The notes beneath the pieces were generated by a model. That model was not told the DNA's origin. It saw only the letters and a list, made by a program, of their open reading frames with translations, and ran no database searches. From Natribaculum luteum (GTDB lineage Archaea; Halobacteriota; Halobacteria; Halobacteriales; Natrialbaceae), in assembly GCF_023008545.1 (NCBI RefSeq), contig NZ_CP095397.1:2965199-3029198 (forward strand): a DNA stretch of 64,000 nt, in the 5' to 3' direction. The stretch's first letter is position 1. The number at the start of each line of letters is the position of its first letter. Below are positions 1 to 64,000 of the stretch, piece after piece. Both the position numbers and the translations under genes were made by a program.

Positions 1-1190
1 GACGTCGTCCAGTAGAGCCGCTTCCCGTCTAGGCTCAACTGAATCATCTGTGGTCCACTGATCAGTTCTCGATCCTGCACCGCCTGAATCTCGCCGAAGT
101 ATCCGCCGATCGAGATCGAGTCGCTCTCGCGCGGGTTCGCCGGATCGCTGACGTCGTACATCCAGACCTCGCCGTGCAACCAGTTGGCACCGAAGAGGTA
201 CCGATCGTCCATCGAGAGCAGGATGTCCGTCGGCAGCGCCGGCACGGGCATGTCCCATCCCTCGAGGTCGCGGCCCTCGAAGTCGATGACCTTCTCGGCG
301 TGGTACTCCCCGTCTTCCCTCCAGAAGTGGAAGATGTTCGACGAGAGTGCAGCGTTGACGTAGCCGTGGGCGACCTCCGGGTTGTGCATGAACCGAACTT
401 CGAGCGGGATCATCCCCTCTTCGCCGAGGTCGATCGTCTGCTCGACCGTCCGGTCTCCCCAGTTCCAGAAATGCAGGCTGTGGCCGTACTTGCCGGCCTC
501 GACGTCCTCGAGGTCGAACCCCGGCTGGTACGTCGCGGGTGCGGCCCACTCCGAGGAGACCATGACGTCGCGTCGCGGCTGGTACCAGAAGTCGTAGTTG
601 AACTCGATTTCGCCGGGGGCGTCCCAGCGCCCCTCGATCTCGAAGTCGTCGTCGAGCACGAGGAAGCCACCCGGAAGTTCGCCGTCGGCGTTCCCCAGCA
701 TACTGATCATGATCTCCCTGCCGGGAGCACAGTGGACGGTGTGTGGCCCCGAGAGGTCCTGCTCGTGGACCTCCTCCGGTTCGATGACCTTCACAAGCTC
801 CGGGTGTCGACGGTCGGACGTGTCCACGACGTGGATGCGCGAGGAGCGGTTCCCTGGAATCACGAGGTACTGGCGCTCGAGTCCCTCGACGTGACAGGAC
901 GACGAACAGGCGTTCCAGCCGAAGTGGTGGAGTTCGTCGCCTCGAGTCGGCATCTCGATCCGGTCGACGATCTCCCGGTACGTCGGCGATCCCGGATCGA
1001 CGTCGACGACCGCGACGAAGTCAGACGCGTCGACGTCCGTCCCCGTGTAGAGTGCTGCGACGTACGCGAGTTTTTCGGGAGTCGACTCCTCGATGGCGGC
1101 CTGTGGGGTCGCGTACCCCGGTCCCTCGACGCCGTGTTCGTGGTGGGCGTGCTCGTGGTGGCTGTGTCCGTGGCGATCTTCTGTTGCCAT
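1..1190 (-). CDS. Selenium-binding protein 56 family (methanethiol oxidase-like), 5' part
   Basis: Reading the minus strand from the ATG at 1190 gives an open frame of about 396 codons that runs off the left edge, so the C-terminus is missing (family proteins are about 450-470 residues). The protein starts with a His-rich stretch (HGHSHHEHAHHEHG) and then carries typical SBP56 segments: LYTGTDVDASDFVAVVDVD, DELHHFGWNACSSSCH, a repeated HTVHCAPG-type blade and HSLHFWNWGDRTVEQTIDLG. SBP56 proteins are seven-bladed propellers; characterised members oxidise methanethiol to H2S, H2O2 and formaldehyde using bound copper. The CSSSC motif stands where animal SELENBP1 has a redox CXXC-like motif. The family call rests on remembered similarity; the methanethiol substrate is inferred. 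Cytoplasmic; no signal peptide seen. Confidence 0.88.
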   Translation of the reverse strand, partial: MATEDRHGHSHHEHAHHEHGVEGPGYATPQAAIEESTPEKLAYVAALYTGTDVDASDFVAVVDVDPGSPTYREIVDRIEMPTRGDELHHFGWNACSSSCHVEGLERQYLVIPGNRSSRIHVVDTSDRRHPELVKVIEPEEVHEQDLSGPHTVHCAPGREIMISMLGNADGELPGGFLVLDDDFEIEGRWDAPGEIEFNYDFWYQPRRDVMVSSEWAAPATYQPGFDLEDVEAGKYGHSLHFWNWGDRTVEQTIDLGEEGMIPLEVRFMHNPEVAHGYVNAALSSNIFHFWREDGEYHAEKVIDFEGRDLEGWDMPVPALPTDILLSMDDRYLFGANWLHGEVWMYDVSDPANPRESDSISIGGYFGEIQAVQDRELISGPQMIQLSLDGKRLYWTT

Positions 1191-1272
1191 GAAGCCGGTA
1201 CGATTGGTGGCAGTAAAGAGACATCTGGTGAAACCGTCCCAACTGCAGGTCGAATTGCATGGTGTACACTGG

Positions 1273-1287
1273 TTGCACGGCGTGCAA
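1273..1287. promoter_or_regulatory. Palindrome TTGCACG-G-CGTGCAA upstream of SBP56
   Basis: Seven-base arms with a one-base centre, lying 83 bp upstream of the SBP56 ATG and 146 bp before the next gene on the plus strand. A second small palindrome, GTGTACAC, sits at 1262-1269. It could be an operator for the divergent pair. A related palindrome occurs at 47051-47065. No regulator can be assigned from the sequence. Confidence 0.3.
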
Positions 1288-1433
1288 CGCGACGCGCGGA
1301 CAGATCTCCGATCGACCGTCGACGACACACGGCCCTCGAGTCCGGGCCACTCGTGCGGTCGGTGCGACGCTACGCCGCGTGGGGCCGTCCTCGGGCGTAC
1401 ATTTGAGTGGCGTCGCCGTCGTACTACTGAACG

Positions 1434-1847
1434 ATGACTGGTGACGACCGATACAAACTGTTCGGTGTGTACGTTCCGCAGTCGATCGCCGATTCGCTCG
1501 CCGAGTTCGCCTACGAGGAAGGCGGCGTCGTCGACCTCGAGAGCTACTTCGATCCCGACGCGTCGACGGTTCCCGTCGGCGATCCCGGGGCCGACGCGAC
1601 CGACGCGCTCGTCTCGGCGGTCGTCGAGAATTTCGCTGCCCTGTACGACGCCGCCGACTTCGAGGCGGCCCGGCGGGTCGACCCCGACGCGTTCGTCCTC
1701 GTCCACCTTGCCGCCGAACCCGAGACGGTGGCGAGCGCCCGCGAACGCTTTCGGGCCGCCGCGACGATCCAGGAGGCCGACCTGCGGACAGTCCACACGG
1801 CAATCCTGGCCGCACAGCTCGACGACGGTGACGCGACTCGAGCGTGA
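1434..1847 (+). CDS. Hypothetical acidic protein, 137 aa
   Basis: An open frame with a clean ATG at 1434 and haloarchaeal codon bias. The product starts MTGDDRYKLFGVYVPQSIAD and is acidic and mostly helical by eye, with no signal peptide, membrane segment or cysteine cluster. The N-terminal segment (KLFGVYVPQSIADSLAEFAYEEG) looks like a folded domain rather than random translation, and the rest is Ala/Asp/Glu-rich. I do not recognise the family. It is divergent from the SBP56 gene, with 243 bp between them. Function unknown. Confidence 0.6.
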   Translation: MTGDDRYKLFGVYVPQSIADSLAEFAYEEGGVVDLESYFDPDASTVPVGDPGADATDALVSAVVENFAALYDAADFEAARRVDPDAFVLVHLAAEPETVASARERFRAAATIQEADLRTVHTAILAAQLDDGDATRA

Positions 1848-1853
1848 TCGACG

Positions 1854-1950
1854 CTACTCGGCGTCTCCCTCGAGGTCGCTCGCGTCGAGGTCTCCCTCGA
1901 GAGACATCCGTCCCCGATCGGATAGCCGGTAGATTCCCCGTCTGGTCGTA
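1854..1950 (-). pseudogene. Tail of a decayed winged-helix (PhiH1-repressor-like) gene
   Basis: On the minus strand a frame without start reads GIYRLSDRGRMSLEGDLDAS followed by DLEGDAE and a TAG stop at 1854-1856. The pattern of a beta-wing ending in 'LYxLTDxGRxYLxGELDASxLE' is characteristic of haloarchaeal PhiH1-repressor-like winged-helix proteins. Upstream the frame is broken, and a second short frame (ETSRLDDADRQTVRERLMTL, ending in a stop near 1975) continues to about 2060. No intact gene remains in 1848-2116; I take it as a relic. The family is assigned from memory of the C-terminal pattern only. Confidence 0.35.
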
Positions 1951-2116
1951 GTATTCGACGCAATTCTACTCGCGAAGCGTCATAAGACGTTCTCTGACGG
2001 TCTGTCGATCTGCATCATCCAGTCGGCTGGTCTCGGTCGCGCCGTGCAGTAGAATTCGACCTGGAGAGTGGCCACAGGCCGTCGACAGTCGTCCTACACG
2101 GGCTCTCGTCAGTGCA

Positions 2117-3064
2117 TCACGGACACGTTTCGCCGGTTGCGGTCGGCTCTTCGGGCTCGCTCACCCACTCGAACTCGTCTTCGTCGGACGCTACCGGTTC
2201 CGACTCGTTCACGTCTGCGTCGCCGGTTGCGGTCTCGTCGCCACCGTCGCTCGACGTCTCGTCCGTCGACTCGTCGACGCCCTCGCTCGAGTCCGCGTCC
2301 GAGTCCGTATCTTCGGTGCTGTCACTCTCCGCCGTGTCCTCGTCACCGTCCGTCTCGGTTGATTCGTCCCCGCCACCACTCGTCTCGGTCGGCTCGTCCT
2401 CGAGTCGCGTCTCGATCCACTCGAGGATCGACTGCGTGTCGTGGTGCGGAGCGGTCGTCTCGCCAGCCAGTTCCAGCGTCGGCGTAAACGTCACGCCGTC
2501 GTCGGCCGCCGCAGTCGCGACCTGCTCGACCGCGTCGTCGTACGTCCCCGCTCGAGTCCGTTCGACGATCTGGTCGACGCTCGAGACGCCGGCCGACTGG
2601 GCTCGCGACGCCAGTTCGTCGTAGTCGATGTACCCCCCGGGCAGGTCCTCGAACGTCTCGACGTAGAACTGCCAGTAACTGTTCGGGTCCTCGTCCCAGA
2701 CGCCGAGGGCGAACGCCGCGATACGCGGATCGCTACTCGAGATGTAGTACGTCGACGCATCGCCCGGTTCGTACGCCAGGTCGTAGAACTGGATCGCGAG
2801 TCGTCCGGTCTCGACGAACTCGTCGACGATCGCCTCGAGATTCCCGAGGACGAACTCCTGGGTGTACGGGCACTTGAAATTGCTGTAGACCGTCGCCGTG
2901 GGGGCGTCGGCGTTTCCCATCGTCGGGTACGTCCGTGCGTCCGAATCGGCCGGAATCGGGGCGTCCACGACCGGCGACGAACTCCCGGTGGCGATTCCAC
3001 CGAGACCGAGCAGCGAAACCGTTCCGGCGGCTGTCAGTACGGTACGACGCGTTGTCTGTGGCAT
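2117..3064 (-). CDS. Tat-exported DsbA-like thioredoxin-fold protein with acidic tail
   Basis: 315 aa from the ATG at 3064; an in-frame ATG at 3073 would add three residues. The N-terminus (MPQTTRRTVLTAAGTVSLLG) is a twin-arginine signal peptide without a lipobox cysteine. Residues about 45-205 are a DsbA/thioredoxin-like domain with VYSNFKCPYTQEFVLGNLEA and the cis-Pro region VTFTPTLELAG. The usual CXXC is CPYT here, so the second active-site cysteine is missing; the only other Cys is at the C-terminal end (GETCP). The last 100 residues are a low-complexity Asp/Glu/Ser/Thr tail, typical of exported haloarchaeal proteins. It is probably an exported redox or binding protein. Much longer upstream extension frames lack coding character. 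Confidence 0.82.
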   Translation of the reverse strand: MPQTTRRTVLTAAGTVSLLGLGGIATGSSSPVVDAPIPADSDARTYPTMGNADAPTATVYSNFKCPYTQEFVLGNLEAIVDEFVETGRLAIQFYDLAYEPGDASTYYISSSDPRIAAFALGVWDEDPNSYWQFYVETFEDLPGGYIDYDELASRAQSAGVSSVDQIVERTRAGTYDDAVEQVATAAADDGVTFTPTLELAGETTAPHHDTQSILEWIETRLEDEPTETSGGGDESTETDGDEDTAESDSTEDTDSDADSSEGVDESTDETSSDGGDETATGDADVNESEPVASDEDEFEWVSEPEEPTATGETCP

Positions 3065-3326
3065 CTTCCGCATCGGAACGACGTCGACACCATCGCCACG
3101 TAAACACAACCGCTCGTTAACCTGGATCAAGACGGATTTCCGCCGTTGCGCCGCTCGAGACCGTTCTCGACGCCGTTTCGCGGGAGCCAACGATTCTCGC
3201 GTGGTCGCTTCGGAATCGCGAGACGGCGCGCTCGTTCGCATCGAAGAACCGTTGGCCCGGACCGCACTCGAGTTGCAGGCGACGAAACGTCGTGTGTTGA
3301 CCATCTCGGTCGGAACTCGGTGCTGC

Positions 3327-3440
3327 TCATACTGCCGGACATAACGGTTCAGACATCGATCACACTCGAGACGCTGTCGTCGCTGCCGACAGCCGTCGAG
3401 ATGCGATCGAGTATTCACTGACTGTTGTCCGGTAGTATCA
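3327..3440. repeat. Palindromic MITE-like element, family 1, copy 1
   Basis: A 108-bp element (3330-3437) flanked by TCA direct repeats at 3327-3329 and 3438-3440. The ends are inverted (left TACTGCCGGACA, right end complement TACTACCGGACAACAG). The centre holds a hairpin GCTGTCG...CGACAGC. The other good copies are at 9004-9114 and 40324-40437. This copy sits in the gap between the DsbA-like gene and the MFS gene and is the only one not touching a stop codon. Confidence 0.85.
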
Positions 3441-3502
3441 CGACGCCGCTCGCGGCTTTTCGAACGAACGACACCTGCAGCCACGCTGCTCGATCTCGTC
3501 CA

Positions 3503-3545
3503 GCGGGGTGGGGCCAGATTCGAACCATGCCGAGACGTGTTCGCG
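3503..3545 (-). repeat. Orphan tRNA 3'-end-like fragment
   Basis: On the minus strand this reads CGAACACGTCTCGGCATG then GGTTCGAATCTGGCCCCACC, that is, a T-arm plus acceptor-like 3' end with no anticodon or D arm. The leading part resembles the stem of the elements beside tRNA-Val (5581-5658) and tRNA-Glu (55865-55945). No tRNA gene lies next to it. The rest of the gap 3441-3692 contains nothing I can assign. Confidence 0.45.
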
Positions 3546-3692
3546 TAGACAACTACTTCGGTAAGGAGCAGGATCTGGCAACTATCAGCCTCTAACGAAC
3601 CGAACTGACGTCCTCTTCGTCCCGAATGCCGGGCATTATCGTTGACTTCCGGTGTCCATGCTATTTGAGGATCAACAGTGTTAGACAACTGC

Positions 3693-5423
3693 ATGCCCCC
3701 AGATGGGTCTACTCCCAACGGGAGTTCTCGTCTCTCTACGGACGTAAAGACGAGCGTACGATACTGGGGTCCAGCAATCGCCGTGAGTCTGACGACGTTC
3801 ATCGTGGTCCTCAACGCATCTCTGATGAACGTGGCGATCCCCACGATGGTGAACGAGTTTGACACCACGGTCACCGTGATTCAGGGGGCGGTCGCACTCT
3901 ACTCACTGGTGACAGCTGCGCTGGTTCTCCCAGCCGGTACGCTGCCGTCTCGGCATAGTATTCGGCGTGTACTGGCAGTCGCACTGATCCTCTATGCCGG
4001 TGGGACGCTGGTGGCGTCGATTAGCTGGAATACGACGATCCTCTACGTCGGCTGGTCGCTCATCCAGGGTTCCGCGGCCGCTGTGATATTTCCCCTGACG
4101 TTCACTGTACTGATAATCAGTTACGAAGACGACGACCGGGCGACGGCATTCGGACTGCTGGCTGGCGTGAGCGGCGTTGGATCGACTATTGGACCGATTA
4201 TCGGTGGCGCACTAACCACGTACGCGAGTTGGCGATGGGGATTTGCGCTCCAGCTCGTCGGTGTGGGGGTTATTCTCTTCTTCGCTCAGTACGTGAGTCC
4301 GAACCCACTGTCAGAAACGCCCAGTTCACTGGATAAAGGTGGGACAGCGCTGTCCATCGTCGGTTCGACGTCGCTCGTCACCGGGTTCGTTCTGAGCGGG
4401 AAGTATGGATGGGTAGTCGAACGGCGGCCGTTTGTTGTCGACGGAATACAGTTCAATCCGCTTGGAACGTCGCCAGCGGTCTGGTTTCTCGGAGTCGGAC
4501 TGCTCGCGTTCGCCGTGTTCGTTCAGTACGAACGCCGAATGGAACGTGCTGGGAAGTCGCCGCTCGTTCCGCTGCACGTACTGACGAACCGCCCGTTTTT
4601 GGCCGGTGTTCTTACATACAACATGCGCTCGATCGTCTCGGCTGGCTTCTTTTTTATCTTCCCGGTCTATCTCCAGGCAGTACTCGGATACACCGCCTTC
4701 GAAACTGGGCTCGCGTTGTTACCGTATTCTATCGCGTCGATCCTCTTTTCGACGTTTACGCCCGGTTTGCGTAAGTACATCTCGCCAAAGACGCTTATCC
4801 AGGTCGGTATCGTGTGTATCGGCTTTGCGCTGGTGCTGCTGTACGAGCAGACAGGCCCCGGTCAGACGATCAGCAGAATGGCTCTCCCAGTGGCGATTTA
4901 TGGAGTCGGCGTCGGACTCATACTGGCACAGATCACCAATATGACGATGTCGGCTATCCCGACCGCGTACTCCGCCGAGGCATCCGGAGTCCTGAACGTG
5001 AGCTATTCGATCGGATTCTCCCTGGGGACGGCAGTCGTCGGCTCGTATTTTCTCGGACAGTTCTATGGTAGCGTCGTCGATGGAGTACTACGAGCAGAAC
5101 ACGAGACCGTTTCAGCGGAGCAACGAAATGACCTGGTGATCGCGCTCGAGGACGCAGCAGAGACGGCGACAGAAGCCACCCAGCAACAGTTCCTGAACCA
5201 GCTCACTCCGACTCAACGACAGTTGCTCGAGGAAATCTTCGAGGCTGCGATGTTCGACGCGCAACGGGCGGCGCTGCTCCTCCTCGTCCTGTTCGTGCTG
5301 CTCTTGCTTGTCGCATCGACGTTCTTGCCACGGCAGATCCCGGACGCCGACGACAGAACCGACCACCCCGAATCACCCCAAAGTTCGACACGTGACGCTT
5401 CTGAAACAACTGTGGAAGACTGA
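3693..5423 (+). CDS. MFS drug exporter, DHA2 (EmrB/QacA) type
   Basis: 576 aa from ATG 3693; a GTG at 3678 would add five residues. There are about 14 hydrophobic segments, beginning WGPAIAVSLTTFIVVLNASL, with the DHA2 signatures LNASLMNVAIPTM in TM1 and GVGSTIGPIIGGALTTYASW in TM5 (motif C, antiporter type). A soluble loop (about residues 460-520) is rich in Glu/Gln and precedes the last membrane segment. The likely role is proton-driven efflux of lipophilic compounds. Codons are visibly less GC-biased than in the neighbours, and the gene lies between an orphan tRNA-like fragment and tRNA-Val, both hints of acquisition. No adjacent regulator is seen. Confidence 0.88.
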   Translation: MPPDGSTPNGSSRLSTDVKTSVRYWGPAIAVSLTTFIVVLNASLMNVAIPTMVNEFDTTVTVIQGAVALYSLVTAALVLPAGTLPSRHSIRRVLAVALILYAGGTLVASISWNTTILYVGWSLIQGSAAAVIFPLTFTVLIISYEDDDRATAFGLLAGVSGVGSTIGPIIGGALTTYASWRWGFALQLVGVGVILFFAQYVSPNPLSETPSSLDKGGTALSIVGSTSLVTGFVLSGKYGWVVERRPFVVDGIQFNPLGTSPAVWFLGVGLLAFAVFVQYERRMERAGKSPLVPLHVLTNRPFLAGVLTYNMRSIVSAGFFFIFPVYLQAVLGYTAFETGLALLPYSIASILFSTFTPGLRKYISPKTLIQVGIVCIGFALVLLYEQTGPGQTISRMALPVAIYGVGVGLILAQITNMTMSAIPTAYSAEASGVLNVSYSIGFSLGTAVVGSYFLGQFYGSVVDGVLRAEHETVSAEQRNDLVIALEDAAETATEATQQQFLNQLTPTQRQLLEEIFEAAMFDAQRAALLLLVLFVLLLLVASTFLPRQIPDADDRTDHPESPQSSTRDASETTVED

Positions 5424-5580
5424 CCGAAACCACCACACCGGACACCTTGGATGCGAGCCATTACCCGTTCGGACGGCTCGGTGAGACTCGAGCGGTCGCA
5501 GATGGTCCCATCGATGTACTCGGGACGACGTCGGCTATGACCGTACGGGAGTCCGGTCCTTTGACTGCAGGTAACAAACG

Positions 5581-5658
5581 AGTGGGTTGGGGCAGATTTG
5601 AGCCACCCCGAGACGCACTCGCGATGCTGCGCGCGTCTCGTCTCGTTCAAATCTGTCC
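5581..5658 (-). repeat. tRNA-Val 3'-end copy forming a T-arm palindrome
   Basis: The 21 bases at 5581-5601 are identical to the 3' end of the tRNA-Val gene (5703-5723), including its T-arm half and acceptor strand. About 57 bases further on, the inverse of the T-loop half (TTCAAATCTG) occurs at 5646-5655, so the unit folds as a long hairpin with GAGACG/CGTCTC inner arms. It is not a complete tRNA. Similar units lie beside tRNA-Glu. The remainder of 5424-5704 shows no gene. Confidence 0.7.
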
Positions 5659-5704
5659 AACGTCACGATCCTGTCGATCGCGGAGTTGCTCGCGACAGAA
5701 GTAG

Positions 5705-5779
5705 TGGGTTGGGGCAGATTTGAACTGCCGACTTCCTCCGTGTGAAGGAGGTATCATAACCGGACTAGATCACCAACCC
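5705..5779 (-). tRNA. tRNA-Val (CAC)
   Basis: 75 nt on the minus strand including the discriminator A. The acceptor GGGTTGG (5' end at 5779) pairs with CCAACCC (5706-5712). The anticodon stem CCTCC/GGAGG encloses the loop TTCACAC, giving anticodon CAC. The T-arm GGCAG-TTCAAAT-CTGCC is canonical. CCA is not encoded. No intron. It reads GTG valine codons, abundant in these GC-rich genes. Confidence 0.95.
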
Positions 5780-5838
5780 GCACGCGACGATACCCGTCGA
5801 TGGGACTTAAGACTTCCTTTCGAAAACCGAGCGACGGG

Positions 5839-6084
5839 CTACCGGTCTGTTCGATACGCCTCGAGTTTCCCGCGTGCTTTCCCGATCGCCGCTCGAGTCT
5901 CGCTGCTCGAGCTCGGCGGCGTCCTCGCGCAGCGTCTCGACGCGACTCGGCTCCGGCGTTTTCTCCCGATCGGTCCACGCCCGGAGTTTCGCTTCGGCGG
6001 CCTCGAGTGTCTCTTCGACGCCGATGCGTGCGTGTTCGCCGGCCCGCTTCAGGCAGTACAGGGCGTCTTCGAAGGTTTATTCAT
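5839..6084 (-). pseudogene. Frameshifted small haloarchaeal coiled-coil protein (DUF7553-like)
   Basis: From the ATG at 6084 the frame reads MNK and must then shift to give FEDALYCLKRAGEHARIGVE and ETLEAAEAKLRAWTDREKTP...ETLREDAAELE, after which it must shift back to end SETRAAIGKARGKLEAYRTD-R-TAG. The start and the stop are in the same frame (82 codons), and only the middle is displaced, so two compensating indels are needed. The pattern matches a small Natrialbales protein family of about 80 helical residues that I recall as DUF7553; the name is from memory. A sequencing error at either point would instead mean an intact gene. Confidence 0.5.
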
Positions 6085-6272
6085 GGCTGTTCTGTCTCGT
6101 TCTATGTCATTACCAAATAAAGTCCTTTCACAGGAAACAGAATATCTCGCGCCCGGGACGGTCGGTCTACTCGCTCGGCGACGCAGTCGATCGACTCGAG
6201 GCGTGGATTAACTCGTCGCGACGGACCCGTCGTTTGCGAACGCTTAACGGGACGGACCGAGAGGTACCGACG

Positions 6273-7217
6273 ATGTTCGAGCGTCGTCCGGTTCCAACTC
6301 CGTTCCAGGTCGATCCAGTCAACGTCTACGTCGCGGCCCGGACGATCGTCGATCCCGGCCCCGAAACCGACGAGGCCTGGTCGACGGTTCGGTCGACGCT
6401 GGCCGATCGCGACCTCGAGCCGGCGGACGTCGAACGGGTGCTCGTCACGCACCCGCACCCGGATCACTGCGGGCTGGCGAGGCGGTTTCGAGACAGGGGG
6501 GCCGACGTCTTCGCCAGCCCGGAAACGGCCGCGATACTCGCCGACTTCGGGGCTCGCCTCGAGTACGAACAGTCGTACTTCCGGACGCACCTGCCGCGCC
6601 ACGGAATGCCCGAGGCGACGGCGTCGGCGATCGCCGACCTCACGAACGCCTTCCGCCAGTACGTCTCGGACTGCGACGTCGATCGCGTACTGGCAGACGG
6701 GGACGAGATCGAGGTCGGTCCGACGACGCTGACTGCTAAAGCGGTGACCGGCCACGCGCCGGGCGAACTCCTCTTTTCGTACGAAGACGGCGGCGATCGG
6801 GTGGCGATCGTCGGCGACCACGTGCTCGGTCGAATCACGCCGAACCCGCTCTTGCAGCCGCCCACGGAGCCGGGCGGCGACCGGCCGCGGGTCCTCCCCG
6901 CGTTCAACGACTCGCTCGAGCGGCTTCGCGACCGCGGCTTCGATCGGTTCCTCCCGGGACACGGCGAGGTGATCGACCGACCGACCGAGCGGATCGACGC
7001 CATTTTCGCGGCACACGAGGAACGGACCGACGCCGTGCTCGGACTCCTCGACGGGCAGACGACCGCCTACGAGGTGATGGAGGGGCTGTTCGACGATCTC
7101 TCGATCGGCGACCAGTTCGGCGGGATGAGCGAGGCGGTGGGCCATCTCGACATACTCGAGCAGCGCGACCGCGTCCGCAGACGCGAACACAACCACATCA
7201 CATACGAACCCGCATGA
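6273..7217 (+). CDS. MBL-fold metallo-hydrolase
   Basis: 314 aa, starting MFERRPVPTPFQVDPVNVYV at ATG 6273; the longer upstream frame is not coding in character. The metallo-beta-lactamase core shows VLVTHPHPDHCGLARRF (HxHxDH), VTGHAPGELLF (third His), IVGDHVLG (Asp) and FLPGHGEVI (last His), so both metal sites are complete. The C-terminal 70 residues (RTDAVLGLLDGQTTAYEVME and onward) match the winged-helix extension found in LACTB2/glyoxalase II-like proteins. It is probably a thioester or phosphodiester hydrolase; the substrate is unknown. The adenine deaminase gene follows 12 bp downstream on the same strand, so the two are probably cotranscribed. Confidence 0.86.
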   Translation: MFERRPVPTPFQVDPVNVYVAARTIVDPGPETDEAWSTVRSTLADRDLEPADVERVLVTHPHPDHCGLARRFRDRGADVFASPETAAILADFGARLEYEQSYFRTHLPRHGMPEATASAIADLTNAFRQYVSDCDVDRVLADGDEIEVGPTTLTAKAVTGHAPGELLFSYEDGGDRVAIVGDHVLGRITPNPLLQPPTEPGGDRPRVLPAFNDSLERLRDRGFDRFLPGHGEVIDRPTERIDAIFAAHEERTDAVLGLLDGQTTAYEVMEGLFDDLSIGDQFGGMSEAVGHLDILEQRDRVRRREHNHITYEPA

Positions 7218-7229
7218 CAAACGGCGACT

Positions 7230-8978
7230 ATGAACGACCTACAGCCCGTGGCACTCGGCGACGCGCCAGCCGATCTCGTCGTCGAGGGTGGTCGCGTCTA
7301 CTGTTCGAACCGACGGACGTTCCTCGAGCGGGACGTCGCGATCGTCGGCGAGCGCATCGCCGCCATCCTCGAGGACGGTAGCGACGTCGTCGGTCCCGAG
7401 ACGACGGTGATTTCGGCGACCGACGGCGTCGTCGTCCCCGGCCTGATCGACGCACACACCCACGCCGACATCCACGCCGTCGTCGAGCGGACGACGCCCC
7501 ACCTCCTCGCGACGGGGACGACGTCGGTCGTCACCGAGGCGTCGGCGCTCGGCGGACTCTTCGGCGCGGCGGGCGTCGAGGCGTTTCTCGAGGCCACCGC
7601 CGATCTGCCGCTCTCTGCGTTTCTCACGATCCCACCGCAGTCGCTCGTCGACACGTTCGAACCGCGACGGGCCGACGACGCGGAACTCGAGGCGCTGGCG
7701 AGTCTCCTCGATCACGATCGCGTGGTCGGCGTCGGCGAGATCGACTGGATCCACGTCGTCGGTCGGGACTCGCCGGTCGAGGCACTGTACGAGCGAGCGA
7801 GAGCGGCCGACGTCAGCATCGTCGGGCACGGGGCTGGGTGTCGCGGCGACTCACTTCGCGCGTTCGCGACCGTCGTCGACAACGACCACGAGGCTATCTC
7901 CCCAGAAGAGGTCGTCGAACGGGCTGAACACGGCGTCCACGTCGTCGGCCGCTGTGGCTCGATTCGCGACGACCTCGAGGCCGTCCTCGAGGCGCTCGAC
8001 GACGAGGACGTCGACCCGACGAGCGTCTCGCTGTCGACCGACGGCGTCTGGCCCCCGGATCTGGTCGACGGCTTCGGGATGGCCGAGGTCCTTCGGCGAA
8101 CGATCGCCGCCGGCGTCGATCCCGAAATCGCGATCGACATGGCGACCCGCCACCCGGCCGAACACTTCGGACTCGCCGGTCGCGGTGTCGTCGCTCCCGG
8201 CGCCTACGCCGACATGGTGGTCGTCGACGACCTCGAGTCGATGGCAGTCGAGACGGTCCTCGTGGAGGGATCGGTCGTCGTCGCCAACGGCAGCCCGCAG
8301 GTCGAACCGCAGGCGTCGTACCCCGACTTCGTCTCCGATTCGATCGCCGTCCCCACCGACCGGGACTGGTTCACGTCGTCGGTCGAGACTGCGCCGGACG
8401 GCTCCGTTCGCGCGATGGCGGTCGGTCGTGGACTGCTCACGACCGAGACGACGGTCGAACCCGATGTCGATGACGGGCGGTACGTTCCCGCTCCCGACGA
8501 CGGCGTGCTGACGGCGACGCTGCTCGACCGCGATCCGTCGACCGACGACCGCGGCTTCACCGGCTTTCTCACCGACTTCGGGCTCGAGGCTGGAGCCGTC
8601 GCGACGACGAACACGTGGGAACTGCCGGGACTGGTTACCGTGGCGGCGGACCCGGACGATGCCAGTCTCGCTGTCGAGCACGTCGCCTCGCTGGGCGGCG
8701 GCTGGGCCATCGTGCGAGACGGCGAGGTCGTCGCCGACCTCCCGATGCCCATCGCGGGTGCTGCAGCCGACGAGCCGATTCCGGCGGTCGCGGCGGGGTT
8801 CGAGACGCTCGAGGCGACGCTGTCCGAACTCGGCGTCGACGTCGACCGCCCGCTGCTGACGGTCCAGACGCTGTCGTTCCCCGGCGTGCCGACGCTGAAA
8901 CTCTCGTTTTCGGGCTACGCGGACCTCCTCGACAGATCGATCGTCGGTCTCGAGGTCGACGCGGCGTCCGACGCGTGA
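7230..8978 (+). CDS. Adenine deaminase-like amidohydrolase
   Basis: 582 aa. An amidohydrolase-type N-terminal segment (DLVVEGGRVYCSNRRTFLER) leads to the first metal motif VPGLIDAHTHADIH, then GEIDWIH, SIVGHGAGCRG and LSTDGVWPPDLVDGFGM, and ATRHPAEHFGLAGRGVVAPG. The last 170 residues are the adenine deaminase C-terminal domain (LGGGWAIVRDGEVVADLPMP, LTVQTLSFPGVPTLKLSFSG). The family converts adenine to hypoxanthine plus ammonia in purine salvage. The motif HTHAD differs from the usual HxHxES of bacterial Ade, so the substrate is less certain than the fold. Likely in an operon with the MBL gene upstream. Confidence 0.82.
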   Translation: MNDLQPVALGDAPADLVVEGGRVYCSNRRTFLERDVAIVGERIAAILEDGSDVVGPETTVISATDGVVVPGLIDAHTHADIHAVVERTTPHLLATGTTSVVTEASALGGLFGAAGVEAFLEATADLPLSAFLTIPPQSLVDTFEPRRADDAELEALASLLDHDRVVGVGEIDWIHVVGRDSPVEALYERARAADVSIVGHGAGCRGDSLRAFATVVDNDHEAISPEEVVERAEHGVHVVGRCGSIRDDLEAVLEALDDEDVDPTSVSLSTDGVWPPDLVDGFGMAEVLRRTIAAGVDPEIAIDMATRHPAEHFGLAGRGVVAPGAYADMVVVDDLESMAVETVLVEGSVVVANGSPQVEPQASYPDFVSDSIAVPTDRDWFTSSVETAPDGSVRAMAVGRGLLTTETTVEPDVDDGRYVPAPDDGVLTATLLDRDPSTDDRGFTGFLTDFGLEAGAVATTNTWELPGLVTVAADPDDASLAVEHVASLGGGWAIVRDGEVVADLPMPIAGAAADEPIPAVAAGFETLEATLSELGVDVDRPLLTVQTLSFPGVPTLKLSFSGYADLLDRSIVGLEVDAASDA

Positions 8979-9003
8979 TCGCACCGGAGAAAGTCGCTTC
9001 GGC

Positions 9004-9114
9004 TCATACTGCTGGACAACACGGTTCAGACATCGATCGCACTCGAGACGCTGTCGTCGCTGCCGACAGCCGAGACGCGATCGAGTATGTACTGACTGTT
9101 GTCCGGTAGTATCA
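9004..9114. repeat. Palindromic MITE-like element, family 1, copy 2
   Basis: A 105-bp element (9007-9111) with TCA direct repeats at 9004-9006 and 9112-9114. It is nearly identical to copy 1 over its whole length, with the left end TACTGCTGGACAACACGG. The right-hand TCA is, on the minus strand, the TGA stop codon of the cobalamin adenosyltransferase gene. It fills the whole gap between the two convergent genes. Confidence 0.87.
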
Positions 9115-9645
9115 GTAGGTCGGCTCCTCTTCCGGTTCGCCGTCGCGCTGGTTGACGACGCGGGCGAACGTGAACAGGCCGTCTGAGAGCCGGTTCAGGT
9201 ACTCGATCGCCTGTTCGTTGACTGGTTCTTCGCTGGCGAGCGCGACCGCTCGCCGCTCGGCGCGACGGCAGACGGTCCGGACGTGGTGCAGGCGAGCGCC
9301 GTGTTCGCTTCCCGTCGGGAGGATGAACGACGTCAGCGGCTCGAGTTCCTCGTCGTACTCGTCGATCCAGTCTTCGATCGTCTCGACGTGCTCGGTCCGG
9401 ACGACCGGGTCGTCCTCGTCTGCGTCCGGGTTCGCGAAATCCGCCTGGACGACGTGGAGGTGGTTCTGGATCGCCTCGAGTCGCTCGTCGACGTCCTCGT
9501 AGCCCGTCGGTCGGACGGTGCCGATGAGGGCGTTGAGTTCGTCGACCACACCGTAGGCCTCGATGCGACTGCTGGCTTTCGAGACGCGGGTCATGTCCCG
9601 CAGATCCGTCTTCCCCTCGTCACCGCGGCCGGTGTAGATCGTCAT
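9112..9645 (-). CDS. Cob(I)yrinic acid a,c-diamide adenosyltransferase, PduO type
   Basis: 177 aa, four- to five-helix-bundle enzyme that transfers the adenosyl group of ATP to cob(I)alamin. The N-terminal ATP-binding segment MTIYTGRGDEGKTDLRDMTRVSK is diagnostic, followed by AYGVVDELNALIGTVR, FILPTGSEHGARLHHVRTVC and RRAERRAVAL, and YLNRLSDGLFTFARVVNQRD near the C-terminus. Length is normal for the family. The stop codon is the TGA that borders repeat copy 2. No corrinoid neighbour genes are in the window. Confidence 0.95.
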   Translation of the reverse strand: MTIYTGRGDEGKTDLRDMTRVSKASSRIEAYGVVDELNALIGTVRPTGYEDVDERLEAIQNHLHVVQADFANPDADEDDPVVRTEHVETIEDWIDEYDEELEPLTSFILPTGSEHGARLHHVRTVCRRAERRAVALASEEPVNEQAIEYLNRLSDGLFTFARVVNQRDGEPEEEPTY

Positions 9646-9963
9646 GCTCGGAGAGAGGGAGGCTCGTCACTTAGTTCCGCCGTCGGCGGCGATCACCGCC
9701 GGCCCGACTCGCCTATGCCTGGAGTTCGTCACCCCGGTGATCGCCGCTGAAACGCGCCGGTCTGTCCGCGTCGTTCGAACCCTTCGCGACCGGGCGGCCG
9801 TACCCGACGAATGTCGAGTGGGCGGTCACTCGCCACGCCGGGACCCGAACGTCCTAATTTTGTATCGCAGTATATGATTTATCTAACTTGCGTCGCCCGC
9901 GCGAGGATCGGCGAGGTTCGTCGAAATCAGTACGTTAAACTCGATTCGGGACCGACTCGAGAT
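9646..9963. other. Intergenic region with AT-rich promoter segment
   Basis: 318 bp between divergent genes. No credible coding frame. Around 9856-9895 the sequence becomes AT-rich (CTAATTTTGTATCGCAGTATATGATTTATC), compatible with archaeal TATA elements, but it is about 70 bp or more from the zinc-ribbon gene and its target is unclear. Confidence 0.3.
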
Positions 9964-10131
9964 ATGGCCCTAGAACTCGAGCACGAGTGTCCGAACTGCG
10001 GCGGCGAACGAACGTTCTACCGTGCCGCGAGCACGACGCTTCACCTCGGCGAGAAGGTGAAGTGGCACTGCCCCGACTGCGACTACGGGTTCGTCCAGAT
10101 CGACGGGATCGACTCGAGTGCGAGCGCCTGA
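9964..10131 (+). CDS. Small zinc-ribbon protein, 55 aa
   Basis: Starts MALELEHECPNCGGERTFYR and ends DCDYGFVQIDGIDSSASA. Two knuckles, CPNC near residue 9 and CPDC near residue 38, form a treble-clef or rubredoxin-like zinc ribbon. Proteins of this size and pattern are widespread in haloarchaea and of unknown role; protein or nucleic acid binding is the usual guess. Start chosen at the ATG at 9964 because the longer upstream frame has no family similarity. Confidence 0.75.
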   Translation: MALELEHECPNCGGERTFYRAASTTLHLGEKVKWHCPDCDYGFVQIDGIDSSASA

Positions 10132-10283
10132 TCCGGCTCGCACGTCGTCGCGTCTGTTTCTCCGATCGACGTCGTCGTTTGAGGGATACTGCCGGCTCCG
10201 TCTCGAGCGGCTTCCGTTCACTGTTTACCGGAGCGGAGGGGATTGCGTCGATCCTCGCCGAACGTCGTCGAAGCGTCGTTCGC

Positions 10284-10781
10284 TCACAGATACGGCCGGA
10301 GAAGGTCTCCGTCGTGCAGGTCCTCTGGAAGGGTCTCGAACCACCGTGCCGCCGATATTTCGTCGTCGGTCACCCCCAGCTGTGAGGAGTCGGGTATTTC
10401 TCCCTCCGCCGAGGCCGAGTAGATCACGTATCGTGCCGAAAACTGTTCGTTTCCGTCGCGTTCGGAGACGTAGGTCTGGTCGAGGACGACGAGCGGGGAC
10501 TCGATAGCGGCGTCCAGTCCCGTTTCTTCACGAACTTCCCGTCGAGCGGCGTCGGATGGACGTTCGTCCGGTTCGACCCCACCGCCGGGTAAGAACCACC
10601 CGTTCGTCCAGCTGTTCTCGACGAGCGCGATGCGGCCGCTGGCATCTCGCACTCGAGCCGCCGCCGCAAGTCCCGTCCCGTCAGTCGCCCACTCCCGAAG
10701 GGACTCGAGTTTCGATACCGGAAGTCGAAGCGTTTGCTGTACGCGTGGGGTTTCGGGAGCGATCCGGTGGGGGTGGGACAT
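10284..10781 (-). CDS. Nudix hydrolase
   Basis: 165 aa. A complete Nudix box is present: GGGVEPDERPSDAARREV then REETGL, matching GX5EX7REUXEEXGU, so the metal-binding glutamates are intact. Before it, GLAAAARVRDASGRIALVEN is the usual beta-hairpin. The N-terminal 35 residues are a small helical extension. The family hydrolyses nucleoside diphosphates linked to another moiety; substrate unknown. It stands alone on the minus strand. Confidence 0.9.
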   Translation of the reverse strand: MSHPHRIAPETPRVQQTLRLPVSKLESLREWATDGTGLAAAARVRDASGRIALVENSWTNGWFLPGGGVEPDERPSDAARREVREETGLDAAIESPLVVLDQTYVSERDGNEQFSARYVIYSASAEGEIPDSSQLGVTDDEISAARWFETLPEDLHDGDLLRPYL

Positions 10782-10990
10782 CGATCTCGTGCTACGAGGA
10801 CCGATCCTAAATATTCTCTTCCGTACAGGGTAGCGTCGAGTCGCACACTCTCCCAGCCGTGAGATGCTGCTCGAGTCGCCGATCGACCGATTGCCGGGGT
10901 ATGCCCGACTTGGGTCTCAGTCGATAAACCGCATACCGAGATACGCAGTTTGGGAGCTGCCGCGCGAAACCGACCTCCGACGCCGACCGC

Positions 10991-12430
10991 TCACTCCTCC
11001 TCGAGTGCCTGCCAGGACAGCCGGGGGTTGCGCGCGGCGCTGGTCTGGTCGATCCGGCGGGCAGAGGACCGTTCCGGCGCGGTCTCGAGCGTCTCGTCGT
11101 CCTCGCCTGCGACGGCGTTGAACGCCGCGGCGAGCTGGTCGAGCGTCTCTTTGCTCTCGACTTCCGTGGGTTCGGTCATCAGCGCCTCGGGGACGATCTC
11201 GGGCCACTTCGTCGTCGGCGGGTGGACGCCGTAGTCGAGCATCCGTTTGGCGACGTCGGCGGCGTCCTGGTCGCCGGCGCTGGCGACGAACTCGTGGTGG
11301 AACGGCTCGTATGGCACGTCGTACTCGATCTGGCTCGCGAGGTAGTTCGCGTTGAGGACGGCCTTCGCGCTGGCGTCGGTCAGCCCCTCGTCACCGAGGC
11401 GAGCGATGTAGGCGAACGTCTTCACGAGGACGAGCCAGTTGCCCTGGAAGCCGTGGACGTGGCCGATGGTGTGCTCGGGTTCGAACAGTTCGTACTCGGT
11501 CGCCGTCTTCCGGACGCGCGGTGCGGGGAGAAACGGCGCGAGGTCGTCGACGACGCCGACCGGCCCCGCTCCGGGTCCGCCGCCGCCGTGGGGCGTCGCG
11601 AACGTCTTGTGGACGTTGTAGTGCATCACGTCGAAGCCCATGTCGCCGGGGCGGGCCCGCCCGAGCAGGGCGTTCAGGTTCGCCCCGTCGTAGTAGAGCA
11701 GGCCGCCGACGTCGTGGACCATCTCGGCGATCTCGACGATGTCGCGCTCGAACAGCCCCAGCGTGTTGGGGTTGGTTAGCATGAGTGCCGCCGTATTTTC
11801 GGAGAGGGCGGCCTCGAGCGCCTCGAGGTCGACCCGACCGCCCTCGTCGCTGGGCAACGAGATGACGTCGTAGCCGGCCAGGGCGGCCGTCGCGAAGTTC
11901 GTCCCGTGGGCGCTCTCGGGAACGATCACCTCGTTTCGGTGGTCCTCCCCGTTGTGTTCGTGATAGGCCGCCGCGACACGGATCCCGGTGAACTCGCCCG
12001 CGGCACCGGCGGGCGGCTGAAGCGTCACGGCGTCCATCCCGCCGATTCGGCCGAGGTAGTCCTGCAGCCGGTAGCAGAGCTCGAGGGTGCCCTGGAGCGA
12101 TCGTTCGGAGCGGTCGGGGTGGACCGCCCCTGACGGCAGGGCCGCGACGTCCTCGGTGAACTTCGGGTTGTACTTCATCGTACACGACCCGAGCGGATAC
12201 GGCCCGCTGTCGATTCCGTAGGTCATCTGGGAGAGCCGGGTGTAGTGGCGAGCGAGCTCTGGCTCCGAGAGTTCGGGTAACTCGAGGGAGTCGCGCGTGA
12301 GATCGTCGGGAAGCGGCGAGTCGTCTTCGTCGATCTGGACGCGGGTCCGGTCTTTCTCCGACAGGAGCGGTTCGTACTGCCCGTCGTCCGTCCAGCGCGC
12401 CTGGTCGTATCGCGTTCGATCGCCCGTCAT
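10991..12430 (-). CDS. gcvPB: Glycine dehydrogenase (decarboxylating) subunit 2
   Basis: 479 aa PLP-dependent subunit of the split P-protein. It decarboxylates glycine and passes the methylamine group to lipoyl-GcvH. Diagnostic segments are [40 protein letters not shown] and [20 protein letters not shown], where the lysine near residue 270 binds PLP. The ATG at 12428-12430 overlaps the stop of gcvPA (ATGA), so the two subunits are translationally coupled. An alanine/acidic C-terminal tail of about 60 residues follows the conserved domain. GcvT and GcvH lie 10 kb away on the other strand. Confidence 0.96.
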
Positions 12431-13764
12431 CGTGCCACCTCCGTCAGGTCCTCGACGAACGCATCGACCGTCGCGTCGGAGACGCCGGTGACGCAGAGTT
12501 GAATCTCGTGGTCGCCGACGACGTGAACCGCGTAGCCCAGGTTCTCGAGGTCGTCCGCGATCGCCCGGGCTGGCTGGTCGACGTGTGCGACGAACTCCCG
12601 GAAGTGTCGGCGGTCGTGGACCGGCGCGGTGACGCCGACGATGTCGTCGACGCGTGCCGCCAGCTCCTCGGCTCTCGTCACCCCACGTTTCGCGAGGTCG
12701 ACGAGTCCCGACGGACCTAGCGCCGCGGCGTGCATCGCCGACCGGAGGGCGACCCACGCCTGGTTCGTACAGATGTTACTCGTGGCTCGCTCGCGGCGAA
12801 TGTGCTGTTCGCGGGTCTGGAGCGTCAGCGTGTAGGCCCGGCGGTCGGTCGCGTCTTCACTCGCGCCGACGAGTCGGCCGGGAACCTGCCTGAGGTACTG
12901 CTCGCGGGTAGCGAACAGTCCGAGCCCCATCCCGTAGCTCGTCGGCAGTCCGAGGACGCTGGCGTCGCCGACGACGACGTCCGCGCCGACGTCTGCGGGC
13001 CGCTGGAGCAGCGACAGCGCCACCGGGTCCGAGCCGAGGACGAACAGCGCGTTCGCGTCGGTCGCGAGTTTGCCGATCGCCGCGAGGTTCTCCTCGATCG
13101 CGCCGCGGACGGTCGGGTTCTCCGCGTAGACCATCACGACGTCCTCGTCGATTTCCCCGGCGAGGGCGTCGACGTCGGCGGTGGCGTCGTCGGTCGGGTA
13201 CGTCTCGACCGAGAGGTCCGTGCCGGCGACGTAGTTCTCGAGCGTGCTCCGTCGCCCCTCGAGCAGGAGGTCGGGAACGAGCACCCGGTGGCCGTCCGTG
13301 TCGCGAACCCTATCTGCGAGCGTCGCCGCCTCGCCGAGGGCGGTTGCCGCGTCGTACATCGAGCAGTTTGCGACCTCGAGGCCGGTCAGTTCGACCAGCA
13401 GCGACTGATACTCGAAAAGCGCCTGCAGGAAGCCCTGCGAGGCCTCCGGCTGGTACTGGGTGTAGGAGGTGAGAAACTCGGCGCGATCAGAGAGGTGATC
13501 GACCAGCGACGGTACGTAGTAGCCGTAGTGGCCGCGTCCGAGCAGTTCGGTCAGGTCCTCGTTCTTCTCGAGGATTCCCTCGACCAGCTCGCGCGTCTCT
13601 GCTTCGGTTCTGGCGTCGATACCGAACTCGCCGTCGAACCGTACGTCCCCCGGGATGTCGAAGAGGTCGTCGACCGAGTCGACGTCGACCGCCTCGAGCA
13701 TCGCCGCGGTGTCGTCGTCCGTGTGGGGTGCGTATGGACTCCCCGTCGTGTGTGATCCGTGCAT
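12427..13764 (-). CDS. gcvPA: Glycine dehydrogenase (decarboxylating) subunit 1
   Basis: 445 aa, start at ATG 13764 ([20 protein letters not shown]). Typical P1-subunit segments: [60 protein letters not shown] and [39 protein letters not shown]. It has the aminotransferase fold but lacks the PLP lysine, as expected of this subunit, and works with GcvPB. First gene of the gcvPA-gcvPB operon, with a 4-nt overlap. Much longer N-terminal extension frames are not supported. Confidence 0.96.
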
Positions 13765-13917
13765 AGTTAGCAGTGGTCTCGGTCGAGTGATCCGTTCGAT
13801 CCTCGCCCACGCCGATCGCTGCGTTCGATCCGAGACACGATACTCACATCTAGTGGACAGGGGATAATGAACGCACTCGTTTCGGCCATCCACGGCCAGC
13901 GGGTCGTTCGAGGGCGA

Positions 13918-15030
13918 CTACGAGTCTGACCCGGCGGCACCCGCGTCGGTCGATGGTTCGGTTCTGGCGGCCGCGTCCGCGACACTCGAGTCAGTCCCGG
14001 CTCCCCGTTCGGTGCGCTCTCGAGCGAAGAGGTCGAGCGTGATCTTCGCGCTGCCGACGACGACGGGGCCGACGAACAGCCCCACGGCACCGAACGCGAT
14101 GAGGCCGCCGAAGATGCCGACGACGACGATCGCGGAGTTGAAGGCGCTCGTCTGGCCGATGAGCGCGGGACGAAGGTAGGTGTCCGAAACGGTGACGAGC
14201 AGGCCGTAGGCGACGAGCGCCACCGCAGCGACGGGGCGGCTGACCGCGACCAGGTAGATCGATGCGGGGAGCCAGACGCCGAACGCGCCGACGAGCGGGA
14301 GGAGGGTGAGTACGAAGGTCAGGACGGTGAGCAACACAACGGCGGGGATGCCAAGGACGAACAGTCCGGCACCGAGCATGCCCGCCTGGATGGCCGCGAC
14401 GACAACGTTGCTGACGACCGACGCCTGCATGAGCCGGTCCAGTCTCGCGAACAGTTCCTGCTGGACCTCGTCGTCGATCGGCATCACGTGGTACAGCCAC
14501 TCGAGGAGTCGGTCGGCGTCCCGTAACAGTGCGAAGCAGACGAATAGCGTGATGGTCAACCCGATCGCGATCCCCGGCAATCCACCGACGACGTCGATCA
14601 CACCTCTCGCGACTCGCTCGACGCCGGTCGTGATCGAACCCTGATACGACTCGTACATGGCTGTGAGATCGACTGCGTAGCCGTTGGCCGCAAGCTCCCG
14701 TTCGACCATCTCGAGATCGAGGTTCCCCTCCTGGACGGCGCTTACGAGCTGGGTCGACTGCTGGAGTGCAACTCTGAGAACGTAGACGAGTGGGGCGAGG
14801 ATGACGAGCACTGCAGCGACGACGAGGGCGAACGCCGCGATCGTCGACCGGACGTACTCCTCGAGTCGTCGCTGTGCGGGCAGCAGGATATACGCGAGGA
14901 CGCCACCGAAGAGGACGTACTGCAGGTACGGCAAGGCGACGAAGAGCGCGAGAGCGGCGCTGAGCAAGGCGAGAGCCGTCAGGGCTGGCTGCTCGACGAC
15001 CCATCTCGGCGGTTCGGGGGAATCTGTCAC
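13918..15030 (-). CDS. AI-2E (PerM) family transporter
   Basis: 370 aa from a GTG at 15030. Eight or so hydrophobic segments in the PerM arrangement: a pair at the N-terminus (ALTALALLSAALALFVALPY and YVLFGGVLAYILLPAQRRLE), a central soluble stretch (residues about 90-150), and a C-terminal block with GIPAVVLLTVLTFVLTLLPL and VGIFGGLIAFGAVGLFVGPV. The tail is Asp/Ala-rich. Family members export small molecules or act as Na+/H+ antiporters in haloalkaliphiles; the substrate here is unknown, and quorum signalling should not be assumed. Confidence 0.85.
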   Translation of the reverse strand: MTDSPEPPRWVVEQPALTALALLSAALALFVALPYLQYVLFGGVLAYILLPAQRRLEEYVRSTIAAFALVVAAVLVILAPLVYVLRVALQQSTQLVSAVQEGNLDLEMVERELAANGYAVDLTAMYESYQGSITTGVERVARGVIDVVGGLPGIAIGLTITLFVCFALLRDADRLLEWLYHVMPIDDEVQQELFARLDRLMQASVVSNVVVAAIQAGMLGAGLFVLGIPAVVLLTVLTFVLTLLPLVGAFGVWLPASIYLVAVSRPVAAVALVAYGLLVTVSDTYLRPALIGQTSAFNSAIVVVGIFGGLIAFGAVGLFVGPVVVGSAKITLDLFARERTERGAGTDSSVADAAARTEPSTDAGAAGSDS

Positions 15031-15143
15031 GGCCCTAGCTGCGACGGCTCGACGGATTAGTCTACGGCTTTAACGGACGGGGAGAACCAGAAGGAGAGAG
15101 AGAAGATCGACGATCGCTCGAGTAAGGCGTCGAAGCCGGATCG

Positions 15144-16481
15144 TCAGTCGACGTAGCGGTACTTTCGCTCGCCCATCCGGCCCCAGCCGTCGAAGACGAA
15201 CTCGCCGTCGGGTGCCGTGCGCGGTTCGATGTCGACGTCCATCTCGTGGTTGTGCGCGTCGTGGATCTCCTCGTAGTCCTCCCACGTGAGTTCGTACCGG
15301 GCCTCGAGCTGTTCGTCGACGTTCAACGAAGCGATCTCGTCCTTCCAGCCGTCCTGGACCGTCTCGGCGTGGATCTCGGCCTGTGCGCCGCTGCCGTAGG
15401 AGCCGACGATGAACTGCTCGCCCGTGACGTCTTCACCGTTCTCGAGGGCGTGTTTCAACGCGCTCACGCGGGCGACGTGGACCGAGCCGGTGTACCAGTT
15501 GCCGACCTCGCGGGAAATCGTCAGCGTGGGGTCGATGGTCCGTGCGTACCACTCCTGGTACCGATCGGTCCCCTTCAGCGCGTCCATGTACTCCCGGAGG
15601 GCGTCGTGGAACCCCTCGTCGTCGTCGAACGCCTCGGCACGGGGCTGGCGACCGATCTCCTCGGCGAGTTCCTCCTCGATTGCCGTGTCACGGGTCATGT
15701 GTCGGTAGCCGAGTAGCGCGGCCTTCCGAACCATCCCCGGGAACGGCGTGTGGAACGGGATGAACGCGAAGTCGTCGGGGTGGGTGTCGCCAGCGACGCT
15801 CTCGTAATCTTCGAGTGCCTCGCGCATGCGGGCGAGGTAGACCTGCACCGAGCGCTTGCCGTCGACGCTCGGGAACTGCTGGTTGGGTTTGAGAAAGTCC
15901 GTCTCGTCGGCCGAGCCGTAGCCCTGCTCGATCGAGAGCTCGACCAGCGACGGATCCTCGGTAATGTACATCGCGATCGCACCTGCACCCTGGGTGGCCT
16001 CGCCGGCGTCGCCGCGAGCGTACAGCGCCGTATCGGTCGCGATCACGAGCGCGCCGCGACCGCGGTTTCGTCCCGCGCGGATCCAGTTACACGCGTCGTC
16101 CAGACTCTGGGTCCCTGCGATACACGCGAACTTGCGCTCGCCTTTGTTCGCGTGGTGGAAGTCGCCGTCGAACACCTCCTCGAGACAGCCTGCGACGTAC
16201 GTCGAAACCGGTTTCGAGTTGTCGAAGGCGCTCTCGGTCGCGACGTCGATCCGCCCGACGTCGTCCGGTTCCAGCCCCTTTCGGTCCATCAGCCGATAGG
16301 CGGCGTTCGCCGCCATCGTGACGATGTCCTCGTAACTGTCGGGAAACGAACTCGCGTTCAGACCCAGCCCCTTCGTGTACTTCTCCGGATCTTCGCCCTT
16401 CTGTGGTGCGAACGTCCCCGGCAAGTCGAGTTTGAGATTTCCGGTCCAGATTTCGACGGCCTCGATTCCGACAGTTGTCAT
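15144..16481 (-). CDS. Hydroxymethylglutaryl-CoA synthase
   Basis: 445 aa, condenses acetyl-CoA with acetoacetyl-CoA at the entry to the mevalonate pathway for archaeal lipids. Catalytic residues are visible: Glu in IDVATESAFDNS, the acyl-enzyme Cys in ERKFACIAGTQSLDDACNW and the His in FIPFHTPFPGMVRKAALLGY. It also has GNWYTGSVHVARVSAL and a C-terminal YEEIHDAHNHEMDVDIEPRT. Full length and apparently functional; a broken copy of its central part lies at 19632-19808. A single gene with its own promoter. Confidence 0.95.
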   Translation of the reverse strand: MTTVGIEAVEIWTGNLKLDLPGTFAPQKGEDPEKYTKGLGLNASSFPDSYEDIVTMAANAAYRLMDRKGLEPDDVGRIDVATESAFDNSKPVSTYVAGCLEEVFDGDFHHANKGERKFACIAGTQSLDDACNWIRAGRNRGRGALVIATDTALYARGDAGEATQGAGAIAMYITEDPSLVELSIEQGYGSADETDFLKPNQQFPSVDGKRSVQVYLARMREALEDYESVAGDTHPDDFAFIPFHTPFPGMVRKAALLGYRHMTRDTAIEEELAEEIGRQPRAEAFDDDEGFHDALREYMDALKGTDRYQEWYARTIDPTLTISREVGNWYTGSVHVARVSALKHALENGEDVTGEQFIVGSYGSGAQAEIHAETVQDGWKDEIASLNVDEQLEARYELTWEDYEEIHDAHNHEMDVDIEPRTAPDGEFVFDGWGRMGERKYRYVD

Positions 16482-16483
16482 GG

Positions 16484-16515
16484 TTCGTATATACGAGTCG
16501 GCTCATATGATATTG
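16484..16515 (-). promoter_or_regulatory. Promoter of HMG-CoA synthase
   Basis: On the minus strand an AT-rich stretch ATATCATATGAG (16503-16514) lies about 25 bp upstream of the ATG at 16481, the spacing for a TATA box with a nearly leaderless transcript. A palindrome CGTATATACG (16486-16495) sits between them, where an operator or the transcription start would be. Confidence 0.45.
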
Positions 16516-16642
16516 TCGTTCCCTGTTTCGTCGTTCGTCGAACTATGCGGTCGTTGGAAGCAGTGTCGCCCACAAATGGACGACCCGGCCGGAGTCGTAT
16601 CACAGAATTTCGAGACGACTGCCCTTCAGCCGTGAGGTGAGG

Positions 16643-19009
16643 TCAATCGAACTCGATTTCCTGTTCGACGACGCGAATCGCGTAATTGTCGCCGGCCCCA
16701 TCCGCTTTCACACTCACGACTTTGGGCTCGGGTGGATCCTCGACGATGGCATTGCCGATATCCTCCGCGAAGATGTCCTCGAGTTCCTCCGCGTTATCGG
16801 CGTGGTGGTATTCTCCGCCGGTGGCGTCAGCCACGTCCTCGAGCAAATCTTCGTCGACGTGGTCTCCGAGACCGACCGTGTAGATGGTGACATTCTTGTC
16901 GTTGGCGTCGTTTTGGGCCAGATCCATTGTTTGTTCGTCGAGTTCGTCGGAGTCACAGAACCATCCACAGTCGTTCTCCCCGTCGCTCAGGAGAATCATA
17001 GTTCGATCGCGGTCGGGGTCGTCCCCGTCGTCGTACTCGTCGAGCGCCAGTTCCATTCCGGCGGACATATCCGTTCCGCCATCCTCCCGGGCGACAACGC
17101 TCTGGTTCACCGACGTCAGGTCGCCACTCAATTCATGAAGCTGGTTCCCGCCCGTATTGAATTCGAACACGCCCGCTTTGTCCCCGTACTCGGAGTTGTC
17201 GAGTAATCCGATGAAATCCTTGGTCGCGTCGACGCGGATACCGTCTGGGTCGTTCCAGTCCATCGAGCCGGAGCGGTCGAGGACGAACGTGACGTCGATC
17301 GGATCCCTGGTTCCACCTCCGATCTTGAATTCGATATCCTCCTCGATCGGGATGTCGGTCCGAAGCGACTCGTCGAAGTGGACGTCGACGCCGTCTCCGA
17401 TCTTGTCGTACTTTCCGCCGACGATCGCACCGTACACCTCGGTACCGTCGTCGATCTCGAGGTCGTCGCTACCGGGTGCGTACACGACGCCGCCGAACTC
17501 CCCGCCAACCGACCCGCCAGTCGAGTCGGTACCGTAGATCCACAGTGCAGAGGCGCGGTCGTTTGGAACCTCGACGTCCTTGACGTCGATATCCTCGTCG
17601 ACGTAGAAGTGGGCCTGTCCGTCTCCGGTGACGGTGACGTCCGTGAGATTGAGGTCTCCGTCGACGGCAACATGAACGTCACCGTCCGACGTATTGATCG
17701 TCCCTCCATCGAGTTTGTACAGACCGTCCTTGTAGTACATGCCGTTCTTGACCGTCCCTGTTCCGGGCGCGCTTTCGTTCTCGAGATATTCGTGGGCTTG
17801 CTCGATCTCGTCATTGATGGGAGCGATCGAGTCGAAGGTCACGTTCCCCTCGTTGACGTGGACGTCACTGGATCCTGGAGTACCGGACGGTTCCTTCTCC
17901 ACATCTGCAAACGCGAGCGGCGGCGTCACGTTCGCGCCAGGCAACACCTGCAATTCGTCGTTGACGACGAGCCACCCTTCGATGTCGGCTTTCGGCCCGT
18001 TCCCATTCCCGTTTCCAGTCCCCTGAAGTTTGACTCTGTCGTCACTGTCGATGAGGAAGAAGTCACTCGTCTTGTTTTTGCTATCCGAACCCTCGTAGGT
18101 ATCGTATCGACTGTCGTACCTGTCGATGGCTAGTTCTCGGTCGAACTGGGTGTTCCCCGTGGACGCCCCCTCGACGTACAGTCCGCCGTAAATCGTCGGC
18201 TCGAGGTCGACGTAGTCGGCGAACGGCCGGTCGGAGCCGAGCGGTGCCTCGACGCGCACGGTTCGATTATCCGGCTCGTGGTAGACGACCTTGTCGTGTC
18301 CCTCCGCGTCGAACTCCTCGCGCAGGAAGTCGTACCAGGCCTCGTGAAACGGCGTGTCTTCGACCTCGAGCGTGACGTTCGATGGGTAGCCAAAGTCGTC
18401 GTCCTGTATACACGACTGTAGCTCCGCTCCATCGTCGAAACTCGTTCCTCGAGCTATGTTCTCTCCCCCTGAAATCTCGCCACTAACGCTCGGCAGTGTG
18501 AGATCGAGCGAGTAGACCGTATTTTCTCCGTCCGTTCGCTCTACGTACCGTATGTCCGGGGACGAGAGCATCGTACTACTGTCGCCGGTTCGTTGCCAGC
18601 GCCCTCCAGCCTGATAGCCGATCAGATCCTCACCACCGTCGTACTGAAGCGTTCCTAGCGTCGTGTTTTGCGAACAGCGATCACCGAAACGGTTCGTGAC
18701 TACGACCGAGAGGTTCCCTCCGTCGCGGATATCGTAGTCCTCTGCGTATCTGGAGTCGATCGCTATCGTGGTTTCTTCCTCCCCGCTGTGAATCATGGTC
18801 GACAGTTCCTTGTCGACCACCTGCAACGTCTGGTCCGCTTGCTCTCTCGTAGCCTGACCCTCGAGGGCGTCGATAAGTGACATCCCGGTGAGGGCAACCA
18901 GGGTCGCTCCAGCGAAGACCATGACGAACAAGAGTACCAGCCCAACCTGTGGGGAGAAGGCACGATCGTCCGAGAACCGCCCCGATAGTCCATTGGGGGA
19001 CCGAGCCAT
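16643..19009 (-). CDS. Pilin-like surface protein with von Willebrand A domain
   Basis: 788 aa. The N-terminus (DDRAFSPQVGLVLLFVMVFA) resembles archaeal type IV pilins: a short charged leader, then one hydrophobic helix (about residues 18-45) that could be processed by PibD and anchor the protein outside. Residues about 60-400 are acidic and Thr/Asn-rich with many N-glycosylation sequons. Around 410-560 there is a beta-rich 'adhesin' segment (GGVVYAPGSDDLEIDDGTEV) resembling domains I recall as DUF7289/DUF7305. From about 570 a complete vWA domain follows: MIDAS DRSGSMD, Thr in DGGTDMSAG, Asp in LLSDGEND. It is likely an adhesin or pilus tip component. It stands alone on the minus strand with an AT-rich promoter. 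Confidence 0.85.
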   Translation of the reverse strand: MARSPNGLSGRFSDDRAFSPQVGLVLLFVMVFAGATLVALTGMSLIDALEGQATREQADQTLQVVDKELSTMIHSGEEETTIAIDSRYAEDYDIRDGGNLSVVVTNRFGDRCSQNTTLGTLQYDGGEDLIGYQAGGRWQRTGDSSTMLSSPDIRYVERTDGENTVYSLDLTLPSVSGEISGGENIARGTSFDDGAELQSCIQDDDFGYPSNVTLEVEDTPFHEAWYDFLREEFDAEGHDKVVYHEPDNRTVRVEAPLGSDRPFADYVDLEPTIYGGLYVEGASTGNTQFDRELAIDRYDSRYDTYEGSDSKNKTSDFFLIDSDDRVKLQGTGNGNGNGPKADIEGWLVVNDELQVLPGANVTPPLAFADVEKEPSGTPGSSDVHVNEGNVTFDSIAPINDEIEQAHEYLENESAPGTGTVKNGMYYKDGLYKLDGGTINTSDGDVHVAVDGDLNLTDVTVTGDGQAHFYVDEDIDVKDVEVPNDRASALWIYGTDSTGGSVGGEFGGVVYAPGSDDLEIDDGTEVYGAIVGGKYDKIGDGVDVHFDESLRTDIPIEEDIEFKIGGGTRDPIDVTFVLDRSGSMDWNDPDGIRVDATKDFIGLLDNSEYGDKAGVFEFNTGGNQLHELSGDLTSVNQSVVAREDGGTDMSAGMELALDEYDDGDDPDRDRTMILLSDGENDCGWFCDSDELDEQTMDLAQNDANDKNVTIYTVGLGDHVDEDLLEDVADATGGEYHHADNAEELEDIFAEDIGNAIVEDPPEPKVVSVKADGAGDNYAIRVVEQEIEFD

Positions 19010-19011
19010 AT

Positions 19012-19105
19012 CATTGGATATTCGACTATATATGTATAAAAAACTACTGATGAATATATCTAAACTCGAGTACTAGATCTCGAGTATAAATACCCTTGTG
19101 AAATA
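19012..19105 (-). promoter_or_regulatory. AT-rich promoter region of the vWA pilin-like gene
   Basis: About 90 bp of unusually AT-rich DNA directly upstream of the start codon (for example ATATATGTATAAAAAACTAC at 19028-19047 and GAGTATAAATACCC at 19082-19095). The second contains a good TATA-like TATAAATA on the plus strand, so divergent transcription into the decayed region is also possible. A CTCGAG-containing inverted repeat lies at 19068-19087. Confidence 0.45.
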
Positions 19106-19297
19106 TGTAGTCCAGTAGTAGACTGCTCTACCCGAGGACATTCGATGGGATTCGATCATTGCCTGTCTCTCCCAGCCGGTGCTGATTCGCTGAATTACTG
19201 TAATCTCCTCGAGAATCCCGAGTGGGTTCGTCACGCCCATCGAGATGACCGCACGGCGAACCCGACTCGAAGGTCGTGGTCTACGTTTTGGCCTCGT

Positions 19298-19601
19298 TCA
19301 GCACGACTCCTGTTGTTCTTGGATATCCCTGTCGACGCTTGCGTCTTTGAGCTCGACGCTACCGATGCTCCTTGCGTCGCCAGCGTGCACCTTGGTCAGT
19401 TCGAAGTCAAACTCGAGTCGGAGCGTTTCGCTGCCGACCTCGACACCGGGTCCCGATCCACTCATCGTCGGCCCGGAACCCGACGTCCTGCTCGCCCTCG
19501 ATGTCGCCGACGTTCTCGACCGTCGTCTCGAGCATGGTCCGTTTGCCCAGCGTGACCGACCCGTTGGTGACCGTCGGCATCGGCGGTGACCTCGTAGTCA
19601 C
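19298..19601 (-). pseudogene. Fragment of a CARDB-like surface protein gene
   Basis: One frame reads TNGSVTLGKRTMLETTVENV then GDIEGEQDVGFRADDEWIGT, which is the core of a CARDB-like beta-sandwich ('tVeNvGdieGtqdVtf') found in haloarchaeal cell-surface proteins. A one-base shift then gives VEVGSETLRLEFDFELTKVH...DASVDRDIQEQQESC with a stop at 19298-19300. No start and no signal peptide. It is a decayed piece of a larger exported protein. The family is assigned by pattern only. Confidence 0.4.
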
Positions 19602-19631
19602 CTTACGACAGGAGAAACGTCTCGCTCCCGT

Positions 19632-19808
19632 CGGTTCTTCGGCGATCTACATCGCGATCGTCCCTTCACTCTGGGCCACCTCGCCGGCGTTACCGCGAGC
19701 GTAGAGCGCGGTGTCGGTCGCGATCACGAGTGCGCCGCGACCACGATTTCGTCCCACGCAGATCCAGTTACGCGCATCGTATAGGCTCTGGGTCCCCGCG
19801 ATACACGG
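19632..19808 (-). pseudogene. Truncated copy of HMG-CoA synthase (middle part)
   Basis: About 175 bp strongly similar to the intact HMG-CoA synthase gene at 15951-16126, in the same orientation. Translated: CIAGTQSLYDARNWICVGRN, then RGRGALVIATDTALYARGNA, GEVAQSEGTIAM followed by TAG, where the real enzyme has AMYITEDPS. It retains the active-site Cys region but has lost both ends and has an in-frame stop. The gap 19010-19981 otherwise contains the CARDB-like relic and no intact gene. Confidence 0.85.
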
Positions 19809-19981
19809 CTCGAGGGGCTACAAGTTATTGTCGTTCGCGGTTTCGACGACCGTCGAACCTTCTGGACGTAACGGGGGCCGTCCCTGCCGCGTTCGATGCT
19901 TCGAACGTGTCCGGACGCGGCCGGGAGCGTCGCTACTCCGCATCGGCAGTCGGTCGGGCGCGAAAAGAGATCAGATCCCCG

Positions 19982-20560
19982 TTATTCGTCTTCCTCGACG
20001 ACCTCCGGATCGCTCATCGCGCTCTGGAGGCTGTCCAGCCCGTTGATCCACTCGGTGACGAGGCCGTATTCGAGTTCTTCGGCCATCGTCATGTCGAGTT
20101 CCTCGCCGTCGACGATGAGCGTGCCCGCCTGGGCCGCGTAGCCGAGGGCGGCGTCCAGGTCCTCTTCGGCCTCGGCGTCCGCCGCGGCACCGATGTAGTC
20201 GTTGACGCTTCCTTCCTCGGCGGGGCCGTTCGCGACGTACTCCTCGGCGGCGAAGAAGACGCAGACGAGACTCGTCTGGACGCCGTCGACGAGCAGGCGT
20301 TTCTCCTCGTCGTCGACGTCGACGTCGTCCAAGACGATCTCGCGGACGTCGGTGATCTCTTCCAGGGCCTCCTCCTGGTCGAGTTCGCCGTCGTCGTAGG
20401 CGGCGACGATCTTTGCGATGGCGATCGCGGTGTCGTCCTGCAGGTTCAACAGCAGGCGCGCCGACGATTCGTCTTCCGGATCGATGTCTTCGTCGTTGAT
20501 GCGGTCGATCCAGTTCTGCCAGCGTTCCTCCGAGTAGAACTCGGTCGGGGGATTGCTCAT
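19982..20560 (-). CDS. DUF2150 family protein
   Basis: 192 aa, very acidic, all-helical by eye. Begins MSNPPTEFYSEERWQNWIDR and contains ESSARLLLNLQDDTAIAIAK, GVQTSLVCVFFAAEEYVANG and DAALGYAAQAGTLIVDGEEL, the pattern of DUF2150, a euryarchaeal family of unknown role. No membrane segments or signal. It stands alone, convergent with nothing; start at ATG 20560. Confidence 0.85.
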   Translation of the reverse strand: MSNPPTEFYSEERWQNWIDRINDEDIDPEDESSARLLLNLQDDTAIAIAKIVAAYDDGELDQEEALEEITDVREIVLDDVDVDDEEKRLLVDGVQTSLVCVFFAAEEYVANGPAEEGSVNDYIGAAADAEAEEDLDAALGYAAQAGTLIVDGEELDMTMAEELEYGLVTEWINGLDSLQSAMSDPEVVEEDE

Positions 20561-20683
20561 ACAGCAACCTACACCGGCCGCTTGAAATGCCTTTCTCTAC
20601 CTGTGCGATCCCGAAAACGTCGTGATCGATCGTCAGAGACGACGACGGACCCGATTCTCGTCGACTCGAGCCGTCAGGAGTGG

Positions 20684-21535
20684 CTACGCCAGCGTCGCCT
20701 CGGTGTCGATTCCGTAGACACGTTTCGGCGTCTCGACGTGGGCGTTTCGGACGGCCTCTTCGTACCCCTCCTCGAGTAACCACGAGACGCGCCGGGGGAC
20801 GGTCTTCGGACCGAGCACTGCGCCGGGTCTGTCGGGGTCGTCGACGAAGTCGGTCTCCATCAGGAACGGCTCGCCGCGCTCGGCCGCCACCTCGAGGCGG
20901 TCCTTCTCGCTCATCACGCTCGGCGTCGGCCCCTCGAGGCGGCCGGCGGCGTAGTGTTTGACGACCCTGTGTGCCGGCAGTCCCGCGTCTTCGGCCCACG
21001 CCGCGACCTCGCGCAGATCTTCGCTCGCCTCGGTGTGGAGCTGGACGGCACACTCGAGGTCGGCCCCGCGTTCGAAGGCGCGGCGCATGACGTCGTTCGA
21101 GGCGGCCCAGACGTCGTCATCGACGTCGTAGTGTGGCCGTCCCGACTTCAGGCCGAGCGCCTCGCCGCGGTCGACGTACTCCGCGGCGACGTCGATCCCA
21201 CTCTGCATGATCTCGCGGGCCTCCGCGGGCGCGTAGCCGCGCTCGTCGACCAGTCGCGAGACGAGACCGGGGTGGACGCCGAGAATCGCCCACGCACGTC
21301 CCCTGAGAAGTTTCGAAGCTTCCTCGACGACCTCGATCGTTCGCTCGAACACCGGCCGGAAGTCCTCGCCGTCGTCGGCCTCGACGCCGAGGTACCAGGA
21401 GGGTTTGTTGACGACGAGCAGGTGCGTGCCGCCGACGCGCGCGAAGTCTTTGACCGCCTCGAGCCCGCGGCCGTGGTCCGGATCGAGGTGGAGGTGATCG
21501 TCGAGCACCGGCGTTCCGAGGTCGTTTGCGTCCAT
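20684..21535 (-). CDS. TatD-related metal-dependent hydrolase
   Basis: 283 aa TIM-barrel amidohydrolase. Motifs: LDDHLHLDPDHGRGLEAVKD (HxH first metal site), AILGVHPGLVSRL (Glu/His region), ECAVQLHTEASEDLREVAAW, RVVKHYAAGR (His) and FLMETDFVDDPDRPGAVLGP (final Asp). This is the archaeal TatD-like branch (COG1099). Bacterial TatD has 3'-5' exonuclease activity, but the role of the archaeal branch is not settled. It precedes the NYN-domain gene's downstream end by 54 bp on the same strand, so the two may be cotranscribed. Confidence 0.88.
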   Translation of the reverse strand: MDANDLGTPVLDDHLHLDPDHGRGLEAVKDFARVGGTHLLVVNKPSWYLGVEADDGEDFRPVFERTIEVVEEASKLLRGRAWAILGVHPGLVSRLVDERGYAPAEAREIMQSGIDVAAEYVDRGEALGLKSGRPHYDVDDDVWAASNDVMRRAFERGADLECAVQLHTEASEDLREVAAWAEDAGLPAHRVVKHYAAGRLEGPTPSVMSEKDRLEVAAERGEPFLMETDFVDDPDRPGAVLGPKTVPRRVSWLLEEGYEEAVRNAHVETPKRVYGIDTEATLA

Positions 21536-21589
21536 ACGTGACGATGCGACCGGACGGGTGGAAAACGCACCGGCTTCGATCGCGGACGG

Positions 21590-22042
21590 TCAGGAATCGA
21601 GCGTGATCGCGTCGTCGGCGGCGTTCCGGAGGGCGTCGGAGCGGCCGTACGAGCCGGGCGCGATCGCGACCGTCTTCACCCCGGCGGCGCCCGCGTGCTC
21701 GACCGCCGGCTTGAAGTCGGTGTCTCGCGAGGCGATCGCGAGCGTGTCGAGCGTCCCGTCGGTGACGAAGGCGGTCGCGTCGACGGCCAGTTTCACGTCG
21801 ACGTCACCGCTCGTGACGACGACCTCGAACCCGCGTGCTTCGGCCGCCTGGATCAGTCCCGGCGTAGCGTGTTCGTCGAGGTAGAGCCGGATGACGCCCA
21901 CGCGACCGAGGTCCATCGCGGCCTGCCTGACGTCGTCTAGGTCGACGTCGAACTCGTCGCGCAGGACGTTCGGCCCGTCGACGAAGAGACCGACGGTTTG
22001 CTCGTCGTCAGAACAGAGACGGGCGCGAACGGAATCGAACAT
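21590..22042 (-). CDS. NYN domain ribonuclease-like protein
   Basis: 150 aa. PIN-like NYN fold with QTVGLFVDGPNVLRDEFDVD (first Asp and conserved DGxN), TSGDVDVKLAVDA (acidic cluster) and LAIASRDTDFKPAVEHAGAA (SxDxDF), which together make the metal-binding active site of the LabA/DUF88 type (archaeal TIGR00288 group). Probably an RNase; the target is unknown. The downstream TatD-like gene shares strand and spacing. Confidence 0.88.
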   Translation of the reverse strand: MFDSVRARLCSDDEQTVGLFVDGPNVLRDEFDVDLDDVRQAAMDLGRVGVIRLYLDEHATPGLIQAAEARGFEVVVTSGDVDVKLAVDATAFVTDGTLDTLAIASRDTDFKPAVEHAGAAGVKTVAIAPGSYGRSDALRNAADDAITLDS

Positions 22043-22137
22043 GAGGCATCGTAATCAGGGTCCGAAAATAGGTGTGACGAAAGCCGCTGGGACGCCTCTT
22101 CGAGCGAGACGGCGGTCCTGGATTCGTTCCTGACCCG

Positions 22138-23724
22138 CTAGGTCACGCGCGCAGCGCGCTCCCGGGAACCGTCGCCGTCGCTGGCCGTCGTGGTCTCCTC
22201 GACGACGTAGCGCTGTCCGGCCATCGGCTCGAGGAGGCTGTCGACCGGGGCCCTGTCGTCTCGCAGGACGGGGACGTCGTCGGTCGGCGGCGGCGATTCG
22301 TAGGTGTCGATCTCGTCGCCGAGGTCGAGGCCGATCTCGCGCTGCCGGTTGCGCTCGTGCAGGTCCGACTCGGTGAGCCGGCGATCGTCTTTGGTCGCGA
22401 CGAGTTCGATGTTCTGGACCACTCCCGGCGTCGCCGTCGAGAAGCTGTAGACCTGCGGGTAGACCTGCGCCATCGTCTTGTACTCGGCCCGGTAGAACTG
22501 CGACGCGGGGCCGCTGGGCGCGGAGATGACGTTCGCCACGAGCACGCCGTCGTCCGAGAGGCGGTCGCTGGTCAACTGCATGAACTCGACGGTCGTCATC
22601 TCGAAGGGGACCTTGTCGCGCTTGTACGCGTCGAGGACGATCACGTCGTAGGTCTCCTCTGTCTGCTCGAGGAACTGTCGCCCGTCGCCGTTGTGGACGT
22701 TCAACTGCGACGATTCTTCGACGCCGAAGTACTGTTCGGCCGCGTCGATCACCTCGGGGTCGATCTCGACGACGTCGACGGTCGCGTCGTACTCCTCGAC
22801 GAAGCGTTTCGGCCCCGTGAATCCGCCGCCGCCGACGAACAGGACGCGATCGACGTCCTCGGTCATCAGGTACGGCATGTGGAAGTAGCGGGTATACTCG
22901 AAGACGTGTCGGTTCGGATCGTCGAGGTCCATCGCGCTGTGGCGCTGCCCGTCGAGGAGCAGCGTCCTGGTGTCGCCGCGGTCGACGACCTCGAGTTCCT
23001 GGTAGGGCGTCTGGGTCTGGTAGACGATCTCGCCGTTGACGGAGTAGCCCATCGACGGCGCGCCGACGGCACCGACGAGCAACAGCGCGACCACGGCGAC
23101 GGCGACCGCTGGTTTTCGGGACGGCGAGGGCAACGTGATCGCGAGCGCGGTGGCGACAAGCAGGACGCCGAAGACGAGTCCGATCAACTCGACGCTCAGC
23201 GACGGGATGAGGACGAACGTCGTCCCGAACGCGCCGACGATGCTCCCGATCGTCCCGAGGGCGTAGACGTGCCCCGAGACCTGTCCGACGCCGCGCTTCT
23301 CGGAGAGTTCCGCCGCGTAGGGGCTGATGAACCCGAGCAGGTACGTCGGCGGCCCGAACAGGAGCGTGATCGCCGGCAGCGATGCGTAGCGTGCGGGCAG
23401 CGGATACACCGACATCGAGGACAGCAACAGGTCTCCCGCGAAGATCAGCGCCGCCACGTACGCCGCCGTCGCGAGCAACAGCAGGGCCATCCGCTCGTTC
23501 GTCGCACGGATCGCCGCGCGTTTCCCGCCGACGTAGTAGCCGAGGCTCAACGCGGCGAGGAACACGCCGATGATGCTCCCCCACGTGTAGATGCTACTTC
23601 CGAACTCGGGGGCGACGATTCGACCGGCGAGGATCTCGAGTCCCATGCTGGCGACGCCCGAGACGAAGACGGCCAGTTCTGGTTTCGTCAGCCGTCTCGG
23701 TAGCCGCTCCCGTAGGGTCTCCAT
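22138..23724 (-). CDS. Membrane-fused spermidine synthase-like protein
   Basis: 528 aa from ATG 23724 (METLRERLPRRLTKPELAVF); a TTG 27 bp upstream is less likely. The first 220 residues hold six or seven membrane helices of the MFS-like type fused to spermidine synthases (GLEILAGRIVAPEFGSSIYT, YLLGFISPYAAELSEKRGVG). The second half is a Rossmann methyltransferase-like domain with MPYLMTEDVDRVLFVGGGGF, VDVVEIDPEVIDAAEQYFGV and YDVIVLDAYKRDKVPFEMTT. The DAY motif is an Asp in the right place for an aminopropyl transferase. Polyamine substrates are assumed from the family; haloarchaea make few polyamines, so the real reaction is uncertain. Confidence 0.88.
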   Translation of the reverse strand: METLRERLPRRLTKPELAVFVSGVASMGLEILAGRIVAPEFGSSIYTWGSIIGVFLAALSLGYYVGGKRAAIRATNERMALLLLATAAYVAALIFAGDLLLSSMSVYPLPARYASLPAITLLFGPPTYLLGFISPYAAELSEKRGVGQVSGHVYALGTIGSIVGAFGTTFVLIPSLSVELIGLVFGVLLVATALAITLPSPSRKPAVAVAVVALLLVGAVGAPSMGYSVNGEIVYQTQTPYQELEVVDRGDTRTLLLDGQRHSAMDLDDPNRHVFEYTRYFHMPYLMTEDVDRVLFVGGGGFTGPKRFVEEYDATVDVVEIDPEVIDAAEQYFGVEESSQLNVHNGDGRQFLEQTEETYDVIVLDAYKRDKVPFEMTTVEFMQLTSDRLSDDGVLVANVISAPSGPASQFYRAEYKTMAQVYPQVYSFSTATPGVVQNIELVATKDDRRLTESDLHERNRQREIGLDLGDEIDTYESPPPTDDVPVLRDDRAPVDSLLEPMAGQRYVVEETTTASDGDGSRERAARVT

Positions 23725-23896
23725 TCGCAGGTTCGTACAGGCAGAAGCCAATTAAGCGTGCCGAAGAGACGGCCAGCTACCGCCGAGCCGCGATGTCTCG
23801 AGTTGGCCACCGGACGCGTCCGTCAGTTCGGGTCCGACGCTCGAACCGGTCCGACTGACGAAAAGACATTACTACCCCGAGAGTGTCGGTTCGAGT

Positions 23897-24994
23897 ATGC
23901 CGCTTCAGACGCCGCCGTTACGTGGGTTACACGACGAGCGCGGGGCGAAGTTCACCGAGTTCGGTGGCTGGGACATGCCCGTCGAGTTCGATTCGATCCG
24001 CGAGGAGCACGTTGCCGTCCGCGAGGCGGCCGGCATCTTCGACGTCTCGCACATGGGCGAGATTCACGTCACCGGGCCGGACGCGACGACGCTGCTGCAA
24101 CGACTCACGTCCAACGACGTGACGCAACTCGAGGTCGGTGACTCCCAGTACGCCACGATCACCGACGAGGAGGGGATCATCGTCGACGACACCATCGTCT
24201 ACCGACTCCCCGACGAGGACGGCGAGGAGACGTACCTGTTCGTGCCAAACGCCGGCAACGACGAGGCGATGCACGAACGCTGGGTCGACCATCGAAACGA
24301 GTGGGACCTCGAGGCGACCGTCGACAACCGGACCGACGAGTACGCGATGTTCGCGGTCCAGGGCCCGGAGGCGGCAAACCTCGTCGGCGACGCCGTCGAG
24401 GAGTCGATCCTCGACCTCCGACGGTTCGAGGCGCGGTACGTCACGATCGACGGCGTCGAGTGCTGGGCGGCCAGAACCGGCTACACTGGCGAGGACGGCT
24501 TCGAGTTTATCGTTCCGTGGGGCGAGGCCGAGACGGTCTGGTCGACGTTCGACTGCCAGCCGTGTGGACTCGGCGCGCGGGACACGCTCCGGATCGAGGC
24601 CGGCTACCTGCTGGCCGGCCAGGATTTCGACTACGAGTCCGATCCGCGAAATCCCTACGAGGCGGGACTCGGCTTCACCGTCAAACTCGACACGGAGTTC
24701 GTGGGCCGAGACGCTTTAGAGCAGGCCCGTGAGGAGGGCGTCGAGGAGAAACTCGTCGGCTTCCGGCTCATCGACCGCGGCGTCCCCCGTCACGGCTACG
24801 ACATCACGAACACCGACGGCCTGGTCGTCGGTTCCGTCACGAGCGGGACGATGAGTCCGACGCTCGAGGCGTCGATCGGCATGGGCTACGTCCCCGTCGA
24901 GTACGCAGAGCCCGGCACGACGCTGCAAGTCGTCGTCCGCGGCCAGTCGAAAAAGGCAAGAGTTGAAACCACACCCTTCGTCGACACAGTATAA
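23897..24994 (+). CDS. gcvT: Aminomethyltransferase (glycine cleavage T-protein)
   Basis: 365 aa. Transfers the methylene group from aminomethyl-lipoyl-GcvH to tetrahydrofolate, releasing ammonia. Segments: [60 protein letters not shown] (catalytic Asp region), [13 protein letters not shown] and [20 protein letters not shown]. The start at ATG 23897 matches the usual N-terminus. Its stop overlaps the gcvH ATG by one base (TAATG). Confidence 0.97.
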
Positions 24995-25377
24995 TGAGCT
25001 TCGAGACACCAGACGACCGGCGGTACCTGGAATCACACGAGTGGGCACTCGAAACAGACGGCGTCGTTCGCGTCGGCATCTCCGACTTCGCACAGGACGA
25101 ACTCGGTGACGTCGTCTTCGTCGAACTTCCCGACGAGGGCGACGACGTGACACAGGAAGCGGCATTCGGCGTAGTCGAATCGATCAAGGCGGTCTCCGAC
25201 CTCTATGCGCCCGTCAGCGGCGAGGTCGTCGCGATCAACGACGACCTGTTCGACGCGCCCGAGCGCGTCAACGACGACCCGTTCGGCGACGGCTGGATGC
25301 TCGAGATCGACCCCGACGACGAGTCGGAACTCGAGGACCTGCTCACCGCCGACGAGTACGAAGACCAGATCGCCTAG
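24994..25377 (+). CDS. gcvH: Glycine cleavage system H protein
   Basis: 127 aa lipoyl carrier. The lipoylated lysine is in [20 protein letters not shown], and [20 protein letters not shown] completes the hybrid-motif fold. Translationally coupled to gcvT. Together with gcvPA/gcvPB at 10.9-13.8 kb it makes the full glycine cleavage set except the lipoamide dehydrogenase. The two halves lie on opposite strands 10 kb apart. Confidence 0.97.
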
Positions 25378-25461
25378 TCCGATTCTCGTCCCGAATATCC
25401 CGACCGAACGTTCACTCTACCGGGCGAATGCGTTATCCAGCCCTCGGCCGTAGCTGCTCGT

Positions 25462-26139
25462 ATGTCCACGCCGTCCGCCGTCCTCTTCGATCTCGACGGG
25501 ACGCTCTGTACCTACGAACGGCCGGGATCGGAGATCCTCGAGGCGGCGTTCGACCGCCTCGGCCTCGAGCCACGTTTCGAGATGGCGGACTTCCACGAGC
25601 GGTACCTCGAGTTCCTCCCGGCCAGCGCGGACGGGTTCGACCTCTACGAGCGGACGTTTACCGCCCTCTGTGACGAGCACGACCTGGACCCGTCGCTGGG
25701 TGAACGTCTCAACCGGGCGTTCCACGACGAACGCGACCCCGACGACCTCGTGGCCCTCGAGGGTGCACACGAGGTGCTCACCACGTTCGAGGCCGAGTAT
25801 CGACTGGGACTGGTCACGAACGGCCATCCCGAGCTACAGCGGCACAAACTCCGCACGCTCGCGTTCCCCGACGTCTTCGAGACGGTCGTGTTCGCCGGGT
25901 ACGACACGCCGGCGAAGCCCGACCCCGAACCGTTCCGGCGGGCGCTGACGGCCGTCGAGACGAGCCCCGCGGAGGCGGTGTACGTCGGGAACCATCCCTC
26001 GGTCGACGTCGCAGGGGCGAGAGCAGCGGGGCTCCGGGCCGCGTGGCTGGCCGATGCCGATCGCCGTCCGAGTCCTCGTCCGGATTACGTCCTCGAGTCG
26101 TTACACGAACTCCGGGCCCCTCCCTGGCGAGGTGACTAG
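25462..26139 (+). CDS. HAD-superfamily hydrolase
   Basis: 225 aa. Motif I VLFDLDGTLCTYERPGSE (nucleophile Asp), motif II LGLVTNGHPELQRHKL, motif III Lys in YDTPAKPDPEPFRRAL and motif IV VGNHPSVDVAGARAAG are all present. The cap is a small helical C1 cap. Likely a phosphatase (phosphoglycolate or nucleotidase-like); the substrate cannot be told. A single gene between gcvH and a convergent regulator. Confidence 0.9.
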   Translation: MSTPSAVLFDLDGTLCTYERPGSEILEAAFDRLGLEPRFEMADFHERYLEFLPASADGFDLYERTFTALCDEHDLDPSLGERLNRAFHDERDPDDLVALEGAHEVLTTFEAEYRLGLVTNGHPELQRHKLRTLAFPDVFETVVFAGYDTPAKPDPEPFRRALTAVETSPAEAVYVGNHPSVDVAGARAAGLRAAWLADADRRPSPRPDYVLESLHELRAPPWRGD

Positions 26140-26168
26140 CCGGAACGAAGCCCGAACGGGACGGCAGT

Positions 26169-26879
26169 TCACTCGAGCGTGACCAGTTTCTCGAGCATCT
26201 CCTCGAGTGGGGCCGTCGTGATCGCCAGCGAGTAGCCGTCGATGCGGGCGAGGTCCCTCGCGTGGTCCCAGAGGTCGTCCTCCTCGAGTCCGTGGAGGAC
26301 GACCGCGTTCGGGGTCGGGTTGACGACCCGCAGCGCCACGAGCGGTGATTCGCCGCGCGTGACGCCCGTAAATACCAGCGCGCGGTTCGTGCTCTGCCCG
26401 TAGAGGCGGAAGAATTCCTCGCTCGAGAGGCGCGTGATCGCCTCGATGCTGTCGATGACGGTGTGGCCGCTGATCTGATCCGTGGTCCCGGACGTGACCT
26501 CCGTCGCGTCGATGGTCGAGTAGAACCTAGAGAGCGGCATCGACGTGGCGTACTCGCGCAGATCGTAGACGACGTCGCTCTCGAAGCCAGCCGAGAGGAC
26601 ACGTCCGTACTGGCGAATGCGCCCGCCGCCGCGGCGTTCGTCGATCGAGAGCAGTCCCTCGACGAGTCGTCTGACGACGCCGATCCCGGGACTCTCCCTG
26701 CGACCGCTCTCGTAGTCGGAGATGACCGACGACGACACCTCGAGTTCGGCGGCGAGGTCGGTCTGGGAGACGTCGAAGTCGGTCCGCCACTTGCGAAGCG
26801 TCGCTCCTGGATCGTCGCTGAGCGTGATCTCCCCGGCAATCTTCTCGGCGAGCTCCCGCTTCGGCCCACGTCCTCCCAT
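26169..26879 (-). CDS. XRE-type HTH transcriptional regulator (COG1709-like)
   Basis: 236 aa from the ATG at 26879 (MGGRGPKRELAEKIAGEITL); an ATG at 26906 would add nine residues. Residues about 28-85 are a lambda-repressor-like HTH (LRKWRTDFDVSQTDLAAELE, SSSVISDYESGRRESPGIGV). The C-terminal 140 residues contain VIDSIEAITRLSSEEFFRLY and GLEEDDLWDHARDLARIDGY, matching a euryarchaeal predicted regulator family. The ligand and target are unknown. Divergent to the membrane protein at 27077, with 197 bp between. Confidence 0.83.
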   Translation of the reverse strand: MGGRGPKRELAEKIAGEITLSDDPGATLRKWRTDFDVSQTDLAAELEVSSSVISDYESGRRESPGIGVVRRLVEGLLSIDERRGGGRIRQYGRVLSAGFESDVVYDLREYATSMPLSRFYSTIDATEVTSGTTDQISGHTVIDSIEAITRLSSEEFFRLYGQSTNRALVFTGVTRGESPLVALRVVNPTPNAVVLHGLEEDDLWDHARDLARIDGYSLAITTAPLEEMLEKLVTLE

Positions 26880-27076
26880 GTGCGTTCGCTCGACCGGTCG
26901 ACTCAAGTAGCTACCGGAGACGGTCTCTCACTGGTGAGTGTGACGCGGAGCCGCGGCGTCCACTCGAACGGCGGAGATATTCGCCGTCGTGACACTCACC
27001 CGATCGATCGAATCCCGGCTTCTCGAGGCGAATCGCGCCCGAACAGTCAAGTCGATTCGCCCCTAGTTCGTGTGCC

Positions 27077-27730
27077 ATGCCATCAGTTGCCGTCCACGTC
27101 GCGTTCGCGGGACTGCTGGGGGCCGCGCTGCTCGGCGAGGAGTTCGACCCGAGGGCCATCCTCGTGGTGATGGTGGCCTGTGCGTTCGTCGACCTCGACA
27201 CGTTCGTCGGCATCTACGTCCCGGGAACGCATCGCGCAGCGTTTCACAACGTCTTCGTGGTGACGATTCCCGGCCTCCTGTTGTTGTGGGACGGTTGGCT
27301 CCGCGAGACGTCGGTCGTCCGCACTCGATTCGGACAGTACGGCTACCGCGTCGCCTGGGTGAGCCTCGTGACGGTCCTCGTCGCCCACGTCTCGCTCGAC
27401 GCCTTCTTCAACGGCGTCAACGTCTTCTGGCCCGTACACGACCGGTTCTACGACTTCTCCGGACGAATGCTGCTTACCGACCAGCGCGGTCTCGTCCAGA
27501 CGTTCCTCGAACTCGAGACGACCGCAGACGGGACGCCGGCCGTCTCGGACTCGGCGATCCGCGGAACGACCGGCGACACGCACTACGCGACGGGATTCGA
27601 TCCGACGCGTGGCGATCCGGAACCGGACACCGAACGGATCTTCCCGGTCGCGTCGTCGGGCGAACTGTTCGTCGTCATGCTCGCCAGCTACGGGACGGTG
27701 CTGTACCGGTGTCTCGAGTACTACCGGTGA
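27077..27730 (+). CDS. Membrane-bound metal-dependent hydrolase (YdjM/DUF457-like)
   Basis: 217 aa with about four hydrophobic segments (AVHVAFAGLLGAALLGEEFD, ILVVMVACAFVDLDTFVGIY, RVAWVSLVTVLVAHVSLDAF, LFVVMLASYGTVLYRCLEYY). Conserved polar residues typical of the family are present: H in the first helix, DLDTF, HNVF and HVSLDAFFNG. An acidic loop of about 70 residues precedes the last helix. Function of the family is unclear despite its name. Confidence 0.75.
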   Translation: MPSVAVHVAFAGLLGAALLGEEFDPRAILVVMVACAFVDLDTFVGIYVPGTHRAAFHNVFVVTIPGLLLLWDGWLRETSVVRTRFGQYGYRVAWVSLVTVLVAHVSLDAFFNGVNVFWPVHDRFYDFSGRMLLTDQRGLVQTFLELETTADGTPAVSDSAIRGTTGDTHYATGFDPTRGDPEPDTERIFPVASSGELFVVMLASYGTVLYRCLEYYR

Positions 27731-27778
27731 TCGATTCGAGATCGGCAGACACACCACTGCCGGGTCGAAACGACGGGT

Positions 27779-28288
27779 ATGCACGTCGAGACTCGCCCGT
27801 ACGACCCCGACTCGGACCGGACCGCGCTGTGGACGCTCAAGCGAGCGTTCGAGCGCGGCCTCGGGAGCGCGACCGGCGGAGACGAGAAAGAGCGCGTCTA
27901 CGAGGAGAAGTTGACCGACGCCTACCGCGAGCGCTACCTCGAGTGGGTCGACCGCTGCGTCGCCGAACAGCCGACGACCGTCACAGTCGCCGAGCGCGAG
28001 GGCGACCTCGTCGGCTACATCTTCGTCCTCCCCGAGACGCTGTCGATGATCTGGGACGCTGCCGTGGTGAACGAACTGTTCGTCGTCGAGGAGTTCCGCG
28101 GCACCGGCGTCGCCGACGACCTGATGGACGCCGCACTCGAGGCCGCCAGGGAACAGGACCTCCCGCTCGAGCGGATCGTCCTCGACGTCGACCGGGAGAA
28201 CGATCGGGCGAGGGCGTTCTACCAGCGATACGGCTTCGAACACTGGGGCGAGATGGTCGCGAGACCGCTCGAGAGCGCGACGGAGTGA
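27779..28288 (+). CDS. GNAT family N-acetyltransferase
   Basis: 169 aa. The acetyl-CoA binding motif A is seen as VVNELFVVEEFRGTGVADDL followed by MDAALEAAREQDLPLERIVL, and the C-terminal beta-bulge region as NDRARAFYQRYGFEHWGEMV. Acceptor unknown. It follows the YdjM-like gene by 48 bp on the same strand. Confidence 0.92.
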   Translation: MHVETRPYDPDSDRTALWTLKRAFERGLGSATGGDEKERVYEEKLTDAYRERYLEWVDRCVAEQPTTVTVAEREGDLVGYIFVLPETLSMIWDAAVVNELFVVEEFRGTGVADDLMDAALEAAREQDLPLERIVLDVDRENDRARAFYQRYGFEHWGEMVARPLESATE

Positions 28289-28306
28289 TCGGTCGGGCGA
28301 TTGGTA

Positions 28307-28873
28307 TCAGTCGGCGACGAGCCAGGCGAGGAGCCCGCCGATCGAGCCGAACAGGAGCGGGTAGACGACGCCCGCGAGGAGGACGGCGGTGATCGGATCC
28401 GGACGCAGCGTCTCGCCACCGAGACCGACCGAGAAGGCGGTGACGCCGACGATCGAGAGCAGGAGGTAGCCGACGAGGATCGTCGAACCGCCGACGACCG
28501 CGTTGGCGGCCGATCGAAGTGCCGTCCGCCGACGCCACGTGACGAGCGTTCCCGCCGTGATCAACGATACGGGCGGGACGAGATACAGGATCCACAACAT
28601 CCCGTCGTCGGCCGCGACGAAGTTCCCGTTGCTCGGCGTGAACGGGCCACGTGGGATGCGGACGGCGACGTTGTGTGCGTTGTAGAACAACCAGCCGACC
28701 AGCTTCCAGTCGGCGGCGTCGGCGGTGAAAAGCTGGAGCCCCTGGGCCAGCAGATTGCTCCCGATCTCGTCGATCGTCACGAGGTACGTAACGAGATAGC
28801 CGAGCAGCCACGCACCGGCGCCGGCAATCGCGCCGGCCGTGGCGGGGATCGGGAACCGATCGGTCTCGCTCAT
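28307..28873 (-). CDS. Haloarchaeal membrane protein (DUF7978-like)
   Basis: 188 aa from ATG 28873 (MSETDRFPIPATAGAIAGAG); upstream in-frame starts give an unnatural Arg-rich leader. Five hydrophobic segments, including AWLLGYLVTYLVTIDEIGSN, GMLWILYLVPPVSLITAGTL and VYPLLFGSIGGLLAWLVAD at the C-terminus. The pattern 'PIPAtaGAiaGagAwllGYlvTY' recurs in many uncharacterised haloarchaeal proteins that I recall as DUF7978. Function unknown. Confidence 0.72.
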   Translation of the reverse strand: MSETDRFPIPATAGAIAGAGAWLLGYLVTYLVTIDEIGSNLLAQGLQLFTADAADWKLVGWLFYNAHNVAVRIPRGPFTPSNGNFVAADDGMLWILYLVPPVSLITAGTLVTWRRRTALRSAANAVVGGSTILVGYLLLSIVGVTAFSVGLGGETLRPDPITAVLLAGVVYPLLFGSIGGLLAWLVAD

Positions 28874-29017
28874 GCCGGCGTAGACGGCGACGGCACCGAA
28901 AGCCGTTCTGGTCGCCATCCTCGAGTGATTCCGACGGGTCAGGACCGGCGACGAGAACGACGGCAGGTCCCGTTCCGGCTTCGACACCATTTTGATCGGG
29001 ACCACACGATGGGAAAC

Positions 29018-29692
29018 ATGAACAGAGACCTCAAGGCAGGAGTTCGTGATGCGTTACCACTCCTCCTCGGGGTCGTCCCCTTTGCACTCGTCACTGGTAT
29101 CGCAGCCGCCGAGGCGGGGCTGACGTCGGGGCAGGCAGTCGGGATGTCGCTCCTCGTCTTCGCGGGTGCCTCCCAGCTGGCCGCCCTCGAGTTGCTCGGC
29201 GAAACCGCACCGATCGTCGTCGTGGTCGGCACCGCGGTCGTGATCAACCTGCGGATGTTGATGTACTCGGCGTCGATCGCGCCGTACTTCGCCGACTACC
29301 GGCAGCGGACGCGTGCGTTTCTCGCGTACTTTCTCACGGACCAGGCGTACGCGATGGCGATCGCGGAGTACGGCGACGAGGACGACAGGGACGAACGGTC
29401 CTACTACCTCGGCGTCGCTGCAAGTATCTGGGCCGTCTGGATCGTCGGGACGTTCGTCGGCGTCGTCGTCGGTGCCGGCGTCCCCGAGTCGTGGGGACTC
29501 TCGTTTGCCGTCCCGCTCGTCTTCCTCGCGATCCTCGTTCCGGCGATGAAGAGCCGTCCGCGGACCGTCGCCGCGGCCGTCGGCGGGATCGTCGCCGTCG
29601 TCGCCGCCGGCTTGCCGTTCAACCTCGGTCTCCTCGTCGGTGCGCTCTCGGGTATCGCGGCTGGTGTGCTGTCGGAGGAGGTCCCGCGATGA
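29018..29692 (+). CDS. azlC: AzlC family branched-chain amino acid permease subunit
   Basis: 224 aa from ATG 29018; an ATG at 29009 would add three residues. Six membrane segments with the AzlC hallmarks DLKAGVRDALPLLLGVVPFA, QAVGMSLLVFAGASQLAALE and VVVGTAVVINLRMLMYSASI, ending PFNLGLLVGALSGIAAGVLS. AzlC with AzlD exports branched-chain amino acids or analogues. The stop overlaps the azlD start (ATGA at 29689). Confidence 0.9.
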   Translation: MNRDLKAGVRDALPLLLGVVPFALVTGIAAAEAGLTSGQAVGMSLLVFAGASQLAALELLGETAPIVVVVGTAVVINLRMLMYSASIAPYFADYRQRTRAFLAYFLTDQAYAMAIAEYGDEDDRDERSYYLGVAASIWAVWIVGTFVGVVVGAGVPESWGLSFAVPLVFLAILVPAMKSRPRTVAAAVGGIVAVVAAGLPFNLGLLVGALSGIAAGVLSEEVPR

Positions 29693-30027
29693 CCGAACAC
29701 GGTCCGATCGCGATCTGGAGTGCCATCGTCGCGATCGGCATCGCCACGTTCGCGATCCGACTGTCGTTCATCTATCTGTTCGGACAGATAAACGACGTCC
29801 CGCCGCGGATCAAGCTGGCACTTCGATTCGTCCCGCCGGCGGTGCTTGCGGCGCTCGTCGCTCCCGCGCTGGTCACCGTCGGTCCGACGATCCAGGCGAC
29901 GCTCCTCGATGAACGACTGCTCGCTGGCCTGGTCGCCGGTGCGGTCGCCTGGCGGACCGAGAACGTCTTCGCGACGATCGGCGTCGGGATGGTCGCGCTG
30001 TGGACGTTCCGGTTCCTCGTCTTTTGA
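29689..30027 (+). CDS. azlD: AzlD family small permease subunit
   Basis: 112 aa, four hydrophobic segments (IWSAIVAIGIATFAIRLSFI, RFVPPAVLAALVAPALVTVG, LLAGLVAGAVAWRTENVFAT, IGVGMVALWTFRFLVF). It has AzlD length and the FVPPAVLAALVAP motif. Translationally coupled to azlC by a 4-nt overlap. Its TGA stop (30025-30027) is the left flank of repeat family 2 copy C. Confidence 0.9.
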   Translation: MTEHGPIAIWSAIVAIGIATFAIRLSFIYLFGQINDVPPRIKLALRFVPPAVLAALVAPALVTVGPTIQATLLDERLLAGLVAGAVAWRTENVFATIGVGMVALWTFRFLVF

Positions 30028-30108
30028 TACGGACGACTGTAAGTCATTTCCGGTGCAACCCGGCCGCCTTGCGGTTGCACCGGCAAATCGTCACAGCAGA
30101 CTGTATGA
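30025..30108. repeat. Palindromic MITE-like element, family 2, copy C (decayed)
   Basis: A 78-bp element (30028-30105) with TGA direct repeats at 30025-30027 (the azlD stop codon) and 30106-30108. The arms are inverted: CCGGTGCAACC (30050-30060) against GGTTGCACCGG (30073-30083), and outer GACTGTAAGTC against the complement of GTCACAGCAGAC, with more mismatches than copies A and B. Confidence 0.7.
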
Positions 30109-30236
30109 CGCGTGAATACGTCGTCGACGAAATCTGACGATCTCACCGGATCGTGTATTCTAAATTTACTATCACGATTAGATATAACTAGTAGAACGTG
30201 ATTGTTGGCATCGAATGGCACTACCATTCGGTCACG

Positions 30237-33038
30237 ATGACAGGTGAGGACTCGCTAGTATCCGTTCCAGCGCACAGGTTCCAATCGAGTCCCCTCTCTC
30301 GACGGCAGTTCGTCCGGCTCTCGGCGGCGACGGCCGGTGCGGTCGCGGTCCCCGGTGCCGTCTCGGCCGAGACCACGTCGGAGACGTTCACGTCGCTGTA
30401 CGAGTTCGTCCTGAACCACACCGACGCCGACTTCGCCGTCGCCTCGCTGATCTTACTCGAGGACGCGGCGGGTTTTGGGGACCTCGAGGAGCTCGGACTT
30501 CACCCCGAGACGACGACCGAGCCACGACCGGCGGCGTGGGCGAGGCTGACCGAGGACGAGGCCGCCGCCGTTGCGGACGTCGAGTCGGTGACGGAGCTCC
30601 AGTATTCCCCCGGCTCGAACCCGTTCTGGAGGCTCGGACAGTACGAACGGGGCGTCTTCCCCGACGTCTACGAGAGCGTCGACTTCGTCGACTACGAGCA
30701 GTTGATCGACGGGATGCGCCGACTCGAGTCGGCCCACTCGGATCGGTTGCGGTTCCGCGCGGTCGGGGAGAGTCCGGGGTACGATAACCTCTTTCTCGAC
30801 GAGCGTGATCCGAAGGAGGTCTACGTCGCCGAGGTCACCAACGACGTCACCGACGAGGATAGCTTTCGGGAGAAAGAGAAGGTGCTGTTCGTCCAGTCGA
30901 TACACGGCGACGAACGCTCCGGCGTCGAGGCCGGCTCCCGACTCGTCGAGCGACTGCTCGCCGGTGAGGAGCCCGAACTCGAGGCGCTGCTCGACGACGT
31001 CGTCCTCCTGTTCCTCTACGCGAATCCCGACGGATGGGTCGCCCGCCGACCCGAGTACGGCGACGAGCCGTCGTTCACGCGTACCACCGGCGCTGGCAAC
31101 GACCCGAACCGGCAGTACCCGACCGTCGGCTGGATCGACTCGGGTCGGTACCCCGCCGAGCCCGACGGGGCGAACCTCCGGGACGACGATCCGGGCGTCG
31201 ACGACGACGTTCCCGAGGAGTACGTTACGAACGTCCCGGACTCGCTGGCGATCGCCGAGCACATGCGCAGTTACGAGAACCTCGAGTACGGAACGGACCT
31301 CCACGGGATGTACTGGTCCGAAGAGCTGATCTTCGGGCTCATCGTCAACGACCAGTACGACCACGGTGAGTATCACGACCTCTACCACCTCAACCGGACG
31401 ACGAAGACGCGCCTCGAGTCGGCGCTCGGGCCGCTGCTCGAGGAGCCGAAACGGCAGGCGTTCTTCGAGGATCTGAACGAGCGGATCGGCGACGAGGGCG
31501 GGTTCGACGGGAGCGTGCTGCCGACGCCGGAGGAGGCGTTCGACTACGGAACGATCCTCGACACCATCGGGTACACGACCTCCGGGACGCTCATCAGCTG
31601 GATGAGCCAGCCGCCCGAGAAGGGCGGACTCGGCATCACGATGATGGCCCACGAGATCGGCTGGGACAACGCGATCCTCGATCGCATCCCCTACATGCCG
31701 GAACTGGTCGAGCTCCACGTCGTCGGCTACCAGGAGATCATCCGGGCGACGGCGGCGCACACGGCCAGGGACGTCGAGGCGACTATCGAGACCGACGGCG
31801 CGTCGACGGCGTACGTCGAGACGGACGCCCTCACACGAACGTCTGCGGATCTCGAGCCCGTCGACGCCGACCGCGTCGTCGACTCGGCGTCGGTCACGCT
31901 CGGTGCCCGTCCTCGCGACGTTCACGTCGACGTCTCCTCGCACGCCGTCGAACTCTCGGTCTCGGTCGATCCGGACCACGGCGAGTTCGTCCGTGCACGG
32001 CTGGTCGATCCGACCGGACGAACGGTCCACCAGTACAACCCCCTCGCCGGGTCAGGTCCACAGCCGCGACCGGGCGTCGAGTGGACGATCGAGGACCCCG
32101 AACCCGGCGAGTGGACGGTCGAACTGAAGACGCTCCGTAGCGACCGCGACGCGTCCGTCACCGTCCGCAGCGCCGTCTTGCTGACCGAGCGCGGCGACGC
32201 CGTCGAGACGGTCGATCCGCTCGAGGCGATCGGCTACCAGCAACGCGCCTACGAGGTGACGCCGCTCGAGTACTACGACGCCTACGCCGAGTACACCACG
32301 GGCCCGGGGCGTAGTAACGGTCGCACTCGCGGTCGCCACGGTGGGCCACAGTCTATCGACGGACTCTCCGTCGAGGAGATCCGCGACGGCGGGCTCTTCC
32401 GGGGTCGAAGCCGTCGGCTCGCCGTCGACAACGTCGTCGTCAACCACGACGACGGGATCGACGACGACGCGTACGTGGCCGAACTCGATCGGTTCGTCGA
32501 CGCGGGCGGCACGCTCGTTGCGACCGACCGCGGCGTCCACCTCCTCGGCGTCATGGAAACCGCCGCGGCCGGCGACCTCGAGCCCGACGACGTCGCGGAG
32601 TTCGAGGCGTTCAGTTCGTTCCTCGGGGAGAAAAACGCCGACCACCCGCTGCTCGCCGGGACGCGGCCGATCCAGCGAGAGCTCTGGAAGCCAGCACCGC
32701 TTGGCTATCCGATCGACGTGCCGGGCTACGCGCCGACGACGGGGATCGATCCGGACGCCTTCGAGGACGCTGGCGGATCGATCGCCGGGATCGCCTACGA
32801 CGACCCGTTCGGTGCCGATCCCGTCCTATGGGTCGCCGCCGGGACGCTCCCGACCGACGACGGTGCGATCCACGTGATCGGCGGCCTCCTCCCGCCAGGA
32901 CGCCAGCGAAACCTCCATCCGTTCGGCCTGCTCGAGCACACGCCGACGTTCCTCGGACACACGATGCTGACGAACGCGCTCGGCTATCGGCAGCGTCGGT
33001 ACGTCGACGGCGAACTGATCGACACCTTCGGGGACTGA
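30237..33038 (+). CDS. Tat-exported M14-family zinc carboxypeptidase-like protein
   Basis: 933 aa from ATG 30237. Residues 20-45 are a Tat signal (SRRQFVRLSAATAGAVAVPG). The M14 domain spans about 150-500: zinc ligands HGDE in LFVQSIHGDERSGVEAGSRL (near residue 222) and a later His in GTDLHGMYWSEE, with LFLYANPDGWVARRPEYGDE in between. After it, a P-domain-like beta-sandwich (about 545-660; PGVEWTIEDPEPGEWTVELK) is followed by a Rossmann-like C-terminal region with NVVVNHDDGIDDDAYVAELD and WVAAGTLPTDDGAIHVIGGL. It probably degrades peptides outside the cell. The stop TGA (33036-33038) borders repeat copy A. An AT-rich stretch at 30159-30190 may be the promoter. Confidence 0.87.
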   Translation: MTGEDSLVSVPAHRFQSSPLSRRQFVRLSAATAGAVAVPGAVSAETTSETFTSLYEFVLNHTDADFAVASLILLEDAAGFGDLEELGLHPETTTEPRPAAWARLTEDEAAAVADVESVTELQYSPGSNPFWRLGQYERGVFPDVYESVDFVDYEQLIDGMRRLESAHSDRLRFRAVGESPGYDNLFLDERDPKEVYVAEVTNDVTDEDSFREKEKVLFVQSIHGDERSGVEAGSRLVERLLAGEEPELEALLDDVVLLFLYANPDGWVARRPEYGDEPSFTRTTGAGNDPNRQYPTVGWIDSGRYPAEPDGANLRDDDPGVDDDVPEEYVTNVPDSLAIAEHMRSYENLEYGTDLHGMYWSEELIFGLIVNDQYDHGEYHDLYHLNRTTKTRLESALGPLLEEPKRQAFFEDLNERIGDEGGFDGSVLPTPEEAFDYGTILDTIGYTTSGTLISWMSQPPEKGGLGITMMAHEIGWDNAILDRIPYMPELVELHVVGYQEIIRATAAHTARDVEATIETDGASTAYVETDALTRTSADLEPVDADRVVDSASVTLGARPRDVHVDVSSHAVELSVSVDPDHGEFVRARLVDPTGRTVHQYNPLAGSGPQPRPGVEWTIEDPEPGEWTVELKTLRSDRDASVTVRSAVLLTERGDAVETVDPLEAIGYQQRAYEVTPLEYYDAYAEYTTGPGRSNGRTRGRHGGPQSIDGLSVEEIRDGGLFRGRSRRLAVDNVVVNHDDGIDDDAYVAELDRFVDAGGTLVATDRGVHLLGVMETAAAGDLEPDDVAEFEAFSSFLGEKNADHPLLAGTRPIQRELWKPAPLGYPIDVPGYAPTTGIDPDAFEDAGGSIAGIAYDDPFGADPVLWVAAGTLPTDDGAIHVIGGLLPPGRQRNLHPFGLLEHTPTFLGHTMLTNALGYRQRRYVDGELIDTFGD

Positions 33039-33121
33039 TAATGGTGGCTGTGACTGGTTGCCGACGCAACCGCGAACCATCTCGCGGTTGCGGCGGGACA
33101 GACTCACAGCCATCGTTATGA
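33036..33121. repeat. Palindromic MITE-like element, family 2, copy A
   Basis: An 80-bp element (33039-33118) flanked by TGA at 33036-33038 (peptidase stop codon) and 33119-33121. Outer arms TAATGGTGGCTGTGACTG and the complement of CAGACTCACAGCCATCGTTA. Inner stem GCAACCGCGA against TCGCGGTTGC. It is 90% or more identical to the inverse of copy B at 57684-57769 except at the loop. Confidence 0.9.
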
Positions 33122-33216
33122 CCCTCTCCCGGCGGGCGATCAGCCACCCACTGTCCGTCCGGCGAGGGCGGGACGTTACCTCGAGTGTTATTACCTTGCA
33201 CGCCAAACGACAGGCG

Positions 33217-33591
33217 ATGACCGACGAAATTGCCGACGAGCGGGCCGACCAGCTGATCAGCGCCTGCCGCACGGCGGTCGGCGATCAACTGCGCTCGCTG
33301 ACGTATTTCACCAGAGACGAGTTCGACCAGCTGTACCTCCGCTCGGATCTGGAGCGAGACGCCGACCTCGCAGGGTTCGTCGACTACGAGTCGATCGGGT
33401 TCGACGCCCACACCGCCTACCGCGGTTCCGAACTCGGCGACTACCAGTTCACGATCCGCGTGTTCGACGAGGGGTTCTTGCTCCGCGTGACGACGGAAAC
33501 GGAGGGGGTATTCGCGACGACCGACGGCGTCACCATCCAGGATTTCAGGGAGGCGGCGACGGCGCTCGCGACCATCCTCGAGGGTATCTGA
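33217..33591 (+). CDS. DUF7522-like haloarchaeal protein
   Basis: 124 aa, ATG at 33217. Begins MTDEIADERADQLISACRTA and contains LRSLTYFTRDEFDQLYLRSD and YRGSELGDYQFTIRVFDEGF. The same pattern ('dqLyLRsDL.. dadL.gFvd.Es.Gf') is common in small soluble haloarchaeal proteins that I recall as DUF7522. No membrane segment, no cysteine pairs. Function unknown. Confidence 0.78.
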   Translation: MTDEIADERADQLISACRTAVGDQLRSLTYFTRDEFDQLYLRSDLERDADLAGFVDYESIGFDAHTAYRGSELGDYQFTIRVFDEGFLLRVTTETEGVFATTDGVTIQDFREAATALATILEGI

Positions 33592-33686
33592 TCGGTCGAC
33601 CCACGATCACACTCTGGTATGTGTCGACCATCCGACTCGTGGGCCGGGCTCGAGCGAGTGGCGACCGTCCGGAGCGAGGAGACGCG

Positions 33687-34559
33687 ATGACGCGCCGTGA
33701 TACGCTCGTGACCCGATCGGGATTCGACGTCTGGGGATTCCTGCTTTTCTCCCACGGCTGGACGTTCGCCTGGTGGGGCGTCCCGATCCTCGCAGGCTGG
33801 CACGCCTTCCGGTTTCCCGGCATCGTGTTCCTGATCGTCGGCGGGCTGGGGGTGACCATCGGCGGCGTCGTCATGTCGTGGCTGGTCGAGGGACGGACCG
33901 GACTCGTCGACCTCTGGCGACGACTGATCGAACTGCGGCGGATCCCGACGCGGTGGGGCCTGGTCGTCCTCTTTCTCTGGCCGGCGCTCGCGGTCGTCGG
34001 GGCCGCGATGGCAGCGGTGATCGACGGACAGCCACAGCCGATCGACGCCGGACCGCTGCTCGCGGTGCTCGCCGATCCGATCGCGCTGGTCGTCACGCTG
34101 GTCCCCATCTTCCTCCTCGGTCCGTTCCACGAGGAGATCGGCTGGCGCGGCTACTGGCTCGACCGCCTCCAGTTGCGCTGGGGCGCGCTGACCGCCAGCC
34201 TCGTCCTCGGCGTCGCGTGGGCGCTCTGGCACGCGCCGCTTTTCGCGATGGTCGGCTACTTCAGCAGCTGGGACTTCGCGCCCGACCCCCTCTTTTTCGG
34301 CTACAACGTTCTCGTCGGTGCCGTCCTCTACACGTGGCTGTACAACAACACGAACCGCAGCGTGATCGGCGTGATCCTGTTTCACTTCGTCGGTAACGCC
34401 ACGGGACAGTTACTCGAGGTCACACCCCAGGCGGATCTCTACGAGACGGCGGTGACGACGCTTGTCGTCGTCGCCGTCCTCGTCTGGTGGGGGCCGACCG
34501 ACCTCCGCCGGGACGCGCCGCGTCCGCACCCGGCAGACGACGTGACGGTGGAGGCGTGA
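33687..34559 (+). CDS. CPBP family intramembrane metalloprotease
   Basis: 290 aa with about eight membrane segments. The CAAX/CPBP motifs are complete: FHEEIGWRGYWLDRLQLRWG (EExxxR), ALWHAPLFAMVGYFSSWDFA (WHxP) and VIGVILFHFVGNATGQLLEV (FHxxxN). Family members cleave prenylated proteins or act in bacteriocin immunity; the archaeal role is unknown. Start chosen at ATG 33687. Its TGA stop overlaps a GTG that opens the antitoxin-tail ORF at 34556. Confidence 0.88.
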   Translation: MTRRDTLVTRSGFDVWGFLLFSHGWTFAWWGVPILAGWHAFRFPGIVFLIVGGLGVTIGGVVMSWLVEGRTGLVDLWRRLIELRRIPTRWGLVVLFLWPALAVVGAAMAAVIDGQPQPIDAGPLLAVLADPIALVVTLVPIFLLGPFHEEIGWRGYWLDRLQLRWGALTASLVLGVAWALWHAPLFAMVGYFSSWDFAPDPLFFGYNVLVGAVLYTWLYNNTNRSVIGVILFHFVGNATGQLLEVTPQADLYETAVTTLVVVAVLVWWGPTDLRRDAPRPHPADDVTVEA

Positions 34560-34657
34560 CCAGCGCACTCGAAGCGCTCAGTGACGAATTTGCCGATGTC
34601 GAAAAATCGGCCGACGAACTTCGTGAGCGGGCACGTGAGACGGCACTCGACGAGTGA
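34556..34657 (+). CDS. Orphan antitoxin-tail peptide, 33 aa (possibly relic)
   Basis: A GTG at 34556-34558 overlaps the CPBP stop (GTGA) and opens a 33-residue frame: MTSALEALSDEFADVEKSAD then ELRERARETALDE. It matches the C-terminal tail of the VapB-like protein at 34865-35095 (DPLEALRDEFADVEKSAGEL...) at about three quarters of positions, without the DNA-binding half. In such antitoxins the tail is the toxin-binding part. It may be a relic of a duplicated antitoxin gene or a still-translated peptide; the open frame and coupling favour at least recent function. Confidence 0.45.
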   Translation: MTSALEALSDEFADVEKSADELRERARETALDE

Positions 34658-34658
34658 C

Positions 34659-34717
34659 GCTCCGCAACCACTAAACGCCGGTCGCGCCAAAAATACGGTA
34701 ATGGACTGGACGGAAAA
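34659..34717 (+). repeat. Duplicated 5' leader and first codons of rfcL
   Basis: The 20 bases GCTCCGCAACCACTAAACGC at 34659-34678 recur exactly at 35478-35497 just before the real rfcL. After a variable stretch, ATGGACTGGACGGAAAAGT at 34701-34719 matches the first codons of rfcL (35520 onward; one codon shorter). The copy then diverges and stops after 19 codons. With the antitoxin tail before it, this is a copy of 'vapB end - rfcL start' without vapC. The rest of the gap to 34864 holds an AT-rich promoter-like stretch (TAAATTAGGGGAATGTTTTT at 34822-34841). Confidence 0.8.
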
Positions 34718-34864
34718 GTCAATAGAATATGATGTCGATTCGATGTACCGAGTGTGGTAATCGCTATTTGCGAACGAGTGGACGAGCTCGGTAGCTGCAC
34801 CCACTGATGGGTATCCCGATAAATTAGGGGAATGTTTTTATTTTCGCCCACCGAACATCAAGGT

Positions 34865-35095
34865 ATGTCAGACGTAGCGCTGGACGACCGTGGTCGTCTC
34901 ACGCTCCCAAAGGAGGTCCGAGAGCGATACGGGGACCGATATCACGTCGTGCAGCTTCCTGATGGGCTCAAATTGATTCCTGTCGCCGACGACCCGCTCG
35001 AGGCACTCAGGGACGAATTCGCGGACGTCGAGAAGTCGGCCGGCGAACTTTGTAAAGAAGCACGTGAAGCAGCGCTCGATGAGGCCGGACGATAG
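34865..35095 (+). CDS. AbrB/SpoVT-like antitoxin
   Basis: 76 aa, ATG 34865. The N-terminal half, MSDVALDDRGRLTLPKEVRE, is a swapped-hairpin AbrB domain; the C-terminal half, DPLEALRDEFADVEKSAGEL, is helical and would wrap the toxin. Its stop (TAG 35093-35095) is immediately followed by the ATG of the PIN gene. It should repress its own promoter (AT-rich at 34822-34845). Together with the next gene it forms a VapBC-type module. An orphan copy of its tail lies at 34556. Confidence 0.9.
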   Translation: MSDVALDDRGRLTLPKEVRERYGDRYHVVQLPDGLKLIPVADDPLEALRDEFADVEKSAGELCKEAREAALDEAGR

Positions 35096-35476
35096 ATGTA
35101 TGCGGAAACCGATTTCCTTCTCGCGCTGATTAAGGACGATGACTGGCTCGGCGACGCTGTCGAGTCGGTATACCGAGAGCACCGCGACGTGTTATGGACA
35201 TCGCAGTTTACGCTCATCGAACTCCTGATGGTCGCCTACCGCGAGGAACGTGATACCGAACGCGTCGTTTCGAACGCCGCCAACCTCGTTGAGGTACGTG
35301 GTGATGTGGAGACGGTCGTTACGGCGGCGACATATGTGGAAGACCACGGGTTCACACCGTTCGACGCACTTCACCTCGTTGAATCGAATGGAGAGACCAT
35401 CGTCTCAAGCGACGAGACGTACGAGGATGTCACATCCCGTCTGGACCTGAAGACGGTCGACGAGCACGAGGAGTGA
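35096..35476 (+). CDS. PIN domain toxin (VapC type)
   Basis: 126 aa. Acidic residues of the PIN active site: Asp in MYAETDFLLALIKDDDW, Glu in TSQFTLIELLMVAYREERDT, and the Asp pair in FTPFDALHLVESNGETIVSS, DETY. A metal-dependent RNase, neutralised by the antitoxin encoded directly upstream. It ends 43 bp before rfcL, so the module sits where the rfcL promoter would be. Codons are a little less GC-rich than in rfcL, consistent with transfer. Confidence 0.92.
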   Translation: MYAETDFLLALIKDDDWLGDAVESVYREHRDVLWTSQFTLIELLMVAYREERDTERVVSNAANLVEVRGDVETVVTAATYVEDHGFTPFDALHLVESNGETIVSSDETYEDVTSRLDLKTVDEHEE

Positions 35477-35519
35477 GGCTCCGCAACCACTAAACGCGGC
35501 TCATCCCTACCACGATGCA

Positions 35520-36995
35520 ATGACCGACTGGACGGAAAAGTACCGCCCGTCGACGCTGTCGGAGGTGCGGGGCAACAACAAGGCCCGCGACCAGTTGAAA
35601 GAGTGGGCCGAGACCTGGGACGACCACCGGAAGGCGGTCATCGTCCACGGCAGTCCGGGCGTCGGCAAGACCTCGGCCGCCCATGCGCTGGCCAACGACA
35701 TGGGCTGGCCGGTCATGGAACTCAACGCGAGCGACGATCGGAAGGCCGACGTCATCGAGCGGGTCGCCGGCGAGGCCTCGAAAAGCGGCACGCTCACCGG
35801 CGGCGAGGCCGGCCGCCGACTCGTGATCCTGGACGAGGCGGACAACTTCCACGGCTCTGCGGACTACGGCGGCTCCCGGGAGGTCACGAAGGTCGTCAAG
35901 AACGCGAGCCAGCCGATCGTCCTGGTCGCAAACGAGTTCTACGACATGAGCCAGTCGCTGCGAAACGCCTGCGAGACGATCGAGTTTCGCGACGTCTCCA
36001 AACGGTCGATCGTCCCCGTCCTGCGGGACATCTGCCGACGCGAGGGCATCGAGTACGACGAGGCAGCCCTCGAGAAGATCGCCGACTCCACCTCCGGCGA
36101 CCTCCGATCGGCGGTCAACGACCTCCAGGCGATCGCCGAGGAGGCAGAGACACTGACCGTCGACGACGTGGTCACGGGCGAGCGCGACCGCACGGAGGGC
36201 ATCTTCGACTTCCTCGACGCGCTCATCAAGGAGGAAGACGCCGAAGGGGCGTTGCGATCGTCCTACGACGTCGACGAGACGCCGGACGACCTGCTCAACT
36301 GGATCGAGGATAACGTCCCCAAAGACTACGAGGGGGCGGAACTGGCCGACGCCTACGGCTTCCTCTCGAACGCCGACCGCTGGCTGGGACGCGTCCGGGC
36401 GACGCAGGACTACTCGTTCTGGCGGTACGCGACCGACAACATGACCGCGGGCGTCGCCGCCTCCCGTCGCGAACCCAAAGGCGGCTGGACCCGTTACGGC
36501 CCGCCGAGTTACTGGTCGAAACTCGGCCGAACCCGCGGGACGCGCGACACCCGCGACTCGATCGCCGAACGGATCGCCGAACGCGAGGGAACGAGCGTCG
36601 CGACCGCGCGCCGCGAGATCGTCCCGTTCCTCTCGGAACTGACCCACCACTGCCGAAACCGGGACCTGACGATCCGGATGGCCGCCGCCTACGACTTCGA
36701 CGCGGACGACGTCTCGTTCGTCACTGGAAGCGGTACCGACACCAACAAAGTGCAGTCGATCGTCGAGGAAGCGGTGGAACGAAAGATAGAGGAGACGGTC
36801 GAACGGTCTGGAAACGCCTTCTTCGACAGTTCTGGGTCGGACGGCGACGACACAGCGGACGCCGACTCGAGCGACGAGGCGTCGGACAGTGCCGACCAGC
36901 AGACGCTCGACGCCTCGAGCGACGAACCGAACGACGACGATCGTGGCGAGGACGCGACCGACGACAACCAGTCGGGGCTTTCGGACTTTCTCTGA
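35520..36995 (+). CDS. rfcL: Replication factor C large subunit
   Basis: 491 aa clamp-loader AAA+ subunit that loads PCNA on DNA with RfcS. Starts MTDWTEKYRPSTLSEVRGNN. Walker A is VIVHGSPGVGKTSAAHALAN, Walker B RRLVILDEADNFHG, sensor VVKNASQPIVLVANEFYDMS. The lid and helical domains follow (STSGDLRSAVNDLQAIAEEA, NWIEDNVPKDYEGAELADAY). The C-terminal 80 residues are an acidic low-complexity tail ending QSGLSDFL, a PIP box for PCNA. The toxin-antitoxin genes sit immediately upstream. Confidence 0.97.
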   Translation: MTDWTEKYRPSTLSEVRGNNKARDQLKEWAETWDDHRKAVIVHGSPGVGKTSAAHALANDMGWPVMELNASDDRKADVIERVAGEASKSGTLTGGEAGRRLVILDEADNFHGSADYGGSREVTKVVKNASQPIVLVANEFYDMSQSLRNACETIEFRDVSKRSIVPVLRDICRREGIEYDEAALEKIADSTSGDLRSAVNDLQAIAEEAETLTVDDVVTGERDRTEGIFDFLDALIKEEDAEGALRSSYDVDETPDDLLNWIEDNVPKDYEGAELADAYGFLSNADRWLGRVRATQDYSFWRYATDNMTAGVAASRREPKGGWTRYGPPSYWSKLGRTRGTRDTRDSIAERIAEREGTSVATARREIVPFLSELTHHCRNRDLTIRMAAAYDFDADDVSFVTGSGTDTNKVQSIVEEAVERKIEETVERSGNAFFDSSGSDGDDTADADSSDEASDSADQQTLDASSDEPNDDDRGEDATDDNQSGLSDFL

Positions 36996-37107
36996 GCGAC
37001 CCTGGAGCCGTCGACGTGCTCGAGGGTCGCTCGACGACATGTCTAGATGTAGAACGATCGACACTATTACGATGACACGGGGTGACAGTACTCGATGGTG
37101 ACCAGTG

Positions 37108-37284
37108 ATGGTCGTGACCCACGAGTGCCCGCTGTGTAACGACACGTACGAAGGCGAATCACGTCTCCTCGTCCACCTCGAGGTCGAACATCGGAAGTCG
37201 GAACTCGCGACGTACGTCGTCGACCGTCACGAGCCGACGACCGATCCGGCGGCCGAACGCGAACGGTCCACGCCGACGGTGTGA
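37108..37284 (+). CDS. Small C2H2-like zinc-finger protein, 58 aa
   Basis: Frame ATG 37108 to TGA 37282-37284. It reads MVVTHECPLCNDTYEGESRL then LVHLEVEHRKSELATYVVDR and an acidic tail. The spacing Cys-x2-Cys-x12-His-x4-His is a classical zinc finger, a form common in small haloarchaeal proteins. Likely binds DNA, RNA or a protein; function unknown. It was found by direct reading. It converges with bioD, one base apart. Confidence 0.72.
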   Translation: MVVTHECPLCNDTYEGESRLLVHLEVEHRKSELATYVVDRHEPTTDPAAERERSTPTV

Positions 37285-37285
37285 G

Positions 37286-37969
37286 TTACTCTCGGCCAGT
37301 ACTGACCGGAACGACGGCCGGTGTGAGCGCCTTGCGAACGCCACTCGCGACGGCGTTCGGATCGGTCGTCGCGAGCGGCGGCACCGTCTCGACCGGGAGC
37401 CCGGTCATCCGCTCGAGTTCCGCCGGGTTCGTCCGTTCGGCGACGGTCTCGCCGGCGTACTCGTTGAGGACGATCGCGCGAACGTCGACGCCGCGACGCT
37501 GGAGTGCCTCGACCGAGAGCGCCGTGTGGTTGAGCGTGCCGAGTCCCGACCGGGCGACGAGCACCGCCTCGCACTCGAGGTCTGCGACGAGGTCGATCAC
37601 CTCGCGCTCGCCCGCAAGCGGGACGCGCAGACCGCCGATTCCCTCGACGATACCGACCTCGCATGTCTCGAGTTCGCGTTCGCAGTCGGCCAGCAACTCG
37701 TCGTAGGCGAGTGCCACACCCCCGCGTTCGGCGGCGACGCGGGGGGCGAGCGGTTCCTCGAGGTACTGGAGACACGTCGACGCGTCGGGGTCGCCACAGG
37801 CGGTCGCGACGACGTGGACGTCGTCGTCCGGCGGATGTCCCGTCTGGGCGGGTTTTATCGCTCGAGCGTCGACACCCTCCTCGCGAAGCCACGCCGTCAC
37901 CCCGGCAGTGACGACCGTCTTGCCGACGCCGGTGCCGGTGCCGACGACGGCGAGTGGACGCCCGTTCAC
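37286..37969 (-). CDS. bioD: Dethiobiotin synthetase
   Basis: 227 aa from a GTG at 37969 that overlaps the bioF stop (GTGA). N-terminal P-loop LAVVGTGTGVGKTVVTAGVT, then ARAIKPAQTGHPPDDDVHVV, GIVEGIGGLRVPLAGEREVI and LVARSGLGTLNHTALSVEAL. It carboxylates 7,8-diaminopelargonate with CO2 and ATP, the penultimate step of biotin synthesis. Last gene of the bioB-bioU-bioF-bioD series; the coupling to bioF is seen in the sequence. Confidence 0.95.
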   Translation of the reverse strand: MNGRPLAVVGTGTGVGKTVVTAGVTAWLREEGVDARAIKPAQTGHPPDDDVHVVATACGDPDASTCLQYLEEPLAPRVAAERGGVALAYDELLADCERELETCEVGIVEGIGGLRVPLAGEREVIDLVADLECEAVLVARSGLGTLNHTALSVEALQRRGVDVRAIVLNEYAGETVAERTNPAELERMTGLPVETVPPLATTDPNAVASGVRKALTPAVVPVSTGRE

Positions 37970-39174
37970 AGGATCCCGACCTCCTCGCCGGCAGCGCGGA
38001 ACGCCTCGAGACAGGCGACGACGTCGTCTTGGTCGTGGGTGGCCGTGGGCGCGACGCGGATTCGACTCGTCCCCTCGGGAACCGTCGGTGGACGGATCGC
38101 CGGCGTGAGAACGCCGCGATCGCGAATCCCGTCCGCGAGGTCGAGTGCGTCGCGGCGGTCGCCGACCAGGACGGGGAGGATCTGGGAGTCGCCGAGGACC
38201 GTATAGCCCATCGTCTCGAGGCCGTCCCGGAGATGGGCGACGTTCTCCCAGAGGCGTTCGCGAACGTCGCCGTGACGGGCGACGTGTAGCGCCTCGCTCG
38301 CGGCGGCGGCCGCGGTCGGCGCGAGACCGGTCGAAAAGACGAACGAGCGGGCGTCGTTGACCAGATACTCGATCAGGGCGTCGTCGCCGGCGACGTAGCC
38401 GCCCTGGCTCGCGAGCGCCTTCGAGAGGGTCCCGAGCTGGACGTCGACGCGATCTGCGAGCCCTTCGGCCTGGACGACGCCGCCGCCGTCGGCGTAGAGA
38501 CCGGTCGCGTGGGCCTCGTCGACCATCACCCACGCGCCGAACTCCTCGGCAGCGTCACAGATCGTTGCGAGCGGGGCGACGGTGCCGTCCATGCTGAACA
38601 CGGAGTCGGTGACGACGAGCCACGACTCGTCGTCGGCTCCGGGTCGATCGGCCTGCGCGGCGAGCCTCGAGCGGAGGTCCGACGCGTCGCAGTGGTCGTA
38701 GATTTCGACGTCGGCCCCGGAGAGCCGACAGCCGTCGACGATGCTCGCGTGGTTCAACTCGTCCGAGAAGACGACGTCCGGCTCGAGTGCGGTGATCGTC
38801 CCGACGTTCGCCGCGTACCCCGAGGAGAACGCGAGGGCGCGATCCGCCCCTTTGGTCTCCGCCAGCTGGCGCTCCAGGTCGTGGTGGACGATCGTATCGC
38901 CGGTGACGAGCCGGCTCGCGCCGGCACCGGTCCCGACGGTCGCGGCCGCCTGTCGAGCGGCGTTCTGTACCCGCTGATCGCCCGTCAACCCGAGGTAGTT
39001 GTTCGACGCGAAGACGAGCACCTCCTCGGCGTCGAGGACGGGGAGGCCGCCCTCCGGCGGCGGCGCGAAGTAGCCCCGCTCTGCGACGCGGTCGGCGGGC
39101 GCGAGCGTCCGCCTCAGGTCGGCTTCCTCGAGCGTGGCGACGCGTTCCTCGAGATCGAACCCACGGTCTTCCAT
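37966..39174 (-). CDS. bioF: 8-amino-7-oxononanoate synthase
   Basis: 402 aa PLP enzyme that condenses pimeloyl-thioester with alanine. Segments: VLVFASNNYLGLTGDQRVQN, GASRLVTGDTIVHHDLERQL, VVFSDELNHASIVDGCRLSG, VMVDEAHATGLYADGGGVVQ and the PLP lysine in QLGTLSKALASQGGYVAGDD. The N-terminus carries a 35-residue extension before the conserved core. It lies 84 bp downstream of bioU and overlaps bioD by 4 nt. Confidence 0.94.
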   Translation of the reverse strand: MEDRGFDLEERVATLEEADLRRTLAPADRVAERGYFAPPPEGGLPVLDAEEVLVFASNNYLGLTGDQRVQNAARQAAATVGTGAGASRLVTGDTIVHHDLERQLAETKGADRALAFSSGYAANVGTITALEPDVVFSDELNHASIVDGCRLSGADVEIYDHCDASDLRSRLAAQADRPGADDESWLVVTDSVFSMDGTVAPLATICDAAEEFGAWVMVDEAHATGLYADGGGVVQAEGLADRVDVQLGTLSKALASQGGYVAGDDALIEYLVNDARSFVFSTGLAPTAAAAASEALHVARHGDVRERLWENVAHLRDGLETMGYTVLGDSQILPVLVGDRRDALDLADGIRDRGVLTPAIRPPTVPEGTSRIRVAPTATHDQDDVVACLEAFRAAGEEVGIL

Positions 39175-39258
39175 CCGCTTCTTTCGTCACAGCCCCGTGA
39201 TTTGACTCTCACGATTCGTCTCGTTCCGGCTCCCACGAGTGTCAGGTGCGGCGACCGG

Positions 39259-40299
39259 TTAGAATCCCGGCATCAGCTCTGTGGGGCCCAGGACGCCGTA
39301 CTCTCCGGCCCGGTTCCGACGGACGGCGGCTTTCAGATAGCCGAGCGCCGGCCCGTTGACGTTTGCCTCCATGCTCGTCGCGTCGTCGAGTTCGAACGCG
39401 TTCGTTCCCGTCTCGCCGTCGAAGGTCGTCCCCGTCACCCGGACGGTCGTCGTCGTCGGCTTCTCGTCGCTGCGGACGTCCAGTATTCCGCCGACGGTGA
39501 CGTCCTCGGCGTCGCAGATGCCCGCACGCTCGAGCAGGACGTCGTCGGCGTGTTCCATGTCGTTGAACTCGATGACGCCGTCGTGTTCGTCGACGATCTC
39601 CTCGATCTCCTCGTCGCCCAGTTCGCGGGCGGTCTCGATGTCGTACTCCTCAAGGTGGGCGATGTCCTCGCGGACGGTGCCGCGGTTGTCCTCGTAACCC
39701 GACTTGAGACCGACGCCCCACCAGATGTCGACCGACTCGACCTCGACGAACGACTGGGCGGCGATCGCCGCTGCGCCGGTGAGAAAACCCGGCGTCGCGC
39801 CGGCCCCACAGACGAACGTGATACCCGACTCCTCGAACGCCGCCGTTCGCTCGTCGAGCATCCCGATCACGCGCGAACGCTTGAGAACGTCCACGAGGAC
39901 ACCCTCGTAGTCGGCGTCGACGAACCGATCCGCAACTCGAGGGATGAAGTCGTGTTCGTAGTTCGGCAGGGCGACGAGCACGGCGTCGATCTCCTCACTC
40001 ACGTCGATGACGTCGCCGATCGCGTCCTCCGTGGGACGGGCCTGCTCCGAGGCGACGACGCCTTTGTCCTCGCCGTGTTGTTTGACTGTGGCCGCGCCGC
40101 CATCGGCTGCGACCTCGTTGTCGATATTCCCTTCGGTGGCGTCGAGCAGTTCCTCGACGTCAAGTCCGTCGAAGTCGACCGCGACGCCGTGGCGGTCACA
40201 CGCCGCGACGGGGGTCAGGCCGTCTTTGTGCTGGCTGACCTCGAGCGTTCGTCGTCCGATACCGCCGGTTCCGAGTACTGCGAAGTTGACGTCGTCCAT
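39259..40299 (-). CDS. bioU: BioU-type (S)-8-amino-7-oxononanoate synthase / DAPA synthase
   Basis: 346 aa. N-terminal Rossmann motif NFAVLGTGGIGRRTLEVSQH, then LVALPNYEHDFIPRVADRFV, GVLVDVLKRSRVIGMLDERT, FVCGAGATPGFLTGAAAIAA, DNRGTVREDIAHLEEYDIET and EFNDMEHADDVLLERAGICD. These match proteins annotated 'saccharopine dehydrogenase-like' in cyanobacteria, among them BioU, a single-turnover enzyme that uses its own lysine amino group to convert KAPA to diaminopelargonate, replacing BioA. No bioA is present while bioB, bioF and bioD surround it, so BioU is the best reading. The lysine in DVLK (Lys140 by count) is the candidate donor. The call is from memory of the family plus context. Confidence 0.87.
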   Translation of the reverse strand: MDDVNFAVLGTGGIGRRTLEVSQHKDGLTPVAACDRHGVAVDFDGLDVEELLDATEGNIDNEVAADGGAATVKQHGEDKGVVASEQARPTEDAIGDVIDVSEEIDAVLVALPNYEHDFIPRVADRFVDADYEGVLVDVLKRSRVIGMLDERTAAFEESGITFVCGAGATPGFLTGAAAIAAQSFVEVESVDIWWGVGLKSGYEDNRGTVREDIAHLEEYDIETARELGDEEIEEIVDEHDGVIEFNDMEHADDVLLERAGICDAEDVTVGGILDVRSDEKPTTTTVRVTGTTFDGETGTNAFELDDATSMEANVNGPALGYLKAAVRRNRAGEYGVLGPTELMPGF

Positions 40300-40323
40300 G
40301 GCGTGTCGTGTCGTCTGCTGTCG

Positions 40324-40437
40324 TCATACTACTGGACAACAGTCAGTGAATACTCGATCGCGTCTCGCCGTCTGTCGCCGCTGGCGACAGCGTCTCGAGT
40401 GCGATCGATGTCTGAACCGTTTTGTCCAGCAGTATCA
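40324..40437. repeat. Palindromic MITE-like element, family 1, copy 3
   Basis: A 108-bp element (40327-40434) in the opposite orientation to copies 1 and 2, flanked by TCA at 40324-40326 and 40435-40437; the latter is the TGA stop codon of bioB on the minus strand. The ends are TACTACTGGACAACAGTC and its inverse CCAGCAGTA. It separates bioB from bioU inside the biotin cluster and could attenuate read-through. Confidence 0.87.
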
Positions 40438-41547
40438 GTCGTCGCTCGATTCTACGCTGGCGTTGCTCTCGACGGTGCCGACGGCGGGCTCGACCGGGTC
40501 GTCCCGACCGCGAGCTTTCACGGCCTCGGGATCGAAGTCGTTTACCGATCGGTTGGGCTCGAGCCCGGCGCGTTCGACGATCTCGATGTCCTCGCCGGGC
40601 GACTGCCCCTCCGTCGAGAGGTAGTCGCCGGTGAGGATGCCGTCCGCACCCGCCTCGAGCGGCAGATGCTGTTCGTCGGGGGCGAGGTTCGCCTCCCTGC
40701 CACCGGTGAGGCGCACTCGAGCCTCCGGGTGCAAGAGTCGGTAGACTGCGACCGTCTTGACGATCTCCTCGGTCGTGATCTCCGGCGTCTCGCCGCCGAG
40801 TTCGGTGCCGGCGATGGGGTTGAGGACGTTCACCGGCAGCGAGGAGATCCCGATCTCCTGTAAGGCGATGGCAGCGTCGACCCGATCGGTGGGCGTCTCG
40901 CCCATCCCGAGGATGACGCCCGCACAGAGGTCCATGCCGGCCTCCCTGGCCACCTCGAGGGTGGCGACGCGGTCTTCGAACTCGTGTGTGCCGACGACCT
41001 CGGGGAAGTAGTTCGGCGAGGTCTCGATGTTGTGATTGTAGTGCTGGATACCCTCGTCGGCCAGAATCGCGGCTTCCTCCTCGGTGAGGATGCCGAGCGA
41101 GGCGTCGATCTCGAGGTCACACTCCTCGCGAACCAGCCGGATGGCCTCGAGGACCTCCGCCCACTCCTCGGGGCGCTTCTCTTTCGAGACGCCCCGTTCC
41201 GCGACGACGATGCCGAATCGCTGGGCGCCGTCGTGTTCGGCGCGTTTCGCGGCCTCGAGGACTGCCTTCGGGCCGATGAAGTCGTACGTCTCGATGCCCG
41301 TATCGAAGTGGACCGACTGCGCACAGAAGCCGCAGTCTTCCGCGCAGTTGCCCGCCTTCGCGTTGACGATCGAGCAGGCGTCGACCGTGCCGTCGCCGAA
41401 ATGATCGCGAACGGCGGCTCCCGCCTCCGCGAGCGGTTCGACAGGCTGGGCGATCAGCGCCAACCCGTCAGTTCGATCGAGTTGCTCGCCGGCGAACACC
41501 CGCTCGAGTGCGTCGTCTACCGTCCGATTTCCCGTCTCGTAAACCAC
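40435..41547 (-). CDS. bioB: Biotin synthase
   Basis: 370 aa radical SAM enzyme that inserts sulfur into dethiobiotin. The 4Fe-4S motif CAEDCGFC follows VDACSIVNAKAGN, near residues 65-75. Further on: HYNHNIETSPNYFPEVVGTH, CAGVILGMGETPTDRVDAAI and SLPVNVLNPIAGTELGGETP. Start is a GTG at 41547; a TATA box about 25 bp upstream suggests a leaderless message. A BirA-like inverted repeat covers the start region. The stop TGA is the flank of repeat copy 3. Confidence 0.96.
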   Translation of the reverse strand: MVYETGNRTVDDALERVFAGEQLDRTDGLALIAQPVEPLAEAGAAVRDHFGDGTVDACSIVNAKAGNCAEDCGFCAQSVHFDTGIETYDFIGPKAVLEAAKRAEHDGAQRFGIVVAERGVSKEKRPEEWAEVLEAIRLVREECDLEIDASLGILTEEEAAILADEGIQHYNHNIETSPNYFPEVVGTHEFEDRVATLEVAREAGMDLCAGVILGMGETPTDRVDAAIALQEIGISSLPVNVLNPIAGTELGGETPEITTEEIVKTVAVYRLLHPEARVRLTGGREANLAPDEQHLPLEAGADGILTGDYLSTEGQSPGEDIEIVERAGLEPNRSVNDFDPEAVKARGRDDPVEPAVGTVESNASVESSDD

Positions 41548-41566
41548 GGCCTAGCGATTGGTTGAC
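41539..41566 (-). promoter_or_regulatory. Candidate BirA operator at the bioB start
   Basis: GTAAACC (41539-41545), 14 bp, GGTTGAC (41560-41566). The arms match as inverted repeats at six of seven bases and resemble the known BirA site TTGTAAACC-N14/15-GGTTTACAA, including the spacing. It lies between the TATA box and the second codon of bioB, where binding would block initiation. A BirA protein with a DNA-binding domain is not in this window. Confidence 0.55.
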
Positions 41567-41567
41567 G

Positions 41568-41577
41568 TAACTATAAT
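41568..41577 (-). promoter_or_regulatory. bioB TATA box
   Basis: ATTATAGTTA on the minus strand, centred about 25 bp upstream of the GTG start at 41547. The spacing predicts transcription starting at or within a base or two of the start codon, the common leaderless arrangement in haloarchaea. Confidence 0.5.
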
Positions 41578-41686
41578 CGTTGTGGTACGTCACAAATTTC
41601 GTCACGTTCGGGCCACAGCGACGGTCCGATAGCCGAACGTCGAGGTCGATGAGCCAGACGCCGGCTCGATCGTCAACCGATCGCAC

Positions 41687-42937
41687 TCACCGCGGCGTCT
41701 CCGCGCCCCACTTCTCGAGGGCCGTCGCCAGCTCGTCGTGGTCGTCGGCGTACTCCTCGAGCGGGACGCCCGCCATCGAGGCGTCGACGGACTGCCTGAG
41801 CGCCCTCGCGCCGGTTCGAGTGCCGTCCGGGTGGCCGTGGATGCCGCCACCGGCCTGGACGATAATGTCCGTCCCCAGCGCCTCGAGCAACTGGTCGACG
41901 ACGCCCGGGTGGAGGCCGCCGGAGGCGACCGGCAGGACGGGATTCAGCCCGTACAGGTCCGACGTGAGCCACTCGTTGATCCCCGGCGTGTCCTCGTTCT
42001 CGAGTTTGCCCAGTCCCGCGGTGCCGGTGTGGAGGTGATCGACGCCACAGAGGCGGGCGATCTGTGCGAGTACGCGCATCGAGACGCCGTGGTACTCGAG
42101 TCGGTCGAAGGCGGCGTGCATCGCGCGGTGGGCGTGGATCGCGAGACCGTGGTCGGCGGCGCGCTCGCGGACCGACTGGACGGCCGACCAGCCCGACGTG
42201 ATTACGTCGACCATGACGAAGCCGCCGCCGTGTTCGGCGACGAGGTCGACCCGTTCTAGCATCTCCGTCGTCTCCCCGGTGACGTTGACGAGGTAGTCTT
42301 TGCGTTCGCCCGTCTCCTCCTGGGCGCGGTCGCGCGCGGCGAGGCTCTCGGCGAGGCGATCCTCGAACGGGTTGAACGCCTGGTCGGTGAGGTTCTCGTC
42401 GTCTTTCAGCAGGTCGACGCCACCGAGCCACGCCTCCTCGCCGACGCGGGCGTGTGCCGCCGTCGAGAGGCCGACCTTCGGCTTCGGCACCGTCGCAAGC
42501 ACGGGGCGGTCGTCCGCGTCGAGTTTTTCCGTCGCCACGTCTGGCCCGAACAGTGGGCCCGGGAATCCCTCGACGATCGTCTCGGGCCAGCGACAGTCCT
42601 CGAGTCGGATCGTCTCGACAGCCTTCATCCCCATGATGTTGCCCGCGATACACGAGAGGATCTGCGCCATGCTCCCCTCCTCGAACAGGTCGGCGGGGTA
42701 GGCCACGGTGATCTCGTCGCCGTCGATTCCGCAGGCGACCGCCCCGAGGTCGGTGAACTCGTCCTCGTCGACGTGGAGGGCGGCCCAGGTCCCGTTCGAC
42801 GATTCGGAGGCGACGCGACTCGCCGCGCTCTCCATCGACATCCCTTCGCCCGGTTCGACGGTAAACTCACAGACCAGCTCGGTCTCCGACGGTTCGTACT
42901 CGAGGTCGAGGAAGTCGTCGTACTCGATTCCAGTCAT
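41687..42937 (-). CDS. rbcL: Form III ribulose-bisphosphate carboxylase
   Basis: 416 aa. The N-terminal domain starts MTGIEYDDFLDLEYEPSETE. The catalytic loop is GGVDLLKDDENLTDQAFNPF with the carbamylated lysine and the metal-binding Asp-Glu. Further on: VMVDVITSGWSAVQSVRERA, HAHRAMHAAFDRLEYHGVSM, HLHTGTAGLGKLENEDTPGI and VQAGGGIHGHPDGTRTGARA. Length and sequence fit archaeal form III, which works in AMP/nucleoside salvage (with AMP phosphorylase and ribose-1,5-bisphosphate isomerase, not seen here) rather than a Calvin cycle. No small subunit. Confidence 0.95.
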   Translation of the reverse strand: MTGIEYDDFLDLEYEPSETELVCEFTVEPGEGMSMESAASRVASESSNGTWAALHVDEDEFTDLGAVACGIDGDEITVAYPADLFEEGSMAQILSCIAGNIMGMKAVETIRLEDCRWPETIVEGFPGPLFGPDVATEKLDADDRPVLATVPKPKVGLSTAAHARVGEEAWLGGVDLLKDDENLTDQAFNPFEDRLAESLAARDRAQEETGERKDYLVNVTGETTEMLERVDLVAEHGGGFVMVDVITSGWSAVQSVRERAADHGLAIHAHRAMHAAFDRLEYHGVSMRVLAQIARLCGVDHLHTGTAGLGKLENEDTPGINEWLTSDLYGLNPVLPVASGGLHPGVVDQLLEALGTDIIVQAGGGIHGHPDGTRTGARALRQSVDASMAGVPLEEYADDHDELATALEKWGAETPR

Positions 42938-43286
42938 CGTGATTTCGTCGGTTCACTGCCCGGCGCAATAGCGCTTGTGCCGACGGCTTCGACGCGGCCG
43001 TTCACACACGACCTCGACCTGTCGAGTCCAGTTGTGAACGACCGCCCGCGGGTGAGAGCAGGTCACCGTTCTCCTTGACGCTCGGTTCCTGTCGACTCGC
43101 AGTACCGGAACGCTCGCCGATCACGGTTCTCGTGTGGTCTGTGGTTCCGATCTCGGCGAGAAACCCGCTGACGACGCCGGTTTCTACGAGCGCGTTTCGC
43201 CCGCTCGTCGAACACATAATGGTTCAGTTGAGTGACCGTACCAAAATTTAAAGTTTTTGGCCGGTGTAGAAGCCAAAAGCGAGGAC
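42938..43286. promoter_or_regulatory. Intergenic gap with promoter of the acidic protein
   Basis: 349 bp without a convincing gene. At 43241-43260 a palindromic AT-rich block, CCAAAATTTAAAGTTTTTGG, contains TTTAAA and lies 27-46 bp upstream of the ATG at 43287, a fitting place for a TATA box. The rest (42960-43200) shows nothing I can name. Confidence 0.45.
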
Positions 43287-44117
43287 ATGACCGACAGTAC
43301 GACGGACGAGAAATCCGGGGAGGGGATGGTGGAACTCGGTCCCAGCGCCGACGAGCTCTTTGGCGACCTCGAGGACGAGTCCCTCGAAATCGACGAGGAC
43401 GATCGATCGGCCACCGAGACGAGCGCCGAAGACGACGGGATCGAAGACCGGACGGCCACCGACGTATTCGACCAACTTCGCGCCGAAGGGGACGCGACGC
43501 TCGATACCGATTCGGTCCTCGTCGACGAGAGTCCCGAGGAGATCATCGCCAGCGCCGACGAAGACGCCGACGAGGACGAATCCGACCTCGACGACGCGCT
43601 CGTCGACGAGGCAGCACTCGACGAGTTGCTCCTCACCGGGCGGACGAAAGAAGACGAGTTCCTCTGGATCGACAGCGACACGGAAGGGGCGTCGTCTGCA
43701 GACGACCACGAATCGACGACGGCGACCGACTCCGACGCCGAGACGGAGCCAGCTGCGGCGTCGACGGCCGAATCAGACGACGTCGAGCAGTTCACGGACG
43801 AACTCGCCGATGAGGGGGCGACCGAAGACGAACTCTCGAGTGAGACCGTCGACGAAGGCGAGTCGACGGACGACCTCGAACCGGAGCCGAGCGTCGACGA
43901 CGTGGTCGACGACGAGTCGATCGAGGACGACGCGTCGAGCAATCTCGAGGACGAGATAGCCGACACACTCGAGGACGAGACCGACGACTCGTCTGCCGAC
44001 GAGATGGCCGAAACGGATTCCGAAGCGGACGAAGACGCCGATGCCGACGAAACCGACGACGACGGACCGTCCGGGTTCTTCGGCTGGCTTCGCGCGAAAC
44101 TCGGGGCCATTTTTTAA
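43287..44117 (+). CDS. Highly acidic protein with C-terminal amphipathic anchor
   Basis: 276 aa, ATG 43287. Almost the whole sequence is Asp/Glu/Ser/Thr/Ala-rich and probably disordered, with one ordered island around residues 110-145 (LDELLLTGRTKEDEFLWIDS). The very end, GPSGFFGWLRAKLGAIF, is the only basic-hydrophobic stretch and would form an amphipathic helix that could dock on membrane or a partner protein. No signal peptide. I do not recognise a family. The thioredoxin gene follows 48 bp downstream on the same strand. Confidence 0.72.
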   Translation: MTDSTTDEKSGEGMVELGPSADELFGDLEDESLEIDEDDRSATETSAEDDGIEDRTATDVFDQLRAEGDATLDTDSVLVDESPEEIIASADEDADEDESDLDDALVDEAALDELLLTGRTKEDEFLWIDSDTEGASSADDHESTTATDSDAETEPAAASTAESDDVEQFTDELADEGATEDELSSETVDEGESTDDLEPEPSVDDVVDDESIEDDASSNLEDEIADTLEDETDDSSADEMAETDSEADEDADADETDDDGPSGFFGWLRAKLGAIF

Positions 44118-44165
44118 TGGACCGGTGTCGGAATCGTTTTTCGGCCGGCCGTAATACATTCACGT

Positions 44166-44582
44166 ATGGACGAGACCGACGAACTCGAGCGGATTCGTGA
44201 GAAGAAGCGAGAAGAGCTGCGCAAGCGCGCCGAGCGCGAACAGCAGGCCGCCTCGAGTCCCGACACGCCGGTTTCGGTGACGGGATCGGGGCACTTCCAG
44301 GAGGTCGTCGACCGTCACCCGATCGTCCTCGTGGACTTCTACGCCGACTGGTGTGGGCCCTGCCAGATGCTCGCGCCGACGCTCGAGACGATCGCCGCGG
44401 AGACGACGGCGACCGTCGCGAAAGTCGACACCGACGCCCACCAGCGGCTCGCCCAGCAACACGGCGTGCAGGGACTGCCGACGCTGGTGCTCTTCGTCGA
44501 CGGCGAACCGGTCGAACGACTCGTCGGCATGCAAAACGAGGCGACGCTCCGGCAGGTAATCTCGAACCACCAGCCAGCGTAG
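44166..44582 (+). CDS. Thioredoxin
   Basis: 138 aa. Residues 1-40 are a charged, helical coiled-coil-like extension (LERIREKKREELRKRAEREQ); the thioredoxin fold follows with VLVDFYADWCGPCQMLAPTL (active site WCGPC near residue 62) and the cis-Pro in HGVQGLPTLVLFVDGEPVER. Cytoplasmic disulfide reductant. The N-terminal extension is an unusual but recurrent haloarchaeal feature. It may share a promoter with the acidic protein upstream. Confidence 0.95.
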   Translation: MDETDELERIREKKREELRKRAEREQQAASSPDTPVSVTGSGHFQEVVDRHPIVLVDFYADWCGPCQMLAPTLETIAAETTATVAKVDTDAHQRLAQQHGVQGLPTLVLFVDGEPVERLVGMQNEATLRQVISNHQPA

Positions 44583-44609
44583 AACCGAAAACGGAGAGAC
44601 GAGAGCCGG

Positions 44610-45479
44610 TTACAGGAACTCTTCGATGTGGTCGGCGACCTCCTCGGGAGTGTCGCCGACTGGGACGCCCGCGTCGTTCAGGGCGTTGATCTTGCTCTCT
44701 GCCGTGCCGGTGCCGGAGCCGGAGACGATCGCGCCGGCGTGACCCATGCGCTTTCCTGGCGGGGCCGTGCGACCAGCGATGAAGCCGGCGACGGGCGTGT
44801 CGACGTGTTCGTCGATGTAGGCCGCGGCCTGCTCTTCGTCCTCGCCGCCGATCTCACCGCACATGACGATGGCTTCCGTCTCGGGGTCGTTCTCGAAGAG
44901 CTCGAGCGCGTCGATGAAGCTCGTGCCGATGATCGGGTCGCCACCGATGCCGATCGCGGTAGTCTGCCCGATTCCGCGCTGGGTGAGGCTATCGACGACC
45001 TGGTAGGTCAGGGTGCCCGAGCGGGAGACGAGGCCGACGTTACCCGACTCGAAGATGTTGCCGGGCAGGATGCCCAGCTTGGACTCGCCGGGGGTGATGA
45101 GGCCGGGACAGTTCGGGCCGATGAGACGGGTGTCCGTCTCGGTGAGGCGCTTGTTGACTTTGGCCATGTCCTGGGTCGGGATACCCTCGGTGATGGCGAC
45201 TGCCAGATCGAGGTCCGTATCGAGAGCCTCGAAGATCGCGTCACCGGCGAACGCCGGCGGGACGAAGATGACCGAGGTGTCGGCGTCTTCCTCCTCGACG
45301 GCCTGGTCGACGGTGTCGTAGACGGGGACGCCGTCGACGTCCTGGCCACCTTTGCCGGGGACCGCACCGGCGACCACGTTGGTGCCGTACTCCATCATCT
45401 GGCGGGCGTGGAACTTGCCCTCGCCGCCAGTGATGCCCTGTACCACGACGCGAGTGTCTTCGTCGACGAGTACGCTCAT
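44610..45479 (-). CDS. sucD: Succinyl-CoA ligase alpha subunit
   Basis: 289 aa. CoA-binding segment [20 protein letters not shown], then [40 protein letters not shown] and the phosphohistidine in [20 protein letters not shown]. Works with SucC in the TCA cycle, making ATP or GTP from succinyl-CoA. Its ATG overlaps the sucC stop by one base (TAATG). Confidence 0.97.
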
Positions 45480-46627
45480 TATTCGTTCACCTCCTCAGCG
45501 TACTCGACAGCACGCTGGACCGCATCCTCGAGGGTCTGTTCGACCGTCACGAGGTCCTCGTTGAGAATTTCCATACCTTCCTCCCAGTTGGTGCCGGCCA
45601 GACGGACGACGACCGGCTTGGGGATCTCGTCGAACTGCTCGAGTGCTTCGTTGATCCCTTTGGCGACCTCGTCGCCGCGAGTGATGCCGCCGAAGATGTT
45701 GAAGACGACGCTCTCGACGTTGTCGTCGGAAAACACCATATCGAGTGCGTTCGCGATCCGATCGGCTTTCGCGCCGCCACCGACGTCGAGGAAGTTCGCG
45801 GGCTCGCCGCCGTAGTAGTCGACGAGGTCGAGCGTGGTCATGACGAGACCGGCACCGTTGCCGATGATCCCCGTGTTGCCCTCGAGTCGGACGTAGTCGA
45901 AGCCGTACTCGTCGGCCTTCTGCTCGAGTTCGTCGCCGCCGGCGGCCTCCTCTTCCATCTCGGCGAGTTCGGGCTGGCGGAACAGCGCGTCCTCGTCGAT
46001 GTTCATCACGGCGTCGGCCGCGATGACCTCGTCGTCAGAAGTGACCATCAGCGGGTTGATCTCGGCGTCGCTGCCGTCTTTTTCCTCCCAGAGATCGTAC
46101 AGCGTCGAGAGGACGCTCGAGACGCCACGAGCGAGGTCGCAGTCGACGCCCGCGTCGTAGACGGCCTTGCGTGCCTGGTAGGGCATCATGCCGAAGGAGG
46201 GGTCGACGTGTTCGCGCGCGATCGCGTCGGGGTCCTCCTCGGCGACCTCCTCGATGTTGACGCCGCCTTTCGTCGAGACCATCGCGACGGGCTTGCCCTC
46301 GCCGCGGTCCATCGTGATTCCGACGTAGAGTTCGTCAGTGAAGTCGACTGCCTGCTCGACCAGCACGCGGTCGACGTAGTAGCCTTTGAGATCCATCCCG
46401 AGAATGGCGTCGGCCGCCTCACGGGCTTCCTCCTCGTCCTCGGCGAGTTTGATCCCGCCGGCCTTTCCGCGGCCGCCGACCTGTACCTGCGCCTTGATCG
46501 CGACCGGGTAGCCGATCTCCTCGGCCGCGGCCAGGACGCCGTCGACGTCCGAAGCCAATTTCGACTCCGGCGTCGGGATTCCGGCATCGGCGAAGACCTG
46601 CTTCGCCTGATACTCGTGCAGTTTCAT
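45479..46627 (-). CDS. sucC: Succinyl-CoA ligase beta subunit
   Basis: 382 aa from ATG 46627 ([20 protein letters not shown]), the family's usual N-terminus; a GTG two codons upstream is rejected. ATP-grasp features: [40 protein letters not shown] and [20 protein letters not shown]. First gene of the sucCD operon. Confidence 0.97.
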
Positions 46628-46692
46628 GCGCACTCGAAAGGCGGATTCCTCCCCGCTTAAATCCTGCCAGTTTGTCTCGCGCTCATTCCGCT

Positions 46693-46701
46693 TCTTTTAT
46701 A
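46693..46701 (-). promoter_or_regulatory. TATA-like element of sucCD
   Basis: TATAAAAGA on the minus strand, about 66-74 bp upstream of the sucC ATG, with a second weaker TTTAAGC block at 46655-46661. GGAGG (46648-46652) lies 20 bases before the start, too far for a standard Shine-Dalgarno site. A leader of about 40 nt is implied if the distal box is used. Confidence 0.35.
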
Positions 46702-46780
46702 CGACCTCGTCCGTACTGGGCCGACGGCGGAGCCGTCGCAGCGACCGGCTCGAGTGCGTCGACACGAGAGAACGCGCGCC

Positions 46781-46913
46781 TGAGACTACTGGACAACAGT
46801 CAGTAATACTACTGGACAACAGTCAGTACACTCCTGATCGCGACTCGACGGCTGTCGCCACCGGCGACAGCGTCTCACGTGCGATCAGTGTGTGACCCTT
46901 TTGCCGGCAGTAC
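46781..46913. repeat. Palindromic element family 1, copy 4, decayed with duplicated end
   Basis: The left end GACTACTGGACAACAGTCAG occurs at 46784-46803 and again as TACTACTGGACAACAGTCAG at 46807-46826. The body (GGCTGTCGCCACCGGCGACAGC, 46850-46871, split by a 4-base loop) and the right end TTTTGCCGGCAGTA follow to 46912. Flanks no longer match (TGA at left, CGA at right). It lies upstream of sucC. The remaining gap to 47077 has only the palindrome at 47051. Confidence 0.75.
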
Positions 46914-47050
46914 GAAAAAGCGGTCCCGTTCACGTCCGGCTGACGTTATCTGTGCACCCCCGTTCCGTGACGCGGGACCGAGCCACCCCCCACCACCTAC
47001 CGCAGGCAGTATCACGTACGAGCGCCATATCAGTGTATTCCACACACGAT

Positions 47051-47065
47051 GTGCACGCCGTGCAC
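47051..47065. promoter_or_regulatory. Palindrome GTGCACG-C-CGTGCAC
   Basis: A perfect 15-bp palindrome 12 bp beyond the stop of the regulator gene. It shares the core TGCACG-N-CGTGCA with the palindrome at 1273-1287. It could be an operator or a terminator stem; neither is shown. Confidence 0.25.
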
Positions 47066-47077
47066 GGATCGCCAGCG

Positions 47078-47863
47078 TTACGCGAGGGGCTCTGCGTCTC
47101 TCCTGTACGCCTCGTACCGCTCCGTCGCCCACTCCCTGACGTCGTCGTCCGTCGACTCGAGCAACGCCTGCGGAATGCCGGCCTCGTCGTGGACGCCGAT
47201 CTGGACGGCGTCGTCGAGGATGCCCAGGTAGTACGGAACCTCGCCGTCGTACTGGTAGATCGTGACGTTCTCCAGGTCGGCCAGCGACTCGAAGTGCTCG
47301 CGAAGAGTCGGGGTCGACTGCACCGTCTCGACGACCTCGTCAGCGAGGACGATCTCCGCGGTGGCTCCCGATTCGGCGGCCGACCGCGCCGTCTCGAGTG
47401 CGTCTGCCGACGTCGCGGGAAGGACCGCTCTCGTGCGTGCGGTCGTCGTCAGCGTCTTCAGATGACTCTCGACCGGCGCGTACGGGTTCGCGGCCGTCGC
47501 CTCGACGACCGTCGCGTCGACCAGCGCCTGCGGATCGACGTCCAGGGGAACGTCTGCCTCAGTAAGTTGGCTCAACACGGCTTTCGCTCGCTCGATAAAC
47601 GCCACCGTCTCGGTCATCTCGCCGATGCCCGTCGCGACGAGTTCTCCCGCGATCGTGATCTCGTATCCGTCGGCGACCGAGTGAACCAGCCCGCGTTCCT
47701 CGAGTGCGTCGAGGTTTCGCTGTACAGTCGTCCGAACGACGCCGATCTCTCGCCGTAACTCCGCACTGGTCAGGGACCCGCATTCGGTCAGTGCCTCGAG
47801 AATTCGTACCCGACAGGTAGAGCGGACGAGAAACTCGATCTCAGCTAGCGACTCCCTCCCCAT
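47078..47863 (-). CDS. Winged-helix transcriptional regulator with FilR1-type domain
   Basis: 261 aa from ATG 47863 (MGRESLAEIEFLVRSTCRVR). Residues 10-75 are an ArsR/IclR-like winged helix (SLTSAELRREIGVVRTTVQR, NLDALEERGLVHSVADGYEI). The C-terminal half shows the FilR1/DUF1724 pattern: IVLADEVVETVQSTPTLREH, VTIYQYDGEVPYYLGILDDA and REWATERYEAYRRDAEPL. Methanogen FilRs bind signal molecules through this domain; the haloarchaeal ligand is unknown. The 245-bp gap upstream (47864-48108) contains an AT-rich stretch at 47868-47900 compatible with its promoter. Confidence 0.85.
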   Translation of the reverse strand: MGRESLAEIEFLVRSTCRVRILEALTECGSLTSAELRREIGVVRTTVQRNLDALEERGLVHSVADGYEITIAGELVATGIGEMTETVAFIERAKAVLSQLTEADVPLDVDPQALVDATVVEATAANPYAPVESHLKTLTTTARTRAVLPATSADALETARSAAESGATAEIVLADEVVETVQSTPTLREHFESLADLENVTIYQYDGEVPYYLGILDDAVQIGVHDEAGIPQALLESTDDDVREWATERYEAYRRDAEPLA

Positions 47864-48108
47864 ACGTTCGACCGATATATTTACACATCGATACTTTAGC
47901 TCTATCGGCCGTTCTGGCACCGAGAAGCCAACCATTCGTCGGTATTACAACAGCATGGTACTCCGTGGCCGATTCGTATCTCGAGAGAAACGACCGCTCG
48001 ACGAGGTGTGGCTGTCGCCAGGTGCAGCGGAGACCCACTCGATCTCCGATCGCTGGCTCGCGACGAACTCGAGTGCTTCCGTTCGTGGCCGGTCGACCCT
48101 GCGGTCCG

Positions 48109-48984
48109 TTACTGGTCTGACTCGAGATTTCGATCGCCGGATCGAACGGTCACCACCGGGACCGGACTGGTGCGGACCACCTTCTCGGTGACGCTTCCCA
48201 GGAGGTAGCGCTCGATACCGCCACGGCCGTGCGTGCCCATCACGACGAGGTCGACGTCGTGGTCGTCGACGTACGTGCCGATCTCCCGCCAGGGTGAGCC
48301 GCGTTCGACTGCCGTCACGACGTCGACCCCCTCGCCCTCTTCCCGGGCGCGCTCTGCGGCGTCGTCGACGACGGTCCGGGTCGCCTCGATGGCTTCGGCG
48401 GGAGACGTGAGCACGTCGAACCCGATCCCGGTCGTGTCGACGACGGAGACGACGTGCAACGTCGCATCGTTTCGGTCGGCGACCTCGACGGCGACCTCGA
48501 GCGCGCTCGCGGCGACGTCGCTCCCGTCGGTCGGCAGGAGGACGGTCTCGTACGACGGTAACGCCCCCGGTTCACGGACCGTCAGGACCGGCACGTCGGC
48601 GGATCGAATCACCTGCTCTGTGACGCTCCCGAGTCGGTGCTGTCCAGGGTCGCCGCTGTGGGCACCCATCACGACGAGGTCGATCTCGTACGCGGTCGCG
48701 TACTCACAGATCGCCTCCGCCGGGTGGCCCTGGACGACGTCGTCTCGTACGGAGACGCCTCGCTCTCTCGCTCGCTCGACCGCCGCCGTGACGATCTCTT
48801 CGCCTTCGCTCTCGAGGACGTCGCGGACGCTCCCCTCGATTCGAACGAGACTCGGTTCGTTCGTGTCCGCGACGTACAGCACGTGGCATTCCGCGTCGTG
48901 GCGCGACGCGACCTCGAGTGCGTGGTCGACGGCGAGGTCGGCCGTCTCGCTCCCGTCGGTCGGGACCAGGATTCGGTCGTACAT
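48109..48984 (-). CDS. Tandem UspA universal stress protein
   Basis: 291 aa from ATG 48984. Two UspA domains: residues 1-145 (MYDRILVPTDGSETADLAVD ... LVVMGAHSGDPGQHRLGSVT) and 146-285 (YETVLLPTDGSDVAASALEV ... LVVMGTHGRGGIERYLLGSV). Both carry the ATP-binding G-x2-G-x9-G(S/T) pattern, clearer in the second. Cytoplasmic stress-related nucleotide binder; specific role unknown. Confidence 0.92.
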   Translation of the reverse strand: MYDRILVPTDGSETADLAVDHALEVASRHDAECHVLYVADTNEPSLVRIEGSVRDVLESEGEEIVTAAVERARERGVSVRDDVVQGHPAEAICEYATAYEIDLVVMGAHSGDPGQHRLGSVTEQVIRSADVPVLTVREPGALPSYETVLLPTDGSDVAASALEVAVEVADRNDATLHVVSVVDTTGIGFDVLTSPAEAIEATRTVVDDAAERAREEGEGVDVVTAVERGSPWREIGTYVDDHDVDLVVMGTHGRGGIERYLLGSVTEKVVRTSPVPVVTVRSGDRNLESDQ

Positions 48985-49070
48985 ACTGCCACTAGCGTTC
49001 GCGTCTACCTTAACCGTGGTTCGATCACCGTCGTTCGTTTTCGATGGCGAACCGATCGGGTATCGAACTG

Positions 49071-49640
49071 TCAACCCGGGAGAAACAGGTTGAGAAACGC
49101 CACGACGAGTCCCGCAAGTCCCATGCGGACGCCAGCGACGATCCAGTTCTGTTTCGAGATCGACCCGAGGTACGCGCCGAAGCTGAACAACACGAGTACG
49201 CCGATCGCGATGCCGACGAGCGTCGCCTCGAGCAGCGACAGGTAGATCTCGTGGAGCAAGAACGGGAGCAGCGGGAGGATGATGCCGATCAGCGGACCGA
49301 TGCCGCTGGCGACCGCGTTGACTTTCCGCGCGCCGACCTGGTCTCGCTGGACTTTCGTGTCCTCGAGGTCGGTCAGCATGGCACGTTCGATCCGCACGAT
49401 CTCGGCTTGTTTTTCGGCCCGTTCGATCTCCCAGACGCTCCAGACGCCCGACGTTCCCAGCCCGACGGCCGCCCCGAGGCCGATCTTGAACACCGTGAGG
49501 CCGTCTGGGACGCCCGACAGGTACGCGCCGACGATGACGCCGATGCTCGTCAGCGTGCCGTCGAAGCCGTTAGAGATGAAGTACCGCCGCGAGATCGACC
49601 TGACGTCCTCCTTGCGGAGCAGTTCGCGAATGTCGGCCAT
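49071..49640 (-). CDS. VIT1/CCC1-like transporter
   Basis: 189 aa with five membrane segments: ISNGFDGTLTSIGVIVGAYL, GLTVFKIGLGAAVGLGTSGV, GIGPLIGIILPLLPFLLHEI, LLEATLVGIAIGVLVLFSFG and AGVRMGLAGLVVAFLNLFLP. The first has the family's FxxGFDGTLTSIGVIVG; the long charged helix after TM2 (ERAEKQAEIVRIERAMLTDL) corresponds to the metal-binding domain of VIT1. Probably iron or manganese transport. It is followed upstream in the operon direction by DUF211, with 9 bp between. Confidence 0.83.
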   Translation of the reverse strand: MADIRELLRKEDVRSISRRYFISNGFDGTLTSIGVIVGAYLSGVPDGLTVFKIGLGAAVGLGTSGVWSVWEIERAEKQAEIVRIERAMLTDLEDTKVQRDQVGARKVNAVASGIGPLIGIILPLLPFLLHEIYLSLLEATLVGIAIGVLVLFSFGAYLGSISKQNWIVAGVRMGLAGLVVAFLNLFLPG

Positions 49641-49649
49641 CGTCGCAGC

Positions 49650-49943
49650 TCAGCGGTCCTGGGGCGTTTCGCTCTGTTCGATCACGCGCTCGCCGCAGAC
49701 GACCTCGTCGATCGAGTGGACCGTCCCGCCGAGTTCCTCGACCGTCTCCTCGACGACCTCGGCGTCGATCGCGTCGCCCTCGAGCGTGAGTTTGAGATTC
49801 TGCACTTCGCGATCCGTCTCCACCAGCACCGCGTTGACGCCGTCGACGCCGTCACACGCCGCGACGGTCTCTGCGAACTCGACGATGCCCGGTTCGTGCG
49901 GTTTCAGGAGATCGAGAACGAGCCGCTGTATCGGTACGGTCAC
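49650..49943 (-). CDS. DUF211 family protein
   Basis: 97 aa from a GTG at 49943 (MTVPIQRLVLDLLKPHEPGI). It contains GVDGVNAVLVETDREVQNLK and GGTVHSIDEVVCGERVIEQS, the ferredoxin-like archaeal DUF211 pattern; crystal structures of relatives show multimers binding metal ions. It precedes the VIT1-like gene by 9 bp, an arrangement I recall from other haloarchaea, suggesting a metal-related role. Confidence 0.9.
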   Translation of the reverse strand: MTVPIQRLVLDLLKPHEPGIVEFAETVAACDGVDGVNAVLVETDREVQNLKLTLEGDAIDAEVVEETVEELGGTVHSIDEVVCGERVIEQSETPQDR

Positions 49944-49988
49944 GACGTCCTCCGATTCGACCCGGGTGCTCTTATTGATACTGGACGC

Positions 49989-52568
49989 TCATCGATTGGC
50001 CGGCGCGTTCGGCACCATGCGTCTGACGAGAGTCGCGACGCCGAGATAGGCGGGGAGACAGACGACGAGGACGCCGACGAGGAGCGCCCAGTCTTCGAGT
50101 CCGAGCGGAACCGTTCCAAAGTACCGATTCAGCGGCGTGTACAGTACCGACAGCTGAAGGAGGATCGACGTGACGACGGCGACCGAGAGCCACGGGTTCG
50201 ACAGCATCGGCGTGTCGCGCAGCCAGCGGATGACGTACAGCCCCAGGAGCTCGAGGAAGACGAAGCCCGTGAACACCATCGTCATCGTGTACGGCGTGGT
50301 CTCGGGGGCTCCTTCGAGAGTGTAGATCATGAGCGCGAGCAGTACGACAGTGGTCACGGTCCCCATCCCGCCGATCAGCCCGAGCATCGGCTTGCCGACG
50401 ATTCCCTGATCGGGCTCGCGTGGCGGTCGGTCCATCACGTCTTCACTTGCGGGATCGGCCCCGAGGGCGAGCGCCGGCAGGCCGTCGGTCATCAGGTTGA
50501 TCCACAGTAGCTGGACGGCGGGGAGGATGAGGTAGCCGTACAGCGAGGCGATGAAGACCAGCGCGACCTCGGCGACGTTCGCGCTGAGGAGGTAGGCGAC
50601 GAACTTCCAGATGTTGTCGAAGATCGCCCGGCCGCGCTCGACGGCGCGCTCGATCGTCGCGTAGTTGTCGTCCATCAGGACGATGTCGGAGGCCTGTTTG
50701 GCGACGTCGGTCCCGCGAATCCCCATCGCGACGCCGATGTCGGCGTTTTTCAGCGCCGGCGCGTCGTTGACGCCGTCACCTGTCATCGCGACGTCGTGGC
50801 CGTTCGCCTGCAGTGCTCGCAGGATCCGAACCTTGTGGCTGGGCGAGGTCCGGGCGAAGACGTCGACCTCCTCGACGCGCTCGCGAAGCGTCTCGTCGTC
50901 CATCGCCTCGAGGTCGCGACCCTCGAGTACCGACGTCCCGATGCCCAGCGATTCTGCGATCGCTCTCGCCGTCCGAACGTTGTCGCCGGTCACCATGTTC
51001 ACGGCGATGCCGGCGCGTTTCGTCGCCGCGACCGCGTCGGCGACCTCCTCGCGGGGCGGATCGATCATGCCCACGATCCCCACGAACACGAGTCCGTCCT
51101 CGAGGTCCTCGCCGTCGTCGGGGTCCTCGAGGTACGCCATCGCCAGCACGCGGAGGGCGTCGTCGGCGAACGCCTGGACCCGCGACTCGATCCGGTCGCG
51201 GGCGTCGTCGGTCATCGCCGTCGGGCCGTCGGCGGTGAGCACCCGATCGCAGTTCGAGACGACGACTTCGGGTGCACCTTTGACGTAGCCCACGTCGTCG
51301 TGGACGGTCCCCATCCACTTTCGTTCGGAGGAGAACGGGACCTCGTCGGTCCGCGGGTGCTCCTCGCGGAGCGTCGCGACGTCGAGTCCTCGCTTTTCGG
51401 CCACCTCGACGAGCGCCCGCTCGGTCGGGCCGCCCTCGTCGGCCGTCGAGTCGTTACACAGCGCCGCGATCCGCAAGAGCAGTTCCTCGCGATCGGTGGC
51501 TTCGCCCTCTCGATCCTGGACGTCGACGACGGTGTCGTTCAGCCAGAGCCTGCTGACCGTCATCTGGCCTTTCGTGAGCGTCCCCGTCTTGTCCGTACAG
51601 ACGACGTCCACGGAGCCAAGCGCCTCGACCGACGGGAGACGCCGGACGAGCGCGTCCGCCTCGGTCATCTTCCGGACCCCCAGCGCGAGGGTGAGCGTCA
51701 CCACTGCCGGCAGTCCCTCTGGGACCGCGGCGACGGCGAGTGACACTGCGGTAAGCGCGGCCTGGATCGCCCCGACCCCTCGAACGAGCAACAGCGGGAC
51801 GACGAGCGCAGCCAGCACGAGCACGCCGATTCCGAGGTTGCGGCCGAGCACGTCCAGCTCCTCCTGCAGCGGTGTCCGCGTCTCTGCCGTCGACGCCAGT
51901 TCCTCCGCGATCGCGCCGACTTCCGTCTCCATGCCGGTCGCCGTGAGTACGGCGACGCCCTTGCCGCGGGCGACGTTCGTCCCCTTGTACACCATGCTCT
52001 CGCGTTCGGCGAGCGGCGTCTCGTGATCGACCGGCGACGACGACTTCGAGACCGGCACGCTCTCCCCCGTGAGTGCGGCCTCGTCGACCACGAGATCGGT
52101 CGCCTCGAGTAGCCTGCCGTCGGCGGGAACGACGTCGCCGCCGCGCAACAGGACGACGTCGCCAGGGGCGAGTTCCGTGGCGTCGACCTCGGTCGCCTCG
52201 CCGTCTCGGCGGACCGTCGCCGTCGGCGCGGCGAGTTCCCGAAGCGACTCGAGACTTCGTTCGGCCCGGTAGTCCTGAATGAAGCCGAAGATTCCGTTCG
52301 CCACGACGATGATGCTGATCAGGACAGCGTCGACGGTGTTTCCCGCCCAGACCGAGAGGACGACGGCACCCAGGAGCACCCAGATGAGCGCGCTGTCGAA
52401 CTGGGCGACGAAGATGTCGAGCGACGTCCGCTTTTCGCCCCGAACGACGTCGTTTTCGCCGTACTCCTCGAGTCGTCGACTGGCTTCTTCGGGAGACAGC
52501 CCGTCCCATCGCGTCTCGAGGTCGTCCAGAACCTCGGTCGCGTCTCGAGCGTGTGCTGGATCGGACAC
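49989..52568 (-). CDS. P-type Ca2+-type cation ATPase
   Basis: 859 aa from a GTG at 52568. P2A ATPase organisation: N-terminal cation ATPase domain (LDDLETRWDGLSPEEASRRL), actuator TGES in VVDEAALTGESVPVSKSSSP, TM4 AVAAVPEGLPAVVTLTLALG (PEGL, as in Ca pumps), phosphorylation site VVCTDKTGTLTKGQMTVSRL near residue 325, hinge TGDGVNDAPALKNADIGVAM and TM6 NLMTDGLPALALGADPASED. Pumps Ca2+ (or Mn2+) out of the cell with ATP. No regulatory tail. First gene of the minus-strand run followed by DUF211 and VIT1. Confidence 0.95.
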   Translation of the reverse strand: MSDPAHARDATEVLDDLETRWDGLSPEEASRRLEEYGENDVVRGEKRTSLDIFVAQFDSALIWVLLGAVVLSVWAGNTVDAVLISIIVVANGIFGFIQDYRAERSLESLRELAAPTATVRRDGEATEVDATELAPGDVVLLRGGDVVPADGRLLEATDLVVDEAALTGESVPVSKSSSPVDHETPLAERESMVYKGTNVARGKGVAVLTATGMETEVGAIAEELASTAETRTPLQEELDVLGRNLGIGVLVLAALVVPLLLVRGVGAIQAALTAVSLAVAAVPEGLPAVVTLTLALGVRKMTEADALVRRLPSVEALGSVDVVCTDKTGTLTKGQMTVSRLWLNDTVVDVQDREGEATDREELLLRIAALCNDSTADEGGPTERALVEVAEKRGLDVATLREEHPRTDEVPFSSERKWMGTVHDDVGYVKGAPEVVVSNCDRVLTADGPTAMTDDARDRIESRVQAFADDALRVLAMAYLEDPDDGEDLEDGLVFVGIVGMIDPPREEVADAVAATKRAGIAVNMVTGDNVRTARAIAESLGIGTSVLEGRDLEAMDDETLRERVEEVDVFARTSPSHKVRILRALQANGHDVAMTGDGVNDAPALKNADIGVAMGIRGTDVAKQASDIVLMDDNYATIERAVERGRAIFDNIWKFVAYLLSANVAEVALVFIASLYGYLILPAVQLLWINLMTDGLPALALGADPASEDVMDRPPREPDQGIVGKPMLGLIGGMGTVTTVVLLALMIYTLEGAPETTPYTMTMVFTGFVFLELLGLYVIRWLRDTPMLSNPWLSVAVVTSILLQLSVLYTPLNRYFGTVPLGLEDWALLVGVLVVCLPAYLGVATLVRRMVPNAPANR

Positions 52569-52717
52569 TGTCTACGTCTTCTATTCCGGTCCCCATGGGT
52601 GTATCCCTCTGTCACGTCGTCGCCGCTCGAGTTGCGTCCGAGCGACGCTTGGCCGGGGTCGGAGTCGGCCCGATACCACTCGAAACGCTCATTCGTCTGC
52701 TGTCTCTACGTTCCCCA

Positions 52718-53398
52718 ATGGCGACGTGGGTCGACGTCCTCGTGACGGCCTTCGTGTTGCAACTTCTCGCGCTCCCCGGCGAGAAAGGCCAGCTCGTGAT
52801 CGCCGGGCTCGCAACGAAGTACAACCCGTACGCGGTCGTCGCCGGCGCAGCGACGGCGTTCGGTGGGTGGACGCTCCTCGAGATCTACCTGGGCCAGGCG
52901 CTTCAGGGAGCACTCCCGGAACTGTACCTCGACGTGATCACCGCGGGACTGTTCGTGGCGTTTGCGATCTGGATTCTGTACTCGCGGATCGACGACCTGA
53001 CTGCCGACGCGTCGACGTCCGAACCCGCCACCAACGGCGATTCGGACTCCGTCGCGAACGGCGGCCAGCGCACACTCGAGCACGCGTCGGATGCTATCTC
53101 GTCGTCGACGACCGGCTACCTCTCGTCGTTCTCGGCGATGGCGTTTGCCGAATTCGGCGACAAGACCCAGCTCGTCACGATCAGCCTCGCCGTCCAGTAC
53201 GGGGCACACCCCGCGATCTGGGTCGGCGAGATGCTCGCGATCGTTCCCGTGAGCCTGGCGACGGCGCTCGTGTTCGACCGGGTCGCACACTACTTCAACC
53301 TCGTGTGGGTTCACCGCGCGGCGGCAGCGATGTTTCTGCTGTTCGCAGCCGATATCGTGGCGGAGTACGCCTTCGGCGTCTCCGTTCTCCCGCTGTAG
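52718..53398 (+). CDS. TMEM165/GDT1 family (UPF0016) cation exchanger
   Basis: 226 aa, ATG 52718 (MATWVDVLVTAFVLQLLALP). Two homologous three-helix halves joined by an acidic loop (about residues 100-130). The second half has the metal motif AFAEFGDKTQLVTISLAVQY; in the first half the equivalent is degenerate (LPGEKGQLVIAGLATKYN). Relatives exchange Ca2+/Mn2+ for H+. It is divergent to the Ca-ATPase gene, with 149 bp between, so the two probably serve the same ions. Confidence 0.87.
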   Translation: MATWVDVLVTAFVLQLLALPGEKGQLVIAGLATKYNPYAVVAGAATAFGGWTLLEIYLGQALQGALPELYLDVITAGLFVAFAIWILYSRIDDLTADASTSEPATNGDSDSVANGGQRTLEHASDAISSSTTGYLSSFSAMAFAEFGDKTQLVTISLAVQYGAHPAIWVGEMLAIVPVSLATALVFDRVAHYFNLVWVHRAAAAMFLLFAADIVAEYAFGVSVLPL

Positions 53399-53516
53399 CG
53401 TCCTCGGCCGATCCAGCACGGGACGACTGCAAGACTCGGTACTCGCCGTCTGAACCGATTTTGGGCGACCTAATCCCTGTTTGATATATACGCACGATTC
53501 GTAGGTTGAACCAGAG

Positions 53517-54314
53517 ATGGGATTCGTCGAGAACCTCGTATTGGTGTTCGTCGCCGGATTCGTCACCGCTCTCGCGACCGGACTCGGTGCGATTCCGTTT
53601 TTCTTCTTCGACTCCATCAGCGACCGCGGCAACGTGGTTCTCTGGGGACTGTCCTCCGGCATCATGGTCTCTGCGTCCGTGTTCGGACTCATCGAGGAGG
53701 GCCTCGCCGAGGGCGGCCCCGCGGAGATTCTCGCGGGGATGGCCGTCGGCGTCGTGCTCGTCGTCGTCGCCCACAACGTCATCACGAACGCCGAAGTCGA
53801 CCCTCGCGAGTACGGAGAAGCCGACTTCAAGAAACTCCTGTTGATCCTCGGCGTCCTGACCGTCCACAGCTTCCCGGAGGGGGTGGCGGTCGGCGTCTCG
53901 TTTGCCGACCTCAACCTCGGCACCGGTCCGCAGTTTCTCGGGTTTACGATTCCTGTACTCGCGATCTTCATGACGGTCGCGATCTCGATCCACAACGTCC
54001 CCGAGGGAACCGCGATCTCGATCCCGCTGCGAGCGATGGGCGTCTCCGAGTGGAAGATGGTCTGGTGGGCGGTCTTCTCGAGTCTCCCCCAGCCCGTCGG
54101 GGCCGTCATCGCGTTCGCGTTCGTCCGCCTCGCCCGGGACTTCCTGCCCTTGGGCTTTGGCTTCGCCGCCGGAGCGATGATCTACCTCGTGCTCACCGAG
54201 TTCATCCCCGAGGCGCTCGAGCACGGCGAAGGGCTGCCAAACGGCGGCAAACTCGAATTACTGGGTGGCGTCGCCATCGGCGTCTCGATCATGCTCCCGC
54301 TGGCATTCATCTGA
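53517..54314 (+). CDS. ZIP family metal transporter
   Basis: 265 aa with eight membrane segments. TM4 has GVLTVHSFPEGVAVGVSFAD and TM5 AISIHNVPEGTAISIPLRAM, the metal-coordinating HSxPEG and HNxPEG motifs; the C-terminus has MIYLVLTEFIPEALEHG. Takes up or releases Zn2+, Fe2+ or Mn2+. AT-rich TGTTTGATATATACGCAC (53479-53496) lies 20-40 bp upstream and probably contains its TATA box. Confidence 0.93.
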   Translation: MGFVENLVLVFVAGFVTALATGLGAIPFFFFDSISDRGNVVLWGLSSGIMVSASVFGLIEEGLAEGGPAEILAGMAVGVVLVVVAHNVITNAEVDPREYGEADFKKLLLILGVLTVHSFPEGVAVGVSFADLNLGTGPQFLGFTIPVLAIFMTVAISIHNVPEGTAISIPLRAMGVSEWKMVWWAVFSSLPQPVGAVIAFAFVRLARDFLPLGFGFAAGAMIYLVLTEFIPEALEHGEGLPNGGKLELLGGVAIGVSIMLPLAFI

Positions 54315-54341
54315 GTTCGACCCGGCGTGGAGAGCCCGGGG

Positions 54342-55538
54342 TTAGCCGCTGATCGGAACTCCACCGAACACGACGATCGCGACCAGCCAGTAGGCGACGT
54401 AGAGCCCACCGAGGAGGACGCCGTGCCACCGCTTCAGGTGCCCCTCGTAGAGGAAGTACGCGGCGAGGGCCGTCACGGCGATCACTACCGGGAGGTGAAA
54501 CGTCAGCACGGAACTCGAGATCTCGAGGTCGCTCAACAGCATGATGACGCCGACGTTTCCGGTCACAGAGAAGAGGACGCTTCCGATGACGTTCCCGACG
54601 CCGATCTCGGGGACGCCCCGGCGAACCGGTTCGATCGTCAGCATGACGTCTTCGAAGGTGAGGATCACCGTCAGGACGGTCGCACCGAAGACGGTCTCTT
54701 CGATGCCGAACCCGTCGACGACGACCTCCGATCCGGCCTCCAGAAGCATCGCTCCGAGGACGATCCCGGCGAGCGCGAGTACGGAGAGGCCGATCCAGAT
54801 CCACCCGGACGCGGAGCGCCCACCGACGAGGCGATCTTCGGGGATCTCCGAGATCGACTGGGGCATGGCGACGCCGCCGTCTGGTTGCACTTCCCTCCCG
54901 AGTTCGGTATTTCGAAACACGGGCGTCTCGCGCTGGTACTCGCGAACGATGAGGTAGCCGAACATCAGGACGAACGAACCGAGCAGCAAGACGCCGTGGA
55001 CGAACGTCAGCGTCCCCACGAGGACGAACGGAACCAACAACAGCGGTGCCAGCGCGAAGAGAACGACGTAATCGGTCGGAAGATCGACGGGAAACGGCCT
55101 GACGATCGCAGCGAGTGCGAGTGTGACGCCGATGATCGCCAGTCCAGTGCCGAGCGCCGTCCCGAGCGCAGCGCTCTCGAGTCCGCCCGCAGACAGGACG
55201 AGCGCGAGGATCGTGTCGTCGAACTCGAACCCCGTGAAGATGATCGCGAGCGCGAACAGCGACAGCTGCAACCCGAACGCCGCACGGGTGAGATAGCTGA
55301 TCAGTTTCTCGACGCAGACCGTAAGCAAGACCGCACCACCAGCGAGGACGAGTATCGCTCCCACCAGCCCTTGCGCTTCGACGAACCCCTCGATCATCCC
55401 CTCGAGTCCCCCTTCGCTCTCCGCTTCTTCGTCCTCGCCTGCTTCTTCGTCTTCCTGTGCGAGTGCCGGTGTGACCGGCACCGCCACGAGAAGCGACGCG
55501 ATCAACAGGAGAGCGATAATAGCTCGCTTGTGTGACAT
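54342..55538 (-). CDS. Sodium/calcium exchanger (CaCA) family protein
   Basis: 398 aa. Starts with a cleavable signal (MSHKRAIIALLLIASLLVAV...TPALA) and an acidic stretch (residues 27-45), then ten or eleven membrane segments. The two alpha repeats are recognisable: FTGFEFDDTILALVLSAGGL with ESAALGTALG, and FGATVLTVILTFEDVMLTIE with GVGNVIGSVLFSVTGNVGVI. Likely exchanges Na+ or H+ for Ca2+. It converges with the ZIP gene (27 bp apart). Confidence 0.9.
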   Translation of the reverse strand: MSHKRAIIALLLIASLLVAVPVTPALAQEDEEAGEDEEAESEGGLEGMIEGFVEAQGLVGAILVLAGGAVLLTVCVEKLISYLTRAAFGLQLSLFALAIIFTGFEFDDTILALVLSAGGLESAALGTALGTGLAIIGVTLALAAIVRPFPVDLPTDYVVLFALAPLLLVPFVLVGTLTFVHGVLLLGSFVLMFGYLIVREYQRETPVFRNTELGREVQPDGGVAMPQSISEIPEDRLVGGRSASGWIWIGLSVLALAGIVLGAMLLEAGSEVVVDGFGIEETVFGATVLTVILTFEDVMLTIEPVRRGVPEIGVGNVIGSVLFSVTGNVGVIMLLSDLEISSSVLTFHLPVVIAVTALAAYFLYEGHLKRWHGVLLGGLYVAYWLVAIVVFGGVPISG

Positions 55539-55742
55539 ACACTATCGCGGTAATGCGGGACGTCGGCTTATAGCCTCGTTCTCCTGTAGGAGAGTCCATT
55601 GGACAACGATACATACGCCGCCCTCGAGACGGTGTCGAGCGAGCGTCGAGAACGACTGGGCCACGCTCGAGTTCGGTCGTAGCTGCCTGGTTCTCGAGTG
55701 TGCTGTTATGCTTCGTTCCCTCGGAAAACTCGGTCGCGGTAG

Positions 55743-55817
55743 TGCTCCGTCTTGGATTTGAACCACGCGAAACGCTCGCTATCGCTCGTGTTTCTCTACT
55801 TCAAATCCAGGGTCGCA
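55743..55817 (-). repeat. tRNA-Glu 3'-end palindrome, distal copy
   Basis: Minus strand: GCGACCCTGGATTTGAA at one end and GGTTCAAATCCAAGACGGAG at the other, the latter matching the tRNA-Glu 3' end with one mismatch. The two T-arm-like halves are inverted and the middle contains the inner arms GAAACACGAGCG / CGCTCGTTTCGCG-like. It is not a tRNA (no anticodon arm). Confidence 0.7.
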
Positions 55818-55864
55818 TCCCAGAGCGTGCGCTTCCCTCTCCGTCACTTCGTTTCTCAGAAGAA

Positions 55865-55945
55865 TGCTCCGTCTGGGATTTGAACCACGCCCAGACGTGC
55901 TCGCTACGCTGCGCGCGACTGGTCTGATTCAAATCCAGGGTCGCA
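55865..55945 (-). repeat. tRNA-Glu 3'-end palindrome, proximal copy
   Basis: Minus strand: starts GCGACCCTGGATTTGAATCA, inner GACCAGTCGCGCGCAGCGTA, ends GTGGTTCAAATCCCAGACGG AGCA; the last 20 or so bases are identical to the tRNA-Glu 3' end. It has the same design as the distal copy and the tRNA-Val unit at 5581-5658. Between it and the tRNA lies the hairpin TTTTCGGC...GCCGAAAA (55945-55976), a probable terminator. The gap 55539-55742 shows nothing else. Confidence 0.72.
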
Positions 55946-55976
55946 TTTTCGGCTCACGGATTTGTTCGCCGAAAAG

Positions 55977-56051
55977 TGCTCCGTCTGGGATTTGAACCCA
56001 GGTCATCGGCTCGAAAGGCCGAAATGATTGGCCGGACTACACCAACGGAGC
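55977..56051 (-). tRNA. tRNA-Glu (TTC)
   Basis: 75 nt on the minus strand with discriminator A. Acceptor GCTCCGT (5' end at 56051) pairs with ACGGAGC. The anticodon stem TCGGC/GCCGA encloses CTTTCGA, anticodon TTC. T-arm CTGGG-TTCAAAT-CCCAG. CCA not encoded, no intron. Confidence 0.95.
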
Positions 56052-56201
56052 GGTCACGCCTCGAGGGCGATTACAGTCTTTCGTTGCCGGGGGCTAGTAA
56101 AAAGCGTTCCGTTCCGTGGCCGGGGTGGCACGCGGTCACGCACGACCCGAGACATCGCCGCCTTCTCAACGCTTTTGCACCCGGAGCGCGACCGACTGCG
56201 C

Positions 56202-56933
56202 ATGAGATACGTTCGATTCCGCGATCCAGCAGGTGCAACTCGCCGTGGCGAACTCGAGAACGGCCGCGTCCACTTCGCAAACGACTCCTACGACCTCGAG
56301 GAGGTCGACGTCCTCCCACCGTGTGAGCCGTCGAAGATCGTCTGCATCGGCCGCAACTACGCCGACCACGCGGCGGAGATGGACTCCGACGTCCCCGACC
56401 GGCCGCTGTTGTTCCTCAAGCCGCCGAACACGCTGGCCGGCCACGGTGACACCGTCACCGTCCCGGAAGGGAAAGAGCGGATCGACCACGAGGCCGAACT
56501 CGGCGTCGTGATCGGCGAGCAGTGTCGCCACGTTCCCGAATCGGAGGCGATGGACGTCGTCGCGGGGATGACCTGCGTGAACGACGTCTCGAACCGCGAC
56601 GATCAGCGCCAAGAGAAAAACTGGGTGCGCGGGAAAGCCTTCGACGGCGCGGCACCGATCGGGCCCGTCCTCGCGACGCCGGACGAGGTCCCCGAAGACG
56701 CCTTCGTCCGCTCGAGGGTCAACGGCGAGCTGAAACAGGACGGTTCCCGCGAGCAACTCATCTTCTCGATCCCCGAGCTGATCGCGGAGATCACGACCTA
56801 CCTCACGCTCGAGCCCGGCGACGTCATCGCGACCGGCACGCCCGAGGGCGTCGGCCCGCTCGAGGACGGCGACGAGGTCGAGATCGAAGTCGAGGGCGTG
56901 GGAACGCTCGAGCACACGGTTCGGATCCCGTAA
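56202..56933 (+). CDS. Fumarylacetoacetate hydrolase family protein
   Basis: 243 aa from ATG 56202. FAH core: KIVCIGRNYADHAAEMDSDV, PLLFLKPPNTLAGHGDTVTV, RIDHEAELGVVIGEQCRHVP (metal-binding Glu residues), NDVSNRDDQRQEKNWVRGKA and the C-terminal GDVIATGTPEGVGPLEDGDE. Members are hydrolases, decarboxylases or isomerases of dicarboxylic acids (such as acylpyruvases and oxaloacetate decarboxylases); substrate unknown. Confidence 0.93.
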   Translation: MRYVRFRDPAGATRRGELENGRVHFANDSYDLEEVDVLPPCEPSKIVCIGRNYADHAAEMDSDVPDRPLLFLKPPNTLAGHGDTVTVPEGKERIDHEAELGVVIGEQCRHVPESEAMDVVAGMTCVNDVSNRDDQRQEKNWVRGKAFDGAAPIGPVLATPDEVPEDAFVRSRVNGELKQDGSREQLIFSIPELIAEITTYLTLEPGDVIATGTPEGVGPLEDGDEVEIEVEGVGTLEHTVRIP

Positions 56934-56984
56934 GACGCCGAACGCGAGACAACGCTTTTCGCTCTCTCCGGCCAACGTCGGGGC

Positions 56985-57686
56985 ATGACCGTCAGATTCG
57001 ACGCGGTGACCGTCGACTGGCTCGGCTACGCGACCGTCAGACTCGAGGGCCAGACGGGTGCCGTCGTCTACATGGACCCCGGCCGCTACGGCGTACTCGA
57101 GGGGTACGACGCCGGCGACGGCGACCTGATTCTCGTCACGCACGACCACCACTACGATCCCGACGGCATCAGGCGGGTCGCCCGCGACGACGCGCTCGTG
57201 GTCGTCTACGAGGCCGTCGACGCCGATCGAATCGACCGCGACGTCGAACCGCCGGAGGAGCTTCCGTACACTGTCGAGCGCGTCCGTGCCGACGAGAGCT
57301 TCGCCGTCGGCCCGCTGGACCTGTTTACCACGCCGGCGTACAACCACCCCGACGGACCGCACACGACCGCCGACGGCGAGCCGATCCACCCGCGCGGGTT
57401 CGGCTGTGGCTACGGCGTGACGATCGACGGCGTCACCGCCTTCTGGCCCGGCGACACCGACGTCCTCGAGTTCCACGAGGAACTGGCCGTCGACGTGCTG
57501 TTGTCGCCGATCGGCGGCAGTTTCACGATGGATCGCGAGGAGGCCGCCGACCTCGCGGCGCGGATGGACCCCGGACTCGTCGTCCCGATCCACTACGACA
57601 CGTTCGAGGCGCTCGAGACCGACGAGGAGGCGTTCGTCGTCGACGTCGCGAGACGCGGGGTTCCGGTCGCACTCGAGAACCCCTGA
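56985..57686 (+). CDS. UlaG-like MBL-fold hydrolase
   Basis: 233 aa. WLGYATVRLEGQTGAVVYMD then the metal motif LILVTHDHHYDPDGIRRVAR (HxHxxD), third ligand region FTTPAYNHPDGPHTT, FWPGDTDVLEFHEELAVDVL, and VVPIHYDTF. It matches the COG2220 branch of L-ascorbate-6-P lactonase-like and phosphodiesterase-like enzymes. It follows the FAH gene by 51 bp. The TGA stop borders repeat copy B. Confidence 0.88.
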   Translation: MTVRFDAVTVDWLGYATVRLEGQTGAVVYMDPGRYGVLEGYDAGDGDLILVTHDHHYDPDGIRRVARDDALVVVYEAVDADRIDRDVEPPEELPYTVERVRADESFAVGPLDLFTTPAYNHPDGPHTTADGEPIHPRGFGCGYGVTIDGVTAFWPGDTDVLEFHEELAVDVLLSPIGGSFTMDREEAADLAARMDPGLVVPIHYDTFEALETDEEAFVVDVARRGVPVALENP

Positions 57687-57769
57687 TAACGATGGCTGTG
57701 AGTCTGTACCGCTGCAACCGCGAACCATCGTGCGGTTGCGTCGGCAACCAGTCACAGCCACCATTATGA
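57684..57769. repeat. Palindromic MITE-like element, family 2, copy B
   Basis: An 80-bp element (57687-57766) with TGA at 57684-57686 (stop codon of the MBL gene) and 57767-57769. Outer arms TAACGATGGCTGTGAGTC and the inverse of ACCAGTCACAGCCACCATTA; stem GCAACCGCGA / GTGCGGTTGC. The whole outer part matches copy A in inverse orientation, yet the loop (GCGAACCATC) is in the same orientation as in copy A. Confidence 0.9.
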
Positions 57770-57845
57770 GACCGGCGGGTTGCCCGCAGGACCAGCAGGA
57801 CCCGCAGGACCGGGGTGTCTTCGGCCCGCCGCCGTCCGAGTAGTG

Positions 57846-57981
57846 TAATTATAAGTCCCCCGTTGCGCATCTTTGCACACTCACGATGGGATCGACTGTC
57901 ACGACACGTCCGCCACGATCGGCGGAGACGTCGTCTGATGGGGGTACAGCGAGACGAACGACCGGTGGTGTCGATGGCTAG
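57846..57981 (+). promoter_or_regulatory. Nramp promoter and 31-codon upstream ORF
   Basis: TAATTATAAG at 57846-57855 is a good TATA box; a start about 25 bp on would fall near 57880. The first ATG met is 57886, which opens a 31-codon frame (MGSTVTTRPPRSAETSSDGG...) ending in TAG at 57979-57981, inside the Nramp start region. It may be a leader ORF that influences Nramp translation, or a non-coding leader; an in-frame Nramp ATG also occurs at 57938. Confidence 0.35.
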
Positions 57982-59332
57982 CGAGCGAGCGGAGGACGTC
58001 GGTCGGGAGGCGAGCCTCGAGTATCCCGAAACCGACTGGCGTGGCTTCTTCGAGAGTCACTTCGGGCCGTCGATGCTCTGGGCGCTGATCAGCATCGGCG
58101 GGAGCCACATCGTCCTGGCACCGACGCTCGGAGGGACCTTCGGCCTCGCGGCGATCTGGATGTTCGGACTCATCTACCTCGCGAAGTACGGGGCCTGGGA
58201 GCTCGGTATCCGGTACAACTACGGCGTCGGATCGAACCCGATCGAGGGGTACCGCGACCTTCCGGGGCCGAAAAACTGGGCGCTATGGCTGACGATTCTC
58301 GTGTTCACGGTCATGTACACGTTCATCACGGCGAGTGTGGGGATGAGCACCGCGGCGTTCGTCGCCGCACTCACGCCCGAGTGGTTCACCGCCGCCTGGG
58401 CGTACGTCACGTTCGTCGGTGGTGCCGGCGTGCTCGTCCTGGTCTCTCGATACAGCCTGCTCGAGAAGGCGCTGATCGGCTTTACGGTCGCCCTGGGCGT
58501 ACTCGTCTTGCTCGGCGTGGTCGTCGGGCCGCCGTCACAGGAGGTCGTTCTCGAGACCACGTTCGCGATGCCAGACCTGACGGGGCCGGTGTTCGTCGGC
58601 CTGTTTGCCGCCGCCGCGGGCTTCGCGCCGACCGGCTTCAGCACGAGCATCCTGATCGGCAGCTGGAGCATGGCCAAGGGCGAAGGCGCGAGTGAACTCC
58701 ACGAGAAGGGGCTCGACCCCGACGATCCGAAGTACCACGACTACATCCGGGCGTGGATCAAGACCGGCCGACGCGACTTCAACATCGGCTACGTGTTCAG
58801 CTTCCTGCTGATCGTCGCGATGGTGATCCTGGCGTCGAACGTCCTCTATCCGAACCCGCCGACGGACGCCAACCTCGCTTTCGCTATCGGGAACATCCTG
58901 AGCGAGTCGTTCGGCGACTGGTCGTACTACGCCATGCTGGTCGGCGCGTTCGCGGCGCTTTACTCGACGGTCATCACGCTCCTCGACGGGTCGGCACGTG
59001 CGACGGGCGACATCCTCCCGATGGCACTCGAGGACGAGAGCATCGACAGCGAACGCGTCCGCAAACTCGTCGTCGTCGGCGTCGTCGTCGTCAGCAGTGC
59101 GACGGTCGTCGCGCTCGGCGAGGTGCCCGTGACGCTGTTGCTCTACGTCGCCGCGATCCTCGCGGTCACGGAGATCTTCTTCTATCCGGCCAACTGGTAC
59201 GTCGTCGAGAAGAACTTGCCCGAGCCGTTCCGCCCCTCCCGGGCCTGGCACGTCTACTACGTCGTCAGTCTGGTGCTCGTGTTGATCTTCGGCGCGATGG
59301 GTGCGGCGGTTCGCCTCGGGTTCATCGGCTGA
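57974..59332 (+). CDS. Divergent Nramp-like divalent cation transporter
   Basis: 452 aa from ATG 57974 (MASERAEDVGREASLEYPET); ATG 57938 would add 12 residues. Eleven or so membrane segments with the Nramp/APC fold: TM1 HFGPSMLWALISIGGSHIVL, TM6 GLFAAAAGFAPTGFSTSILI, and LLDGSARATGDILPMALEDE later. The DPGN of TM1 and the MPH of TM6 that bind transition metals in true Nramps are absent (GGSH, GFAP instead), so the ion may differ, as in the Nramp-related Mg or Al groups. Cytoplasmic acidic loop between TM6 and TM7 (EKGLDPDDPKYHDYIRAWIK). Confidence 0.82.
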   Translation: MASERAEDVGREASLEYPETDWRGFFESHFGPSMLWALISIGGSHIVLAPTLGGTFGLAAIWMFGLIYLAKYGAWELGIRYNYGVGSNPIEGYRDLPGPKNWALWLTILVFTVMYTFITASVGMSTAAFVAALTPEWFTAAWAYVTFVGGAGVLVLVSRYSLLEKALIGFTVALGVLVLLGVVVGPPSQEVVLETTFAMPDLTGPVFVGLFAAAAGFAPTGFSTSILIGSWSMAKGEGASELHEKGLDPDDPKYHDYIRAWIKTGRRDFNIGYVFSFLLIVAMVILASNVLYPNPPTDANLAFAIGNILSESFGDWSYYAMLVGAFAALYSTVITLLDGSARATGDILPMALEDESIDSERVRKLVVVGVVVVSSATVVALGEVPVTLLLYVAAILAVTEIFFYPANWYVVEKNLPEPFRPSRAWHVYYVVSLVLVLIFGAMGAAVRLGFIG

Positions 59333-59368
59333 CCGCGCCTGCGCCTGCGGGCTCGTTTTCCGTCGCGA

Positions 59369-60460
59369 TCAGAGCACGTCCATCGCGTCGAGGCGTTCGG
59401 GCAGGTAGGTGTCCGTCACGAAGTCGAGGCCGCGAGACGCCAGTGCCTGCTGTTCTGCCTTCTTGTCGATGTCTAGCTGGAGTTCGATCTGTTCTTCCCA
59501 GTAGTCGGTCTGAAAGCGCGGGTCCTCGAGTTCGCTCTCCAAGGCGTTCCTGTCGGAGTCGCTGAGTGGGTCGGTCGGCAGGTCGTACTCGACGATGTCC
59601 GCCGGCTGGATGCCGACGAACTGTGCTTCCGGCGTCGCGAGGTACTCCGAGAGGTGTGCGGACTTGATCGAGCCGTAGGCGACGGAGCCGTAGATGCGGT
59701 ACGACCACGGGTCGCCGTCGGTAAAGACCGTCACTGGCAGGTCGAGTTCGTCGTGGAGTCGCTTCGTGATCCGTCGGGTCGCCCGCGCGGGCTGCCCTTT
59801 GAGGTGGACGATCAGCGCGTTGTACTCCTCGTCGAAGCCGTTCTCGACGAGTCGATCGCGCATCCCGCCGGTCTCCACTGCGAGGATGAAGTCGGCGTCG
59901 TTGTCGAGAAAGTCGATCGTGTCGGGGTTGTTCGGGATCTGGTAGCCCCCCTCGCCGACGTCTTTCTGACAGTGGATCTCGCGCTCGCCACGACGGGTCT
60001 GTTCGCGCAGGTGCAGCGGCCCCATGATCGTCGCGCCGGACTCCTCGGGGCGCATGTGAAAGTCCTCGCGGGTCACGCCGGAGACGATCTCCAGGTCCTC
60101 GATCAGTCCGTTGGACTCGTCCTGGTCCGAAAACTGGGCGTTCTCGTTGTCCCAGCTCTCCGAGAGGTAGTAGAGTTCACGCAGCGTCGACGAGCGCTCC
60201 TCCTCGAGCTGGTCCGCCAGGAACTCGATCGTGTAGACGGCCTTGAGAAGCTTCCGCGCGCCGCGGACCGAGTTCGCAGACCGGGTCGAGGTGCGGTCGC
60301 CGTAGACCCACACGCCTTTCTCCTCGTCGTACTCGATGTTGCTCTTCGTCCGCGTCGGCACGGACATGTGCGGGATCTCTCCCAGTTCGAACTGGTCGTA
60401 AAACTGCGCCGCGAGGTCGATCAGTTGCTCTCTGGCCTGCTGGTCGTTGTCTGCGCTCAT
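59369..60460 (-). CDS. top6A: DNA topoisomerase VI subunit A
   Basis: 363 aa Spo11-like catalytic subunit that cuts both DNA strands through a tyrosine. The winged-helix with the catalytic Tyr is in [20 protein letters not shown]; the Toprim acidic residues are in [20 protein letters not shown] and [20 protein letters not shown]. Its ATG overlaps the top6B stop (4 nt). Works with subunit B in decatenation and supercoil relaxation. Confidence 0.96.
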
Positions 60461-62907
60461 TGATCAGTTACGGTGAGTTTCTCGGTTTCGACCCCTTTCA
60501 CGTCGAGGTCGAACGATGCGTCGTCGGCCACCTCGTACTCGAGGACGGCCTCGTCGCCGCTTCCGACGTCTGTCTCCCACTTGACGAACCACTCGCCGTC
60601 CATCTCGACGACGGTCGCACCGTCGCTCAGGTGCGTCGGTTCGGCGGTAACGATGTCGGTGAGCTCGAGCGACTCGTTCGTACTCGAGTGATTCTCGACG
60701 ACGATCTCGACGGCCTGGCCGTCGCCGTTTGCCTCGACGCTGCGTTCGACGAGGACGTTGTTCATGATGCGGGCCAGCGCGTCGTCGATGTTCGGCTCGT
60801 CGTTGCCGGTGACCTCCGCGACCTTCCGGGCCATCTCGGGGAGGATCTCGCCGAGGACGTTCTGTTTGCGCCGGCGTTTCTGCATCGAACGGCGCTTGTT
60901 GAGGTAGCTCTTGAGTTCGCGGGCGGCTTCCCGGATCGCGAGTTCGATCTCGTCTTCGATCTCGGGGACGTTCGCGACCGCGTCTTTCGACTCGCTTGTG
61001 AACGGGACGTTCGTCGAGGCGACGTGGACCATGATCACGGCCGGACCGTTGGGCAGGCCGGAGCCGCCGGGCTGGTCGAGTCCGTAGTTGCGCCAGCCGA
61101 TCGACTTCACGACGTCGGTCGTCGCACACGCTCCGCGCTGGTAGACCAGCGGCACGCGGTTCGCAAATCGGAGGACGTCGACGCTGCCCTCTGCCTCGAG
61201 GTCGCCGCCGTAGGCGATCCCCGCTTCGACGATGAACGGGTCGCCGCCGTGGACTTCGGCGTCGCGAGTCGCGGCGGCGTAGAAGTCCGCCTCGAACTCC
61301 TTTTTGAGGCCCGCCTCGATGAGGTCTGCCGAGATGGGCGAGAGACACCGCGTTGGCGGTGCCATGATGTCGGTCGCGCGCATCGCGTCGACGAGGTCGC
61401 TCGCGGCGTCCCGGTCGTCGGCGAGTTCGCGCACGAGCGGCGGATCGTCGGGAACGGTGACCATGACGTCCCAGACGGCGTCGGTGACGTTCTCGCGGGC
61501 GGTGTCACCGAATGCGACGTCGTCGTACTCCTCGGTGAGGTCGGCGGCGCGGTCGACGTATTCCCGGAGTCGACCGCAGGTGAGTCGGTGCCGCGAGTCG
61601 TCCGCGTCCTCGAACTTGCCCGCCAGTCGCGTCGCGAACGCGTGGACGACCTCGTCGTCCTTGCGAGTGCTCGTCGCCTCGTCTGTGAGTTCGTAGAGGT
61701 CGGCGACGGTTCGCGGCTCTTCGTCCGCGTGGGGTTCGTCTCCCTCCTCGACCTCGAGGCCGGCGATCGTCCGCCAGGCCGCCTCGGCGGCGTTCTCCTG
61801 GACGGTGTCGCCGAACGTCGTTCCGTACTCCTCGGTGACTGACTCCGCGCTCGAGGCGACGACCTCGAGGAGTTCGTGGTGTGCGATCCGGTCGGCGTCA
61901 GCGACCGCCTCGGCGATCGTCTCGGCGAAGGCGGTCGTCGCCTCGGCTCCCTTGTTCGCCGTCGCCGCCTCGACGGCGGTGGCGACGTTGGCGTCTTCAC
62001 TACCCGTCGGCGTCGTCCAGCTCATCTCGCGACCGTAGTAGCGATCGCGGAAGGCGTCGATGACCGAGTCGGCGGTCTTCTTGCCGACGCGCGTGAACTC
62101 CTCCTGGAGGAAGCCGGAGATCGAGTGTGAGTCCGTAGCAGAGAGCATCTTCATCACGGTCCCGAGTTCGACTCCGTGGGGGTGGGGTCTGATCTCCTCT
62201 GTCTCCTCGGGGAGCTGGTCGGTCGCCCGCTCGAACTTGAAGTGCGCCTTGGGTTCCCGGAGCTCGAGTCTGGCGTGGGGGTTGACGACCGCCGTGTGCT
62301 TGACGTAATCGTGAAGCTGGCTCCGGGCGCGCATGTTCGCCTCCATCTCGAGTTCGATGCGCGTGCCGTGGGGGCGGTCCCAGCTTGTCGTCTCGTCGAC
62401 GCTGATCTCGGGTTCGTTCTCGTCGGTGTCGACGATGAGTTCGAAGTACTGTGCCTCGTCTGCTTCCTGCGTTCGACTCGTGATCTTCGCCGGCTTGCCG
62501 CTTGTCAGCTGGGAGTAGAGCACGGCGGCGGAGATCCCGATCCCCTGCTGGCCACGTGACTGCTCTCTCACATGAAACCTGGACCCATATAGTAATTTGC
62601 CGAATACTTTCGGAAGCGATTCCTTCGTCAGCCCCGGCCCATTGTCTTCTACGATTAGCTGATAATAGTCTCCTTCCTCTTTAATTTCGATATATATATC
62701 GGGGAGGATACCGGCTTCTTCGGCGGCGTCCAAAGCGTTGTCGACGGCCTCCTTGACGGCCGTGACGAGACCTCGAGCGCCGCTGTCGAAGCCGAGCATG
62801 TGCTTGTTCTTCTCGAAGAACTCGGCGATGGAGATCGCACGCTGGTTCTCTGCCAGCTCCTCGGCGATCCCCGGCTCGTCGCCGAGTGTCGACTGGAACG
62901 ACGTCAT
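60457..62907 (-). CDS. top6B: DNA topoisomerase VI subunit B
   Basis: 816 aa, longer than the roughly 530 residues of Sulfolobus. GHKL ATP site: [40 protein letters not shown] and [20 protein letters not shown]. The central H2TH and transducer regions follow, interrupted by an acidic insertion (about residues 300-510, rich in Ala/Glu/Asp) that is common in haloarchaeal Top6B. The C-terminal beta-domain (SNVNESLEL-type, [20 protein letters not shown]) is present. First gene of the top6B-top6A operon. Confidence 0.96.
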
Positions 62908-63041
62908 CGTCCCTGTGTATCAGCGGCGGGGGTAAAAGGTGTGCGCTACCGGAGTGAAAGTGGTTGCCACCACTAGCGGCGGTTGTCGTCCGACGAATCC
63001 CACACAGCGTGCCGCGTATGCTGCTGTGTCCGGAAAATCGC

Positions 63042-63073
63042 TACGCGCGAGCGCGCGTACGTGAGTTTTATTA
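63042..63073 (+). promoter_or_regulatory. gyrB promoter with alternating purine-pyrimidine tract
   Basis: TACGCGCGAGCGCGCGTACG (63042-63061) is an almost perfectly alternating tract, followed at once by TTTTATTA (63066-63073), a TATA-like box 33-40 bp upstream of the gyrB ATG. Alternating tracts next to a TATA box make the haloarchaeal bop promoter sensitive to supercoiling, so a similar role for gyrB is reasonable. Upstream, CACAGC...GCTGTG forms an inverted repeat (63003-63027). Confidence 0.5.
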
Positions 63074-63105
63074 CCCCCGGTACACTACCCGGAAACAGGT
63101 TTCTC

Positions 63106-64000
63106 ATGTCCCAGGAAAGCGAGTACGGCGCCGGACAGATCCAGGTTCTGGAAGGCCTGGAGGCCGTGCGAAAACGCCCGGCGATGTACATCGGTTCTAC
63201 GGATTCTCGAGGGCTCCACCACCTCGTCTACGAAGTGGTGGACAACTCGATCGACGAGGCACTGGCTGGCTACTGTGACGACATCACCGTCACCATCCAC
63301 GACGACGGCGGGGTGAGCGTCGCAGACGACGGCCGGGGCATTCCGGTCGACACCCACGAAGAGTACGATCGGCCGGCCCTCGAGGTGATCCTCACCGTCC
63401 TCCACGCCGGCGGCAAGTTCGACAACAAGTCCTACCAGGTCTCCGGCGGTCTCCACGGCGTCGGCGTCAGCGTCGTCAACGCACTCTCGAAGCGCCTGGA
63501 AGTCGAGGTCAGACGTGACGGCGCGGTCTGGCACCACCGATTCGACCGCGGCGAACCCAAGGGCGACCTCGAGCGCGTTCGCGACCTCGAACCCGACGAG
63601 GAGACGGGGACGGCGATCACGTTCTGGCCGGACGACGACATCTTCGAGACCGACGAGTTCGCCTTCTCGACGCTCTCGAACCGGCTTCGCGAACTCGCGT
63701 TTCTCAACTCCGGCGTCCGGATCACCCTCCGCGACGAGCGCGTCGACGACGGCGTCCGCGAGGAGACCTACGAGTACGAAGGCGGCATCCGCGAGTTCGT
63801 CGAGTACTTGAACGAGACCCGGGCGGCGATGCACCCGGACGTCATCTACTTCGAGGACGAAGACGAGAACATCCAGGTCGAGGTGGCGATGCAGGCCACC
63901 GAGGAGCTGCAAGGGTCGATCCACGCCTTCGCGAACAACATCAACACGCGCGAGGGCGGGACCCACCTCACCGGCTTCAAGACCGCGCTGACTCGAGTCG
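63106..64000 (+). CDS. gyrB: DNA gyrase subunit B, 5' part
   Basis: 298 codons visible from ATG 63106 before the right edge. MSQESEYGAGQIQVLEGLEA, VRKRPAMYIGSTDSRGLHHL, EVVDNSIDEALAGYCDDITV, VADDGRGIPVDTHEEYDRPA, VLHAGGKFDNKSYQVSGGLH and GVGVSVVNALSKRLEVEVRR form the GHKL ATPase domain; the transducer begins about residue 220. Bacterial-type gyrase acquired by haloarchaea. Its divergence from top6B/top6A is a conserved haloarchaeal arrangement. Confidence 0.97.
   Translation, partial: MSQESEYGAGQIQVLEGLEAVRKRPAMYIGSTDSRGLHHLVYEVVDNSIDEALAGYCDDITVTIHDDGGVSVADDGRGIPVDTHEEYDRPALEVILTVLHAGGKFDNKSYQVSGGLHGVGVSVVNALSKRLEVEVRRDGAVWHHRFDRGEPKGDLERVRDLEPDEETGTAITFWPDDDIFETDEFAFSTLSNRLRELAFLNSGVRITLRDERVDDGVREETYEYEGGIREFVEYLNETRAAMHPDVIYFEDEDENIQVEVAMQATEELQGSIHAFANNINTREGGTHLTGFKTALTRV

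Follow-up and report, generated by a model that had tools for sequence, protein, structure and literature searches.

A probable BirA operator running into the start of bioB in Natribaculum luteum and other haloarchaea

The biotin protein ligase BirA of E. coli is described as bifunctional in the available text of PMC4877710. For B. subtilis BirA, the accessible part of PMC4016012 reports that three operators, the biotin biosynthetic operator among them, are bound in a biotin- and ATP-dependent manner, and states that neither sequence nor spacing is the same in the operators of E. coli and B. subtilis. In a section of PMC3199775, BirA was proposed to be the most ancient known transcription factor. 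The bioA-bioB operator of E. coli K-12 has the same half-sites, GTAAACC and GGTTTAC, as the operator described here, but its spacer is 16 bp instead of 14 bp and 47 bp separate its end from the bioB start, whereas the haloarchaeal site runs into bioB codon 3 within an archaeal TBP/TFB promoter. In 2002 Rodionov et al. reportedly described archaeal BirA boxes upstream of bioY and of bio genes, with the consensus TTGTAAACC-N14/15-GGTTTACAA. Archaeal BirA boxes are an established kind of site, and the version embedded in a start codon is the new detail. The B. subtilis sites are described as lying in 5' UTRs, in contrast to the haloarchaeal bioB site, which extends from the promoter to codon 3. 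No description of the conserved start-codon placement, of two registers at bioB and bioY or of a haloarchaeal operator was found in a literature search with limited reach into subscription journals.

The site was analyzed in a stretch of 64,000 nucleotides from Natribaculum luteum (contig NZ_CP095397.1, positions 2,965,199 to 3,029,198), referred to as the window. A sequence-only reading had proposed a BirA-type operator, GTAAACC-N14-GGTTGAC, below a TATA box at the bioB start, with one half-site inside the first codons. An exact match, GTAAACC-ACGGCCTAGCGATT-GGTTGAC, was found at 41539-41566 of the window; with inverted GTAAACC/GGTTTAC-like half-sites and a spacer within about 14-16 bp it has the layout of a BirA box. 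The gene for the biotin synthase BioB (40435..41547, minus strand, 370 aa, GTG start; TIGR00433, E 4.8e-101) is read from the other strand, on which the sequence is ATTATAGTTAC-GTCAACC-AATCGCTAGGCCGT-GGTTTAC and the operator covers -19 to +9 of the GTG start. The upstream, non-coding half-site GTCAACC (41560..41566, minus strand) lies at -19 to -13. The downstream half-site GGTTTAC (41539..41545, minus strand) consists of the third base of the start codon followed by codons 2 and 3 (GTT TAC), which refines the earlier placement. Extension of the reading frame upstream was ruled out by an in-frame TAG at -6..-4. The TATA box ATTATAGTTA was located at 41568..41577 and a BRE-like stretch at 41580..41585 (-38..-33), both on the minus strand. 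The distance from the TATA box to the start suggests that the bioB transcript is probably leaderless. With up to two mismatches allowed, the operator pattern occurred at one place in the whole window, compared to 0.12 expected in shuffled sequences. A RuBisCO large-subunit gene (41687-42937, by Pfam) immediately precedes bioB and has the same orientation.

Conservation at bioB was scored over the 12 fixed positions of the operator, with the reversed motif as control. The first set held 90 upstream regions, 60 of them hand-picked from 58 genomes (roughly 130 strong matches were listed) and 30 from loci of family f1 including this genome; two rows of this set (G155 and G230 contig 11) had an internal stop. 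The second set, which overlaps the first in species, held 80 named loci, the best 80 of 133 found by peptide patterns. At least 11 of the 12 positions were present in all 90 regions of the first set and in 79 of the 80 loci of the second. The hand-picked regions scored 11 (41 regions) or 12 (19 regions), with the reversed control at 9 or lower, and the family f1 loci scored 12 in 24 cases and 11 in six. Among the named loci 50 scored 12, 29 scored 11 and one (L088) scored 9, while the reversed control reached 10 once and 22 of 1600 mononucleotide shuffles scored at least 10. The best match was located at -19 in 80/80 named loci, and a single offset from the start was seen across the sample except in two cases with a 13-bp spacer (G216 and G285). 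The haloarchaeal consensus was about TCGTMAAC(C/T)-N14-GGTTKACGA, many bioB left arms ending in T and not C.

For information content and codon usage, 138 sequences (the 80 named loci and 58 of the first set) yielded 123 distinct ones, of which 122 were used after removal of the N13 sequence (L254); G285 and G021, fetched at a different length, are outside this set. Most arm bases at bioB were close to 2 bits, and the inner spacer held 0.01-0.28 bit. Also conserved upstream of bioB were the TATA core TTAT at -29..-26 and, in the BRE-like stretch, CC at -38/-37 and AA at -34/-33. The absence of the inverted repeat in close relatives, named beforehand as an observation against a BirA operator, was thus not seen; both half-sites are kept in related haloarchaea while the spacer drifts, although the bioY spacer is partly kept at BRE/TATA-like bases. 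The closest named relative among the matches listed was Natribaculum breve, at 98% bioB identity.

A strict pattern, GTNAACC-N13..15-GGTTNAC, was searched for in the whole genome of 4.6 Mb in three contigs. It was found at two places, bioB and bioY, and the reversed pattern at none. The rarity of strict sites is only modest evidence, because base composition alone (65% G+C assumed) predicts about 0.5 such sites per genome. The strength of the case comes from both strict sites being located in promoters of genes for biotin synthesis or uptake, and from conservation. The second strict site is a perfect GTAAACC-N14-GGTTTAC situated 14 bp upstream of the bioY ATG; bioY is a biotin uptake gene (Pfam BioY, E 7e-40), and an ABC-transporter ATPase gene comes next. 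Relaxing the N14 pattern to three mismatches gave 54 places genome-wide, compared to 28 for the reversed control. Four sites with two mismatches (L006-L009) were rejected as BirA targets, since no protein match to bioB, bioU, bioF, bioY, ecfA or birA was found nearby. No operator was found before birA, the best scores being 7-9 of 12 in 30/30 loci and equal to the control; there is therefore no sign of birA autoregulation through this operator.

Upstream regions of bioY were sampled from the 277 genomes with a match, as the best 30 matches and 40 hand-picked ones, followed by 12 further genomes. A score of at least 10 of 12 was obtained in 80 of the 82 regions (70/70 and 10 of the 12 further genomes). 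Within the first 70 the reversed control did not exceed 9, and two sites (L182 and G128) scored only 10, one above the control maximum. The operator was not found near bioY in G136 and G260 (L319 and L320), though both carry the bioB site; the site-less bioY protein of G136 belongs to the BioY family by Pfam. Two of the 70 regions (L307 and L309), which lack an N14 site, were left out of the register count, and of the remaining 68 sites 55 end 14-15 bp before the first ATG. Within the bioY spacer a stretch resembling GAAG occurs together with a TT.A core. According to the available text of PMC4983044, haloarchaeal BRE and TATA motifs are CGAAA and TTWT; the two bioY elements fit these, the TATA motif loosely. 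The core-to-start distance is about 28 bp at both genes, and the operator is situated 23-24 bp further upstream at bioY than at bioB.

Genus g47 of family f9 had a 13-bp spacer before bioY in 6/6 sampled cases (L309 and L312-L316) and before its sole strong bioB (G216, L254), and G285 had N13 at bioB and N14 at bioY. Co-evolution of this spacer switch with BirA geometry was considered and set aside, as G285 mixes the two spacers and an alignment of BirA proteins (one row of 33 residues) gave no obvious cause.

The strongest of three matches in the genome to the biotin/lipoate ligase family is birA (G000:C1:2655720-2656652, 311 aa). Its product contains an HTH_11 domain (residues 5-54), a ligase domain (93-208) and BPL_C (262-307), the layout of a Group II biotin protein ligase, and scored 55.9 bits against the TIGR00122 repressor-domain model, under the cut-off of 70. 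PDB chains named BirA match the protein; one of them, 1bia, which we take to be E. coli BirA, matches over residues 7-293. E. coli BirA is likewise a ligase with an N-terminal HTH. The two other ORFs of the family (275 and 248 aa), judged by eye, resemble lipoate ligases. The genome thus does not encode only an HTH-less BirA, the second observation that had been named as speaking against the operator, and the BirA-type reading of the repeat gains support from the presence of an HTH-bearing BirA together with the two conserved half-sites.

BirA matched in 281 of 292 genomes of the class. Two of these (G050 and G272) matched in the HTH part only, leaving 13 genomes without BirA. bioY was absent in 13/13 of these and in 2 of the other 279, and none of the 13 had a bioB match better than 1e-5. 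No HTH-less BirA was seen among the matches listed, so the natural contrast is between presence and absence of BirA only. The strict pattern was present in 222/292 genomes, compared to 46 for the reversed control, and in 2/13 genomes without BirA (G079 and G089), there with spacers of 13 or 15 only.

The repeat is most probably, at a probability of roughly 0.92, an operator of BirA, at which BirA carrying biotinyl-AMP would repress bioB and bioY. It is very unlikely that it belongs instead to a different transcription factor that recognises a BirA-like sequence. Bacteria do have other biotin regulators, BioR and BioQ, according to the available parts of the literature; the arms, however, match those of the E. 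coli operator, BirA carries an HTH among the matches listed, and absence of BirA coincides with absence of bioY.

Constraint on the coding start, which the sequence-only reading had suggested, was borne out at codon 2. This codon was GTT in 122/122 distinct sequences, compared to 109 of 2383 later bioB Val codons (4.6%) in the 80 named genes, a background that may be too low since the available text of PMC4983044 reports raised A/U content at the second codon in H. volcanii. Codon 3 was TAC in 120 and GAC in 2 of the 122 sequences and, outside that set, GAC in G216 and G285 and AAC in G021; every one of these changes (Y/D/N) falls on the free base of the operator. An explanation of the conserved bases by translation of a leaderless mRNA or by protein constraint on the BioB N-terminus, with no repressor site involved, could draw on the downstream arm being coding and on MVYETGN being kept as a peptide. 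Peptide conservation in the 80 named loci is partly selected, because the search patterns include MVYETGNR, but codon choice is not. The bias at codon 2 indicates that the constraint acts on DNA, and the variation of residue 3 only through the free base also speaks against this explanation. The upstream arm would be outside a leaderless transcript, yet it invariably has A at -16 and -15, and the same arms occur before bioY at another register, upstream of the gene. This explanation was judged even less probable than that of another regulator.

The bioB start codon was GTG in 104/122 distinct sequences (L040-L119 and L210-L269). In H. volcanii, GUG is the start in 6% of leaderless transcripts according to the available text of PMC4983044, so the GTG share at bioB is high; a GTG start may lower bioB translation.

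As an operator of BirA, the site could function as follows. At plentiful biotin, BirA loaded with biotinyl-5'-AMP would dimerise and bind both half-sites. At bioB the dimer would cover the DNA reaching from immediately below the TATA box as far as codon 3, the stretch where RNA polymerase is expected to open the duplex and initiate what is probably a leaderless transcript, so that bioB and the genes behind it would be repressed. The bioY transporter genes would be repressed by the same dimer, the operator there flanking the predicted BRE and TATA box on both sides. That the site activates bioB and bioY is the least probable alternative, as at both promoters the site coincides with core elements or the presumed start, and a dimer bound there would be expected to stand in the way of TBP/TFB or polymerase. 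A more tentative proposal, which we hold at slightly under even odds, is that the shift of 23-24 bp lets one dimer act by two mechanisms: at bioY it would keep TBP/TFB off the promoter, and at bioB it would block opening of the start site. The bioB operator would then fix a rare Val codon, the choice of Tyr, Asp or Asn at residue 3 and perhaps the GTG start, and biotin synthesis and uptake would be shut off at different biotin levels.

Downstream of bioB, on the same minus strand, the window contains a bioU-like gene (39259..40299, 346 aa; NF047886, E 1e-94, 317 bits where the curated cut-off is 600), a bioF-like gene (37966..39174, 402 aa; TIGR00858, 402 bits, narrowly under its curated cut-off of 426) and bioD for dethiobiotin synthase (37286..37969, start predicted; TIGR00347, 111 bits, exceeding its cut-off of 83). 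The order bioB-bioU-bioF-bioD was also found in 63/80 named loci. Ten of the 80 had none of bioU, bioF and bioD downstream of bioB, five of them Haloferax, and still had an operator scoring at least 11 of 12. The other seven had bioU only (four), bioF only (two) or bioU and bioF (one), some loci being cut short. In a survey of 31 Halobacteria, as given in the available text of PMC6138646, bioA was found in none, bioB in 19, bioF in 18 and bioD in 14. The earlier claim that the operator controls the whole bioB-bioU-bioF-bioD series is made plausible by the conserved order and strand, but read-through from bioB to bioU has to be assumed, because a dispersed repeat of about 110 bp intervenes in this genome. 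This element, with terminal inverted repeats (TACTRCTGGACAA), is located at 40327-40434, directly after the bioB stop codon, and related copies are present at 3330-3437 and 9007-9111 of the window. The terminal-repeat pattern matched 24 times genome-wide, once about 58 bp upstream of birA, and the element appears MITE-like.

Haloarchaea would offer a case where a bacterial-type vitamin sensor acts on TBP/TFB promoters, and where two registers of one operator can be compared. The bioB gene would be a clear example of a regulatory site that dictates both the codon choice and the N-terminal residues of an enzyme.
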